Source of the DNA: an uncultured Clostridia bacterium
Lineage (GTDB): Bacteria; Bacillota; Clostridia; Christensenellales; Borkfalkiaceae
Assembly (NCBI GenBank): GCA_947624965.1
Contig: CANQMN010000010.1
Location: 1 to 64,000 of the forward strand
Direction: 5' to 3'
Length of the DNA: 64,000 nucleotides
Part shown: piece after piece, positions 1 through 64,000 of the stretch
Layout: every line of letters starts with the position of its first letter
Position numbering within the stretch: the stretch's first letter is position 1
Notes under the pieces: generated by a model
Database searches by the model: none
What the model was told of the DNA's origin: nothing
What the model saw: only the letters and a program-made list of their open reading frames with translations
Position numbers and translations under genes: made by a program

Positions 1-2
1 TG

Positions 3-71
3 CAAGCGGTGGAAATCATCTACAACTGCGTTGGGGCAATTCCCGACCTCGCGCAGGAAGAAGCCGCTTAA
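3..71 (+). CDS. C-terminal end of a CDS starting outside the window (...QAVEIIYNCVGAIPDLAQEEAA*), possibly a large serine recombinase C-terminus
   Basis: Open frame 3 ending TAA at 69-71 followed by a hairpin; C-terminal string resembles recombinase-family tails (weak). Confidence 0.35.
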   Translation, partial: QAVEIIYNCVGAIPDLAQEEAA

Positions 72-86
72 CACGGGAAGGACAAC

Positions 87-123
87 GAATAAGCGGTTTG
101 ACTAACCGCCAAACCGCTTATTC
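87..123. terminator. Bidirectional intrinsic terminator between upstream CDS and rpoC
   Basis: GAATAAGCGGTTTG / CAAACCGCTTATTC 14-bp stem, 9-nt loop. Confidence 0.7.
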
Positions 124-175
124 ATAGAATCCCTATGGACACCCGCCTTTCTCGGGCGATCTTTTTCCTTTTTTC

Positions 176-3946
<3,771 letters not shown>

Positions 3947-3962
3947 GTTCTATCCTCCCCGT

Positions 3963-8045
<4,083 letters not shown>

Positions 8046-8345
8046 CCGTCAAATAACTCCTTTTTTCGTTGTTATCATTTGGCGATTTACCGAGTATATC
8101 TTTTCATCGATAAAAATCGAAATGTCCGAACAGAATTTTCGCTCTCTCCCCTTTACAACAGCGCGGGAATGCGCTATAATATTAAGGAAAGCGCGAGGCG
8201 GTCCTCCGCAAAGTTTTTTACCGAAACCGCACAAAACCTCATTCTAAACATAATGATACAGTATGTTATTATAAGCCGCTCGTGAAAAGATGTCAAACGG
8301 TTTTGCGGGCGGAAAACGATTTTTTTGCAAATTCGGAGAAAAAAG

Positions 8346-8588
8346 ATGCGAATCGACAAATTTCTCAAAGTTTCCCGCATCCTGAAACGGCGCGCCGTGG
8401 CGCAGGAAGCGGCACGAGCGGGGAAAATTTCGGTGAACGGGCGGGAGGTCAAGCCCGCCTACCGCCTGAAAATCGGCGACGTCGTGGAGATCGCCTATTT
8501 CGACGGGAGCGTGAAATTCCGCGTAAAAGAATTGAAGGAGACGGTAAAAAAGGACGAAGCCGCAACTTTATACGAAATGATCGGTTGA
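8346..8588 (+). CDS. rqcP: S4-domain RNA-binding protein (RqcP/YabO-like)
   Basis: MRIDKFLKVSRILKRRAVAQEAARAGKISVNGREVKPAYRLKIGDVVEI; GGAGA RBS. Confidence 0.85.
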   Translation: MRIDKFLKVSRILKRRAVAQEAARAGKISVNGREVKPAYRLKIGDVVEIAYFDGSVKFRVKELKETVKKDEAATLYEMIG

Positions 8589-8607
8589 ACGCGCGGACCG
8601 CTCGCAA

Positions 8608-9750
8608 ATGCCTATGATCACTCTCATTCTCTGTGCCGCGGGAAGCGGCGAACGGGCGAAACTCCCCGAAAACAAAATTTTTTACGAGTGGAACGGAATG
8701 CCCGTGCTCTCGTATTCCCTCTCCGCGTTCGCGCCCTATGCGGACGAGATGCTCGTCGCCTGCCGCAAGCAGGACGAGGCGCGCATCCTCCCCCTTCTCG
8801 CCTGTCACGAAAACGCCCGCACCGTCGAGGGCGGCGCAACGCGCGGCGAGAGCGTGCAGCGCGCGCTCGAACAGGCGAAGGGCGATATCGTGCTCGTCCA
8901 CGACGCGGCGCGCCCCTTCGTCTCGCCCGCGCTCATCGAAGGGTGCATCGAAAGCGTGCAAAAGTACGGAAGCGGCGTGCCCGCGGTCCCCGTTACGGAT
9001 ACCCTCCTTCTCGCCCAAAACGGATATGCGGGCTCCGCGCTCCCGCGGGACATGTGCTTTGCGGTACAGACCCCGCAGGGATTCCGGACGGAAGAACTGC
9101 GCGAGGCATACCGCGAAGCGGCGGCATACGGCGCGCTCGGTCGCTATACCGACGACAGCGGCGTCTATGCGGCGTACGCCGAAGCTCCCCGCCTCTTTTC
9201 GGGGGAAACGCAGAATAAAAAGCTCACCCATCCCGAAGATTTTCGCCTCGCCGAGCGCGTCGGCTTCGGGACGGACACGCATGCCTTCGCGCATCAGGAG
9301 GAGATCGACCGCGGCATCGCGCGGCTCAATTTGAGCTATATCACGCTGTGCGGCGTTGTGCTTCCCTCCAACCGCGCTTTGGAAGCGCACAGCGACGGGG
9401 ACGTTCCCGTGCACGCGCTTATGGACGCGCTCCTCTCGGCGGCGGGCGAGCGCGACATCGGCTTTTTCTTCCCCGACAGCGACCCCGCCTACGAGAACGC
9501 AAACAGCATGGAACTGCTGGCGCAAGTGATGGAGACGGTGAAGCGCAAGGGCTTTACGGTGAAGAACGCGAGCGTTACCATTCTGTGCGAACTTCCCCGC
9601 CTCTCCCCCTATATCGAAAAGATGCGGGAAAATCTGCGCCGCGCGCTCGGTTGCGAAGCCGTCGCCGTCGCGGCGGGCACGAACGAAAAACTCGGCTATA
9701 TCGGCGAAGGCAGAGGCATCACCGCCTACGCCGCGGTATTGCTGAAATAA
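8608..9750 (+). CDS. ispDF: Bifunctional IspD/IspF (MEP pathway)
   Basis: N-terminal IspD and C-terminal IspF (GFGTDTHAF..., DGDVPVHALMDALL). Confidence 0.93.
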   Translation: MPMITLILCAAGSGERAKLPENKIFYEWNGMPVLSYSLSAFAPYADEMLVACRKQDEARILPLLACHENARTVEGGATRGESVQRALEQAKGDIVLVHDAARPFVSPALIEGCIESVQKYGSGVPAVPVTDTLLLAQNGYAGSALPRDMCFAVQTPQGFRTEELREAYREAAAYGALGRYTDDSGVYAAYAEAPRLFSGETQNKKLTHPEDFRLAERVGFGTDTHAFAHQEEIDRGIARLNLSYITLCGVVLPSNRALEAHSDGDVPVHALMDALLSAAGERDIGFFFPDSDPAYENANSMELLAQVMETVKRKGFTVKNASVTILCELPRLSPYIEKMRENLRRALGCEAVAVAAGTNEKLGYIGEGRGITAYAAVLLK

Positions 9751-9762
9751 TAAGGTGAGATC

Positions 9763-11118
9763 ATGCCGAAAACCAATACACAATTCGTCTGCGCGGAATG
9801 CGGCTATACAAGTCCCAAGTGGCTTGGGCGGTGCCCCGACTGCGGAAAATTCAACACGCTCGCGGAGGAGGTCCTCTCCCCCGCGCCCGCGGGAAAAAAG
9901 ACGGCGCGCCCCGCGCTCTCCGCAAAGCCCCTTCCCCTCTCGCAGGTGAAGTTTGAAAAGTTCGAGCGCGTCTCCTCGGGCATCTCCGAACTCGACGTCG
10001 TCTTGGGAGGCGGCATCGTGCGCGGCTCCCTCGTACTCGTCGGCGGCGACCCCGGCGTGGGGAAATCCACCCTGCTCACCGAAGTCGCGGCGCATCTTGC
10101 GAAGGAGCACAAGGTCCTCTATCTCTCCGCGGAGGAGAGCTGTTCGCAGGTAAAGCTCCGCTGTGAACGGCTGGGGCTGGACTCCGACGATCTTCTCCTT
10201 CTCAACGAGACCTGCATCGAGAACGCCGAGGAGAGCATCGCGGAGGCGGAATACGTCGTGATCGACAGCATTCAGGCGGTGTACACCGAGACGCTCTCGT
10301 CCGCAGCGGGGTCGGTGGGTCAAGTGCGCGAATGCGCAAGCAAGCTCATGCGCATCGCTAAATCTCGCGGGATCACCTTCTTCATCGTGGGACATGTGAC
10401 GAAGGAGGGAACGCTCGCGGGTCCCAAGGTCTTGGAACACATCATGGACGCCGTTCTCTATTTCGAGGGCGAGCGCACGGAGAACTTCAAAATTTTGCGC
10501 GCCGTCAAGAACCGCTTCGGCTCCGTGCAGGAGGTGGGCGTGTTCGAGATGACGGGCGAAGGGATCTTCGGGCTTGCCGACTACTCCGCCCTCTTCCTCT
10601 CGGACAGCCGCGGGCTTGCCGCGGGCGCGGTCGTAACGCCGAGCGAGACGGGCAACCGCTGCATGATGGTGGAGATTCAGACGCTCATGGCAAAGACGAA
10701 TTACGGGCTTCCCCGCAGAATGTCGCTGGGGGTGGATCTCAATCGCCTCATCGTGCTCGTCGCCGTTTTGGAAAAGCGGTGCGGGCTTGCGCTCGGCATG
10801 CAGGATATCTACCTGAACGCGATGGGCGGCATCAGATTGAACGAGCCGAGCGCCGACCTCGCCGTGTGCGCCGCGCTCGCCTCGGCGGAGAAGATGATCC
10901 CCGTGGAAAAGTACACGGCGGTATTCGGCGAAGTGGGCTTAACAGGCGAAGTCCGCGGCGTGAATTTTGCCGAAAAGCGCGTGAACGAATGTCTGAAAAT
11001 GGGCTTTAAGCGCGTCATTCTCCCCGCCAAGAATATGAAGTCGTGCGAAAAATTCAAGGATAAGATCGAACTCGTGCCCGTCGCCTACGTCTCGCAGATG
11101 ATAAAGGCATTGTTCTGA
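9763..11118 (+). CDS. radA: DNA repair protein RadA
   Basis: N-terminal CxxC zinc finger, Walker A GGDPGVGKST, KNRFG motif. Confidence 0.95.
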   Translation: MPKTNTQFVCAECGYTSPKWLGRCPDCGKFNTLAEEVLSPAPAGKKTARPALSAKPLPLSQVKFEKFERVSSGISELDVVLGGGIVRGSLVLVGGDPGVGKSTLLTEVAAHLAKEHKVLYLSAEESCSQVKLRCERLGLDSDDLLLLNETCIENAEESIAEAEYVVIDSIQAVYTETLSSAAGSVGQVRECASKLMRIAKSRGITFFIVGHVTKEGTLAGPKVLEHIMDAVLYFEGERTENFKILRAVKNRFGSVQEVGVFEMTGEGIFGLADYSALFLSDSRGLAAGAVVTPSETGNRCMMVEIQTLMAKTNYGLPRRMSLGVDLNRLIVLVAVLEKRCGLALGMQDIYLNAMGGIRLNEPSADLAVCAALASAEKMIPVEKYTAVFGEVGLTGEVRGVNFAEKRVNECLKMGFKRVILPAKNMKSCEKFKDKIELVPVAYVSQMIKALF

Positions 11119-11138
11119 AAAAATCGGATGTCCCTTTC

Positions 11139-11168
11139 AAGGTCCCCGCGTACCGTGCGGGGACCTTT
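11139..11168 (+). terminator. Intrinsic terminator after radA
   Basis: AAGGTCCCCGC / GCGGGGACCTTTT. Confidence 0.8.
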
Positions 11169-11217
11169 TGCAGTGCAAACGGATCGTTCTTCGCGCTCCT
11201 CGGAGGGCGCGTACGGA

Positions 11218-11250
11218 AAGGAGCCCGCGGAAAGTTCCCGCGGGCTCCTT
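11218..11250 (-). terminator. Intrinsic terminator for the downstream minus-strand lipoprotein
   Basis: AAGGAGCCCGCGG / CCGCGGGCTCCTT. Confidence 0.75.
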
Positions 11251-11263
11251 AAAAGCCGATCTG

Positions 11264-13792
11264 TTACGCTTGAATGAGCTGTATGTCATTCAACGCCCCC
11301 GTTGTGAGCGCCGTGGACTTGATCGTCAAAACGTCGCCGCCCTTTACGTTGATCGTGGCGTTGAAGCGTCCGGCACCGTTAAAGTTCATTGCGATCGCGA
11401 TGGGCGCACCGCCGTTGACCGATACCGTGAAGGGAGAGACGGAGTTCCTTGCATAAGCCCTGTTCGACGTGAACGGAATGACGAGCGTATATTCTCCCTC
11501 TTCCACGCTCTCGTCGACGATCATGCTGAACTGCTTGCCCGTGCTGTCGGAGAGGGAAGTGTCGCCGTCATATGCAACGCCGACCTTCAACGTGGGCGTA
11601 GGTTTCTCCGTCTTTTCGAGCTTCACCGTATACGTTCCGCGATTGTTCGCCATGAATACGAGCCGATTGGTCGTCGCTTCCATCTCGAACTTGGCGGAAA
11701 GCGCATTTGCGGTATCGAGGACGGGCGTATCCACCCCGTTGAGATAGACCATGAGCGCGCCCGCCGCGGCCTTATTCGCCTCGTCGATCGAGATCTCATA
11801 CCAACCGCCCTCGGCGGACTCGAAGAGATACTCGTCTACGCGCTCGCCCGCCTCGGTGATCTCGATGCTGTTGTCTCCCTCTTGGAGATATTTCGCCTCC
11901 TGCATCTCGACGGCGAGGATAAAGGGATGCGCCTTCTCCTCGCTCCCGTTGGCGGTGATGCAGAATAGGATAGAGCCGCCTTGAAGCGCTTTGTCCGCCT
12001 GCACCTCGAACCAACGCACCTCTTTCGTATCGGCATTATAGGAGGGTTTGACCATTTCGCCCGTCAAAACATTCGCGTTCGTTCCCGTCGCATGAAACGG
12101 GACAGCGCCTCTTGCCCCCGCTACAACCGTCGTCGCCGAATCCTTTACCATGATAAAGGTCGTTCCTACCCAAATCGGGCGGCGCGTAGAATCCGAGCCC
12201 GTATCGAGGTTGATAAAATCGACATGGTATTTGCCCGCTTTTTCAATGGGAATGGTGAAATACATAGCGTCTGTTCCCGCCACCCGTTTGAGATAATACT
12301 GTCCCGAACTCTCGATGGAGACGGGCGCATTCTGCGTGCCCGTCTGCGCGAGCGTCCCCGTGTAAGGGAATTGGCGCGTCTCGCCGCACGCTCCGTTGGC
12401 GCAGGTCGCGGAGACCGAGCCGCCCGCGCCGAGCGCATCGGGCGCATCCGAACAGACCCACTGGTGTCCGATCGCGGGGATCGCCGTATGGAAAGTGAGA
12501 GATCCGCCCGCGGTGAGTGCATCGGTCGTTGTATAGTTGCCCTCGCCGTCATTCTCGCAAGTCGCGGGAACTTCGTTGTACGTATAACTGCCCTCCGCAA
12601 CACTATCCGCAGTCAACGCGGGGAGCGTTGCCGTCGCAATGTTGTCCTCGCCGCACGCCGAGCACTCCGCTTTCGCGCTGCCCGCCGCGGTCGCGGTGGG
12701 AGCCTGTGTCTCCGTCCACTGGTAGGTATGATGTTTGGCGATCACCCAACCGTTTTCGGAGAACTCCTCGGTCGCTTCCGCATTCTTGAAATGTTTATGG
12801 CATTCGGAGCATTCCCAATACGCCGCGTTTCCGTCCGTCTCGCAGGACTCCTTTTGCGCGGGCGTCGCCGTGAGAGAATGTTCCTTTTGCTCCGTCGCCG
12901 CCTCGAAGGAAATTTCGTACCCCTCCACCGTGATGGTGTACGTTCCCTCGCCCGCCGCGGTGCACGTCGCCGTGTCGTCCGCGACCGTGTAGCCGCCGTC
13001 CGTAAGTACGGGGAGAAGGACCGTCTTTTCGTGCCCGTTCGTTCCCGCTTCGCACTGCGTGCAGGTCCCCGTTGCGGACCCCCCGTCCGTCTTGGTGGGG
13101 ATTGGGGAGACCGTCCACGCATAGGAATGCCCCGTCGCCGCGATCGACCAAGTATTTCCGTCATATTCCTCCGAAGCATCGGCGTCCTTGAAGTGCTTAT
13201 GACATTCGGAGCATTCCCAATACGTCTTGTTGCCCGCAGTCTCGCAGGTCGCTTCCCGTGCGGCCGTCTCGCTGAGAGAGTGCTCCTTTTGTTCCGTCGC
13301 CGCCTCAAAGGAGATTTCGTACCCTTCCGCCGTTACGGTATACGTTCCCTCGCCCGCCGCGGTGCACGTCGCCGTGTCGTCCGTTACCGTGTAGCCGCCG
13401 TCCGTAAGCGCGGGGAGAGGGACCGTCTTTTCATGCCCGTTCGCCCCCGCTTCGCACTGCGTGCAGGTCCCCGTTGCGGAACCGCCGTCCGTCTTGGTGG
13501 GGATTGGGGAGACCGTCCACGCATAGGAATGCCCCGTCGCCGCGATCGTCCAAGCGTTTTCCGCATATTCTTCCGAAGCATCGGCATCCTTGAAATACTT
13601 ATGGCATTCGGAACACTCCCAATACGCCGCGTTGCCCGCGGCTTCGCAGGTCGCCGCTTGTGCGGAATGCGCAATAAGCGTGTGCTCGTGCGAGGCGGCG
13701 CCGTCTTCGTCGCAGGCGGCAAGTCCCGCGACAGCCACGCAAGCCGCCGCAACGGCGGCAAGCGCAAGAAACAATTTTCTTGACTTTTTCAT
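11264..13792 (-). CDS. Large repeat-containing surface lipoprotein
   Basis: Lipobox MKKSRKLFLALAAVAAACVAVAGLAAC; repeats YWECSECHKYFKDADASEE / GTCTQCEA / EISFEAATEQKEHSL. Confidence 0.85.
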   Translation of the reverse strand: MKKSRKLFLALAAVAAACVAVAGLAACDEDGAASHEHTLIAHSAQAATCEAAGNAAYWECSECHKYFKDADASEEYAENAWTIAATGHSYAWTVSPIPTKTDGGSATGTCTQCEAGANGHEKTVPLPALTDGGYTVTDDTATCTAAGEGTYTVTAEGYEISFEAATEQKEHSLSETAAREATCETAGNKTYWECSECHKHFKDADASEEYDGNTWSIAATGHSYAWTVSPIPTKTDGGSATGTCTQCEAGTNGHEKTVLLPVLTDGGYTVADDTATCTAAGEGTYTITVEGYEISFEAATEQKEHSLTATPAQKESCETDGNAAYWECSECHKHFKNAEATEEFSENGWVIAKHHTYQWTETQAPTATAAGSAKAECSACGEDNIATATLPALTADSVAEGSYTYNEVPATCENDGEGNYTTTDALTAGGSLTFHTAIPAIGHQWVCSDAPDALGAGGSVSATCANGACGETRQFPYTGTLAQTGTQNAPVSIESSGQYYLKRVAGTDAMYFTIPIEKAGKYHVDFINLDTGSDSTRRPIWVGTTFIMVKDSATTVVAGARGAVPFHATGTNANVLTGEMVKPSYNADTKEVRWFEVQADKALQGGSILFCITANGSEEKAHPFILAVEMQEAKYLQEGDNSIEITEAGERVDEYLFESAEGGWYEISIDEANKAAAGALMVYLNGVDTPVLDTANALSAKFEMEATTNRLVFMANNRGTYTVKLEKTEKPTPTLKVGVAYDGDTSLSDSTGKQFSMIVDESVEEGEYTLVIPFTSNRAYARNSVSPFTVSVNGGAPIAIAMNFNGAGRFNATINVKGGDVLTIKSTALTTGALNDIQLIQA

Positions 13793-14003
13793 TGTAACAT
13801 CTCCTCTTCCCCGAATTTTCCCGATTTTGCATAAAACCAATAATATGCGTATATAAAGCAATGAATCGGGTAATATGGAAGTATAAATTCATTGTACCCC
13901 CCCCCGATATTAAAAAGTCAAGCATTTGAACGCGGTTTTTATAAAAATTTTCACAAAAAAAACGATTCTAAAAAGAAAAATGGGATTTTTATACACAAAA
14001 TAC

Positions 14004-14040
14004 GCATAAAGCGGCTTGACAAGATCAAGCCGCTTTATGC
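14004..14040 (-). terminator. Intrinsic terminator after the alcohol dehydrogenase gene
   Basis: GCATAAAGCGGCTTGA / TCAAGCCGCTTTATGC. Confidence 0.75.
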
Positions 14041-14085
14041 GTGATGGCTCGGCGCAAAACCCGCGCCGCAATAAAATTTCCGCCG

Positions 14086-15192
14086 TTAACCGATGAAAGA
14101 CCCGTCCCCGAGCGAACGTAAGAGAATGCGCAAGACGTCGCCTTGCGTCGGATCGAATTTGCACTTGCCGATATTCTTGTTGGACATCGTGCGGGCGGCG
14201 TAGCGTTCGAGCGTCTCGCGCGGGACATTTTCGCGCGCGCCGCACAGATGCGACAGCGTTTTGCAGATTTCATCGACCGAAGCCCCGCAGGCGACGCAGA
14301 TCTCCCCGAGGGCGGGCACGCCCTTCTCTTCGCAGAGGCGGAGCGTCTCGCCCAGCAAGAGCGCGTTGGCGCGCCCGTGGGCGACGCCGCGGTCGTAAGT
14401 GAGAAAATACCCCATGCCGTGCACGATCGTCGTGCCCGTCTGCGCGATCGCCATGCCCGCAAGGCAGGAAGCCCATAAAAGCGCGTCGCGCGTCTCCTCC
14501 GTGAGATCTTCGAGCGATTTCAAGCGCGGGTACAGGATGCGCAGGCTCTCCTTCGCAAACGTCTCCGAAGCGGGCGAGGAGGATTTTTTGAGCATGCTCT
14601 CCACGGCGTGCGAAAGGGCGTCCGCCGCCGTATCCCGCGTGATTTGAAGGGGAAGCCCGTCCGTATAGCTGCCGTCCAAAAAGGCGAATTTCGGGAAGAG
14701 CGCGGGCGAAGAAATGCTCGTCTTTGTCCGCGCGAAGTCGTCCGTGAGAATGGCGTAGGGCGTAACTTCGCTGCCCGTTCCCGCCGTCGTGGGGACGTGC
14801 GCCATGGGGAGCGCGGCTTCTCCGTACCCGCCCGCAAAGACCGCTTCGTCCGCGCGCGCTTCCACCGCCAAAACGGCGATCGCCTTCGCGGCGTCCATCG
14901 GCGAACCGCCGCCCACGCCGACGACAAGATCGGCGCCCGCGGCGCGCGCCAGCGCGACGCCCTCCCGCACGCAGGCGAGCGTGGGATTGGGCAGGACGCG
15001 GTCGAACACGGTGTAGTCCTGTCCGTTCGCCGCCAGCGCGGCGCAGACATCTTGAAGCGCGCCGCAACGCGCCGAGGACTTCCCCGTTACGATGAGCGCG
15101 TGCGCGCCGAGCGGCTTCATCGCCGCGCCGTATTCCCGCACGCAGCCCCTGCCGCAGAACACTTTTGTGGGAACATAGGAAGAAAAGCTCAT
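14086..15192 (-). CDS. Iron-containing alcohol dehydrogenase family protein
   Basis: GGGSPMDAAKAIAVLA; VPTTAGTGSEVTPYA; MVHGMGYF-like region. Confidence 0.92.
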   Translation of the reverse strand: MSFSSYVPTKVFCGRGCVREYGAAMKPLGAHALIVTGKSSARCGALQDVCAALAANGQDYTVFDRVLPNPTLACVREGVALARAAGADLVVGVGGGSPMDAAKAIAVLAVEARADEAVFAGGYGEAALPMAHVPTTAGTGSEVTPYAILTDDFARTKTSISSPALFPKFAFLDGSYTDGLPLQITRDTAADALSHAVESMLKKSSSPASETFAKESLRILYPRLKSLEDLTEETRDALLWASCLAGMAIAQTGTTIVHGMGYFLTYDRGVAHGRANALLLGETLRLCEEKGVPALGEICVACGASVDEICKTLSHLCGARENVPRETLERYAARTMSNKNIGKCKFDPTQGDVLRILLRSLGDGSFIG

Positions 15193-15193
15193 T

Positions 15194-15874
15194 TCAGACG
15201 CTCCAAACGGCGACGAGGCGGCAAATCGGCTTGCCCTGCGCCGTAAAATTCGCTTCGTACTCGGTCACGATGTTGGACTGCGCATACTCGCTGTGGTGCA
15301 AGTCGCGGGTTACTTCTTCCACGGAAAAGCCCGCCGCTTCAAACTGCGAAAGCGAATAATCGAAAAATTCGGCGCTGTCCGTCTTTTGCTCGATCTTACC
15401 GCCCGGAACGAGCAGCGTCTTGTAGATTTCGAGAAATCTCTGCGAGGTGAGCCGCTGTTTTTCGCGGCTCTTTTCGGGCAGCGGCGTGGAAAAATTGAGA
15501 TAGATCTTCCCGATGCTGTGTTCGGGAAGGTAGCACGCCAAAATTTCGGCGGGGATGTTGAGAAAGCGCACGTTGGGGATCCCCGCCGCCATCGTGCGTT
15601 CCATCGCCGTCAGGACGACGTTCGTACACAGTTCGACGGCGAGAAAGTTCGTCTGCGGTTCCCGCTTCGCCTTTTCGAGGAGGAACCCCCCGTTGCCGCA
15701 CCCCACTTCGAGCTCGACGGGGTTTCGATCCCCGAACACCGCCGCATAGTCCAAAAGCGCGCGGTAAGTTTCCGCCGCCTCCTTCAAGTTCGGACAGGGC
15801 TTTCCGCGCGCAAGCAAAATCGCCGCGCACCGTTCCATGCGCGGCTCCAAGTTGCGCTTTCTCCGCATCCGCAT
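15194..15874 (-). CDS. trmB: tRNA (guanine-N7-)-methyltransferase
   Basis: EVGCGNGGFLLEKA, YLNFSTPLPEKSREKQRLTSQRFL. Confidence 0.93.
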   Translation of the reverse strand: MRMRRKRNLEPRMERCAAILLARGKPCPNLKEAAETYRALLDYAAVFGDRNPVELEVGCGNGGFLLEKAKREPQTNFLAVELCTNVVLTAMERTMAAGIPNVRFLNIPAEILACYLPEHSIGKIYLNFSTPLPEKSREKQRLTSQRFLEIYKTLLVPGGKIEQKTDSAEFFDYSLSQFEAAGFSVEEVTRDLHHSEYAQSNIVTEYEANFTAQGKPICRLVAVWSV

Positions 15875-15877
15875 CGC

Positions 15878-16309
15878 TTATTTCTTCCCCGTGGAGCCGA
15901 ACCCGCCCTCGCCGCGCGCCGTCTCCGAGAGCGTCTCCGCCTCCGAAAACTCGCACGCGTAATAGGGTGCGACGACGAGCTGGGCGATCCTGTCCCCCGC
16001 GGCGACCGAACGCGTCTGCGTTCCGTGGTTGTGCAAGGCGACCATCACCTCGCCGCGGTAGTCGCTGTCGATGACGCCCACTTTGTTGGCGGGCGCAAGG
16101 TCCTGTTTGCAGGCGAGCCCGCTGCGCGCGTAGACGAGCCCCACCGTGCCGGCGGGGAGCTCCACCGCGATGCCCGTGCGGATGAAGCGGGTCTCCCCCG
16201 CGGGGATCTCCGCGCCGCAGGCGGCGTACAGATCGGCTCCCGCGGCGGACGGGGAACCGTAGGCGGGCAGTTTTGCGTTTTCGTCGAGTTTTTTCACTTG
16301 TACTTTCAT
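15878..16309 (-). CDS. dut: dUTP diphosphatase
   Basis: YARSGLACKQDL; GVIDSDYRGEVMVALHNHG; RGEGGFGSTGKK. Confidence 0.95.
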   Translation of the reverse strand: MKVQVKKLDENAKLPAYGSPSAAGADLYAACGAEIPAGETRFIRTGIAVELPAGTVGLVYARSGLACKQDLAPANKVGVIDSDYRGEVMVALHNHGTQTRSVAAGDRIAQLVVAPYYACEFSEAETLSETARGEGGFGSTGKK

Positions 16310-16401
16310 GCTCGTTTTCTCCTATCCCCAAGCATACCAAAAACGGGCGGATTTGTCAAGAAAAAGCCCCGCGTTTGGCGGGGCGGGGCTGTTTTCTTTC
16401 G

Positions 16402-17556
16402 TTATCCGTGGAGCAAGAGCCCGCGGGCGAGGCAATCCTCCTGCAACTTTGCGGCGTCGAGCGCGTACACCGCGCTGCCGCAGTCGATTGCGCGGGCGGC
16501 GACGAGCCCCGCGAGTTCCCCCGTGAGCGCCGCCGCGGGAATGACGCGCGTCGCGTTCCACGCCTCCCCGTCCGCGGAGATGATCCGCCCCGCGGAGACG
16601 ACGTTCTCCGCCGTCCCGACGAGGGCGCGGTACGGGATCTCGTACCATACGCCCCTCTGCATGAAGTGCCCGCACACGCCGAGGCTGTCCCCGAAGCGGC
16701 GGTTCGCATCCTCGCCCGTGAGCGTATACGCGCCCGCGATGCGGCGGATGGTGCGGAACTGCGGCATGGCGGGAAGTGCAACGACGTCCTCGCAGATCTC
16801 CCCGCGCTCCAACTTTTCATAGAGGGCGAGCTGTCCCTCCCGCACCATGCGGTTGACCGCCGCGCGCGAGGTCCCCGCGATGCGTTCCCCCGAGGCGTCC
16901 GACCACGGCGTGGGGTTGCCGAGCATCTTCCACTTGCGCGCGTACGGCTCCGCGCCGCAGACGTGCGCCATATAGGTAAGGACGTTGCCGCCCTCCGCGG
17001 TGGGGAATCCGCCGCGGAAAAAGACTTCCGCAGAGCCCGTCGCGTCGATGACGACGTCCGCCGAGAAGCGTTCCGCGCCGCTCTGCGTGGCGAATTGCAG
17101 TTCGGTCGCCCTTCCGCCCTCCGTAAAAACGTCGGTGAGCAGCGCGTCGAATACGACTTCCACGCCCTCCTCGGTGAGGAACCGCAGAAGGGAGAGCGCG
17201 GAGAGCGCGGGCGTGAACGCGCTGACGTATCTGCCTTCCGCCTTGGGAAGGACGCTCGCGGCGCGCCGCTCCTCCTCCGTCCCCTCCCGCCAGCAGGCGG
17301 GAATGCGGTTGCCGCCGAGCGCGACGAAGCGCAGGAGCATTTCCTCCGCGATGCCGAATGTTACCTGCCGCCCCGTGCCGTCGCAGAGCGGCTCGAAAAA
17401 GTTGATGAGCCCGTTCGTCGCAAGCCCGCCGAGCGTTACGGCGCGTTCAAAGAGCGCGGTCCTTTTCCCCGCGCGCGCCGCCGAGACGGCCGCCGCGCAC
17501 CCCGCGACGCCGCCGCCCACGACGAGGACTTCATAGTGATCTTTCTGCGTCTTCAT
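16402..17556 (-). CDS. FAD-dependent oxidoreductase
   Basis: GGGVAGCAAAVSAARAGKRTALFE; VIDATGSAEVFFRGGF; likely start MKTQKDHYEV. Confidence 0.88.
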   Translation of the reverse strand: MKTQKDHYEVLVVGGGVAGCAAAVSAARAGKRTALFERAVTLGGLATNGLINFFEPLCDGTGRQVTFGIAEEMLLRFVALGGNRIPACWREGTEEERRAASVLPKAEGRYVSAFTPALSALSLLRFLTEEGVEVVFDALLTDVFTEGGRATELQFATQSGAERFSADVVIDATGSAEVFFRGGFPTAEGGNVLTYMAHVCGAEPYARKWKMLGNPTPWSDASGERIAGTSRAAVNRMVREGQLALYEKLERGEICEDVVALPAMPQFRTIRRIAGAYTLTGEDANRRFGDSLGVCGHFMQRGVWYEIPYRALVGTAENVVSAGRIISADGEAWNATRVIPAAALTGELAGLVAARAIDCGSAVYALDAAKLQEDCLARGLLLHG

Positions 17557-17628
17557 GCCTCTATTATACCGCCGTGTGCGGGAAAATTCAAGTCCCGCGG
17601 ACAAAATCGCGGAGATTTGTGCAAAAAA

Positions 17629-17653
17629 GACCGCGGGGTCTGTCCCCGCGGTC
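17629..17653 (-). terminator. Intrinsic terminator downstream of the 25-aa micro-ORF
   Basis: GACCGCGGGG TCTGT CCCCGCGGTC followed on the minus strand by a T-tract. Confidence 0.8.
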
Positions 17654-17658
17654 TCGCC

Positions 17659-17736
17659 CTATTTTTGCAAGAGAGATCTCAAATACGCCTCGTATTCCTC
17701 GTCCGTAAGTTTGGGCACCTTCTGTTTTTTCGCCAT
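17659..17736 (-). CDS. Micro-ORF, 25 aa: MAKKQKVPKLTDEEYEAYLRSLLQK (not in ORF track)
   Basis: ATG...TAG read from the minus strand; GAGGTG-type RBS just upstream; dedicated terminator. Confidence 0.6.
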   Translation of the reverse strand: MAKKQKVPKLTDEEYEAYLRSLLQK

Positions 17737-17787
17737 CACGCACCTCGCAAGATCTTTTTCTACGAGTATGCCCCTCTCCGCGCAGGA

Positions 17788-20475
17788 TTATTCGGTGCGG
17801 AGCGCGATGACGGGATCCTTTTTCGCCGCCGCCGACGCGGGGATGAGCCCCGAGATGAGCGTGAGCGCGACGGAGACGCACACCATGATGAACGCCGTGA
17901 GCGGTTGCAGGGCGGCGATGCCCGAGATGCCCGTAAGGCTCGATATCACGATGTTGATCACAAGGGAGAGCAGATAGGTTACCGCGATGCCGATGAGACC
18001 CGCGGCGAGCCCGATGATAAAGGTCTCCGCGTTGAACAGGTTCTTGATGTCCCGCTTCCGCGCGCCGAGACTTCGGAGCACCCCGATCTCCTTGACGCGT
18101 TCCACGACGGAGACGTATGTAATCACCCCGATCATGACCGAACTTACGACGAGCGAAATGGCGGTGAACGCCACGAGAACGTACGTGATGACGTCGAGCA
18201 TCGTCTGCACCATGCCCATGAGGAGCCCCACCGTGTCCGTGTATGTGATCTGTTTGCTCTCGTCGGAAATATCGTTCCAGCCGTCAAGCACACGCAGAAC
18301 TTTCTCCTTGCTGTCGAAATCCTTGGGATAGATGGAGACGCTCGTCGGCTCGTCGGAACCGCCCACACAGCGGAGGGGACCGTCGGTGGTCGCCACCATC
18401 GCGCTGATCGGAGAGCCCGGAACGGACAGCTGCTGATAGTAGCTCTGCAAATTGGAATGCGGCACGCCGACGTATGCGACGCTTCCGCCGTAGCGCACCG
18501 CGCTCGTTTCCCCGATCCACTTCGCGATCTTGCTCGTCATATTCTTGCCGATGTACTTCATGATCGTCTGTTCGGTGAAATTGAGCCCTTCCTGCAAGCA
18601 TCCGTAGGTATACCCTTCTTTCAGGCGGAGCACGGCGGAGACGGTGAGCTTCATTCCGCTCGCATCGTCCACGTCGAGGGAGGCGGGTCTGCCGTCGTCC
18701 TTGTAGGTGAAGGGATAGCTGTTCTCCGCGCCCGGCACGTAGGAGGCATTTTCCTGATAGACCGCGTCGTTATAGTAGAGGATGTACTCCTTGCCGACGA
18801 GGGAGGAGATATCGAGCATATTGTCCCACTCGCCCTCCGTCATGGTCCCGTTCTTTTTGAGGAAGGGAGAGATAAAGACGCGCTCCGTCATGAGCCCGAG
18901 CTGCGCCGCCGTCATATCCGTGAGCGCGCCGTTCGAGCCCACCACGAGAACGATCTCGTTTTCGTTGCGCGGGAAATGCCCCTCGCCGAGGATATCGTAC
19001 TGCGTGAGCACGAAATCGGCGAACCCTTCGTCCGAAAAGTTCTCCGTATCCGGCATTCTGTGCGTGATGTTGCCGAAGAAATCGGCAAACGGCAGAAGGC
19101 TCGTATAGTCGTTTTCCTCGTCGCCGGAAGAGTAGGTGATAAGTTCGCTCTTGTAGTACTCTTTGAGCGCGGAGAGGGAGAAGTTTTCGGTATGTTCGGG
19201 CTCGTCGTCCGCGTCTACGCCTCCGACCGTTACGGAAGTGTAGAGATTATCGACGAGCGAGACGCCGTAGCCGTAGGAGACGGCGTAGACGAGGTCCTCC
19301 GTCAAATTCTCTTTGAGGTAGTCCAAATATTCGTCGCTGATGTCGTTCGTGATGGCGATGTCCTTCGCGAGCCCCGTGAGGAAGGAATTGACATACACCC
19401 TGTCGTCGATCTTGGACATATCGGGGATGTTGTTCATCTCCTGCATCGCGCCCATCATCGCCGTCATGTCGAAGGTGTTCTCCGTGATCTGGATGGGATA
19501 GTAGGAGAGCATATCCTCTTCCGTCTTTTTGATGTAGCTGTTGAACCCCGAGGAGAGCGCCAGAACGAGGCAGACCGAAATGATGCCGATACTGCCCGCA
19601 ATGGACGTGATGAGCGTGCGCCCCTTCTTGGTGAGAAGGTTGCGCGCCGAGAGCGAGAGCGAAGTGAGAAAGCCCATCTTCGCGCGCTGTTTTTTCTCCT
19701 TCTTTGCGTGCCGTTCCGCCGCCTTTTCCGCCTCCGCAGTCTGCACCGCGGGTTGTCCGGGATGTTCTTCTTCGGACCGGACCGCCTCGTCCTCGCCCGC
19801 GTAGGGCGCGGAGTCCGATTCGACGAGCCCGTCTTTGAGGCGCACGATGCGGGTGGCGTACTTTTCCGCGAGCTCGGGGTTGTGCGTGACCATGATGACG
19901 AGCCGCTCCCCCGCGATCTCCTTGATGAGTTCCATCACCTCGATGCTCGTCTTGGAGTCGAGCGCGCCCGTCGGCTCGTCGGCGAGAAGGATATCGGGGT
20001 TGTTGACGAGGGCGCGCGCGATGGCGACGCGCTGCATCTGCCCGCCCGAGAGCTGGTTGGGACGCTTGCCGAGCTCGCCCCCGAGCCCCACCCGTTCGAG
20101 CGCTTCCCGTGCGCGCGCACGGCGTTCCTCCTTGCCGACGCCCGCGATCGTGAGCGCGAGCTCGACGTTGGAGAGCACCGTCTGGTGCGGGATGAGATTG
20201 TACGTTTGGAAAATGAACCCGATGCGGTGGTTGCGGTAGACGTCCCAGTCGCGGTCCTTGAAATCCTTGGTGGACTTCCCCTGAATGACGAGATCGCCCG
20301 ACGTATAGTGATCGAGCCCGCCGATGATGTTGAGGAGGGTCGTCTTGCCGCAGCCGCTCTGTCCGAGGATGCAGACAAATTCGTTCGCGCGGAATTCGAG
20401 GCTGACGCCGCGCAGCGCGTGCACATAGGAGGAAGCGACCTTATAGTCCTTCGTGATGTCGGTAAGTTTCAGCAT
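17788..20475 (-). CDS. ABC transporter, fused ATP-binding/permease (MacB/FtsX-like)
   Basis: Walker [27 protein letters not shown]-terminal FtsX-like permease with TM segments. Confidence 0.93.
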
Positions 20476-20485
20476 ACGGCTCCTT

Positions 20486-20956
20486 TTATTCGGCGGTCCC
20501 TTCTTCGGACGCCTTCTCTTCGCCGCGCACCTTTTTTACGACGGCGAGAAATTCATGGTTGGTTTCGATGAGCGCGTCGAGACGCTCCGCCCCGAATTCC
20601 GCGACGACGCGTTCGGCAAGAAGGTTGACGTTCTTGCACTGCGCCTCGAAGGCGGAGACGGCGCGCTCCGAGAGCCGCACATAGGCGATCTTCTTGTCGT
20701 CCGAAGCGGCGACGCGGCGCACGACGCCCTGTTTTTCCAGCTTGCTCACGAGCTGGGAGATCGCCGAGCGCGTAACGCCGAGGCGGCGCGCAAGCTCGGA
20801 AGAAATGATGTCCTTCCCCTGCTCGTTTTCGAGAACGATCTCGCGAAGCAAGCGGAATTCGGTGCGGGAAAGTTTGCTCTTCCCCGTAAAAAAGTTCAGC
20901 CCCTCCATCTCCTTGATGGTCTGAAAGAGCCGCAGCAAATAGGCATTGATCTCCAT
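20486..20956 (-). CDS. MarR-family transcriptional regulator
   Basis: SSELARRLGVTRSAISQLVSKLEKQGVVRRVAASDDKKIAYVRLSE; start MEINAYL with RBS. Confidence 0.92.
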   Translation of the reverse strand: MEINAYLLRLFQTIKEMEGLNFFTGKSKLSRTEFRLLREIVLENEQGKDIISSELARRLGVTRSAISQLVSKLEKQGVVRRVAASDDKKIAYVRLSERAVSAFEAQCKNVNLLAERVVAEFGAERLDALIETNHEFLAVVKKVRGEEKASEEGTAE

Positions 20957-20980
20957 TTTTCGTCTCTCCTTATACGGGCA

Positions 20981-21013
20981 GGATTGTACTGTCCTGAACA
21001 ATCCGTATTATTA
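20981..21013 (-). promoter_or_regulatory. Candidate MarR operator next to -10 box
   Basis: GGATTGT-N10-ACAATCC inverted repeat, TATAAT immediately upstream on the minus strand. Confidence 0.6.
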
Positions 21014-21100
21014 TACACACGGAAGGGAAATCGTGTCAACAAAACGAAGGGGAAGTTTTCAAAAAATTCACAAAGTTTACACAAGGCGCGCGCGTTCCCG

Positions 21101-22213
21101 CTATTTCGCGCCGTAAAAATACAGGCTGCATTCGAGATTGGAGTTCCACAGCGTTCTGCGCCTGTCCGCGCGGGAGCCGAACGCGCGCTCCGCCTGCGGA
21201 TAGCCGCTCAAAAAACAGCAGTCCCACGCGGGGAGACGGCGGAACATGCGCGAAAAATCGCGGTAGAGCGCGAAGAGGTCGTCCTCTTTGCCGAGCCGCT
21301 CGCCGTAGGGCGGATTGCTCGCGAGGAGCCCGCCCCGCGCCGCGGCGGTAAACGAACGCATGTCCGCGCGGGAAAAGACGATGTGCTTCGCGACGCCCGC
21401 CCGCTCCGCGTGGACGCGGGCGACGGAGATCGCCTTCTCGGAGAGATCGGAGGCGAAAATTTCACAGGCGGCGTCTTGGCGGCGCGCCTCTGCCGCCTCC
21501 TCGCGGGCACGGGAGAGCGCGTCCTTCGGGACCCCGCAAAAGGACGTGAAATCAAACCCTCGCTTCGCCCCGGGCGCGATCCCGAGCGCGAGCATCGCCG
21601 CCTCGATGGGGAGCGTCCCGCTGCCGCAGAACACGTCCGCAAACGGCCTTTCCGCGCGGTAAAACGAATAGTCCAAGATCGCCGCCGCCGTCGTCTCCCG
21701 AAGGGGCGCGTCGTAGGAGAGGACGCGGTAGCCCCGCTTATGCAGTCCGTCGCCCGAGGTGTCGAGCGTTACGCTCGCCACGTCGGCATAGAGGGAGATC
21801 CCCACGACGGCGCGCGCCCCGCGCTCGTCGAAGGAGGAGACGCGGAGCTTTTCGGAGAGCCGCTTCAAGATCGCCTTTTTTGCGACCCCACCCGCCGCTT
21901 TTACGGCGCCGAGCGTGCTCTTCACGCTCTTTCCGTCCATGAGGATGCGGGCGTGCGGGGAGAGAAATTCCTCCCACGGAATCGCATAGACGCCCGCAAA
22001 GAGTTCGTCGAACGAGGCGGCGGGAAACCGCCCCGTCTCCGCGAGCACGCGCTCGCCCGCGCGCAGAAACACGTTGAGGCGGGCGACGTCCGTCCAGTCC
22101 CCTTCGAGAGAGATCCTGCCCTGCTCCGCGGGGCAGTCTCCGTAGCCGAGCGTTTTCAGTTGCCGCTTGACGGACGCCTCCACGCCCGAAGCGACGGGTA
22201 TGTACAGTTTCAC
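21101..22213 (-). CDS. THUMP-domain class I SAM-dependent RNA methyltransferase (RlmL/RlmK-N-like)
   Basis: VKLYIPVASGVEASVKRQLKTLGY; DVFCGSGTLPIEAA; SNPPYGERLG; GTG start overlapping the upstream gene. Confidence 0.88.
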   Translation of the reverse strand: MKLYIPVASGVEASVKRQLKTLGYGDCPAEQGRISLEGDWTDVARLNVFLRAGERVLAETGRFPAASFDELFAGVYAIPWEEFLSPHARILMDGKSVKSTLGAVKAAGGVAKKAILKRLSEKLRVSSFDERGARAVVGISLYADVASVTLDTSGDGLHKRGYRVLSYDAPLRETTAAAILDYSFYRAERPFADVFCGSGTLPIEAAMLALGIAPGAKRGFDFTSFCGVPKDALSRAREEAAEARRQDAACEIFASDLSEKAISVARVHAERAGVAKHIVFSRADMRSFTAAARGGLLASNPPYGERLGKEDDLFALYRDFSRMFRRLPAWDCCFLSGYPQAERAFGSRADRRRTLWNSNLECSLYFYGAK

Positions 22214-22785
22214 AGCCCCAGCGCCTCCTCGAAGGCGGGCGTCCACCACTTTTCGTACCCCTCCGCCGTGGGGTGGATCTCGTCGTGCATGTACCGCGCG
22301 CGCAGGGCGGGCGGGAGATCGTTGAACGCCGCGTCCCGATACAGGTCGAGAAAGCGCATGCCCCGCCGCGCCGCGACGACGGCGGCGAGCTCCACTTCCC
22401 GCGCATAGGCGGGGCTGTAAAAATAGGCGCTCGAATAGAGCAAAAAGGGACACCCCCACCGCGCCTTTACGAGATCGGAGATCCGTTCGAGCGCGCCGCA
22501 CGTCGTCTTCGGATCCCCGCAGGCGTCCGCCGCCGAGGGCTCCCCGAGCGGGGCGAGGCGGGCGTCGTTGGTGGAGAGCTGGCAGACGAAAACGTCCGGT
22601 CTCTCCGCGCGCGCCCGCACGAGGCGCGAAAGGTACGAATTTTCATCGAGATCGGCGAGCGTCGTGCCGTTCACCGCATTCTTTTCCACCGCTATGCCGC
22701 GCCTGCGCGCGAGGACGTCCGCCATCGAAAGACCGCCGCTCGCCGCGCCGTACGTTACCGAAGAGCCGAGAAAATAAAGTTTCAT
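22210..22785 (-). CDS. SGNH/GDSL hydrolase family protein
   Basis: MKLYFLGSSVTYGAASGG; CQLSTND; DEIHPTAEGYEKW. Confidence 0.88.
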   Translation of the reverse strand: MKLYFLGSSVTYGAASGGLSMADVLARRRGIAVEKNAVNGTTLADLDENSYLSRLVRARAERPDVFVCQLSTNDARLAPLGEPSAADACGDPKTTCGALERISDLVKARWGCPFLLYSSAYFYSPAYAREVELAAVVAARRGMRFLDLYRDAAFNDLPPALRARYMHDEIHPTAEGYEKWWTPAFEEALGL

Positions 22786-22786
22786 C

Positions 22787-23860
22787 TCATTCCTCCCCGT
22801 CCTCTTCGGGCTCCGCAGGCTCCGGCTCGGGAATGTACGGGTTGAGCGGCGCGGTGACGGGCGTGAGGTCGTACTTGTCGTCGATGTCGCCGCCCAACAG
22901 CTCTTCGAGGATATCCTCGCGCGTGATGAGCCCGAGCGCGTTCCCCTCCGCGCCGACGATGAACATGTGTTCCCGCATCGACTGCATGCGCTCCATGAGA
23001 TCGGACACCTTTACGTCCGCCGTCGTGAACGAGACGGGGCGGATGATGTTCTGAAAATCCCGCCGCCCCGCGAGCATGTTCTCGTAAAAATCCGCGCGGT
23101 ACAGAATGCCGATCACGTTCTGCTTGCTCCCCTTGTACACGGGGATGCGCGAAAAGTTGGTCTCGCGGAAAATTTTATACACGAGGTGGGCGTTGTCGCG
23201 CACTTCGCAGACGACGGCGCGTTCGAGGGGGATCATGCACGAACCGACGTGCAGATCGTCGTAGCGGAGCGTGCGCGTGATGAGGTCGTGCTCCGTCTCG
23301 TTGAGCACGCCCTCCTCGCGGACGTCCGAGACGAGCATCTTGAATTCCTCCTCGGTGAACTTGGGCTTGCGCTTGTTGAACCCGAAGAGCAGGAAGATGA
23401 ACTTCTTCCACAGAAGGAACAGCCAGTTGAGCGGCGTGAAGAGCAGCGAACACGCATACAGCGGGTACACCGAAAAACACGCGAACTTTTCGGGCGCCTC
23501 GCGCGCGAGCGACTTCGGCGTTATCTCCCCGAAGACGAGCACGACGACGGTGAGCACGACCGTGGAGAGCGTGGGACCGAGGTCCGCCCCCCACAGCTTT
23601 GTAAAGACGACGGTGGCGATGGTCGCCGCCGCGATGTTCACGAGATTGTTGCCGATGAGAAGCGTCGTGAGGACCTTGTTGTAATCCTCGCTCAACTTCA
23701 AAACAAGACGCGCCGAACGCTTTTTCAGGGCGTAGCGGCGCATCCTCACGGTGCTGAAACTCGTATACGCCGTCTCCGTCGCGCTGAAAAAGCCCGAAAG
23801 GACGATGAGTACGAGCAAGGCGATCAACAGTCCGATTGCGGTACTGTCCATGTAAAACAA
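22787..23860 (-). CDS. Hemolysin-family (TlyC/CNNM + CBS) membrane protein
   Basis: FSATETAYTS; CBS pair MIPLERAVVCEVRDN.../ITREDILEELLGGDIDDKYD. Confidence 0.92.
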   Translation of the reverse strand: MFYMDSTAIGLLIALLVLIVLSGFFSATETAYTSFSTVRMRRYALKKRSARLVLKLSEDYNKVLTTLLIGNNLVNIAAATIATVVFTKLWGADLGPTLSTVVLTVVVLVFGEITPKSLAREAPEKFACFSVYPLYACSLLFTPLNWLFLLWKKFIFLLFGFNKRKPKFTEEEFKMLVSDVREEGVLNETEHDLITRTLRYDDLHVGSCMIPLERAVVCEVRDNAHLVYKIFRETNFSRIPVYKGSKQNVIGILYRADFYENMLAGRRDFQNIIRPVSFTTADVKVSDLMERMQSMREHMFIVGAEGNALGLITREDILEELLGGDIDDKYDLTPVTAPLNPYIPEPEPAEPEEDGEE

Positions 23861-23927
23861 AAACTCCTTCCGTCCGAAAAATTTACGCGGTCTTGCGGGG
23901 ACGACGCCGCAGACCGCCCCGCCGCAT

Positions 23928-24317
23928 TCAGCGGGACTTTCTTACAAGGGAGGCGATCTTCAAGCCCTCCCCCCTTTGCCCGCGGCGGACAGAGCGGGGA
24001 CGGATCTCTTCCGCTTGGCTCTCCTCCGCTTGGGGTTCCTCCGCAACAGGGCTCGCTTCCTCCGCAGGGCTCTCTTCCGCCGCGCGGACGATCTGCGGCA
24101 GGATGTCGAAGCCGACGGGCTCGGGAAGCGTTCCCGCAGGGACGGGATCGGACGACGCGGCGGCTTCGCGGAAGAGAAGGAACGCCTCCGCGCAGGCGTT
24201 TTCGCCGTGCGCGCAAAAGGCGCAGCGGGCGTATTTTCCGCACAGGTCCTCCCCGCGCGCCTGCTCCGCCCGACGCTTTGCGTCCGTGAGCAAAAGTTCC
24301 AGTTCCGCCGTCGTCAT
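23928..24317 (-). CDS. Hypothetical protein, Cys-containing N-terminus (CGKYARCAFCAHGENAC)
   Basis: ORF with RBS and TATAAT upstream. Confidence 0.6.
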   Translation of the reverse strand: MTTAELELLLTDAKRRAEQARGEDLCGKYARCAFCAHGENACAEAFLLFREAAASSDPVPAGTLPEPVGFDILPQIVRAAEESPAEEASPVAEEPQAEESQAEEIRPRSVRRGQRGEGLKIASLVRKSR

Positions 24318-24403
24318 ATCCGTACCCTCCTTCCTCTATTATACTATCTTCTTCTGCGTTTTACAAGCAAAGCGCCCCGTTTTTGCGCAAAAATTTGCCC
24401 GTC

Positions 24404-25255
24404 TTACCCTTCCCGCAGATATCGGCGGACCGAATGCGCCGCCACGACGCCCTCTCCCGCCGCCTTCGCGTACTGGTAGGGTGCGCCCGTAACGTCCCCC
24501 GCGGCGAACAGCCCTTTGAGGTTGGTGGACAGATCCCGCGCGACCTTCACGTGCCCGTTCTCCGTTTCCAGCCCGCCGACGAGCGCCTGCGGCGGGAGGG
24601 AATTTTTGAGGAAGAATACGCCCGCGACGGGGATCTCCTCCCCCTTGTACACGACCTTTTCCACGCGCGCGCCGCCCGAGACCGCCGCGGGAAGCCCGCC
24701 GTGCACGATGATATTTTCCTGCGGGAACGCGCACGCCGTGCGGCTGAATACGTGCACCGTCCGCGCAAACCCCGCGAGATATTCCGCTTCGGGCGCGAAT
24801 TTTTCGGAATAGAGAAGCGCGGCGACGTCCTTCCCGCGGTAGAGCGCGCCGTCGCACACGGCGCAGTAGCTCACGCCCCTGCCGAGAAATTCCCGCTCGC
24901 CCGGGAGATCCCCCGCGCGCTCCACCCCCGTGCACAGCACGACGGCGCGCGCCGTATACGCGTTTTTCCCCGCCGTGAGGACGAAGTTCTCCCCCGCCTT
25001 GTACACGCCGTCCGCGCGCGCCTCGGTGAACGCGACCCCCTCGGCGGCGCGCTGCTCTTCCAGCATCGCATAAAAAGTTTTCCCCGTGCCGCGCACGGCG
25101 GGATAGTTGCGCACGGTCTCCGCGAGACGTATTTTTTCGCCGAAGCATTCGTCCCCCAGCCAGAGCGTCCGCACGCCGAGATTTTTCAGGGTGAGCGCCG
25201 CGGCGTATCCCGCGACGCCGCCGCCCACGACGGCGGCTTGAAAGGTCTCTTCCAT
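24404..25255 (-). CDS. NAD(P)/FAD-dependent oxidoreductase, thioredoxin reductase-like
   Basis: AVVGGGVAGYAAALTL; redox CAVCDGALYRGKDVA; AGDVTGAPYQYAKAAGEG. Confidence 0.9.
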   Translation of the reverse strand: MEETFQAAVVGGGVAGYAAALTLKNLGVRTLWLGDECFGEKIRLAETVRNYPAVRGTGKTFYAMLEEQRAAEGVAFTEARADGVYKAGENFVLTAGKNAYTARAVVLCTGVERAGDLPGEREFLGRGVSYCAVCDGALYRGKDVAALLYSEKFAPEAEYLAGFARTVHVFSRTACAFPQENIIVHGGLPAAVSGGARVEKVVYKGEEIPVAGVFFLKNSLPPQALVGGLETENGHVKVARDLSTNLKGLFAAGDVTGAPYQYAKAAGEGVVAAHSVRRYLREG

Positions 25256-25317
25256 ATCCATATGATACCCGAACTTGCGCGTTCTCAAACAAAGGCGCGG
25301 ACAGAGCCGCGCCGCGC

Positions 25318-26379
25318 CTACCGCAACAGTTTGTTCCAGCCGTGCACATCGGGGAGCGCGCCGCGCTGGATGCCCGTAAGCGTCGCGTACAGACGGGCGG
25401 TGAGTTCGCCGATCTTTCCGCCGTTCACGACGTGGTCCTTTCCGCGGTAGCGGAACGCCCCCACGGGCGAGACGACCGCCGCCGTCCCCGTGCCGAACAT
25501 CTCCGAAAGCGCGCCGCTCTCCGCAGCCTGCGCGACTTCCTCCATCGTGATGCGCCGCTCCGAGACGGGATATCCCGCGTCCGCGAGCAGTTGCAGACAG
25601 CTCGCCCGCGTGATGCCCGGCAAGATGGAGCCGACGAGCGCGGGCGTCGCCACTTCGCCGCGGAACACGAAGAACACATTCATGCTCCCCGCCTCCTCCA
25701 CGTACTTTTTCTCGGCGGAATCCAGCCACAGCACTTGGTCGAAACCCATCTCTTCCGCGATCTCGCCCGATTTGATGCTCGCGGCGTAATTCCCGAGGCA
25801 CTTCGCCTCCCCCGTTCCGCCGAGGGAGGAGCGGGAATAAAATTCCTCGACGAGCAGTTTCGTCGGCTGTAACCCGCGCGCGTAATAGCTCCCCACGGGG
25901 GAGAGCAGGATGAAAAAGAGATATTCCGTGGACGCGTGCACGCCGAGCATGACGCGCGTCGCCACGATGGCGGGACGGATGTAGAGCGCGGTCTCGGGCT
26001 CGGAGGGGATCCAGTCCCGTTCGAGGCGGAGCAAGGTCTCCAACCCCTCCTCCGCGAGCTCCGCGGGGAAGCGGGGAATGCACATCCTGTCCGCGGAATT
26101 GTTCATGCGCTCCCAGTTGCGGTCGGGACGGAATACGGAGATCGTTCCGTCCGCGCGGCGGAACGCCTTCATCCCCTCGAACACGCCCTGCGCGTAGTGA
26201 AAGACGCAGGTCGCGAGGTCGAACGCGACGGGCTCGTTGGGCTCCACGCGCGCGTCGTGCCAGCCCTTCTCCCTCGTATAGCGCATCGTGAACATGTAAT
26301 CGGTAAAATATTTGCCGAAGCCGAGCGGTGTTCCCGCCGCGGGCTTGGGTTTGAGCTCCCTTCGTTCGATGATCTTCAT
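25318..26379 (-). CDS. ilvE: Branched-chain amino acid aminotransferase
   Basis: YAQGVFEGMKAFRR; PVGSYYARGLQP; GTGTAAVVSPVG. Confidence 0.95.
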   Translation of the reverse strand: MKIIERRELKPKPAAGTPLGFGKYFTDYMFTMRYTREKGWHDARVEPNEPVAFDLATCVFHYAQGVFEGMKAFRRADGTISVFRPDRNWERMNNSADRMCIPRFPAELAEEGLETLLRLERDWIPSEPETALYIRPAIVATRVMLGVHASTEYLFFILLSPVGSYYARGLQPTKLLVEEFYSRSSLGGTGEAKCLGNYAASIKSGEIAEEMGFDQVLWLDSAEKKYVEEAGSMNVFFVFRGEVATPALVGSILPGITRASCLQLLADAGYPVSERRITMEEVAQAAESGALSEMFGTGTAAVVSPVGAFRYRGKDHVVNGGKIGELTARLYATLTGIQRGALPDVHGWNKLLR

Positions 26380-27012
26380 TTATTCGTCCTCCTTGTGCGG
26401 GAACGGGTAAAAATAGCGTTTCCCCGCGCAGATCCGCACCCTTCCGTTAAAAAAGTCCCGCGCTCGCGCGCAGAACGTCTCCTCGTCTTCCTCTTTTACG
26501 GCGACGGTGAACGCCGCGTCCGCGCCGAATGCGCGGGAGAGCACGCACTCCCCTTCGAGAAAGCGGAGCGCCGCCCCCGTCTCGGCGTAATCCACCGAGA
26601 GCGTGAGCTCCGCGCACGCGGAGTACAGCCGCCGCTCCGCCGCATCCGCCGCCTCCGCCGCGAGCCGCGCGTACGCCCGCGTCAGCCCGCCCGCGCCCAG
26701 CTTCACGCCGCCGAAATAGCGGACGACGGCGACGGTCGTCTCCCGCAGGTCCTTGCTCTTCAAGACGCCGAGAATGGGCATGCCCGCCGTTCCCTGCGGT
26801 TCGCCCGCATCCGAAAAGCGTTGCAGGTTGCCCGTTTTATCCGCGATATACGCGAAACAGACGTGCGTGGCGAGCGGATGCGCCGCCCGCACGCGCGCAA
26901 GATATTCCCGCGCCGCCTCCTCGCCCTCGGTGTGGGCGCAGAAGCCGATAAAGCGGGACTTTTCGATGATCCTCTCGACGGCGGTCTCGCCGACGACGCT
27001 CTCGTAAGCCAT
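26380..27012 (-). CDS. YigZ/IMPACT family protein
   Basis: EKSRFIGFCAHTE; DAGEPQGTAGMPILGVL. Confidence 0.93.
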   Translation of the reverse strand: MAYESVVGETAVERIIEKSRFIGFCAHTEGEEAAREYLARVRAAHPLATHVCFAYIADKTGNLQRFSDAGEPQGTAGMPILGVLKSKDLRETTVAVVRYFGGVKLGAGGLTRAYARLAAEAADAAERRLYSACAELTLSVDYAETGAALRFLEGECVLSRAFGADAAFTVAVKEEDEETFCARARDFFNGRVRICAGKRYFYPFPHKEDE

Positions 27013-27013
27013 G

Positions 27014-28207
27014 TTACGCGCGCACGATCTTCACGTGCGCCTTCTTCCCCTTGTGGAGCACGAACTCCCCCGCGGGCAGAGGCGCGTCGATCGCGGAGAC
27101 CTTCTCCGTGCCGATCGAGACGCCGCCCTGTTCCACGAGCCGCCGCGCCTCGCCGTTGGACTTCGCGAATCCCGCGGCGACGAGCGCGCCGATCACCGTC
27201 GTGCAGTCGGCGGGAATGGTGCGGACGGGCATCTCGCCCTCTCCGCCGAACGCCGCGCGCGCCTGCGAACGCGCCGCTTCCGCTTTTTCCGTTCCGTGGA
27301 CTTCGGCGGTGAGCTCGTAGGCAAGGCGTTCCTTCGCCGCGTTCATGCGCTCGTCGGGGTAGCGGCAGAGCTCCTTCACCTCCGAAAGCGGCACGAAGGT
27401 GAGAAGTTTGAAGCACTTCTCCACGTCCGCGTCCGCCGTGTTGCGCCAGTACTGGTAAAATTCGTAGGGGCTCGTCTTGTTCTCGTCCAGCCAGACCGCG
27501 CCCTTCTGCGTCTTGCCCATCTTCTTGCCCTCGCTCGTGGTGAGGAGGGTGAACGTCATCGCATAGGCGGGCTTTTGCTTTTTGCGGCGGATGAGGTCGG
27601 CGCCCGCGAGAATGTTGCTCCACTGGTCGTCGCCGCCCAGTTCCAGCGAACAGCCGTACCGCTCGTGCAGGACTAAAAAGTCGTATGCCTGCATGAGCAT
27701 ATAGTTGAATTCGAGGAAGGAAAGCCCCCGCTCCATGCGCGAACGGAAGCACTCCGCCGTGAGCATCTTGTTCACCGAAAAATGCACGCCGACGTCGCGC
27801 AGAAAATCGATATAGTTGAGCCCGAGGAGCCAATCCGCGTTGTTGACGACGATCGCCCCGTTCTCCCCTTCAAAATCGATAAAGCGCGCCATCTGCCGCT
27901 TGAAACACTCCACATGATGGGCGATGGTCTCCTTCGTCATCATCGCGCGCATGTCCGTTCTGCCCGAGGGGTCCCCGATCATCGCGGTCCCCCCGCCGAT
28001 GAGCACGATGGGACGGTGCCCCGCCCGCTGCATGTGCTTCATCGCGACGAGCTGCATGAAATGTCCCACGTGCAGACTGTCCGCCGTGGGGTCGAATCCG
28101 ATGTAGAAGGGCACGCTTTCCCGCCCGAGCATTTCGTACAGCTCGTCCTCGTAGACGGTCTGTTTCACAAATCCCCGCGCACGCAGGGTGTCCATGACGT
28201 TTTCCAT
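27014..28207 (-). CDS. tyrS: Tyrosine--tRNA ligase
   Basis: HVGHF signature, KMGKTQKG (KMSKS), C-terminal S4 domain. Confidence 0.97.
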
Positions 28208-28285
28208 GATCTGCTCCCGAAAAGATACGCTGCGCGGAAAACGCGCAACTTTACTCTGCCATTTTACACCGCGCGCCGCGCGTTG

Positions 28286-28463
28286 TCAAACGTTTGGGAG
28301 AAGAATTGCGCTTTTTTCGCGCGCGGCGGGGTTGAGCCCGCGGAGCGCGGAGAGCTCCTCTTCGGCGGAGCGGAAGCGCGTGAGTTCGAGGCGGAGCGCG
28401 CGGTTGCGCCGCGCCCGCTTCTCCGCTTCGTAGGCGGCGATCAGTTGGTCTACACTCTGTTTC
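28286..28463 (-). CDS. Small hypothetical protein
   Basis: MKQSVDQLIAAYEAEKRARRNRAL...; AGGAGG just upstream of ATG. Confidence 0.5.
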
Positions 28464-28488
28464 ATGCCTCCTATTTTACACAAAATAC

Positions 28489-28517
28489 TTGACATATATT
28501 GTCATATATGTTAAAAT
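28489..28517 (+). promoter_or_regulatory. Promoter with embedded operator for the WYL regulator
   Basis: TTGACA-17-TAAAAT; perfect IR ACATATAT-TGTC-ATATATGT overlaps the -35/spacer. Confidence 0.75.
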
Positions 28518-28543
28518 ATTTTCCGAAAAGGAGAAAATTTTTT

Positions 28544-29479
28544 ATGAAATACGAAGTGATGCTCGATATCCTGTTCACCCTGCTCGCAAAGCGGAAGGCG
28601 AGCGCTTCCGAACTCTCGAAAAAATACGGCATTTCCGTGCGCTCCGTCTACCGCTATATCGACGAGATGACCGTCTCGGGCGTGCCCATAGAGGTCGCGC
28701 GGGGTCCGCGGGGCGGCATGTACATTTCGGACGCCTACAAGCTCCCCAAGGGATTTTTCACGCGGGAGGAGTACGCGAAGGCGATCGACGCCATGCGCGC
28801 GATGAACGGCGAACTCGGGGACGAAACGCTCTCCTCCGCGATCGACAAGCTCACCGCGCAGTTCAAGAGCGAGCAAAAGGACGGCTCTCTCTCGGGCAAC
28901 ATCCTCGTGGACAGCGGCACGTGGGGCGACGAGCACGGCTTTACCGAAAAGATCGACGTGTTCGAGCGCGCCATCGAGGCGCGGGAAGCCGTGCGCATAG
29001 AATATGCGGACCGCGGCGGCGAGCGCACGCAGCGGGTGATCCTCCCCCATCTGCTCGTCTATAAGCAGAACATCTGGTACGTGTTCGCCTACTGCCGCCT
29101 GCGCGAGGCGTTCCGCCTGTTCAAGCTGGGACGGGTGCGCGCCGTCCTCTTCACGGGGGAGAAGTTTGAACGGCTCCCCTTCTCGCGCGAGGATATCCCG
29201 CTCAACTTCCGCTACGGCGCGGATCATTCGGTGGACGCCACGTTTGCCGTGGAGCCCTCCGCCCTCGCCTACGCGCAGGAGTGGCTGGGCGTGGAGAACG
29301 TGCGCGAGCGGGACGGAGGCTACCGCTGCGACGTCTCCCTCCCCAACGACGAGGCGCTGCTCGGCAAAATTTTGTCCGCGGGAAGCGGCTTCCGCGTGGT
29401 CGAGCCCGCATGGCTCGCCGCACGCGTGAAAGAGGAAGCGGAGCGGATCGCCGCCCTGTATGCGGGAGAGGCGCAATAA
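28544..29479 (+). CDS. HTH + WYL domain transcriptional regulator
   Basis: ASELSKKYGISVRSVYRYIDEMTVSGVPIEVARGPRGGMYISD; WYL-like region; RBS AAGGAG. Confidence 0.9.
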   Translation: MKYEVMLDILFTLLAKRKASASELSKKYGISVRSVYRYIDEMTVSGVPIEVARGPRGGMYISDAYKLPKGFFTREEYAKAIDAMRAMNGELGDETLSSAIDKLTAQFKSEQKDGSLSGNILVDSGTWGDEHGFTEKIDVFERAIEAREAVRIEYADRGGERTQRVILPHLLVYKQNIWYVFAYCRLREAFRLFKLGRVRAVLFTGEKFERLPFSREDIPLNFRYGADHSVDATFAVEPSALAYAQEWLGVENVRERDGGYRCDVSLPNDEALLGKILSAGSGFRVVEPAWLAARVKEEAERIAALYAGEAQ

Positions 29480-29507
29480 ATTCGGGCGGAACGCATATAC
29501 TGTCTCA

Positions 29508-30554
29508 ATGAAACGCATTCTCTTCTGCGGTGGCGGGAGCGCGGGACACGTCGTGCCCAATCTCGCCCTCATGAACGAACTCAAATACTCGCATACCCTC
29601 TTCTATATGGGGACGGGCGGCATCGAAAAGACGCTCGTCGAAGAAGCGGGGTATGCTTTTTTTCGCGTGGACTGCCCCAAACTTGCGCGCGCGTTCACCG
29701 CGGAAAATTTGAAAATTCCCTTCCGTCTCCGCCGCGCGAAAAAGGAGGCGCTCGCCGTGCTCGGACGGGAACGCCCCAACCTCGTGTTCTCCAAGGGCGG
29801 CTTTGCGAGCTATCCCGCCGTTTGGGCGGCGCACAAGCTGGGCATTCCCGCGCTCACCCACGAGAGCGACCTCTCCCCCGGGCTGTGCACGCGGCTCATC
29901 GCGAAAAAGTGCGTGCGCGTACTCACCTCCTTCCCCGAGACGGCGGAACGGTTTGCGAACGGCGTCTGCACGGGCTCGCCCGTCCGCCGCGAAATTTTGA
30001 GCGGCGAACGCATGCGCGCCCGCAAAAAATACGGCTTCCCCGAAGGGAAGCCCGTACTGCTCGCGCTCGGCGGCGGGAGCGGGAGCGCCGCGATCAACCG
30101 CGCCCTGCGCGACGCCCTTCCCCGCCTGCTCGGCGACTTCTACGTCCTGCACCTGTGCGGGCGGGGGAACCTCGCCGCGCAAAAGGAGGGTTACGTCCAG
30201 CGGGAGTTTGAAAACGACATGGGCAGCGCGTACGCCTGCGCCGACGTCGTGCTCGCGCGGGCGGGGAGCAACACGGTGTTTGAACTGCTCGCTCTCAAAA
30301 AGCCCGCCGCGCTCGTTCCCCTGCAAAAGAGTTCGCGGGGGGATCAGTACGAAAACGCGCTCTACTTTTCGCGCAAGGGGCTCGCAAGGCTTTTGCCCGA
30401 GAGCGAACTTTCGTCGCTGTGCGACGCGGTGAAGGAGACGTATTTCTCCCCCGCGCTCCGCGCCGCGCTCGCCGCCTGCACGATAGAGAGCGGGACGCCC
30501 GCCGTCCTCGAAGAGATCCGCGCCGTCCTTCAAGCGGGCGGGGCGAGCGAATAG
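29508..30554 (+). CDS. murG: UDP-N-acetylglucosamine transferase MurG-like
   Basis: GGGSAGHVVPNLAL; KGGFASYPAVWAAH; ARAGSNTVFELLALKKPAALVPL. Confidence 0.88.
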   Translation: MKRILFCGGGSAGHVVPNLALMNELKYSHTLFYMGTGGIEKTLVEEAGYAFFRVDCPKLARAFTAENLKIPFRLRRAKKEALAVLGRERPNLVFSKGGFASYPAVWAAHKLGIPALTHESDLSPGLCTRLIAKKCVRVLTSFPETAERFANGVCTGSPVRREILSGERMRARKKYGFPEGKPVLLALGGGSGSAAINRALRDALPRLLGDFYVLHLCGRGNLAAQKEGYVQREFENDMGSAYACADVVLARAGSNTVFELLALKKPAALVPLQKSSRGDQYENALYFSRKGLARLLPESELSSLCDAVKETYFSPALRAALAACTIESGTPAVLEEIRAVLQAGGASE

Positions 30555-31186
30555 CCGTCGCCGAAGATATCCGCCTGCAAATAGGTATCGGGCACCTTGC
30601 CGACGAGCACGCTCTCGCAGATGAGGACTTCCGTGAGCGAGGCGAAATTGCTCGTCCCCGCGGGCATGACGATGGAGATGTCCGCGACGATTTCGAGATA
30701 GATGGAGTGCTTGGTCTGGTTGATGCCCGCCTCCTCGAACTTGGAGGCGAAACTGCACGCCACGTTGGAGATGGGGATGATCTTGATGTTCACCGCGGGT
30801 CCGAAGCCCGCCCACGCCTCGATGCCCGTGAACGCGCCGAGCGGCACATCGACGCCGCTTTCGCTCATGCGCTGTAAATTTTCCTGCGACATATACGCCG
30901 CGTCGCGCGCGATGCGGTTGATTTTGAGGGAATCGGACGTGATGGCGAGAATGTTCCCCGCGCCGTCCCGTTCCACCGTTACGAGATCCTCGTAGCGCAC
31001 TGCGTCCGAGAGGGTATAATAGATGGCGTCGTTGACGGCGACCGTCGTGATGGAGCGCATCGTCGCCTCCGCGATGGACTTCAATACCCCCGTTACGTTG
31101 TGGAGCATGAGCGCGGCGAGCCCGACGAGCGTGAGACAGACGATCGCCGCCACGACGCGCCTTTTCACGCGGGAACGAGCTTTCAC
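30530..31186 (-). CDS. yunB: Sporulation protein YunB
   Basis: DAIYYTLSD; LGAFTGIEAWAGFGPAVNIKIIPISNV; SLTEVLICESVLVGKVPDTYL. Confidence 0.88.
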   Translation of the reverse strand: MKARSRVKRRVVAAIVCLTLVGLAALMLHNVTGVLKSIAEATMRSITTVAVNDAIYYTLSDAVRYEDLVTVERDGAGNILAITSDSLKINRIARDAAYMSQENLQRMSESGVDVPLGAFTGIEAWAGFGPAVNIKIIPISNVACSFASKFEEAGINQTKHSIYLEIVADISIVMPAGTSNFASLTEVLICESVLVGKVPDTYLQADIFGDGYSLAPPA

Positions 31187-31233
31187 ACCCCATACTATGT
31201 TTGTCCGCGCGGCGTTATGCCGCGCGGACGCGC

Positions 31234-32103
31234 TCATTTTTTATCCCGCTTCTCCTCCGCTTCCTCCCGCCGCGCGCGGTGGTTGCGTTCGAGCGCCTCG
31301 CTCACCGCCGTCTTTTCGATGATCGCCTTCACGAGGCTGTCGAGCTCCCGCCCCTCCCGATAGTCCGCCGCCGCAAAGAAGCGTATGCGACTTTCCTGCA
31401 TCATGCGGTAGACCTTGGAGCGGTCGTTCTTTTCGGGGTCGTATACGCCGATCGAATAGCCGCCGTACGAATTGACGAGCTTCATGCAGGGGACATCGGT
31501 GTCGCTGTCCCCGAAGTACACCATGTTGCGGAAGGGAATGCGCATCGCGTCCCGCTCGAAGCGGTCGTTGACCGCGGGGTCGTTCACGTCGAGCACGCCC
31601 TTGGAGATGCGGAAGAGGAACTGCGTCTTGTTGGTGTAGTTCACCGCCTGCGCGGGCCACACCGCGACCCCCTTTTCGTCGTAATAGAACGCGCTCGCGT
31701 AAATTTTGCGGAACCGCTTGGCGATGCCCGTTCCCTCGATCATCTCTTTGAGCCCCGAGGAGATGACGTAGTGCTCCACCTGCACCCCCTTTTCGTCCCC
31801 GTAGGCGTCCACGCGGGAGAACCATTCCTCCACCCCCGGAAAGAGCGCGACTTTGCTGCCGTACGCTTCGAGCGCCTCCTTTTTCAGCACGAAGTTGCCG
31901 TACGCGCCCTGCACCATGAGGTACATATAGGCGAGATTGGCGTCCATGTCGTTGCCGCGGGCGAGGGCGTTCGCCGCCTCCCAGAACTTGTTCACGTCGT
32001 AGTGCACGGACTGGATATACCCCTGCGCCTGCATGTCGTCGGGCGAGAGCGTCTTGTCGAAATCGTAGCAGAGCGCGAGAATGGGTCTTTCGGTTTGTTC
32101 CAT
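31234..32103 (-). CDS. HAD-family hydrolase
   Basis: LCYDFDKTLSPDDMQAQG; VYFGDSDTDVPCM. Confidence 0.9.
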   Translation of the reverse strand: MEQTERPILALCYDFDKTLSPDDMQAQGYIQSVHYDVNKFWEAANALARGNDMDANLAYMYLMVQGAYGNFVLKKEALEAYGSKVALFPGVEEWFSRVDAYGDEKGVQVEHYVISSGLKEMIEGTGIAKRFRKIYASAFYYDEKGVAVWPAQAVNYTNKTQFLFRISKGVLDVNDPAVNDRFERDAMRIPFRNMVYFGDSDTDVPCMKLVNSYGGYSIGVYDPEKNDRSKVYRMMQESRIRFFAAADYREGRELDSLVKAIIEKTAVSEALERNHRARREEAEEKRDKK

Positions 32104-32244
32104 CGTTTGTTCTCCTCGGTCCTTTCCTTGCCGTATTTTCCCATTCATTATAGCGCAAACTGGGCGGCGCTGTCAACCTGCGGCGAAAAATCGAAAGCCG
32201 CGCATTTTTCCGCGCAATCGCTTTACACGCCCGCCCTTTTTGAG

Positions 32245-32345
32245 TATAATAACGGTTGCACGGCGGGATGTTCCTTGCAAAACCATCCCTGCCGCGCCTC
32301 CGCCTGTGCGGTTGGGCGTCTTTTCGCCGATAAAAAACAAGGAGG
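32245..32345 (+). promoter_or_regulatory. Structured 5' leader of VUT transporter gene; possible preQ1-type riboswitch
   Basis: TATAAT at 32245; hairpin CGGCGGGATG/CATCCCTGCCG 32261-32294; GGTT...CGCCGATAAAAAACAAGGAGG ending in the SD. Confidence 0.4.
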
Positions 32346-32351
32346 CTTCCC

Positions 32352-33110
32352 ATGAAGCAAGCCGTAAAGAACTTTTTTGACCAATTCAAACTGTTGCTGT
32401 CCTCCGTTCCCCCCCTCGTGTTCGCGCTCTTTCTGCTGTCCGTATTCGCCATGAATTTGCTCGCGAACAAGAGCATCGACCTCGGGCTCGACTGGCTCGC
32501 GCTCGACTGCGGCATCACCGTCTCGTGGGTGGCGTTTCTGTGCATGGACGTGCTCACCAAGCGGTTCGGACCGAAGGCGGCGACAATGCTCTCCGTCTTT
32601 GCCATTGCGATCAATCTCGCCGTCTGCCTCGTCTTCTATCTCGCGAGCCTCATTCCGGGCACATGGGGTGCGTTTTTCGACTTCGGGGAACAGCCCGTCG
32701 TCAATTCCGCGCTCGATTCGACGTTCGGCGGAACGTGGTATGTGCTGCTCGGCAGTACGGTCGCCTTTATCGTCTCGGCGGCCGTCAACAACTTCTCCAA
32801 CTGGGGGATCGGCAAGCTCTTCCGCAAAAAGCCCGACGGCTTCGCCGCCTACGCTTGCAGGAGCTACCTCTCCACCGCGTTGGGGCAGTTCGCCGACAAC
32901 CTCATCTTCGCCTTCCTCGTGAGCTATTTCTTCTTCGGGTGGAGCCCCCTGCAATGCGTCACCTGCGCGGCGACGGGCATGGTCGCGGAGCTCCTGTGCG
33001 AGGCGGTGTTCTCCCCCGTCGGCTATAAAATTTGCGATCGTTGGAAAAAACGGGGCGTGGGAAAAGCCTATCTCGACTATGTTTCCCGCGCGGACGGGGA
33101 GGCGGTATGA
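32352..33110 (+). CDS. VUT-family (queuosine precursor transporter-like) membrane protein
   Basis: Multi-TM; MDVLTKRFGPKAA; FVSAAVNNFSNWGIGKLF-type motifs. Confidence 0.82.
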   Translation: MKQAVKNFFDQFKLLLSSVPPLVFALFLLSVFAMNLLANKSIDLGLDWLALDCGITVSWVAFLCMDVLTKRFGPKAATMLSVFAIAINLAVCLVFYLASLIPGTWGAFFDFGEQPVVNSALDSTFGGTWYVLLGSTVAFIVSAAVNNFSNWGIGKLFRKKPDGFAAYACRSYLSTALGQFADNLIFAFLVSYFFFGWSPLQCVTCAATGMVAELLCEAVFSPVGYKICDRWKKRGVGKAYLDYVSRADGEAV

Positions 33111-33751
33111 AAGTTTTGGTAACGGGCGCGAGCCGCGGCATCGGCAGGGCGATCGCGGAAAAATTTCTCGCGTGCGGGCACGAGGTCGTGGGGTTGGACC
33201 TGCTTCCCGCCCCCTTCTCCGATAAAAACTACACGCACTGCATCTGCGACGTTACGGGGGAACTTCCCGATATCCGAAATGTGGAGATCCTCGTCAACAA
33301 CGCGGGCGTGCAGAACAGCGGGCGGGACATCGCCGTCAACCTCGAAGGGACCATCCGCGCGACCGAAAAATACGGCGTTCATCCCCCCGTGAAGAGCATC
33401 GTGTTCATCGCCTCCGCGAGCGCCTCGACGGGCGCGGAGTTCCCCGAATACGCGGCGAGCAAGGGCGGGCTCCTCGCCTATATGAAGAACGTCGCCCTCC
33501 GCGTGGCGGCGTGGGGCGCGACGGCAAACAGCATCTCCCCCGGCGGCGTCCGCACCGAGCTCAACCGCCGCGTGATGGACGACCCCGCCCTCTGGGAACA
33601 GATCATGGAGGAGACCCCGCTCAAAAAGTGGGCGACCGCGGAGGAGATCGCCGAATGGACATACTTCGTCGCCGCCGTGAACAGATCGATGACCGCACAG
33701 GATATCATCGTGGACAACGGCGAGAGCGCGCGGGCGAAATTCATCTGGTGA
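33107..33751 (+). CDS. SDR-family oxidoreductase
   Basis: VTGASRGIGRAIAE; NNAGVQ; YAASKGGLLAYMKN. Confidence 0.92.
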   Translation: MKVLVTGASRGIGRAIAEKFLACGHEVVGLDLLPAPFSDKNYTHCICDVTGELPDIRNVEILVNNAGVQNSGRDIAVNLEGTIRATEKYGVHPPVKSIVFIASASASTGAEFPEYAASKGGLLAYMKNVALRVAAWGATANSISPGGVRTELNRRVMDDPALWEQIMEETPLKKWATAEEIAEWTYFVAAVNRSMTAQDIIVDNGESARAKFIW

Positions 33752-33804
33752 TAGGAGCCCCCAAGCGCGGGCTCTTACAAATAAATTTTCAAAAGGAGCA
33801 GAAT

Positions 33805-34758
33805 ATGACAGACGAATGGGATAAGACGTTTCCCGAGGACAAGCGCGTATCGCACGAAAAAGCGACCTTCCGCAACCGCTACGGCGTCGAACTCGCCGCG
33901 GATGTGTACGCGCCGAAAAAGGCGGAGGAAAAACTGCCCGCCGTCGCCATGTGCGGACCCTTCGGCGCGGTCAAGGAACAGGCGTCCGGGCTGTACGCCC
34001 AAACGCTCGCCGCGCGCGGATTTCTCACGGTCGCGTTCGACCCCTCCTATACGGGCGAGAGCGGCGGGGAGCCCAGATACGTCGCCTCCCCCGACATCAA
34101 TACGGAGGACTTCTGCGCCGCGGTGGACTTCCTCTCCTGCGAGCCGCGCGTCGATCCCGCGAAGATCGGCATCCTCGGCATCTGCGGCTGGGGCGGCATG
34201 GCGATCAACGCCGCCGCCATAGACACCCGCATCAAGGCGACGGTCGCCTCCACGATGTACGACATGACCCGCGTCTCCGCGCGCGGCTACTTCGACGCCA
34301 TGGACGAGGACGCGCGCTACGAGATGAAAAAGGCGCTGAACGCACAGCGCACCGCCGATTTCAAGCGCGGGAGCTACGCCCGCGCGGGCGGCGTCGTCGA
34401 TCCCCTTCCCGCCGACGCGCCCTTCTTCGTAAAGGACTATTACGACTACTACAAGACGAAACGGGGCTACCATGTCCGCAGTCTCAACTCCAACGACGGC
34501 TGGAATACGACTTCCTCCCTCTCCTTTATCAACATGCCCATCCTGCAATACGCGGGCGAGATCCGCAGCGCCGTGCTCCTCGTGCACGGCGAGAAGGCGC
34601 ACTCCCGCTATTTCTCGGAGGACGCCTTCAAGCTGCTCAAAGGAGACAACAAGGAGCTTCTCCTTATCCCGAACGCCGTCCACACCGACCTCTACGACCA
34701 AACGGACAAAATCCCCTTCGCGAAGATCGAAGCGTTCTATCGGGAGTATCTGAAATAA
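33805..34758 (+). CDS. Alpha/beta hydrolase
   Basis: FDPSYTGESGGEPRY; GILGICGWGGMAINAA; LVHGEKAHSR. Confidence 0.88.
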   Translation: MTDEWDKTFPEDKRVSHEKATFRNRYGVELAADVYAPKKAEEKLPAVAMCGPFGAVKEQASGLYAQTLAARGFLTVAFDPSYTGESGGEPRYVASPDINTEDFCAAVDFLSCEPRVDPAKIGILGICGWGGMAINAAAIDTRIKATVASTMYDMTRVSARGYFDAMDEDARYEMKKALNAQRTADFKRGSYARAGGVVDPLPADAPFFVKDYYDYYKTKRGYHVRSLNSNDGWNTTSSLSFINMPILQYAGEIRSAVLLVHGEKAHSRYFSEDAFKLLKGDNKELLLIPNAVHTDLYDQTDKIPFAKIEAFYREYLK

Positions 34759-34771
34759 GGCGCGCTCCCCG

Positions 34772-34804
34772 AACATCCCCTCGCCCGCCGAGGGGATGTT
34801 TTTG
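34772..34804 (+). terminator. Intrinsic terminator
   Basis: ACATCCCCTCG / CGAGGGGATGT + T-tract. Confidence 0.75.
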
Positions 34805-34856
34805 TTTTTCCGCATGGAGCGGACGGGCGCGGCGCATACTGCTTTCGGAGGAACTT

Positions 34857-35291
34857 ATGATAGAACACGACACGATAGAGCTTCTACGCGAATGCGACGC
34901 GGGCATCCGTATGGGCATTTCCGCCATCGACGAAGTGAAGGACCACGCGCAGAGCGCGGACCTGCGCGCGATGCTCGACGGCTACCGGCGCGCGTACGCA
35001 GAACTGCAAAACGAAATTAGGAACATCTTGCACGCCTACCGCGACGAGGGCACGGAGCCGAACCCCCTCGCCAAGGGTATGGCGTGGCTCAAAACCAACG
35101 TCATGATGGCGGTAAAGGAGACGGACGCGGAGATCGCAAACCTTCTCACGGACGGTTGCAATATGGGCGTGAAATCGCTCAACACCTACCTCAACGACTA
35201 TGCCGCCGCGGACGGACGGGCAAAAGATCTTACGCGCCGTCTCATCGAACTGCAAAACAGGCAATTGAAGGACCTCGAACGGTATCTTTGA
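34857..35291 (+). CDS. Ferritin-like DUF2383-type protein
   Basis: MIEHDTIELLRECDAGIRMGISAIDEV...; RBS GGAGG. Confidence 0.65.
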   Translation: MIEHDTIELLRECDAGIRMGISAIDEVKDHAQSADLRAMLDGYRRAYAELQNEIRNILHAYRDEGTEPNPLAKGMAWLKTNVMMAVKETDAEIANLLTDGCNMGVKSLNTYLNDYAAADGRAKDLTRRLIELQNRQLKDLERYL

Positions 35292-35298
35292 TAGGAAT

Positions 35299-35350
35299 TT
35301 TGACGCGATGCTTTGACGCGGTATTTTGACAAGGTACTTTGACACAGTCG
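35299..35350. repeat. Tandem 13-bp repeat, 4 copies (TTTGACgcgGTaC)
   Basis: TTTGAC at 35299, 35312, 35325, 35338, exact 13-bp period. Confidence 0.8.
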
Positions 35351-35374
35351 CCGCCGCGCGGTTTTCCGCACATG

Positions 35375-35413
35375 AAAGAGCCGCGGGCGCCGATAGGCGC
35401 CCGCGGCTCTTTT
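35375..35413. terminator. Bidirectional intrinsic terminator
   Basis: AAAGAGCCGCGGGCGCC GATA GGCGCCCGCGGCTCTTT. Confidence 0.85.
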
Positions 35414-35456
35414 ACATAAAGACGATCCGCATCCGAGAATGCCTCCGTCCCTCCTA

Positions 35457-36674
35457 TCAATATCCGTTTTTCTTTCTTTCCAGCTCCTTGATCTGCCGCT
35501 GGATGGACTGATACGCAATGCTGTACTCGGAACTTGAAATACGTTGAAACCGATAGTCGCGCTCGGTGGCTTCGAGTTGCGCATTGAGCTGCGCGATCTG
35601 CCCGTCGATGATGGCGTTCGTCTGGCGGCGCATTTCATAGAGACGATCCTGCTCCGCCCGCCGTTCTCTCTCCTTATCATAGGCGGCGCCGTAGTATGTT
35701 CCCCCACCGCCGCCAAAGGTCGGCATTTCGGGTTCACTCTTCCAACGGTCGCAGATCGAATTCATCTCCTCCGGGGACTTCCACACGTCGCCGTCTCTCA
35801 ACTCGTCCATGTTTTTGTTGTTCTTGATCGCATAGTTGATGGCGACGATCTGCGCCTGTTTGGAAAGATCGAGTCCCTCCAATTTCAAGCCGTTTCCGAG
35901 ACAGCTCTGAAAGACGTCGCTCTGCCTGATCGCGAGAAAGGCAAGCCTGTCGATCGGGCGCCCGAGTTTTATTTGATGAAGCGCCATGTACCACTCTATG
36001 CTATGAAAGGGCGGGGGCGTCATGACCGAGAGAGCCGTCATGACGAAATCGGGGACAAGCTCTGCATCTTTCCCCAAAAGGCTCTTCACAAATGCTTCTT
36101 TACGGTTCGACGAAACAGAGCAGTCCAACTCGCTCAACTTGCGCCAGACATCCGAGAGTTCTTCGATATCGGAATCGAGCGTGAGTGCTTTATCGGGGTC
36201 GAGGGAGTGGACAAATTCGTCCGCGATCGCCCTATCGAGGGTAAAACCGACGACGGGATCCTTGATTTTCCCGATCGCGCATACGAGGCTTGCCGACGCA
36301 AGACGGCGGCTCTTTTCGAGTTCGGAGTCCGCCGCCCCTTTTCTTTTCGCCTCCGCATAGGCCGCCACTTCGGGAAGCCCCTGCGACACGGGGACTGCTT
36401 CACGGACGCCACCCGCCGCCTTCTCCGCATTGTGCGTCAAAACATAGAGTTCCTGCGTCCCGTCGAATTGCCGCATGAAAAAGCGGACATATTCAGCACT
36501 GCTCGCAACTGCGATGTGGTTCGCGACAAACGAGGGCCGCTCGTTCAGTTTTGAGACAATGGACCCTTGCACGAGCTTATCGTTGCGGGCAATGTGATTG
36601 GTGAGATCGGTATTGCCCACCTGTTCCGCTTGCTTGACCTCGGACATAGCGGCGATCCGTTCTAAAAAATTCAT
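35457..36674 (-). CDS. Hypothetical protein (~405 aa) with coiled-coil-like C-terminus
   Basis: Start MNFLERIAAM after AGGAGGAATCGAA; strong promoter TTGACA-17-TATAAT upstream on the minus strand. Confidence 0.75.
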   Translation of the reverse strand: MNFLERIAAMSEVKQAEQVGNTDLTNHIARNDKLVQGSIVSKLNERPSFVANHIAVASSAEYVRFFMRQFDGTQELYVLTHNAEKAAGGVREAVPVSQGLPEVAAYAEAKRKGAADSELEKSRRLASASLVCAIGKIKDPVVGFTLDRAIADEFVHSLDPDKALTLDSDIEELSDVWRKLSELDCSVSSNRKEAFVKSLLGKDAELVPDFVMTALSVMTPPPFHSIEWYMALHQIKLGRPIDRLAFLAIRQSDVFQSCLGNGLKLEGLDLSKQAQIVAINYAIKNNKNMDELRDGDVWKSPEEMNSICDRWKSEPEMPTFGGGGGTYYGAAYDKERERRAEQDRLYEMRRQTNAIIDGQIAQLNAQLEATERDYRFQRISSSEYSIAYQSIQRQIKELERKKNGY

Positions 36675-36869
36675 TTCGATTCCTCCTTTCGGTAAATGAT
36701 TTGATTCCATTATAGGCATGAGATGTTGCTTTGTCAATAAAAAAACCATGTTAAATGTTTATTTTTTATCAAAAAAATCAATATAGAATAAGATTATGCC
36801 AAGTAATACTTCCCTCCCTGCATCCGATTTGGATTTATAATGAGGAAAAGAGGTCGCGAGGGCATTCCC

Positions 36870-37223
36870 ATGGAAAAATCGGAAATCATTGCAAGGATCG
36901 GCTATATTCGGGTTCGGGCGAAGCTCACGCAAAAGGGCCTCTCCCTCGGGATCGGGATGAACCCCAACTATATCAACCGCTTGGAGAGCAAGAAGGACTT
37001 CTTGCCGAGCCTCGAAGTACTCCTCAAAATCATCGAAGTATGCCGCTCCACCCCCGAGGAGTTCTTTTATCATGACATTGCGCAATACGAAAAGGACAGA
37101 GAACTTGCCGCCAAGATCGATGATCTCCCCGCCCATGTCAAAGAATTCGTGATGAACTACGACCCCGAACTCATGGATATGTTTACCCGCCTCAACGAGA
37201 AATTCGTGCGCCTCAAAAAATAA
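36870..37223 (+). CDS. XRE-family HTH regulator (paralog of 47361 CDS)
   Basis: IGYIRVRAKLTQKGLSLGIGMNPNYINRLESKKDFLPSLEVLLKIIEVC. Confidence 0.88.
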   Translation: MEKSEIIARIGYIRVRAKLTQKGLSLGIGMNPNYINRLESKKDFLPSLEVLLKIIEVCRSTPEEFFYHDIAQYEKDRELAAKIDDLPAHVKEFVMNYDPELMDMFTRLNEKFVRLKK

Positions 37224-37235
37224 AATAAAGCAAAA

Positions 37236-37274
37236 AGAAGTCCGAGGCGGACAGGCGTCCGCTTCGGACTTCTT
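37236..37274 (+). terminator. Intrinsic terminator after XRE gene
   Basis: AGAAGTCCGAGGCGGAC / GTCCGCTTCGGACTTCT. Confidence 0.75.
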
Positions 37275-37278
37275 GGAT

Positions 37279-37477
37279 CTACCGGTATCTTCGCTGCGCT
37301 CGATGGCTTCGGCTTCGGCTTCGCCTCGCGCGGACTTGAACCGGCGACCTTTTGCCCTCCCCAAAAAACGATCGCTCTGCGTTTTCTTCTTACCTTCCGC
37401 CCTTCTCGATCGTTTTTCGGGGACCCCATGCTTTTAATCGGCAGGTCTAACGGTCCAAGCCGAACGAGCATTTTTTT
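37279..37477. repeat. Direct repeat R1 (~200 bp) with tRNA T-arm fragment and internal inverted repeat
   Basis: Near identical to R2 at 37482; CGGACTTGAACCGGCGACCT at 37331. Confidence 0.85.
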
Positions 37478-37481
37478 AGAG

Positions 37482-37673
37482 CTACCGGTATCTTCGCTGC
37501 GCTCGATGGTTTCGGCTTCGCCTCGCGCGGACTTGAACCGGCGACCTTTTGTTCTCCCCAAAAAACGATCGCTCTGCGTTTTCTTCTTACTTTCCGTTCT
37601 TCCCGATCGTTTTTCGGGGACCCCCATTCCTTTAATCAGCAGGTCTAACGGTCCAAGCCGAACGAGCATTTTT
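37482..37673. repeat. Direct repeat R2 (~200 bp), second copy
   Basis: See R1; CGGACTTGAACCGGCGACCT at 37528. Confidence 0.85.
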
Positions 37674-37682
37674 CAAAAAAAT

Positions 37683-37703
37683 GAGACGGGCAAAACCCGT
37701 CTC
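37683..37703. terminator. Hairpin with flanking A and T tracts
   Basis: GAGACGGG CAAAA CCCGTCTC TTTTTTT. Confidence 0.7.
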
Positions 37704-37710
37704 GTTTTTT

Positions 37711-37756
37711 TGGAGCTACTGGCCGGACTTGAACCGGCGACCTGCTGATTACGAAT
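37711..37756 (-). pseudogene. Displaced 3' half of host tRNA-Thr(CGT) (att site, left)
   Basis: Revcomp ATTCGTAATCAGCAGGTCGCCGGTTCAAGTCCGGCCAGTAGCTCCA. Confidence 0.88.
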
Positions 37757-37887
37757 AATACTGACCCTACAAAATGACTTGCGCTCATTGTGTCGTACTA
37801 TATTGTTTGCGTGACTTGCGTGAGTTTCGTAAGTTTCTTCGTAGGTTTTGTATCTTGCGTAACTTGCGCCCCGTTACGCCACTTCCG

Positions 37888-37904
37888 TTACAGATTTTTT
37901 ACAG
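37888..37904 (+). repeat. Left copy of 17-bp end repeat TTACAGATTTTTTACAG
   Basis: Identical to 51978-51994. Confidence 0.85.
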
Positions 37905-38048
37905 ATTACAGAATGGAAGCGGTCGCCCTTTGCAGATTTTCATTTTAGCGTATTCAATACCGAAAGTCAAGAAAAACTGCCGCCGTTTCGGAATAATCTT
38001 GAAAAGTCCGCAAAAAGTGCCCGCTTCCAGCGATTATGTCAGGGCAAC

Positions 38049-39569
38049 TCAATACGGTGCGGCAAGTTCCGATTCATAGTACCACTTTGCACCGAGCAAC
38101 GGAGCATTCGCATTTCCTGTTTCGGGGGCAACGCCGTCTGCCGAACCGTCATCAATCGTGATTTCCTGCTTCTGCTGTTCAGTCCCGCCGTAATAAACGG
38201 TTTGCAGGCTATCACAGCCCCAAAAGGCGGCGTTATCGACATAAGCAAGCGTTACGGGGATAATCACCGTTTGGAGAGCGGAGCAATCCTGGAAAGTCAA
38301 CCGCTCAATTCGTCGGAAGTTTCGGGGTAGTTTAATTTCCGTCAAGGCGATACAGCCGCTGAACGCTTGCTCTCCAATCGTCCGAATACCTCTCGGAAGG
38401 TCGAACGTGCCAAGCGACACGCAATCCTTAAACGCTCTCTCGCCCACTTGAATGGTGTAATCGGAAAGTGTTATCTGCGACAAGGCAGAACACCCCTCGA
38501 AAGCACACGCATAGACGATTTTCGCCCCGTATTCTGCCGTAAACTCGGTAGCACGGTCATCTTTAATCCTCATCAAGACCATATACGGGTTATATTCGTC
38601 CCCAAGATAGTAGGCATTATTCTCTTCCGTGTAAGCGAGATTAGGAAGCAAATCATAGCCGAACGAGCTATTTATCTCCGACACTCTGTCGGAGATATTT
38701 ATATTCACGAGGTTTTTACAGTCCGCAAAGGCGAAATACCCGATACTTCTAACGTCATCGTTCAAAACGACGGTTTTTAACTTCGTCGCACCCTTGAAAG
38801 CATAATCGGCGATTGCCACAACCCGTTTTCCGTTATGTGTTTCGGGTATCTTGACATACTCCAAATCTCCCGCTTGTTCGGGCGCACGCACCTCATATTC
38901 GGTGCTATTCGGAATTTGATTGAAAATAAGGCAATCGGTCGTGTATTGTGCCGTTACCGTCATATCCTGCGTGATATTGGTAAAGTCGGTTATATCCCAC
39001 ACGCCCGAATTGCCGTATTTTTCGGGGACACTCGGAATATCCGTCAAGTCGAAGCCATAAAAGACGGTTTTGACAATATCTTCTTCGTCAACCGCCTTGA
39101 ATGTAATCGTGCGACGGACGAGCCGCCCCTTCGCAAGTGCATTTATCCATTGTTCTTCCGTGCCGTAATAATCGGGATTGTACTGTAAAAACGTTTCATA
39201 CGCAGATTTACCGTCTTTGCCGTCAGCTCCGACGTAACCATCAACACCGTCCCGACCTCTTAACCAGTCCAAGAAGTCAGCCTCCGTCCCGCTATGACCG
39301 TCTGCAAGCCAAATATCATAGGCAGACAAACCGTCCTTCCCGTCATCGCCGTTTGTTCCGTCCTCGCCGTTCTTTCCGTCCTGTCCTTTCAGCCAATCCA
39401 AAAAGTCGAGTTCCGTTCCCGTATAGCCGTTATCAAGCCAAATCTCATAAGCGGACTTGCCATTGATTCCGTCTACACCGTTTTTACCGTCGCCGCCGCA
39501 AGCCGAAAGGCAAATCGCGGCAAGGGCAACGGTAAGAGCCAAGAGTACCAATACAACTGTTCTTTTCAT
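38049..39569 (-). CDS. Surface lipoprotein: collagen-like GXX segment + BspA-type leucine-rich repeats
   Basis: Lipobox LSAC; GDGKNGVDGINGKSAYEIWLDNG repeats; LRR_5 segments (YAFKGATKLKTVVLNDDVRSIGYFAFADC). Confidence 0.88.
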   Translation of the reverse strand: MKRTVVLVLLALTVALAAICLSACGGDGKNGVDGINGKSAYEIWLDNGYTGTELDFLDWLKGQDGKNGEDGTNGDDGKDGLSAYDIWLADGHSGTEADFLDWLRGRDGVDGYVGADGKDGKSAYETFLQYNPDYYGTEEQWINALAKGRLVRRTITFKAVDEEDIVKTVFYGFDLTDIPSVPEKYGNSGVWDITDFTNITQDMTVTAQYTTDCLIFNQIPNSTEYEVRAPEQAGDLEYVKIPETHNGKRVVAIADYAFKGATKLKTVVLNDDVRSIGYFAFADCKNLVNINISDRVSEINSSFGYDLLPNLAYTEENNAYYLGDEYNPYMVLMRIKDDRATEFTAEYGAKIVYACAFEGCSALSQITLSDYTIQVGERAFKDCVSLGTFDLPRGIRTIGEQAFSGCIALTEIKLPRNFRRIERLTFQDCSALQTVIIPVTLAYVDNAAFWGCDSLQTVYYGGTEQQKQEITIDDGSADGVAPETGNANAPLLGAKWYYESELAAPY

Positions 39570-39884
39570 AGCGTTTATACGCTCCTTAAAATGTATTTAC
39601 GCCGTTTGGCGCATACAAATATTATAGCAACAAACGCTCTCATCTCAAATTGCCAACAAAAAAGGACTAGCCGTATCTTCCGACTAATCCTTTCTTCATA
39701 TCGCTTGTAATCGCTTAAATGCCGCCTAAAACGCCGCAAGCGTTCTTTCGGTCAACTTCACAGGGAAACCGTTCTCGCTCGCCAAAATGCCAATTTGGAC
39801 GGCTCTTTACCGTTTGTCGATAGGTTCGACCTTGTTTCTTATTTACAGCAGTATTATGGTTTCTGCGGTTATCTTCTCTGCTAG

Positions 39885-40895
39885 TTAAAACAGTTCTCCC
39901 CAGTTGTGAGCGGCATTTAGCCCGAGACTATTTATCGGGCATAGGCTTTCAAAGGCAAACCTAAATTTACTATGAGAGCCCTTCTTTAATCTCGACCAAT
40001 ATTTGTTTATCTCATCTACAAATCTTATATGGTCGCCCACAAAGTCCATTTTCCCATTTTGATATAAAAAGTAGACTTTTCCTTTCTCGGAATACAAAAT
40101 TGATTCCTGCCCATATTTCTTACAAAGGTTCAACGCCCTTTCCTTGAAATTGGGCTGACCTTGATTCGGGACAAAGAAGCTATGCTCGTATTCGATTTCC
40201 CCGTTATCTTCTCTTGTATATTTCCCTCGTAGGGGAATATAGCCCAATCTTTCGTTCGCATTATTACCAGTAAGGTCAACCCGAAGTTCTCTTACTTTGT
40301 CTAGTTCATCTTGTTCCGACATACCCAGTTTATGAGTAGATATAATGAAAAAACCGCAGTCAGAATCGAGGTGCTTCTGAACCCTGTTCATAGAGGACTC
40401 AACTGCCGATTCACCCATAAAACTTTTAACTATCTTGGGATAAAGTCCCTCATTTAATAAGTCGTTGATTTTCTTGTCTACAAATTCCATAGTCGTATTA
40501 TCGGTAGGTTCGACCTTTACGGGCTTGCCCGCCCGCTCTAAATCCTCGATATTCTGCCTTGTACCTTTGCTTACACCGTCCCAAATCATATAGCCGCAGT
40601 CGCAATCGGCTGTCATCGCAATATCTTTTTGCCGATAGAACTCATACCCGCGCTTATCGCTTTTGAGGGCAACGACCGACCAACCGCCGACATTATTCCG
40701 CGGCACGTCGCCGCTACAATATACCGTTACTTGCCTATATCCGCGCTCCGATAAAAGCCTTTGCACGGACAAATCTATCCCGTAACAGTCCCCGATAAGA
40801 ATAGAACAATCCCCGCCGATATAAGCGTCTATCTGCTGGGTCATTTTTTTCGTGAGTTTCGTTTGATTTTTGCTACCGCCGATAAAGACCTTCAT
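39885..40895 (-). CDS. SLOG-like (YspA-like Rossmannoid) N-terminal domain fused to uncharacterised C-terminal domain
   Basis: MKVFIGGSKNQ...ILIGDCYGIDLSVQRLL...VYCSGDVPRNN...KDIAMTADCDCGYMIWDGVSKGTRQNI. Confidence 0.65.
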   Translation of the reverse strand: MKVFIGGSKNQTKLTKKMTQQIDAYIGGDCSILIGDCYGIDLSVQRLLSERGYRQVTVYCSGDVPRNNVGGWSVVALKSDKRGYEFYRQKDIAMTADCDCGYMIWDGVSKGTRQNIEDLERAGKPVKVEPTDNTTMEFVDKKINDLLNEGLYPKIVKSFMGESAVESSMNRVQKHLDSDCGFFIISTHKLGMSEQDELDKVRELRVDLTGNNANERLGYIPLRGKYTREDNGEIEYEHSFFVPNQGQPNFKERALNLCKKYGQESILYSEKGKVYFLYQNGKMDFVGDHIRFVDEINKYWSRLKKGSHSKFRFAFESLCPINSLGLNAAHNWGELF

Positions 40896-41761
40896 ACTGC
40901 GTTCCTTTTTACGGGCTTCATATCGTGAATGAAATCCGCTATATCGTAATCATCATGCCCGTCATACAGTTTTATCAAGAAATCCCTATTCAGCTTGACC
41001 CACTCAATGACCTTCGGCAATTCGGACAGGGCGGCAGAATTGCAATCGCCAACTACTTGGGGGACAATATCGGTAAAACAAACATAGACCGCCGAACCCG
41101 CATTTCCATAGATGATACGGTATTGACTTGGGGGAATGCGCTTCCCAATATCGCAAACCCATATTTCCCCAGTTATTCCCGTCCGCTTCTCCCGTAGGCT
41201 TGACATTTCAAAGGGCGGGACGATATAATCCACAGCCCCAAAAGAGATATATTCGCAAGGTACGAACTCCGTCAGCCATACGCCGCTTTCGGAGAGGTAG
41301 AACTTATAACCGTCATCGTGCATTCTACCCGCCGCAATCTCCAAAACGATTGCTTCCCCATGCCGCGCTCCGACACTTAACGCTGTTTCATGATCGCGCG
41401 AAAGATGAACATAATTCCGCGCTTGCTTCTTGATTCCTTCGGCGACGATACCGTCAAGATACTTCCTCGCCGTCCCGTGATACAACAGCGACGGTGGGAC
41501 AACCTCTTTCATCTGCAAATCCACGGCGACGGAATGACCGTAATTTGCCCGTATCTTCGTGTGCGCCTCATCGAAAGAAAAGCGGTGTTTGCTGTCGGTC
41601 GATACTATCCTTTCCAAATCGGAAATGTCAGTCTGTTTTCCCGCCCGCCTGATTCCGCCAATAAGCCTATCAACGTCAGCATAGCCGCCGCTGTCGAGTT
41701 CGACATACGCCGCCGACGGGTCATGCCGCAAGATATAAGATAAATACTTTCCGTCTATCAT
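40892..41761 (-). CDS. kptA: RNA 2'-phosphotransferase (KptA/Tpt1 family) with ~110-aa C-terminal extension
   Basis: LSYILRHDP; KIRANYGHS; LLYHGTARKYL; RNYVHLSRD: complete Tpt1 signature set. Confidence 0.85.
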   Translation of the reverse strand: MIDGKYLSYILRHDPSAAYVELDSGGYADVDRLIGGIRRAGKQTDISDLERIVSTDSKHRFSFDEAHTKIRANYGHSVAVDLQMKEVVPPSLLYHGTARKYLDGIVAEGIKKQARNYVHLSRDHETALSVGARHGEAIVLEIAAGRMHDDGYKFYLSESGVWLTEFVPCEYISFGAVDYIVPPFEMSSLREKRTGITGEIWVCDIGKRIPPSQYRIIYGNAGSAVYVCFTDIVPQVVGDCNSAALSELPKVIEWVKLNRDFLIKLYDGHDDYDIADFIHDMKPVKRNAV

Positions 41762-41764
41762 AGT

Positions 41765-42208
41765 CTATCCTTGAATTGCTCCCGCCTCTTTGAGTACCCG
41801 ATTGACAAGTTCGCTGTCGGTTTCCTCAATTCTCGAAAGTAACATTAACGCTTGCCTATCGGTTATACGCCTTTCATAATGAGCCAAAAACACTCTCGAA
41901 TACGCCTTTATGTACTCCCGCACCGCATTAAGCCCTTTGGGGCTGTCAACGCAGTTTTGGGACAAGTCTTTTGAAAGGCATACCGAAATCAATTCGTCGC
42001 CAATCTGAACCATAACTTGCGGGATCCGAACCTTGCCGCCGTTTCTATCTTTGCCCAAACTGTCAATCCATAGGTCATAGGCTAGTCCCGTGTCCTTCTT
42101 CGACACACAAGCCATTTCATAGAAGGGCTGTCTTGAATTTATGAATTTGATTATATCCAATTCCTTCGCCCTCGCAATATCCGATTGCATACTTCCTGCA
42201 ATCGCCAA
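41765..42208 (-). CDS. Hypothetical protein with LDIIKFINS motif
   Basis: ORF in leftward operon. Confidence 0.6.
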   Translation of the reverse strand: MAIAGSMQSDIARAKELDIIKFINSRQPFYEMACVSKKDTGLAYDLWIDSLGKDRNGGKVRIPQVMVQIGDELISVCLSKDLSQNCVDSPKGLNAVREYIKAYSRVFLAHYERRITDRQALMLLSRIEETDSELVNRVLKEAGAIQG

Positions 42209-42283
42209 ACGCCGCTAAAACGCCGAAAGCGTTTCCCTCGATTACTTTATCACGAACGATATTCGACCGCCCTCAAAGCAATT

Positions 42284-42676
42284 TCAGCTCCTGTCAAAAT
42301 GACACTTGTAATGCTCGCTTCCGTCCTCTCTGACCGATACGGGAATACCGTTCAATCCGAAAAGGTGTTTTATTTCGTCAGCCAAGTGCAATATATTGGC
42401 ATTCAGCCATATTGTCGCCTTGCCGTTCCGAATTTCAACCCTGCCGCGCGGATAATAGTCAAACGGCTTTCCATGCGTTGTCTTTTTCGGCAAGGCTATC
42501 CACGTCGCCTTGTGGTTGTAACTCATTCCGTCGGACGAATTCAACCCTATGAAATCAACGGGAATGCCGTCCATATCGCAACCCTTTGCGAACATGAGAA
42601 TACGATCGGGAGACAGTTCATCTTCCGTGTCAGCCAAAACCCAAAATATTCCGCGTGAAATCCCTTCGATTTTCAT
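42284..42676 (-). CDS. Hypothetical protein
   Basis: ORF abutting the upstream gene at 42676. Confidence 0.6.
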   Translation of the reverse strand: MKIEGISRGIFWVLADTEDELSPDRILMFAKGCDMDGIPVDFIGLNSSDGMSYNHKATWIALPKKTTHGKPFDYYPRGRVEIRNGKATIWLNANILHLADEIKHLFGLNGIPVSVREDGSEHYKCHFDRS

Positions 42677-43278
42677 TACTCGGCGACGGGAATGTTTATC
42701 TCCAACCAGTCAAAGGAGTTAAAGTCCTCGTCGTTTTGCTCGCTGTCATAGACTTTGTAGATAGTACCGTCCGTTGTTACTTCTTCCGTCAAAATACGGC
42801 TCGAAGCGGAGAATTTTTTATGTATTTTGAGTTTAGCCTTACCTTCATCGCCCCATGCCGTAACCCCGACACCTTTAAGGAATTTCAAAGAGTTATAGAA
42901 TGCGTCGATACACTCTTGGTAGGTCGCAAACCGTTCTTCGTCAGCCACCCACCCCGATTGTGCATTGTAAAACTCCGCGCAGAAATACGCCCCGTCGCTG
43001 TCCGACAGACACTCTGCAATCAGGCGTTGTTCGCTCTCCATATACGCCAACAGAAAATCCGCAAGGTGTACTCCCTCTAAAATGTGTCCTTTGCGGGTTT
43101 TCAAAATATGATCGGGGTAAAGGGACATGAGTTCTCTGTATGCTTCATGCTTTTCGTTAACGGAAAAGTTTTCGGCTCTCTGAATAAGATAAATTGCTTC
43201 TTCGGGGGAGAACTCATGATTGCTCTTTTTGAGCTGTTCCGCAAGTTCCTTTGAATTTACGAATTTGATTACGTCCAT
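42676..43278 (-). CDS. Hypothetical protein with MDVIKFVNS N-terminus
   Basis: ORF overlapping the upstream gene. Confidence 0.65.
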   Translation of the reverse strand: MDVIKFVNSKELAEQLKKSNHEFSPEEAIYLIQRAENFSVNEKHEAYRELMSLYPDHILKTRKGHILEGVHLADFLLAYMESEQRLIAECLSDSDGAYFCAEFYNAQSGWVADEERFATYQECIDAFYNSLKFLKGVGVTAWGDEGKAKLKIHKKFSASSRILTEEVTTDGTIYKVYDSEQNDEDFNSFDWLEINIPVAE

Positions 43279-44165
43279 TGTTCATACTCCTCTATAATTT
43301 TTGTTATTATTTCCAACGGTGCGGGGGAACCCGCCCGAAAGATACGATATTCTTTGCGTTCCATTGGGGGCTTCTTTTCTTCCTCGGCAAGCGTCGAGTA
43401 ATCGATATAGCCCTCATCGAGAACTTCTTCCGCCGTAAAGGTCAGAATGTCTTGTAGGAATAGCCGCTTCTTTTTGTTTCGTCGCCTTTGGTAGTCTGAT
43501 ACAATGCCTTCCACCATGCGCACGAACCGTGTGCGATCGCACCTGCAAGCGGCGGCGCAAATATGCGCTATCCGACAAATCACGTCAAAACTTCCGCACT
43601 CGCCGTCATAAGCCGAATCAAGGTGTGCCGACAGATACCTTTCCATTCGGTCAAATTCTTCCCGTGTATAATCATCCTTATGAATAAGCCGCCTATATTC
43701 GGCGTATAGGTGTTTTGTCGCATAAGGTTCAGACAGCCCTATATCGCAAACTTTTTTGAACTCCGCAAAACTCAACGGGGATTCAAGGTGTGTCGTTTCG
43801 TGTCCATAGTCAAATTCTATGAATTTTCCGACAGCCCAATTCACGCCGCCAACTCGCCATGCGATATAGTCAAAGATACCCGTGATTTTGGCATTGTCTT
43901 TGTCTGCAAAAATCACTTCATCATTATCATCGGTCAGCCCGCATTCGGCGGTGCAGAAAGCCTCGAAGTCCTCAAACACCTTTGCGGCGGGAGTGTCATC
44001 CAAATTCTCGTAACTGCTGATTTTGTCCTCGACCTCACGCTTGAAATAGTGCTTTTCATCTTCACTTACCGCATAAATCACACTCGGCTTGCCTTTGCCA
44101 ATGTTATTCTCAACGGCAACAAATATCCGTTTTTTCTTGTATATATCGGTACTATTATTGTTCAC
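43269..44165 (-). CDS. Uncharacterised family, paralog of the C-terminal half of the upstream gene
   Basis: GTG start after GGGAGGAACAGG, overlapping the upstream stop; AVSEDEKHYF, IGLSEPYATKHLYAEYRR, DRMERYLSAHLD. Confidence 0.7.
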   Translation of the reverse strand: MNNNSTDIYKKKRIFVAVENNIGKGKPSVIYAVSEDEKHYFKREVEDKISSYENLDDTPAAKVFEDFEAFCTAECGLTDDNDEVIFADKDNAKITGIFDYIAWRVGGVNWAVGKFIEFDYGHETTHLESPLSFAEFKKVCDIGLSEPYATKHLYAEYRRLIHKDDYTREEFDRMERYLSAHLDSAYDGECGSFDVICRIAHICAAACRCDRTRFVRMVEGIVSDYQRRRNKKKRLFLQDILTFTAEEVLDEGYIDYSTLAEEEKKPPMERKEYRIFRAGSPAPLEIITKIIEEYEQWT

Positions 44166-45903
44166 CCTGTTCCTCCCACACCCCCAATGGTTCTGGAATA
44201 AATGCCCGAACACAAGATTCCTTTCCCGCCTCGATGATCTCTTTTACGATTTGGAAGTTTTCGGGGTTCAGATTTAGGTAGATTTTATATAACCTACGTC
44301 CCAAGGGCGGTTTCCTGCCGTCGCTCTCAATACTTCTATAATCAACCTTGCCTTCGCAAGCGACCATTTCCGCAGTATCGCGCAACAACAAAAAGAGATG
44401 AGTTTTCTTATATCCATTCTTTCTGCGCTTATAGTCATCGACAATGTAATCCATAAGTGCCGAGAACCGCTTATAATCGCATTCACACATCATCGCGCAC
44501 ATGGCAAGTATGCGATATAAGACCTCTCCGCCGTTTACAATGGTTTTATGGCGATGAAACACGTCCAAATGGGCTTTGACATAACTCTCCATTCGGTCGA
44601 GTTCTTCTTCCGTGCAAGTGTCGTTGTGAATGTACTGCCGCTCGTATTCCTCATATAAGCGTTTCGTCGCATACGGCTCGGACAGTCCTATGCCGCAAGA
44701 CTTTTTGAATTCCTTAAAGGGTAAAATGTTTTCCCGATACAGCATTTCGACACGATAACCGCCCTCAATATCGACCGACCGTATCTGCCACAATGAGAGA
44801 TACGCCGACACCGCTTTGTCGAAGTAGCTTTTCGGTCTGTCGGCAAAGACGACCGTGATATTCTCCGTATCTATACCGCATTCCTCGGTGCAAAAATCCG
44901 CAAATTCCGCAAACACTTTTACCACGGGCAAATCATCTTCTTTGTCAAGGGAACGTTCGTTGTATTCGCTTAAATCCCCCTCGAAAGTGCGCTCGAAATA
45001 GTGCTTTTCGTCCTCGCTGACGGCACGGAAAACATTCGGCTTGTTCTTCCTCGAATTGTTTTCTATATGGGCGAATATGTATTTTCTCTCGGCTTTCCGT
45101 AAGTCTTGTTTCTTCAAAACGACGGAATCACACACCAAAACCGAAAGCGTTACGGGGTTGAATTCTATCCCCGTGATATTCTCGTTCAGATACTCGCACA
45201 AGGCGTATATCTTTGCGCAGAAATACAAATATCTTGCCCTGTCGGGTGTCGCTTTCACCCGTAAATCCTCGGGGAAAGAGTTATAAACCCTCATATTCTC
45301 GTCGAAAAGAGCGTGTTTTATCTCGTCCGGCACAACACAATCGCCCACAATACATTTTTCGGCGTGAAAAAGCCGCTTGCTTTTGCCGTACAGTTTTATA
45401 TCAAACGGAATAACACTCCTCGGGAAAAAGCCGTGTAAGAACTTGCTCGCAACCTTCAAAAAAGAGGAGGTAATCCGAATATACTCCGTGTCGTATTGCT
45501 CCCGAAAGAAATATTGAACCGTATCTTTAAGGCAATCCTCAAAGTCGAACACGGTCTTAACAGCCTGCGATAAAGCACGCAAATCTCTTTCCGAACCGTC
45601 AAACCTCAACTCGCTTTGCGGGGCAATATTCTGTTCGGAGAGTTCTTGCGCAACATACTTGCATAACGCCTCCGACCATTTCCCGTGTTGAAACGGCTCC
45701 TGTTCTTTCATACCAGTTATTGTATTGAACAGGAAGGCAAATTCGGGGTAATCGGAGAAGCACTTAAAAATATCTTCGATATGCTCCGCGCTCCCGAATA
45801 TTCCTTTTCGGGGATCGCAAGCATTATAGAGTATGGCGTAATTCCGTGCGGCAACGCTTTCTTCTTCATTGATACTTTTTACACAGTCGATAAATGTAGT
45901 CAT
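44155..45903 (-). CDS. Uncharacterised protein (~582 aa) of the same family
   Basis: Start MTTFIDCVKS; AVSEDEKHYF, IGLSEPYATKRLYEEYER, DRMESYVKAHLD. Confidence 0.7.
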   Translation of the reverse strand: MTTFIDCVKSINEEESVAARNYAILYNACDPRKGIFGSAEHIEDIFKCFSDYPEFAFLFNTITGMKEQEPFQHGKWSEALCKYVAQELSEQNIAPQSELRFDGSERDLRALSQAVKTVFDFEDCLKDTVQYFFREQYDTEYIRITSSFLKVASKFLHGFFPRSVIPFDIKLYGKSKRLFHAEKCIVGDCVVPDEIKHALFDENMRVYNSFPEDLRVKATPDRARYLYFCAKIYALCEYLNENITGIEFNPVTLSVLVCDSVVLKKQDLRKAERKYIFAHIENNSRKNKPNVFRAVSEDEKHYFERTFEGDLSEYNERSLDKEDDLPVVKVFAEFADFCTEECGIDTENITVVFADRPKSYFDKAVSAYLSLWQIRSVDIEGGYRVEMLYRENILPFKEFKKSCGIGLSEPYATKRLYEEYERQYIHNDTCTEEELDRMESYVKAHLDVFHRHKTIVNGGEVLYRILAMCAMMCECDYKRFSALMDYIVDDYKRRKNGYKKTHLFLLLRDTAEMVACEGKVDYRSIESDGRKPPLGRRLYKIYLNLNPENFQIVKEIIEAGKESCVRAFIPEPLGVWEEQGEQ

Positions 45904-46083
45904 AATAACCTCTTTGGGCGTATATCGGGATACCAATATTATACCATATTTGAATTTTCAAAGCCGTTGCGAAGGCTTTTTGCGGCGGGAATGCTAAAAT
46001 TCCCTGTTTAATAGTAACGCCTATAAGCGTGGGGCTTATAGGCGCAGGGGAACATTATCATAGGGCATACTGCGCTTCCCACA

Positions 46084-46305
46084 TTAGGTTTGCGCACCCC
46101 AATATTGTAAATCGGCTTCCCCATAGTCCGTCCCTGCGAACGGGGCAATAGGCTTACCAGGAATTTCCTTTACTCTGATATATTGCCTTGTGGAAATATC
46201 GAATTGCCCTATAAGACCGTGCTTATAGGTGTAGTAGTAAATGTAAGAGGACGTTCTATTGATATATCCGATATTCCTGCGCATATCATCATATACTTGT
46301 TCCAT
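46084..46305 (-). CDS. Hypothetical protein (73 aa)
   Basis: Short ORF in operon. Confidence 0.45.
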   Translation of the reverse strand: MEQVYDDMRRNIGYINRTSSYIYYYTYKHGLIGQFDISTRQYIRVKEIPGKPIAPFAGTDYGEADLQYWGAQT

Positions 46306-46335
46306 GTTCGTTTTCTCCCTTTCAAGCGGTATGCT

Positions 46336-46986
46336 TTATTTCCGCTGTTCCCAATGCAGAAAGTCAAACTCCAAGGGCGACACGGATTCCCCGTCGCAAA
46401 TCTTCTTGACCTGCTTCTGAAAGAGATTGTACTGTTCTTCATTCAGCGTGTTCCAAGAAACAGCCCCGCTTACGGAAATGCTCTTTACCAATGCCAACTC
46501 TTCTGCCGTAGCCGAGTATTGCGTGTCGGACGAGAGCAATTCGTATGTAATTTTGGCGATGATACTGTCAATAGGGCAATGGCACTTCGCCCATACGGAA
46601 TCGTATTGGGGGAAATATCCCGCAACGACATTACAGCAGAACATATACTTGAACGTCATATTGATAAACTTCTGCCAAATGCCGTATTTCATACCGTACT
46701 CGCCGTTCTTGCAGAGCGTAGAATGCCACAGTTCGAAGTCGGATACGATTTTATCGCTATGAAGCAATTCCTGTTTCAGAACAAGTTTGATTTTCTCCTT
46801 GTTCGCAATAATGGGACTGCCCGCATTGAACCTTTCCCGCAAAGCGGCGTCTTTCCATGCTTTCAGCAAGCAGTAGTCCAGTACCGCTTCCTCGGTTGCG
46901 CTTTTTTCTCCGATCGCGGTTTTCATTGTTTTCGAGAACGCTTCCTCGAAGAACTCCGATGCCTTGATTTTTGTCGTTTCGTTCAT
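46336..46986 (-). CDS. Hypothetical protein
   Basis: Start MNETTKIKASEFFEEAF after GGAGGTCATC. Confidence 0.65.
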   Translation of the reverse strand: MNETTKIKASEFFEEAFSKTMKTAIGEKSATEEAVLDYCLLKAWKDAALRERFNAGSPIIANKEKIKLVLKQELLHSDKIVSDFELWHSTLCKNGEYGMKYGIWQKFINMTFKYMFCCNVVAGYFPQYDSVWAKCHCPIDSIIAKITYELLSSDTQYSATAEELALVKSISVSGAVSWNTLNEEQYNLFQKQVKKICDGESVSPLEFDFLHWEQRK

Positions 46987-47199
46987 GATGACCTCCAAAA
47001 ATTTTTTTCGACGGGTATATTATAGCACAAAAAAATTTTCAATGTTTCTGGTGAAGCGTTTTTTCGGCGGGTTTGCGAAAAAATTTTTGCGACTGCTCCC
47101 AAAACCCTTCTCAAACCGAATCTCCGAATAGCGGTGCTTCCGCTTTTTGCCTTCCAATTCTTGAACCGTAATACACCTCATACACTATTAGTCAGAAAC

Positions 47200-47228
47200 A
47201 TTATACACTTTTCAAGTGTCAAAGTCAA
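47200..47228 (-). promoter_or_regulatory. Leftward promoter with embedded inverted repeat
   Basis: Minus strand TTGACT-17-TATAAT; ACACTT-TTC-AAGTGT at 47205-47219 in the spacer. Confidence 0.7.
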
Positions 47229-47261
47229 GCGATTACCACTTTATATGTGTATTCAATTTGG

Positions 47262-47280
47262 AAAAAATAAACATACAACA
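47262..47280. promoter_or_regulatory. Candidate XRE operator, also found inverted at 36749-36767
   Basis: AAAAAATAAACATACAACA vs AAAAAATAAACATTTAACA. Confidence 0.5.
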
Positions 47281-47360
47281 CTACTTTGACAATTTACTCT
47301 CGCCTAGCGAAAGCAGGAATTGAATTATAATAGTTAGTATAGACTATTATGTAAAAAGAG

Positions 47361-47723
47361 GTGTCAGACTTGGATAAAATAGAGATTATCAATCGGATAG
47401 GCTATATACGGGTACGCGCAAAGCTGACACAAAAAGCGTTGTCGAACGCTCTCGGCATGAATCCGAGTTATATCAACCGTTTGGAGTGCCAAAAGGACTT
47501 TTTACCGAGTGTCGAGGTCTTAATGAACATAATAGAGGTGTGCGGAAGCACACCCGAGGAATTCTTCTATCACGATATTACAGCCTATGAGCGGGATTGT
47601 GCCATAAAGGAAAAACTTGACAGCCTACCGAGCGAGGTACGGGAGTTTATCCTCGACTGTAATCCCGACCTTATGGACATCTTCATCAGATTGAATTCTA
47701 TGATCGTCAAGTCCGACAAGTAA
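47361..47723 (+). CDS. XRE-family HTH regulator
   Basis: GTG start; IGYIRVRAKLTQKALSNALGMNPSYINRLECQKDFLPSVEVL. Confidence 0.88.
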   Translation: MSDLDKIEIINRIGYIRVRAKLTQKALSNALGMNPSYINRLECQKDFLPSVEVLMNIIEVCGSTPEEFFYHDITAYERDCAIKEKLDSLPSEVREFILDCNPDLMDIFIRLNSMIVKSDK

Positions 47724-47921
47724 ATCCTTTCCTAGCGAAATTGACCTAAAATCAGCGCAATTTCACCAATCCCCTTCGGATTTTTTCCACTCCAATACTG
47801 TACGAGGATAACCCATATCGACTGTTTTTCTGCAATCCTCGCTTAACAGCCGCAACCGCCGCGCAAGACTGCTTATCCCCACACGAACAACTCCATACAA
47901 ACAAACCGCCTAAAAAGAGCC

Positions 47922-48323
47922 TCATTTCTTTTTAGGCGGTTCTTTATTTTCCAAATAATCTTTGATTGCTTGTATTTGACTATGCCAAATACTGCTCATA
48001 TCTGCCCTAGAAAGCAAAAATTTTACCATTGCACGTTCATCATCTTCATCGGTGATTTCCACCGAACCCCAATGATTGTACCAGTAATATACCGTACTTT
48101 TGCTGATTCCGTACAACTTCATAATTGTTCTATACGAGATATGCCATTCCTTCATCAAATCATGTGCGCTGTTTTGAAGAATGGCTTTTTTATTTTTGGC
48201 TTTTAATGTTTCATCATCTTTGCAAAGACAGCGGCAACGAGTACAGAAATACCGTTGTCGCCCATATCTTGTGTGTCCGAACTTCACAATCGTCTTTTTT
48301 GAATTACATTTTGGACATTTCAT
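47922..48323 (-). CDS. Zinc-ribbon + HTH protein (InsA/IS1-like N-terminal architecture), no catalytic domain seen
   Basis: CPKCNSKKTIVKFGHTRYGRQRYFCTRC; ISYRTIMKLYGISKSTVYYWYNHWG. Confidence 0.65.
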   Translation of the reverse strand: MKCPKCNSKKTIVKFGHTRYGRQRYFCTRCRCLCKDDETLKAKNKKAILQNSAHDLMKEWHISYRTIMKLYGISKSTVYYWYNHWGSVEITDEDDERAMVKFLLSRADMSSIWHSQIQAIKDYLENKEPPKKK

Positions 48324-48435
48324 TTAGCACCTCTCGACCGCTATAATTTTACCTCATTTTGCCCCTGTTCGTCAACACTTTTAGGAATGAAATCCAATAG
48401 TAAATAAAAAACGAATTTCGGAGCAGAGGTGCATT

Positions 48436-48645
48436 ATGAACGAAGAAAAAAGAACTTTACCGAGATATAGAACGGTCAGAGAATGCTTTGAAGAAATTAA
48501 GCGGCTTGACGAGCAAACCGTGATTTCGGAATACTTTATCCGTCAGCTTTGCAAGAGCGGACAAGTCAAGTGCTATCACAGCGGCAACAAAACGTATGTC
48601 AACCTTGACAGCCTGTTTGACTACCTCAATAATGAACCGCCGTAA
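48436..48645 (+). CDS. Small excisionase/HTH-type DNA-binding protein
   Basis: ISEYFIRQLCKSGQVKCYHSGNKTYVNLDSLFDYL. Confidence 0.65.
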   Translation: MNEEKRTLPRYRTVRECFEEIKRLDEQTVISEYFIRQLCKSGQVKCYHSGNKTYVNLDSLFDYLNNEPP

Positions 48646-48755
48646 TTCGCTGTCGGCATAAGGGCTTATGGTGAATGACACGGCGGGGAACAGGGCGATG
48701 AAAAGCACCGCCCACTTGATTATCCTTTACTCCCTTCCACCACACAATATCTTCT

Positions 48756-48787
48756 ACCCTTATACCCTTAACCCTTTATTACCCTTA
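48756..48787 (+). repeat. Iteron-like heptamers ACCCTTA x4 upstream of rep
   Basis: ACCCTTA 48756, 48764, 48781; ACCCTTT 48771. Confidence 0.6.
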
Positions 48788-48827
48788 CGACTTTTTTAAC
48801 GAAATAACTAAAAGGAGAACTTAAAAA

Positions 48828-49751
48828 ATGATGTGTAAATACCCTATAAAAGCTATCCGAAAACAAAATAAACTAATAATTCTAAATATAGATGAAATAA
48901 AAAAGGATTGCCAGACAACTTTTGCGCGCGCCGCCGTTTTTCTTCCTTGCCGCCAATGTTTAATGTGCCGTTGGGAGCAATATCACGACTGGTCGCTCCG
49001 CTGTAAATTAGAGGCAAAACGGTATAATAGCAACCTATTTGTAACGCTAACTTACGAGGAATCACCTATCATCGTCAAGAAAAGCGAACTGCAAAGATTT
49101 ATGAAAAATCTGCGAACGCATTTTGAAAGACACCTTGGGCTTACGGGCATACGCTTTTTCGGGTGCGGTGAATATGGAAAAGAAAATCTGCGCCCGCATT
49201 ATCATATAATCATTTTCAACTGTCCCCGCTTCGGCGACGAAAAGTTTTATAAGAAAGACAAGGCGGGATACCCTCTTTACAAGAGTGAAACAATAGAGCG
49301 TTTATGGGGCAAGGGGTTTTGCACGATTGGAGGGGTGTCGGACAAATCCATTGAATATGTAACTCGCACATTTATAAAAAGCTACTATATTAAACCGCCA
49401 AATAAAAACGCACCCGCTTTCGTTTCCATGTCAAAACAAGGCGGGATTGGTATGCAGTACTTAACCGAACACTTCGACGAAATAATAGAAAATGGCTTCA
49501 TTGAGTACGACGGTCGGCTATATCGCATTCCCTACGCATACAACCGTAAAATCGAAGAAAAAATCGGAACGGAAGCATATACGGAGAAAGTCGTCATCCC
49601 GCGCAAGGAGCAAGAAGAAGCGTTTCGCAAAATGCTGGGCGAAGGCGGTCAACCGCCTACTGATGTTCCTACTGATATTATAGAAGAACCCGAAGCCATA
49701 GAGCAACGAATTAGCAAGCTGATTGCGCACGACGAAGAAACCCCAATCTAA
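48828..49751 (+). CDS. rep: Replication initiator, Microviridae (gokushovirus VP4)-type HUH Rep
   Basis: PCRQCLMCRWEQYHDWSLRC; LFVTLTYEE; FFGCGEYGKENLRPHYHIIIF; MSKQGGIGMQYL; DGRLYRIPYAYNRK. Confidence 0.88.
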   Translation: MMCKYPIKAIRKQNKLIILNIDEIKKDCQTTFARAAVFLPCRQCLMCRWEQYHDWSLRCKLEAKRYNSNLFVTLTYEESPIIVKKSELQRFMKNLRTHFERHLGLTGIRFFGCGEYGKENLRPHYHIIIFNCPRFGDEKFYKKDKAGYPLYKSETIERLWGKGFCTIGGVSDKSIEYVTRTFIKSYYIKPPNKNAPAFVSMSKQGGIGMQYLTEHFDEIIENGFIEYDGRLYRIPYAYNRKIEEKIGTEAYTEKVVIPRKEQEEAFRKMLGEGGQPPTDVPTDIIEEPEAIEQRISKLIAHDEETPI

Positions 49752-49752
49752 A

Positions 49753-49906
49753 CGCCGTATAAGCCTTCTAAAAGGCTTTCCCCGCCAATCTGCGGCAACT
49801 CCTATCGAGGGAACGCAAGTTCCTATTAAAACGTGCCGAGCGTAAAAACTCGGCGTATAAAATGGGCTTGCGCGGGGTAGTGCCGCAGAAAGAACAACAC
49901 CCTCGA
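49753..49906. other. Multi-hairpin structured intergenic region after rep (possible origin or ncRNA)
   Basis: AAGCCTT/AAGGCTT; CTGCGGCA(49790)/TGCCGCAG(49881) enclosing GGAACgcaaGTTCC and GCCGAG/CTCGGC. Confidence 0.5.
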
Positions 49907-49978
49907 ATTTTATATAATATATCCGTACTCTTATGACTTTACGGAGAAAGTAAACTATCGTATAAAGGAGATAAAATC

Positions 49979-50392
49979 ATGAGAACCACAAGACAAGAAA
50001 AGAAAAAGAAAGCAATCGAGTACCTTACAACGCTGAATATTTACGAGGACTATATCACAGGATTCCGCAAGTACGACAATGTATGCTTTTTCGAGCGTTT
50101 CGGCGGCTATTGGGCTTTCCAAGAGCCTGAACTGATGAAGAAGATACGGGAAGTCGAGAATAGGTATAATTGCCTCGTCTATGCCGTTACGCACGAATAT
50201 ACGGAGTTCGGGGAACTTTACGATCTTCTCATAGTATCGGGCTACCAGGAAGATTGGGACGGGCTACTCGTGAAAACCAACTCGGGCTTTCTCGCCTTTG
50301 CTTATGTCTGGAACAAAGACGACAATAGTTGTAGCGAACTCGGCACGATAGGCGTTCGGTCGTTCGGCGGCGGCATAATGAGGTGCGCATAA
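49979..50392 (+). CDS. Hypothetical protein, translationally coupled to integrase
   Basis: TAATG overlap with integrase ATG at 50392. Confidence 0.6.
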   Translation: MRTTRQEKKKKAIEYLTTLNIYEDYITGFRKYDNVCFFERFGGYWAFQEPELMKKIREVENRYNCLVYAVTHEYTEFGELYDLLIVSGYQEDWDGLLVKTNSGFLAFAYVWNKDDNSCSELGTIGVRSFGGGIMRCA

Positions 50393-51816
50393 TGAGGAAC
50401 GAAAGGCATAAACTTTGCTATCCGAATTACAACAAGAACGGCGTTCTGATTTCATACCGATTTTTCTATACGGGCAAAGACCCTTTAAGCGGTGCGCCAA
50501 AGCAATTTACCAAGTGTTGGAAAGTCCCCACGGGCTTGACCGCAAAGGAAATCGAGCGGGAGCGCAGAGCGGCTGAAATCGCTTTTATCCAAGAAGCGGA
50601 GAAGAAATCGCTCGGAACATATATCCCCGACACCAATGTCCTTTTCGGCGACTTTGCCGACCAATGGCTTGAAACCGTGAAATTGAGGAGCGACAGCGGC
50701 TATTCGAGCTATGAATCCGCAAAAACTCATCTCCCGATACTGAAAGCCCATTTCGGGAATTGCCTGTTACGCAATATCACCCCGCGAATGATACAGTCCT
50801 TCTACAACTACCTTACCACACGCACATACACGAAAAGCACCGTAACCGTCAAGAAGTCAATCCAAGACCTCTTACGGGAGCATAAGCTGAACAAGACCAC
50901 AGCGGCAAAAGCCTGCGGCATTGGCAAGCCTACTTTTGCGGCGGCTACGGTTATAGGCAAGAAAGTCAGTTTGCAGACGGCTCAAAAGATATGCGGGTAT
51001 TTCAAAATCCCGATAGACCGTTATTTTACCGTCGAAACCGTGCGGGAGAAATACTCCGTCGCTACGAACAGGGGCATACGGACACTTCTCGTTATGATAC
51101 TCAACTCCGCACGGAAGCAACAACTCATCGAGTACAACTACGCCACAAAGGAATATACCGAGCCTATCAAGGGGACGGAAAAGGGCAAGCGTTTTTACAG
51201 CGACAGCGAGGCACGGCGATTTCTCCAATTGACAATGGAAGAGAAAGACATCCGAAAGAAAACCGTCTTTTCGCTATTCCTCTATTTGGGCTTACGCAAC
51301 GCCGAACTATGCGGGCTTGAATGGCAGGACATAGACTTTGAACAAGGCACTCTCACCGTATCGCGCAACTCGATTTACTTTTCCGACTTCGGCGTTTGCA
51401 CGAAAGCACCCAAAACGCAAAACTCGGCGAGGACGGTATCAATGCCGCCGAAGCTGATAGAGTTACTGCACGAGTATAAGGAATGGTGGGACGACCAAAA
51501 GGAACAGCACGGCGACCTTTGGCAAGAGAGCAAGCGGCTGTTCCTCAACGACAACGGGAAACCGATACACCCTTCCACGCCGAGCAACTGGCTTGAAAAG
51601 TTTCAGGCAGAACACGGGCTAGCCCACGTTTCTCCCCATGCGCTCCGACATACAAGTATAACCTTACAAGTAATGGCGGGTATCCCCATAAAAGCCGTAT
51701 CACAACGAGCAGGACACGCTAACGAGGCGATAACGCTTAATATCTACACGCACCTACTGCAAGAGGAAGATAGACGAGCCGCCGCAAAGTTCGACACTTA
51801 CCTTTCGCCACAGTAA
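50392..51816 (+). CDS. int: Site-specific tyrosine integrase with internal XRE-like HTH
   Basis: YLGLRNAELCGLEW, HALRHTS, GHANEAITLNIYTHL; insert KTTAAKACGIGKPTFAAATVIGKKVSLQTAQKICGYFKIPIDRYF. Confidence 0.93.
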   Translation: MRNERHKLCYPNYNKNGVLISYRFFYTGKDPLSGAPKQFTKCWKVPTGLTAKEIERERRAAEIAFIQEAEKKSLGTYIPDTNVLFGDFADQWLETVKLRSDSGYSSYESAKTHLPILKAHFGNCLLRNITPRMIQSFYNYLTTRTYTKSTVTVKKSIQDLLREHKLNKTTAAKACGIGKPTFAAATVIGKKVSLQTAQKICGYFKIPIDRYFTVETVREKYSVATNRGIRTLLVMILNSARKQQLIEYNYATKEYTEPIKGTEKGKRFYSDSEARRFLQLTMEEKDIRKKTVFSLFLYLGLRNAELCGLEWQDIDFEQGTLTVSRNSIYFSDFGVCTKAPKTQNSARTVSMPPKLIELLHEYKEWWDDQKEQHGDLWQESKRLFLNDNGKPIHPSTPSNWLEKFQAEHGLAHVSPHALRHTSITLQVMAGIPIKAVSQRAGHANEAITLNIYTHLLQEEDRRAAAKFDTYLSPQ

Positions 51817-51837
51817 AGAAAAAGAATCCGAGGAAAG

Positions 51838-51868
51838 GAAAAAGACTATCTTTCGATAGCCTTTTTCT
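51838..51868. terminator. Intrinsic terminator after integrase
   Basis: AAAAAGACTATC tttc GATAGCCTTTTT. Confidence 0.65.
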
Positions 51869-51874
51869 TTGTTT

Positions 51875-51950
51875 TGGAGCTACTGGTGGGACTCGGACCC
51901 ACGACCTGTTGATTACGAATCAACTGCTCTACCAGCTGAGCCACAGTAGC
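51875..51950 (-). tRNA. tRNA-Thr (anticodon CGT), complete, CCA encoded
   Basis: GCTACTGTGGCTCAGCTGGTAGAGCAGTTGATTCGTAATCAACAGGTCGTGGGTCCGAGTCCCACCAGTAGCTCCA folds as a 76-nt cloverleaf. Confidence 0.95.
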
Positions 51951-51977
51951 ATTTTTACCTGTTTTTGCAGGTGTTTT

Positions 51978-51994
51978 TTACAGATTTTTTACAG
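51978..51994 (+). repeat. Right copy of 17-bp end repeat TTACAGATTTTTTACAG
   Basis: Identical to 37888-37904. Confidence 0.85.
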
Positions 51995-52024
51995 TTTCTT
52001 TGCCGTTAGCGTCGCAATCCTCGA

Positions 52025-52069
52025 TTTTCAGGCGATTTCCACGAGTTTTAGGTGGTTTTCAGGCGATTT
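52025..52069 (+). repeat. 14-bp direct repeats TTTTCAGGCGATTT (31-bp period) in right end
   Basis: 52025-52038 and 52056-52069. Confidence 0.7.
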
Positions 52070-52097
52070 GCTACTGTCCGTATCATTCAACCAAATA

Positions 52098-52136
52098 ATT
52101 ACGAATCAGCTGCTCTACCGACTGAGCCACAGTAGC
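52098..52136 (-). pseudogene. 5' half of host tRNA-Thr(CGT) (att site, right)
   Basis: Revcomp GCTACTGTGGCTCAGTCGGTAGAGCAGCTGATTCGTAAT; anticodon stem GCTGA matches TCAGC of the left 3' half. Confidence 0.88.
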
Positions 52137-52292
52137 AAAGATCTGCGCTTCTTCGGATGCGCTTTTTCATTATAAAAAAATCTGCGGCAAAATGCAAGCG
52201 TTTTTGCGCCCAAAATAAATTTTATTTTTGCGGGAATTTGCGTTCGCGCGGTCTTTTTGCGCCGTGCGCGCCGCCGAACGGGACGCGCGCCG

Positions 52293-53183
52293 CTATTTTC
52301 GGGGAAGAATGATCTTGACCGCGCCGCTCACGACCGCGATCTCGGCGTCCCCTTCCGCGCCCTTCTCGCCGTCCAGATCCCACACGACGCCCTCGGAGCG
52401 CGCCACGCGCACGCGGTCTCCGCGCATCTTCACGATGCGCTTTCCGCTTCTCCGCGTGCCGAACAGCATGAGGCGGACGATCCCCCATCGCGCGCCCGCC
52501 CGCGCGAGGGCTCCCTCTCCGAACTGCCGCACGAGGGCGATCTCGCACAGCCCGTCGCGCATGCTTGCGCCGCGGTTGACGCGCAGCCCCGCGACCGATG
52601 TCCCGTTCATGACGAAGAGCAGCGCGAATTTGCCCTTCACCGAAGTTTCCCCGCAGGAGACCTCGGCGGAGAACGGCGTCGTCTTTCGGAGCAAACGGAG
52701 CACGAATGCGGCATACGCAAGCCATCCGAACATGCGCTTTTGCCGTTGCGGCGTCTCGTAAGAGACGCGCGTAACGGAGCCCGCCGCGGCAAGATACACG
52801 GCGTAGCGGTCGTTGACGTGCAGGCAGTCGATCTCCGAGACGCGCCCCTTGCGCAGGACGGCGAGCGCGCCGCCGAGACGGCGGGGAATGCCCAGCGCCC
52901 GCGCGGCGTCGTTCACCGTGCCCGCGGGAAGGTAGCCGAGCGCGATCTCCCGCTCCGCCGCGCCCTGCACGACGCGGTGGAACGTGCCGTCCCCGCCCGC
53001 GAACACGACGGCGGCGTACCCTTCCCCGCGTTCGCGGACGAGCCGTTCCGTCTCCTCCGCGCTCTGCGTTTCCAGAAGCTCCGCTTCGCCGAAGCGTTCC
53101 TCCAAGGCGCGCTTGATGCGCGGCAATTTGCGGGAAATATTCCCCTTACCGCTCGCGCCGTTGTACAAAAAGAGGCATTTCAC
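52293..53183 (-). CDS. Diacylglycerol/lipid kinase family protein
   Basis: FLYNGASGKGN; FAGGDGTFHRVVQGA; LPAGTVNDAARALGI; GTG start. Confidence 0.9.
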   Translation of the reverse strand: MKCLFLYNGASGKGNISRKLPRIKRALEERFGEAELLETQSAEETERLVRERGEGYAAVVFAGGDGTFHRVVQGAAEREIALGYLPAGTVNDAARALGIPRRLGGALAVLRKGRVSEIDCLHVNDRYAVYLAAAGSVTRVSYETPQRQKRMFGWLAYAAFVLRLLRKTTPFSAEVSCGETSVKGKFALLFVMNGTSVAGLRVNRGASMRDGLCEIALVRQFGEGALARAGARWGIVRLMLFGTRRSGKRIVKMRGDRVRVARSEGVVWDLDGEKGAEGDAEIAVVSGAVKIILPRK

Positions 53184-53223
53184 CCCTCCATTATAGCCGC
53201 TTTTGCGCCTTTTTTCAACCCTT

Positions 53224-53916
53224 TCAGGAAAAAACCTCCGCGATCTCCGAGACGGCAAAGCACAGCTCCGCTTGCAGATAGCGCAGATCTTTTGCAAAGA
53301 GAATGCCCGAGGCGATCTCCGCGCCCCGCCGCTCGGCGCGGAGGAGCAGGGCGTTCCAAGCCGCGAAATCCCCCTCGCCGTTCGCCGCGCGCAGACCTTT
53401 GAGCGAGGCGCGCACACCCTTCACCGCCGTCCGCGCTTCCTCCTGCGAAAGTTCCGCGCGTTCGAGCCCGTTCGCCGCGTCGAAGAGCATGCGGGCGCAG
53501 CTGTCCGCCGTGCGGGCGTTCGCCCGCACCTGCTCCGAGAGGGCGGCGCGGTCCCCCTCCAAGGAAAGCGGGTCGGAGGCGCGGCGGACGATGCGCGTCT
53601 CCACGCCCTTCCCCGCCATGTTCTCCTGCACAAAATGCGCGTCCTCCTCCGAAAAATAGCAGGCGAGCACGACGGCGTCGTCGCCGAGCAGATATCCCGC
53701 GCCGCCCGAGAGATACACCTGCCCCGCGACCGCGCCCGCCGTCTCCGAAACGCAGTCCTGCACGAGGAAAAAATATTCCTCGTCGAATACCACTTCCGCG
53801 TATTTTCTTGTGCTCCAACGGAGCGCGCCCAAAAACAGCGCGACGACCCCCGAAAAGAGCGCGAGCAGCAGGAAGAACGCCTTCCAACCGCGCCGATGAT
53901 AGTTAGCGCCGAACAT
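53224..53916 (-). CDS. Hypothetical membrane-anchored protein
   Basis: N-terminal TM AFFLLLALFSGVVALFLGAL. Confidence 0.65.
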   Translation of the reverse strand: MFGANYHRRGWKAFFLLLALFSGVVALFLGALRWSTRKYAEVVFDEEYFFLVQDCVSETAGAVAGQVYLSGGAGYLLGDDAVVLACYFSEEDAHFVQENMAGKGVETRIVRRASDPLSLEGDRAALSEQVRANARTADSCARMLFDAANGLERAELSQEEARTAVKGVRASLKGLRAANGEGDFAAWNALLLRAERRGAEIASGILFAKDLRYLQAELCFAVSEIAEVFS

Positions 53917-53955
53917 ATTTCATTATATGCCCCGCGCGGGGCGCGCTATGAAAGA

Positions 53956-53990
53956 GCCCCGCGGCGATATGCCGCGGGGCGTTTTTTTAC
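53956..53990 (-). terminator. Intrinsic terminator at the end of the phage-like module
   Basis: GCCCCGCGGC gatat GCCGCGGGGC with T-run. Confidence 0.75.
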
Positions 53991-54478
53991 ACATAGGAGG
54001 CGAGAAGATCGTAGAGCGTCTCGTAAAATTCCCCGAGATACTGCCGCGCGAGCGAATCCATGCGATAGGCTTCGAGACGCGCGCTTGCGTCTCCCGTCGC
54101 GTTCATGTAATATTCCCGCACGATGAGGAAACGCTGGGAATAAGTGAGCGTGTAATTGGGGTTTTCGGGATAGCGGTACGGTCCGTTCGCGTTCCCCTCC
54201 GAGCCGAGCGCCTCGTACGCGAGCTGGTGCACGAGGTCGTCGCGGATCGTCTCCACTTCCTCGTCCGCCGTCTTTTGGAGCAGATCGTTTTGCTGGGTAA
54301 GCGCGGTGCTGCGGATGATGTGGTTGATGGAAAACTGCTGGGAATACGCCTCGATGTCGCGCGCCAACTGCTTTGTGATCTTGTCCTTTTTCGCCTGCGC
54401 CACGCGCACCATGGAGAGCTGTACGGCGGAGAGATCTGCGTACTCGGGCGAGGAGAGGTCGATGATGTCGATGGTCAT
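53987..54478 (-). CDS. Hypothetical protein of phage-like module
   Basis: Start MTIDIIDLSSPEYADLSAVQ; overlaps the upstream gene. Confidence 0.6.
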   Translation of the reverse strand: MTIDIIDLSSPEYADLSAVQLSMVRVAQAKKDKITKQLARDIEAYSQQFSINHIIRSTALTQQNDLLQKTADEEVETIRDDLVHQLAYEALGSEGNANGPYRYPENPNYTLTYSQRFLIVREYYMNATGDASARLEAYRMDSLARQYLGEFYETLYDLLASYV

Positions 54479-55770
54479 GACGGCGGCGCCTCCCTCCATT
54501 CAAAGTCGATCGCGACGATGCGCGCGTCGGGGGACGAGGAGCGCACGGTGAGGGAGAGCGTTTCGCCGCGGGGCGCGCCCGAAAAGACGATGCGCCGATT
54601 GGCGCTCCCCTTCCCCTCCGCGGTGTTCTTCTCCGAGGAGGCCGTCAGCGTAAACGTGCCCTCCCCCTCCACGATGACGGAGCGGAGAATGTGATCCCCG
54701 TTCGCAAAGGGGCGGAACCGCCCCGTGCGAAATTCGCACGCGCCGCTCCCGCCCTGCGCGTATCCGCTCGAAGCGACGAGGCGGTAGAGCTTTGTCCCCA
54801 GCGGATAATAGACGGCGTCCGACGCGGCGATCGTGTGCGTCAATAGGTCCATGCGGTAGGACGTCCCGTGCGCGACGTTGTAGACGAACATTCCGCGCCG
54901 CCCGTCGCGGAACTTCACGCGGGCATAGTAGCGGCCGCTCCAATGCACCGCTTCCGGCTCCTCCGAAAGATCGACCTCCGCGGCGAGCGGGTCGTCCACG
55001 GGGACGCTCTTGTTTCCGTCGAAGGCTGCGAAGCCGCGCTCCGTGAAAAAGAGCACGCGGCTCCCGCAGTCGGCGATGGAGCGTCCGAGAATGCGCCCCT
55101 CGCAGTAGGGATATTCGCGGATCTTGAAATTGCACGGGTCCGCCTGCGCTTCGAGCCGCCAGATCCCGCGGTCGAGGAAGATGTAGAGGAGATTGAGGCG
55201 GGGCACGAGTTTGAGCGCGTTCCCCCGATCTCTCGGCAGTTCGATGGTCCCCGGTCCGAGCGGATCGTACGGCTCTTTCAGCCAGTCCTCCGTATCGGGG
55301 CGGGCGGAATAGCGTATCCGCGCGCCGCTCATGAGGAAGGAACGGTCGTTGAGCATGGCGAGACAGGTGCCGCCGCCCGGAGCATAAAACGTTTGGATGG
55401 ACGTCCCCGTATAGATCTGAAACGCCGAACTGTTCACGCCGTAGACGCGTTCGAGCCCGCTCTTCGTCATATAGTACACCATGCAGACGGGCGGATCCGT
55501 GCACTTATCGCGGCTTTTGAGCGTGCCGTCTATCTTGTAGAGATAGTCCCCCGTAAACGCGAACACGGCGCCGTTCACCGAATAGATGCGCTCGGTGTTC
55601 TCGGGGAGGATGTTCACCTCCTCGGAGCCCTCCGAGAGGACGAGCGCGCCCGCCTCCTCGCGCAGATTGCAGAAGGAGAGTTCGGGAAATTTTTCTCTGT
55701 CCTTGAACGCGGAGAGCGGAAAGCGTGCCCTGCGGACGCCGCCCTCGGGCGGCGGAAGCGTTCCCTTCAT
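54475..55770 (-). CDS. Phage tail-stabilisation/gp10-like structural protein
   Basis: Start MKGTLPPPEGGVRRARFPLSAF; beta-propeller-like content and position after the capsid block. Confidence 0.5.
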   Translation of the reverse strand: MKGTLPPPEGGVRRARFPLSAFKDREKFPELSFCNLREEAGALVLSEGSEEVNILPENTERIYSVNGAVFAFTGDYLYKIDGTLKSRDKCTDPPVCMVYYMTKSGLERVYGVNSSAFQIYTGTSIQTFYAPGGGTCLAMLNDRSFLMSGARIRYSARPDTEDWLKEPYDPLGPGTIELPRDRGNALKLVPRLNLLYIFLDRGIWRLEAQADPCNFKIREYPYCEGRILGRSIADCGSRVLFFTERGFAAFDGNKSVPVDDPLAAEVDLSEEPEAVHWSGRYYARVKFRDGRRGMFVYNVAHGTSYRMDLLTHTIAASDAVYYPLGTKLYRLVASSGYAQGGSGACEFRTGRFRPFANGDHILRSVIVEGEGTFTLTASSEKNTAEGKGSANRRIVFSGAPRGETLSLTVRSSSPDARIVAIDFEWREAPPS

Positions 55771-56315
55771 TCCCACCTCCTCCCGCGGATGCGCAGCCCG
55801 CGGCGGGGCGAACCCGCGGCGCGGAGCGCTTCCTCGAACCGCCCGTGCCAGAAATTCGCCTCCTCGTACTTTCCGCGGGAGAGGGAGAACTCCCGCGCAA
55901 CGCCCAGCGCGAGCAGCCGCTCGGAGACCGCCGCCGCGCACTCCGCTTTGTCCCCCGCGCTCTTGCGCGCGGGGGCATACGCGTACTCCACGCGCGCGGG
56001 TCCCGCGAAGTCTTTGAGGACGAGACAGGTGGGATACATGTCGTATTTCGCCTGTTTTCCGTCCTCGCCGTACACATTGAAGATCCGCACGGGCGGGTGC
56101 GCGAACACGGTGTAGAGGATCTTCCCGCCGATGGGGGTATGCGTCTCCTCCGCTTTCAGCGGAAAATGGTCGAGGGCGAGCTCGTTCTCCACGAAGTTGT
56201 ACGCCGCGACGAGCGCGGCGGCTTCCCCCTCCGTCTCCCCCGCCCGAAGCGCGGCGGCGAGATCGTCCCGCCCGAGCTCCTCCGCCGCCGAAGCGGCGAC
56301 GTCCCGCACGAGCAT
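55767..56315 (-). CDS. Putative head-tail connector/adaptor
   Basis: Position between capsid and tail-like gene; ATGA overlap. Confidence 0.45.
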   Translation of the reverse strand: MLVRDVAASAAEELGRDDLAAALRAGETEGEAAALVAAYNFVENELALDHFPLKAEETHTPIGGKILYTVFAHPPVRIFNVYGEDGKQAKYDMYPTCLVLKDFAGPARVEYAYAPARKSAGDKAECAAAVSERLLALGVAREFSLSRGKYEEANFWHGRFEEALRAAGSPRRGLRIRGRRWE

Positions 56316-56319
56316 GGCG

Positions 56320-57474
56320 TTACTCCTCGATCCCGTCGAGCATCGCCTGCCCGCAGGGGCGGTAGCACATGAGCTCCGCGTACTTTACGAGGGTCGCCGT
56401 GTAGACGGGTTTGCCCGCGACCTGTTTGAGGATCTTCCCGTCCTCTCCCTCCAACCACTGCCAATCGCAGAGCTGGTGCAGACAGAAGTCCTTCGTGTTG
56501 AGAAGATACATCGTCCCCTCGGGGCAGAAGCGGTCGGAGACGACGGGGATGCCGTTGAAGGAGAGCGCGCGATACCCGCCCGAAAGCTCCATCGTGTCCA
56601 TGCGCTTATACTGCGAGAGGCAGGAGACGAGCGCCCTGCGCACGTCCGCGGAGCAGACGATGAAGTCGATCTTCCCGCCCGCGCTCTCCTCGACGGCGTC
56701 GATCGCCTTCTGCACCGTGCTCTCGGTGAGCTTGCCCACCTCGTGCAAGATCCGGGGGCGGAGGAAGGGATTCTTCTCGCGGGAGAGCCCGTACAGATCC
56801 CCGTCGCCGAAGATGGCTTTGAGCCCCGTGAGCTCCAACCCCCTCGAATTTTGCATCACGAGCGTGAAGCCCGTGTAGATGGAGGCGGCGACGGACGCGC
56901 CCGAGAGGGTTACCTTGCGCGCCTCCCTGTCCACCGATTCGACGACCCGCGCCTCCGCAACGCGGGACTTGCCGGCGTTGTACACGTCCACCGTCATTCC
57001 CTCGACGATGTTTTTCACCGTGTCCACGGTGTATGTGGTGCCCGTGCTCTCGGAGACCGTCGCGAGCACGCCCGAGCCGTCGCCGAACAGCATTCTGCCG
57101 AAGTTGAAGGAAGAGCTCTTCACGAGCCCGTCCATCTCGTCGTTGAGAAGGTTGACGAACGCCCCCTCGTTGTTTGCCGAGGCGCGGATCGCCTTGTCCG
57201 AGATCTCGATGACGCCGTAGAGATTTTTGAGCGGCGAGACGAACTGCGCGTAGCGGTTCCCGTTCGCCGCGGGAAGCGCGCCGTCCTCCGTGCCCGCGCC
57301 GACGCCGCCGTTGACGCCGATGCGCACCGCCTTCCGCACGTCCTTCCCCCATACGTCCGCCGTGCTCTTGCGGATGGCGGCGAGCAAGGGGTTCGCCGCC
57401 GTGTCGAGCTGTTCGCTCACGATGCCGAGATAGTACGATTTGAGGACGCTGTCCGCCGTAGTTGTGGTTACCAT
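56320..57474 (-). CDS. Phage major capsid protein
   Basis: LDTAANPLLAAIRKSTADVWGKDVRKAVRIGVNGGVGAGTEDG...; RALSFNGIPVVSDRFCPEGTMYLLNT; neighbours portal. Confidence 0.82.
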   Translation of the reverse strand: MVTTTTADSVLKSYYLGIVSEQLDTAANPLLAAIRKSTADVWGKDVRKAVRIGVNGGVGAGTEDGALPAANGNRYAQFVSPLKNLYGVIEISDKAIRASANNEGAFVNLLNDEMDGLVKSSSFNFGRMLFGDGSGVLATVSESTGTTYTVDTVKNIVEGMTVDVYNAGKSRVAEARVVESVDREARKVTLSGASVAASIYTGFTLVMQNSRGLELTGLKAIFGDGDLYGLSREKNPFLRPRILHEVGKLTESTVQKAIDAVEESAGGKIDFIVCSADVRRALVSCLSQYKRMDTMELSGGYRALSFNGIPVVSDRFCPEGTMYLLNTKDFCLHQLCDWQWLEGEDGKILKQVAGKPVYTATLVKYAELMCYRPCGQAMLDGIEE

Positions 57475-57492
57475 TTCCGAATTTTCTCCTTT

Positions 57493-57888
57493 TTATTTTT
57501 GTTCGCGCAGATAGCCGAGGGCGAGCTTGCCCGCCTCCTCGATGCTCTTGGGGCGGTGCGGGGGCGCGGGGACCGCGCCGCCGCCCGCCATGAGGGGCAC
57601 GCCTTTGAGCGACGCGAGATAATCGCTCAACACGCGTGCGCGCACCCCCTCGTTTTCGTTGACCGCGCGGAGAAGTTCTTCCTCCGAGCAGGGCGCGCCG
57701 CCTGCCGCGTCCCTCTCGCACGGCGCGGCAAGTTGTTCTTCGAGCGCCTTCAAGCGTTGACTGCGGCGGGTAAATTCCGCTTCCAGCTCCGAATAGGCGC
57801 GCGCGAGGGCGTCGACGCTCTTGAATTTCCCCAGATCGGGCGTCCCTTCTTTGGGATCCATGCCTACGTTCTCCTCTTCCATTTTCAT
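57493..57888 (-). CDS. Putative phage scaffolding protein
   Basis: Small, acidic/coiled (LGKFKSVDALARAYSELEAEFTRRSQRLKALEEQL) between portal and capsid. Confidence 0.65.
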   Translation of the reverse strand: MKMEEENVGMDPKEGTPDLGKFKSVDALARAYSELEAEFTRRSQRLKALEEQLAAPCERDAAGGAPCSEEELLRAVNENEGVRARVLSDYLASLKGVPLMAGGGAVPAPPHRPKSIEEAGKLALGYLREQK

Positions 57889-59732
57889 GCTCCTTTGCGG
57901 CGATGGCTTTGGAGATGGCGCAAAAATCTCTCCTTCGCCGCCTGAATTTCTTCCCCGCCCGAGAGCAGGGCGCGCACGTGTTCGGCGATATGGACGCCGT
58001 GGTCGTCGTAATCGTCCGCCTCCACGTCGCGCTGCGCCAAAAGGACGTTTTCCCGCTCCGCTTTCCGCGCATGCAGGTGCGAGACGTCCCGCGCGTTCGC
58101 GAACGAACCGTACCCCAGCGCGTCGAGCACCCTGTTGCGCGTGTCGTCCGTGAAATTGCCCTTTTCGTCTTTGAGAAGTCCCAGCGAGAGCAGGTTGAGA
58201 AGTTCCTCCCGTTCCTGCTCGGGCGTGCGGTCGTAGCCTGTTTCAAACTGCACGTCGTCCGCCGAGATATCGCTCGACGAAAAATAGTAAAGTTCCGCCC
58301 TTCCGCCCGTTCCCGTCATGCGCAGGAGCCGTTTGGTCGCCGCGAACTGTTTATAGAGGTGCAGGATCTGTTTGCCCGCTTCCTTCACCGCGCGTTCGAC
58401 GCTCTCCACGCTCATGTGCATGCGGTTGGTGTCCTGGTCGAGGAGGAGTTGCAGACCGACGGCGCTCATCACGTGCGTGGGGTTGGCGGAATTGCGCGAA
58501 ATTTCGCTCATACCCGAGACGAGAATGAACTCGCCCGCGATGCGCTCCTCCTCTTCCGCAAACTCGGCGGGGAGCTTGCCGCAGTCGAGGAAGGTCGGGG
58601 CGGAGGCTCCCTGCCGGTAGACGAGCACTTTCCCGGGATACAGCCCGTCCTCCGCCAGTTCCTCCGCATCCACCGAGCCGTCCTCCACCGCGACGACGCC
58701 CGCCGAGAGACGGTTCAAAAACTCGTGCTTGCGGTTGCGCACGGCGTTATACGCCCGTTGCAGAGGGATCATGCGGTCCACGACGGACGTCCCGAAGAAC
58801 GCCCCCGCAAGTTCGATGCTCGTTTGGCGGATAAAGGGAAGGATGCGCTCCCCCCTGTCTCCGTTCTTGTAGGGCAGGCTTCCCTCGAAGAGGAGCTCGT
58901 CCCCCGCAACGATCTCCAACCGTCCCTCGGGATGCGCGCCGTCGGGACGGGTATAACGCTCGATGAGTATTTCGCAATCTTCCTCCGCGGGACGGACGTC
59001 GCCGTCCGAAGGACGCTTCCAGCCGCTCGCCGAGGAGTACGGCGCGAGCGAAAACCGCGTGATCCGCCGCCCCGCGAGCTTCACGCCGAACCGCTCCTCG
59101 ATCTCGGACACGGGGACCGCCTTGGCGTGGATGACGCTCTTGACTTCCTCCATGCTCTCGGCGGAGAGATCGTCCGGGTACACCTCGAAGGGGGAGAGCG
59201 GGATCACGTTGACGTCCCCCTCGCGGAGGGGGCGCCCCGTCTCGTCCGCGCCGATGATGTTGCCGTCCGCGAAGTTCCAGACGACCTTGTAAAACGCCGT
59301 GCCGCACGTCTCCGACCACAGCGTCGCGCGGGAGACGATCCTGTCCAGATCGAGGCGGTTCTTCACCGATTGCAGCACGTTGGAACACAGCCGCGCCGTC
59401 TTGACGTCGTCCTCCGCGTCCGAGAACGGGCGCACGACGAGCGAGGGGCGCACCTTCGCGAGCCGCGCGACGCGAGTATCCACCGTGGGCGCGATATGGT
59501 TGAAGGCGCGGCGGGACTGCCAGAAGAAGGCGCGCGCCTCCTCCTCGATCTCCCCCGCGGGCGAGACGTCGCAGAACTGGTCGCCGCTCACGAACTTCAT
59601 GTTGAGCTCCCAGCCCCGTTCGAGCTGTCTGCGCGCCTCCTGCCTCGCCTCGAAGTCCGCCCGCACGCTCTGCGCGAGCTCCTTCCTCCTCCGCAGTTCC
59701 GCCCGTTCGGACGTTTCTTTTTCGCTGTTCAC
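57885..59732 (-). CDS. Phage portal protein (P22-like)
   Basis: GTG start after GGAGGAAGAAG; WELNMKFVSGDQFCDVSP; GTAFYKVVWNF; LIERYTRPDG; QRAYNAVRNRKHEFLN. Confidence 0.85.
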   Translation of the reverse strand: MNSEKETSERAELRRRKELAQSVRADFEARQEARRQLERGWELNMKFVSGDQFCDVSPAGEIEEEARAFFWQSRRAFNHIAPTVDTRVARLAKVRPSLVVRPFSDAEDDVKTARLCSNVLQSVKNRLDLDRIVSRATLWSETCGTAFYKVVWNFADGNIIGADETGRPLREGDVNVIPLSPFEVYPDDLSAESMEEVKSVIHAKAVPVSEIEERFGVKLAGRRITRFSLAPYSSASGWKRPSDGDVRPAEEDCEILIERYTRPDGAHPEGRLEIVAGDELLFEGSLPYKNGDRGERILPFIRQTSIELAGAFFGTSVVDRMIPLQRAYNAVRNRKHEFLNRLSAGVVAVEDGSVDAEELAEDGLYPGKVLVYRQGASAPTFLDCGKLPAEFAEEEERIAGEFILVSGMSEISRNSANPTHVMSAVGLQLLLDQDTNRMHMSVESVERAVKEAGKQILHLYKQFAATKRLLRMTGTGGRAELYYFSSSDISADDVQFETGYDRTPEQEREELLNLLSLGLLKDEKGNFTDDTRNRVLDALGYGSFANARDVSHLHARKAERENVLLAQRDVEADDYDDHGVHIAEHVRALLSGGEEIQAAKERFLRHLQSHRRKGA

Positions 59733-59986
59733 CTTTCTTCTTCCTCCTTTAACTGCGCAAGCAGTCTCCTTTTTTCCGCTTCCAGTTCCTCGTCCGAGAG
59801 CGCGCTCCAATCGCGCTCCTCGAAGAGGAGTTTCGCCGCTTTCAGATCGGGCGGGATCTCCTTCACCGTCTCCTTCCGTTTGAGCAATTTCAATTCGCCG
59901 TTCTCCACGCCGTATTCCTCCGTGATCTCCTCCGTGCGGAAACCCAGCGCGACTTTCAGAACGGCTTTTTCCACGTCCTCACGCAT
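59729..59986 (-). CDS. Small hypothetical phage protein
   Basis: Overlaps terL and portal genes. Confidence 0.55.
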   Translation of the reverse strand: MREDVEKAVLKVALGFRTEEITEEYGVENGELKLLKRKETVKEIPPDLKAAKLLFEERDWSALSDEELEAEKRRLLAQLKEEEER

Positions 59987-61409
59987 ACCTGTTCCTCCCG
60001 AGCGCGCGGATACGGCGCTCCTTGTCCCGCGCGATGGCGCTCTTCTCCTCTCCCCGTTCGGGCGGACGGGGACGGGAAGAGAGGTAATACCGAAGTTCGT
60101 CCATCGCGTGATCGTCCCGTTTGACGGGGCTCTCGTCCCCGCCCCAAAAATACCCCTTGAATTCGCGGATCATGTTCACGCACGTCGAGAAGAGGTACAG
60201 ATCGGGCAACCCGTTGCCGCGGCGGAGATAGCTCTTGACCCGCTGGATGCCGCTGAACACGTCCTTGTCCACCCGTGCGTTCACGAGCACGCCGCGCTCC
60301 GCGAACAGTTCGGAGACCGACTTTACGGCGGCGAGCGTGCGCTGTCCCGCGGCGGGATCGATGAGCGCGCGGACGCGCCCCCTTTCGTCCCGCTTCCATC
60401 CGAGCCGCGCGGAGACGGCATGGATGGCGGCGGCGTGCGCGTCGATGTCCAGCCCCGCCGCATAGTGCTCCGCGACGACGTACACGTTGCCGTCGTAGTC
60501 CACGGCGTACCAGTGCGCGGAGAGCGGGTTTTTGAGCCCCGGGTCGATGGAAATGCAGTCCTGCCACTCCTTGGGGACGTCGAACGGCTCGATGACGTGC
60601 ACGCTCTCCTCGAACTCGGGATAGACGAGCCCCGCGGACGCCGCAAACCTGCCGTACCGCCGCGCTTGCAGCGTGCGCTCGTCCATCGTCCGTTCGAGCA
60701 GGGAAATTTCCCGCTTGGGCAAAAACGGGTTGTCCGCCCACTCCATAAACTCGTACCAGACCTCGCTGTTATGCGAGCGGTTGAGGAAGATCTCCGAATA
60801 CACGAAGGTGAGCCCTTTGAGCGGCGTCATCGTCCCGTACATGTCTCCCCGCCTGTCCAAAAGGCGCATGCGGCACTCCTCGTAGACGTCCTCGGGCGGC
60901 TCTTCGTCGAACCAGACGAAGTCCAGCGAGCTTCCCTGAAAGCGTTCCCGCCCCTGGTCGCAACTCTTGAACCCGATGACGGAGATGCCGCCGAACACGT
61001 TCTTGACGAGAATTTGGTCGATGACGCCCGTTTCGGGGCTGTCCCGCCGCCCGCTCGTCATCACGATGTCCGCGATCCAGTCCGGGCGGAGATAGTGCAA
61101 GATCTTTTTCTGCGCGACGTCCCGCTGGACCTGCGACGTGAGCGAGACGACCCAGCCGAACGCGTTCTCCCTGTTCTTGCGGTAGGGATGGTTGCCGCGC
61201 GCGATCCAAACCGTCTCCGCCGCGCCGCATTCCGTCTTGCCCGAGCGGTTGCCGCCGAACACCCAGCGGTTGCGCTTTTTGCAGCGGTGAAAGGCGAGCT
61301 GCTTTTTGTGCTTCTTCTTTCCCGTGTTGTACCGCGCGAGCGTATCCCGCTCCGCGCGCCGCCTCTGCTCGCGCTCGATCGCCGTGATTTTATCCACTAA
61401 TTCGTTCAT
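59979..61409 (-). CDS. terL: Terminase large subunit
   Basis: WVFGGNRSGKTECGA (Walker A), FVWFDEEPPEDVYEE, RALIDPAAGQRT nuclease region. Confidence 0.92.
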   Translation of the reverse strand: MNELVDKITAIEREQRRRAERDTLARYNTGKKKHKKQLAFHRCKKRNRWVFGGNRSGKTECGAAETVWIARGNHPYRKNRENAFGWVVSLTSQVQRDVAQKKILHYLRPDWIADIVMTSGRRDSPETGVIDQILVKNVFGGISVIGFKSCDQGRERFQGSSLDFVWFDEEPPEDVYEECRMRLLDRRGDMYGTMTPLKGLTFVYSEIFLNRSHNSEVWYEFMEWADNPFLPKREISLLERTMDERTLQARRYGRFAASAGLVYPEFEESVHVIEPFDVPKEWQDCISIDPGLKNPLSAHWYAVDYDGNVYVVAEHYAAGLDIDAHAAAIHAVSARLGWKRDERGRVRALIDPAAGQRTLAAVKSVSELFAERGVLVNARVDKDVFSGIQRVKSYLRRGNGLPDLYLFSTCVNMIREFKGYFWGGDESPVKRDDHAMDELRYYLSSRPRPPERGEEKSAIARDKERRIRALGRNRYA

Positions 61410-61462
61410 ATTCGCTAAAATAAACGCATTCGCGCGGAGAAAAATCCGCTATCATACCTGCT

Positions 61463-62140
61463 ATGAAACGCCTTTTTTTGCTCCCCGTGTTGCTGTTTTT
61501 CCTCCTGCCCGCCGCGCCCCGCACGGCGAATGCGGACGACGGCGTCTATGCCGTCGCGGCGGCGCAGGACGTATGGTTTTACGCCGCCGAACGGGAGGAC
61601 AGCAAGCTCTTTCTCCTGCCGTATACCTACTATGTCCGCGTGCTCTCCCGCGGGGACGTGTATTCCTCCGTCCAATATCTCGACGACGCGCCCCCCTACC
61701 GCGCCGTGCGGGGGTACTGCCGCACGGACAGCATCAGACCCGTGGACTTCGTTCCCGAACGCCCCTTCCTCTACCGTACCGTAACGCTCGCCTATACGCT
61801 CCCCGTAACGCCCGCGCTGGGGGGCGGGAACTTCTCGCGCGTGGAGCGCACCTTCTGTTATTACGGCATGCGCTACGAGGACGGCGTGCTCCTCTTTTAC
61901 GTGCACGACGAGAACGGCGTCTGCGACTACATCCCCGCGAACGAACCGCTCGTGTACGAGCTCAACACCGATTATCTCTCCGAAGAGGTCCCCGCCGCCG
62001 CGGAGAGCGGCGCTTCGGCTTCCCCCTCCGCCGCGCAGATCGTCGTCATCTGCATCGCGTGCGTCGCCGTCGTGGGGATCGTCGTGCTCGTGTTGCGGAG
62101 CAAGCGTTCCGCGCTCCCCCGCGAGGAGCCCGAACAGTAG
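61463..62140 (+). CDS. Secreted/membrane-anchored hypothetical protein
   Basis: Signal peptide MKRLFLLPVLLFFLLPAAPRTANA; C-terminal TM IVVICIACVAVVGIVVLVL. Confidence 0.7.
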   Translation: MKRLFLLPVLLFFLLPAAPRTANADDGVYAVAAAQDVWFYAAEREDSKLFLLPYTYYVRVLSRGDVYSSVQYLDDAPPYRAVRGYCRTDSIRPVDFVPERPFLYRTVTLAYTLPVTPALGGGNFSRVERTFCYYGMRYEDGVLLFYVHDENGVCDYIPANEPLVYELNTDYLSEEVPAAAESGASASPSAAQIVVICIACVAVVGIVVLVLRSKRSALPREEPEQ

Positions 62141-62634
62141 AGCCTGTGCCTGCGCGGCGCGTTCTGCTTCTCCCGCCCCGCCCGCAAAACGCGGAGCGCG
62201 CGGAGAAAGGGCTCGTAAGCGGAAAATTCCTCCCGAAAGCGCGCTTCCGTCCAGCCGCGCGCATGCAGAAGAAGGGACACCCTGCGCAGCAGCGCGGCCT
62301 GCCTGCGGAAATAGGTCCGCTTCGTACAGTGCAATTTCATTCCCCCGAACTTCTCCCGCAGGACCCGCGTCCTGCGGAAATATTTGTATTCGAGAAGGTA
62401 CTTTTCCTCTTCCCCGAGCACGGACAGCGCGCTCTCTACCGACTGTCTCGCCGCTTCGAGGGCGCGCGCGACGCAAAACCCCTCCGCCACGTCCGCCGCC
62501 GCGGCAAGCGCGCTCTTCGATGAGCGGAAGGAGAGCGCGGCTCTCGTCTCCGCCGCCGTCTCCTCCGCCTCCGCCATCTCCCCGAGCTTGGGGTAGGCGT
62601 ACAGAAAAACTCTTTCCCAATCGTATCCGAACAT
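61972..62634 (-). CDS. Phage-type transcriptional regulator-like protein; C-terminus antisense to the secreted protein
   Basis: MFGYDWERVFLYAYPKLGEMAEAEE...LGEEEKYLLEYKYFRR...CTKRTYFRRQAALLRRV (sigma/ArpU-like). Confidence 0.6.
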   Translation of the reverse strand: MFGYDWERVFLYAYPKLGEMAEAEETAAETRAALSFRSSKSALAAAADVAEGFCVARALEAARQSVESALSVLGEEEKYLLEYKYFRRTRVLREKFGGMKLHCTKRTYFRRQAALLRRVSLLLHARGWTEARFREEFSAYEPFLRALRVLRAGREKQNAPRRHRLYCSGSSRGSAERLLRNTSTTIPTTATHAMQMTTICAAEGEAEAPLSAAAGTSSER

Positions 62635-62801
62635 TTTGAAACTCCTTTCGGATGAAAAATTACGAACATTCGTTTGTATTTCTATCATATCACAGGAAAT
62701 CTGACAAACGCCCGCCGATATGACAAAAAATTTCGGAAAATTTTTTTGTACCGAAAAGAACGATCGCGGGGAATTTCCCCGCCTTTTTTCTCGGAAAGTA
62801 A

Positions 62802-62830
62802 TTGTTTTTTTCGCGCACGCGTGTTATAAT
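62802..62830 (+). promoter_or_regulatory. Promoter with TSS predicted at the ATG (leaderless candidate)
   Basis: TTGTTT-17-TATAAT with extended TGT; ATG 6 nt after TATAAT. Confidence 0.65.
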
Positions 62831-62836
62831 GTCGAT

Positions 62837-64000
62837 ATGCGCACACGTAGATTTGCGGGAACCCTTCTCGCGGCGGCGCTCGCCGCGGGTTGCGCGTTCG
62901 GCGCGGCGGCTTTGGCGGCTCCTCTTGCCGCGGACGCCCTGCCCGCCGCAACGCCCACGCCGCTCACAAAAGAAAATTCCGTTCTCTTCCTGCCCGAAAA
63001 TTACGAGCAGTATTTGGCGCTGAAAAATCCTTCGGATGTTGCTCTATCCTCCTCCCACATCGCTATCGCGGACGGCGACATCCTCTATGTTTACGACCGC
63101 GCGGAAAAGAGCTATTCCAAGACGGAGATCACAGAAGGCGAAGAAGGCACCATCACCAAAATCGGTTTCGCGGATGAAAAGTTATTTGTCGCGGTGAGCG
63201 CTTCGAGCAACGCTTTCTACGAATACGATTTCTCGGGGAAAACCCTTAATAAGCTCGAAATCAACTGCTCGACGTTCTGCATCAGCGACGATGTTCTCTA
63301 TACCGCCAGTATCGGCGTGGGAGAGACAACAATTGCCTCTTACAATATTTCCGACCTCACTTCGGGAAGTCCCACATCTCACAACCTCGGAAAACTTGAC
63401 GAGAACACCACGCCGAGCATGACGCTTTTGAACGGCACTCTGTACTGCACAGTCAACGAACATGTGTATCACAACAGCCTCGGCGAAAACGAGCAATTCA
63501 CCAAAGACCGTTTTTATCTCTCCCAGAATGCTTCGGATAACCGCAACGTAAAGAGTACCTGCGCGCATGAAAATGCGTTCTACTACACCGCCGAAGACGG
63601 ATTGTACCGCGCGGATTTTTCGTCGACGGGCGACGGTGCGGGGAAAGCCACCTGCGTTCTCGCGGGCGAAAAATTCGGCGCGCTCACTTCCTACGGCGGC
63701 TCTCTGTACTGTATCCGCGAAAAATCGGTGCTTCGCTTCAACCCCGACGGCACGGATTACAAGATCGCCGACTATGAAATTTCCTCCGCTTCCGCCTCCG
63801 TCGGGCGGCTCTCGGATGCGAAGGACGTCGCGCGGGCGGGGTCTCTCGTCGTCATCGCCGACGCGGGCAACCGCCGCGTGACCGTGTACGACGGCAAAAC
63901 GGGACAATACTCCGTTCTCGCGCCCGAAGAGGCGGATTTCTCCCCTTCCCTCGTCGCGACGGACGGCTCCGTCATCGCCGCCGTCAGCAACAACAAGGTG
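62837..64000 (+). CDS. Secreted beta-propeller-like protein, truncated by window end (not in ORF track)
   Basis: MRTRRFAGTLLAAALAAGCAFGAAALAAPLAADALPAATPT... open to the window end. Confidence 0.8.
   Translation, partial: MRTRRFAGTLLAAALAAGCAFGAAALAAPLAADALPAATPTPLTKENSVLFLPENYEQYLALKNPSDVALSSSHIAIADGDILYVYDRAEKSYSKTEITEGEEGTITKIGFADEKLFVAVSASSNAFYEYDFSGKTLNKLEINCSTFCISDDVLYTASIGVGETTIASYNISDLTSGSPTSHNLGKLDENTTPSMTLLNGTLYCTVNEHVYHNSLGENEQFTKDRFYLSQNASDNRNVKSTCAHENAFYYTAEDGLYRADFSSTGDGAGKATCVLAGEKFGALTSYGGSLYCIREKSVLRFNPDGTDYKIADYEISSASASVGRLSDAKDVARAGSLVVIADAGNRRVTVYDGKTGQYSVLAPEEADFSPSLVATDGSVIAAVSNNKV

Follow-up and report, generated by a model that had tools for sequence, protein, structure and literature searches.

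The window analyzed here, a 64,000-nucleotide stretch of the genome of an uncultured Clostridia bacterium (family Borkfalkiaceae), contains on its minus strand a host tRNA-Thr(CGT) gene that is cut in the anticodon loop (Table 1). Both halves include the 9-bp core ATTCGTAAT, and joining them over this core yields a 76-nt tRNA-Thr(CGT) whose first 75 nt are 100% identical to the intact gene in 31 same-genus genomes. An earlier inspection of the letters without database searches (the sequence-only reading) had described these halves as rebuilding a perfect tRNA-Thr, and its coordinates and sequences proved correct. The sequence after the 5' half at 52098 is non-complementary, the target tRNA is not rebuilt at either junction by an element-borne fragment, and the displaced 3' fragment lies at the far end of the element. 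Inside the element, 147 bp past the core and on the same strand as the split gene, is a complete tRNA-Thr(CGT) with the anticodon stem GTTGA/TCAAC, also pointed out in the sequence-only reading and recovered by both ARAGORN and Rfam.

Table 1. Positions in the window of the split gene, the element and its features
Feature	Position	Strand	Basis
Host tRNA promoter, TTGCAT-17 bp-TATAAT, upstream of the split 5' half	52169-52197	-	Sequence
Host tRNA-Thr(CGT) 5' half, ending in the core (52098-52106)	52098-52136	-	100% to native gene of congeners
Putative decayed tRNA 3'-half remnant in attP	52069-52097	-	Acceptor strand CAGTAGC kept; Rfam hit; relatives
TGTAAAAA repeats immediately ahead of the carried tRNA, probably arm-type sites of the integrase	51951-51998	-	Conserved position; putative function
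Carried complete tRNA-Thr(CGT)	51875-51950	-	ARAGORN; Rfam, 69 bits; common to L062 in another host
Hairpin flanked by T runs, probably a terminator used by both the integrase and the carried tRNA	51835-51868		Sequence; putative function
Tyrosine integrase, tail to tail with the carried tRNA	50383-51816	+	Pfam PF00589, 8e-28; phrog_1
Replication initiator, microvirus type	48828-49751	+	PF23343; phrog_942, 5e-74; Microviridae matches of about 30-35%
Small protein, possibly a DNA-binding excisionase	48436-48645	+	Position and size only; no family match in Pfam or PHROGs
TTTTTTACAG repeats near the other end, similar, probable arm-type sites	37888-37911	+	Sequence; putative function
Integrative element	37757-52097		14.3 kb between core copies, one copy its own; rejoined halves; empty site (L081/G188)
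Host tRNA-Thr(CGT) 3' half, starting with the core (37748-37756)	37711-37756	-	100% to native gene of congeners

The empty site was found in a same-genus genome (G188), where a single intact tRNA-Thr(CGT) lies between the neighbors of the window's split gene: a diacylglycerol-kinase-like protein (46% identity) and a protein of the type encoded at 53224 (64%) upstream, and an HTH protein (97%) and a 430-amino-acid protein (87%) downstream. Element-free relatives, a comparison suggested by the sequence-only reading, gave the same picture: in each of 50 congener tRNA loci that lack a carrier element, exactly one gene has this anticodon arm, and none of the loci contains a split copy. Because each of these loci holds one gene and no split copy, no tandem pair preceded the insertion; two tandem tRNA-Thr genes in element-free strains, which the sequence-only reading had named as its refutation, were found in none of the 50. 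All 39 tRNA hits in the window's genome, a 34-contig draft from which a second Thr(CGT) copy could be missing, were typed individually at their loci; they included Thr(TGT) and Thr(GGT), and the copy at 51875 was the only intact Thr(CGT) found. These comparisons confirm a 14.3-kb mobile element that has cut the only tRNA-Thr(CGT) gene of the host in two and has a complete putative substitute just inside its edge.

Besides the genes in Table 1, the element encodes HTH proteins, an S-adenosylmethionine-lyase-like protein, a BspA-type LRR protein, and unknown proteins. Capsid, portal, and terminase families were absent from its larger open reading frames (ORFs) in Pfam searches and, for ten of them, in PHROGs, which gave only a microvirus-type Rep. 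PADLOC detected no defense system in it beyond a weak HTH match.

Several further features of the region were recorded. The element encodes a KptA/Tpt1 RNA 2'-phosphotransferase (40892 to 41761, minus strand; Pfam, 4e-43). KptA/Tpt1 is an enzyme of tRNA splicing in eukaryotes; a link to the split tRNA is speculation. Residues of about 155 to 215 of the integrase form a Cro-type helix-turn-helix-like segment between the SAM-like and catalytic domains, which seems present in relatives of the integrase, including that of a phage contig (L151). Two similar HTH regulators occur, one inside the element (47361 to 47723) and one outside it by the integration site (36840 to 37223); the outer one is the 97%-identical protein that also adjoins the tRNA in the empty-site genome. 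Downstream of the host 3' half (37240 to 37710, minus strand), tandem units of ~195 bp include fragments of the tRNA 3' half (GGTCGCCGGTTCAAGTCC), together with a CCCCGAAAAACGATCG hairpin and a decayed copy in inverted orientation. Similar 194-bp tandem units lie beside an intact tRNA-Thr in another genome (L107, G194:C34, 1 to 400), and the unit is possibly a tRNA-derived repeat.

The carried tRNA in related elements

A second Clostridia metagenome-assembled genome (L062) matched the window at 98% identity from the integrase through the terminator and the carried tRNA to the end of the spacer; the match stops precisely at the core, beyond which the host half is different (GCTGGTG...GAGTG). 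Because the integrase-tRNA-spacer module is shared with L062 in another host, the carried tRNA is element-borne. Two claims of the sequence-only reading, that the element carries a full spare copy and that classical 3'-segment restoration does not occur, are thus borne out by a module common to both genomes up to the core and different host tRNAs beyond it. The L062-type junction was also present in G629, which belongs to another family of the order and is probably the same genome as L062; a 98%-identical module in a host of another family means that the module has crossed families, and that tRNA alleles move between bacterial families. The carried tRNAs of the window and L062 differ at 6 of 76 positions, versus 21 of 1,527 in integrase plus spacer (p=0.001), and the differences include a compensatory T-stem pair (51-63). 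The carried tRNA of the window thus changes fast but keeps its fold.

The same arrangement, or traces of it, occurs with related elements in 18 additional bacterial genomes, at three different tRNA genes. A split host tRNA together with a carried copy was present in at least 13 other genomes, and the split-half pattern (TAGAGCNNNTGATTCGTAATTAT) occurred in 13 of 399 genomes of the family, distributed over four genera. Because this arrangement recurs in at least 13 other genomes and same-genus synteny reveals the empty site, chance does not account for it. The left end was assembled in the window, G145, G205, G135, G072, G276, G359, G379, G103, and G389, and across two contigs in G081; every one of these cases has a complete tRNA-Thr(CGT) 125 to 150 bp past the core on the same strand. 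The position of the TGTAAAAA repeats is conserved in all Thr carriers of the family. G081, a candidate canonical integrator, was reassigned as a carrier, since its module is spread over contigs C5 and C19, which overlap and show a split half and a carried tRNA. In G081, a TIR-domain protein (L097, G081:C19, 15535 to 16437, minus strand; PADLOC TIR-TM, 6e-71) adjoins the carried tRNA. Such a scar can be misannotated by programs as an additional tRNA gene; ARAGORN makes this error in G145.

The same design was found with integrase relatives at tRNA-Arg(CCT). In G150, a carried tRNA whose stem is altered yet still paired (AAATC/GATTT) comes after the split half; G063 yielded both host halves and a carried tRNA that is very divergent in sequence; two split halves stand one after the other in G074; and G096 also fits. 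The design apparently occurs at tRNA-Arg(CCG) as well, in G059, where the far end was not found. In every case, the carried tRNA had the anticodon of the gene destroyed, whether Thr or Arg. In IMG/VR, one phage contig (L151) combines a split Thr half with a Thr(CGT) carried 136 bp beyond its core; further integrase relatives or an attP of the genus type were not found in that database. By contrast, G201 and G226 hold canonical integrators in the same tRNA-Thr gene. A tree of the integrases groups the Thr carriers of this order in a single clade with support of 99/98 and places the Arg(CCT) carriers in a different clade. Two observations concern the Arg(CCT) genomes: G065 has both an intact tRNA-Arg(CCT), near a contig end, and a split 3' half with the same downstream sequence (L174, L179), as though the sample contained both the empty and the occupied site, and G063 (L175) and G065, of different genera, have identical integrases.

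The GTTGA/TCAAC allele carried by L062, G145, G135, and G205 is identical at every letter to the intact tRNA of five congeners (G193, G230, G009, G186, and G172). In G009, it lies beside the same diacylglycerol-kinase-like gene, marking the native locus. G072 and G359 carry the allele native to the window's genus, and in G072 the carried allele differs from the element's own host half. Because the same alleles are native in congeners, the carried genes are captured host alleles. The diverged stem that the sequence-only reading described as compensated is thus real, but an origin of the change inside the element did not hold up. Protection against self-integration through the anticodon-stem change was rejected for the same reason, and is also contradicted by carried-type tRNAs with the GTTGA/TCAAC stem that are themselves split in G152 and G333. 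Conversion of the T-arm from the host's own Thr(GGT) was unsupported, as the T-loop is the same and the D-arm is different.

In G152, the host half precedes two identical 176-bp units, the first followed by a carried-type 5' half and the second by another 5' half that reaches the contig end; G333 has two such 5' halves in succession. This pattern would be expected from later copies integrating into the carried tRNA. Insertion at the first junction is disfavored, because consecutive split halves would not result.

Probable decay of attP and proposed expression of the carried gene

Of special relevance to the origin of this design is the sequence that follows the core in attP. In G145, G205, G152, and G333, the 36 nt after the core match the tRNA 3' half in register at 20 to 22 positions, a score reached in at most 1 in 20,000 shuffles, with 14 to 15 matches in the best other register; the anticodon stem is gone from these remnants. 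In the window, the ungapped match was not significant (12/36), and Rfam scored 52069 to 52136 as a weak tRNA (35.6 bits), because a decayed 3' half seems to follow the split 5' half; the remnant proposed for the window thus leans on its relatives and on this hit. Elements of other genera had no clear remnant after the core by ungapped register match against shuffles, so that only moderate confidence attaches to the order that these sequences suggest: canonical restoration first, acquisition of a whole tRNA next, and decay of the attP 3' half last. This order is one of those left open for actinobacteriophages (PMC10865867), and the apparent decaying 3' half is, by its looks, an intermediate between restoration and whole-tRNA carriage.

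In the proposed mechanism, crossover at the 9-bp core, catalyzed by the tyrosine integrase, joins attP to the anticodon loop of the only host tRNA-Thr(CGT) gene. With no usable tRNA 3' half in attP, the host gene is left in two pieces, and the complete tRNA-Thr(CGT) supplied by the element on the same strand, beyond the arm-site repeats, would take over. The carried gene is most likely promoterless and would be transcribed by read-through from the host tRNA promoter left upstream, with RNase P trimming its 5' end from the transcript; it keeps the core and can itself serve as a target for later copies. A host promoter lies upstream of the split half in most carriers checked, and the carried tRNA is codirectional with and close to the split gene in all carriers seen. 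The 14 carrier spacers contained no promoter-like site better than their own shuffles, and no terminator-like site was present on the tRNA strand between the split half and the carried tRNA. Read-through would be the simplest reading of such an arrangement, and selection may favor the replacement. Among the Thr codons of the window's host ORFs, ACG is the most frequent (386/630, with a naive choice of ORFs), which speaks for replacement; against a need for the carried gene, Thr(TGT) may read ACG by wobble. The sequences themselves establish the split, the element's ownership of the carried tRNA, its status as the sole intact copy found, the conserved architecture, and the stacking. As a whole, the explanation that the carried tRNA-Thr(CGT) replaces the split host gene and is read from the host promoter is judged highly probable.

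Other readings place the boundary or the function elsewhere. A classical integrator would end at the core of the carried tRNA (51912 to 51920) and restore that gene with a 3' half, making 52098 an older scar or part of a tandem pair. Stacked scars (G152 and G333) and canonical use of the same gene (G201 and G226) are compatible with such a history, but it is the outer and not the inner 5' half that rejoins perfectly with the 3' half, the spacer and carried tRNA travel with the integrase to the host of L062, no congener has a tandem pair lacking a split, and the window contains no second 3' half of the carried type. Classical restoration with a boundary at 51912 was therefore rejected as extremely improbable, on the single genes of congeners, the L062 module, and the rejoining of the outer half.

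How the carried gene acts is a separate matter. It could replace the host gene in trans from its own promoter, as in mycobacteriophage Fionnbharth, whose tRNA promoter has been demonstrated (PMC10865867), and unusual promoters escape consensus scans. However, promoter-like sites in the 14 spacers did not exceed chance, and trans action would not need the constant position and direction of the carried gene, so this reading is considered unlikely. It could also be a bonus that re-creates the target, helps translation, or evades a tRNA-cutting defense, leaving the host to live on its Thr(TGT); the rapid change of the carried tRNA relative to its flanks and the repeated insertion into carried-type tRNAs (G152 and G333) would fit such a role. 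Against it, the anticodon is always that of the destroyed gene, 57 of 58 good genus genomes have a match to this tRNA sequence (partial and related-tRNA matches included), and no defense gene is evident in the window's element, all of which makes a mere bonus quite improbable.

Replacement of the host gene by read-through can be extended to a general statement, in which confidence is evenly balanced: a clade of Clostridia elements, mostly nonphage, would carry a promoterless full tRNA cassette in the attachment module and put it under the host tRNA promoter upon integration, so that the host allele is exchanged for a foreign one. Such cassettes would originate in other lineages by capture, pass between families, and change more quickly than the flanking sequence, and they would have arisen after the canonical attP 3' half became redundant and decayed.

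Relation to known systems

Replacement of a whole tRNA by integrating DNA was demonstrated experimentally in 2024 as tRNA-dependent lysogeny in actinobacteriophages (Fionnbharth, LeBron, Gaia, and others; Guerrero-Bustamante and Hatfull 2024, mBio, PMC10865867), and its authors left open its frequency outside these phages and its relationship to canonical restoration by a 3' half. The window's element has in common with these phages a tyrosine integrase (PF00589), a short core in a tRNA gene (8 to 17 bp there; 9 bp here, too short to rebuild the tRNA), no reconstruction at the junction, and a cognate tRNA, here Thr(CGT), on the integrating DNA; in both settings, related integrases may be canonical. 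The actinobacteriophages are temperate phages, whereas the window's element has no evident virion genes. Since the searches gave no sign of a temperate phage, the element is not classed within tRNA-dependent lysogeny, although it appears to work alike; a phage with this design is L151. The Fionnbharth tRNA overlaps another gene and has its own promoter (PMC10865867), whereas the window's tRNA lies in the attachment module beside the arm repeats, codirectional with the split gene, with the core retained and stacking possible, and a decayed 3' half is visible in several attPs of the Clostridia elements. This cis design could explain how the carried tRNA is expressed.

Canonical tRNA-targeted islands and prophages (Islander type, PMC4383910; G201 and G226 in the genus) use the same tRNA gene, with a crossover in the anticodon loop and a displaced 3' half at the far end, but they bring a 3' half that restores the gene at the junction, which the window's element does not. 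In prophage-related sequences of Sinorhizobium meliloti, an alphaproteobacterium, an inactivated tRNA is replaced by an element-borne tRNA of the same isoacceptor that resembles genes of other bacteria, as here; the available part of that report describes no cis module, decay series, or stacking (PMC11476347). In the tandem prophage prophiT36-2 of Mycobacterium abscessus, a prophage tRNA-Thr(CGT) was proposed to compensate for an impaired tRNA-Thr at attL, but it lies about 2 kb from attR among prophage-expressed genes, and two prophages form the structure (PMC9934374). Carried full tRNAs are not described in the tycheposon paper. The principle is thus known from actinobacteriophages and also from S. 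meliloti and M. abscessus; what appears to be new is a nonphage element, Clostridia hosts, a tRNA placed in cis within the attachment module, stacking at a core that is kept, and the decay series. Experimental proof of tRNA substitution was previously confined to some temperate phages, and the recurrence of whole-tRNA replacement in small, apparently nonphage Clostridia elements at two, probably three, tRNA genes extends the design beyond them.
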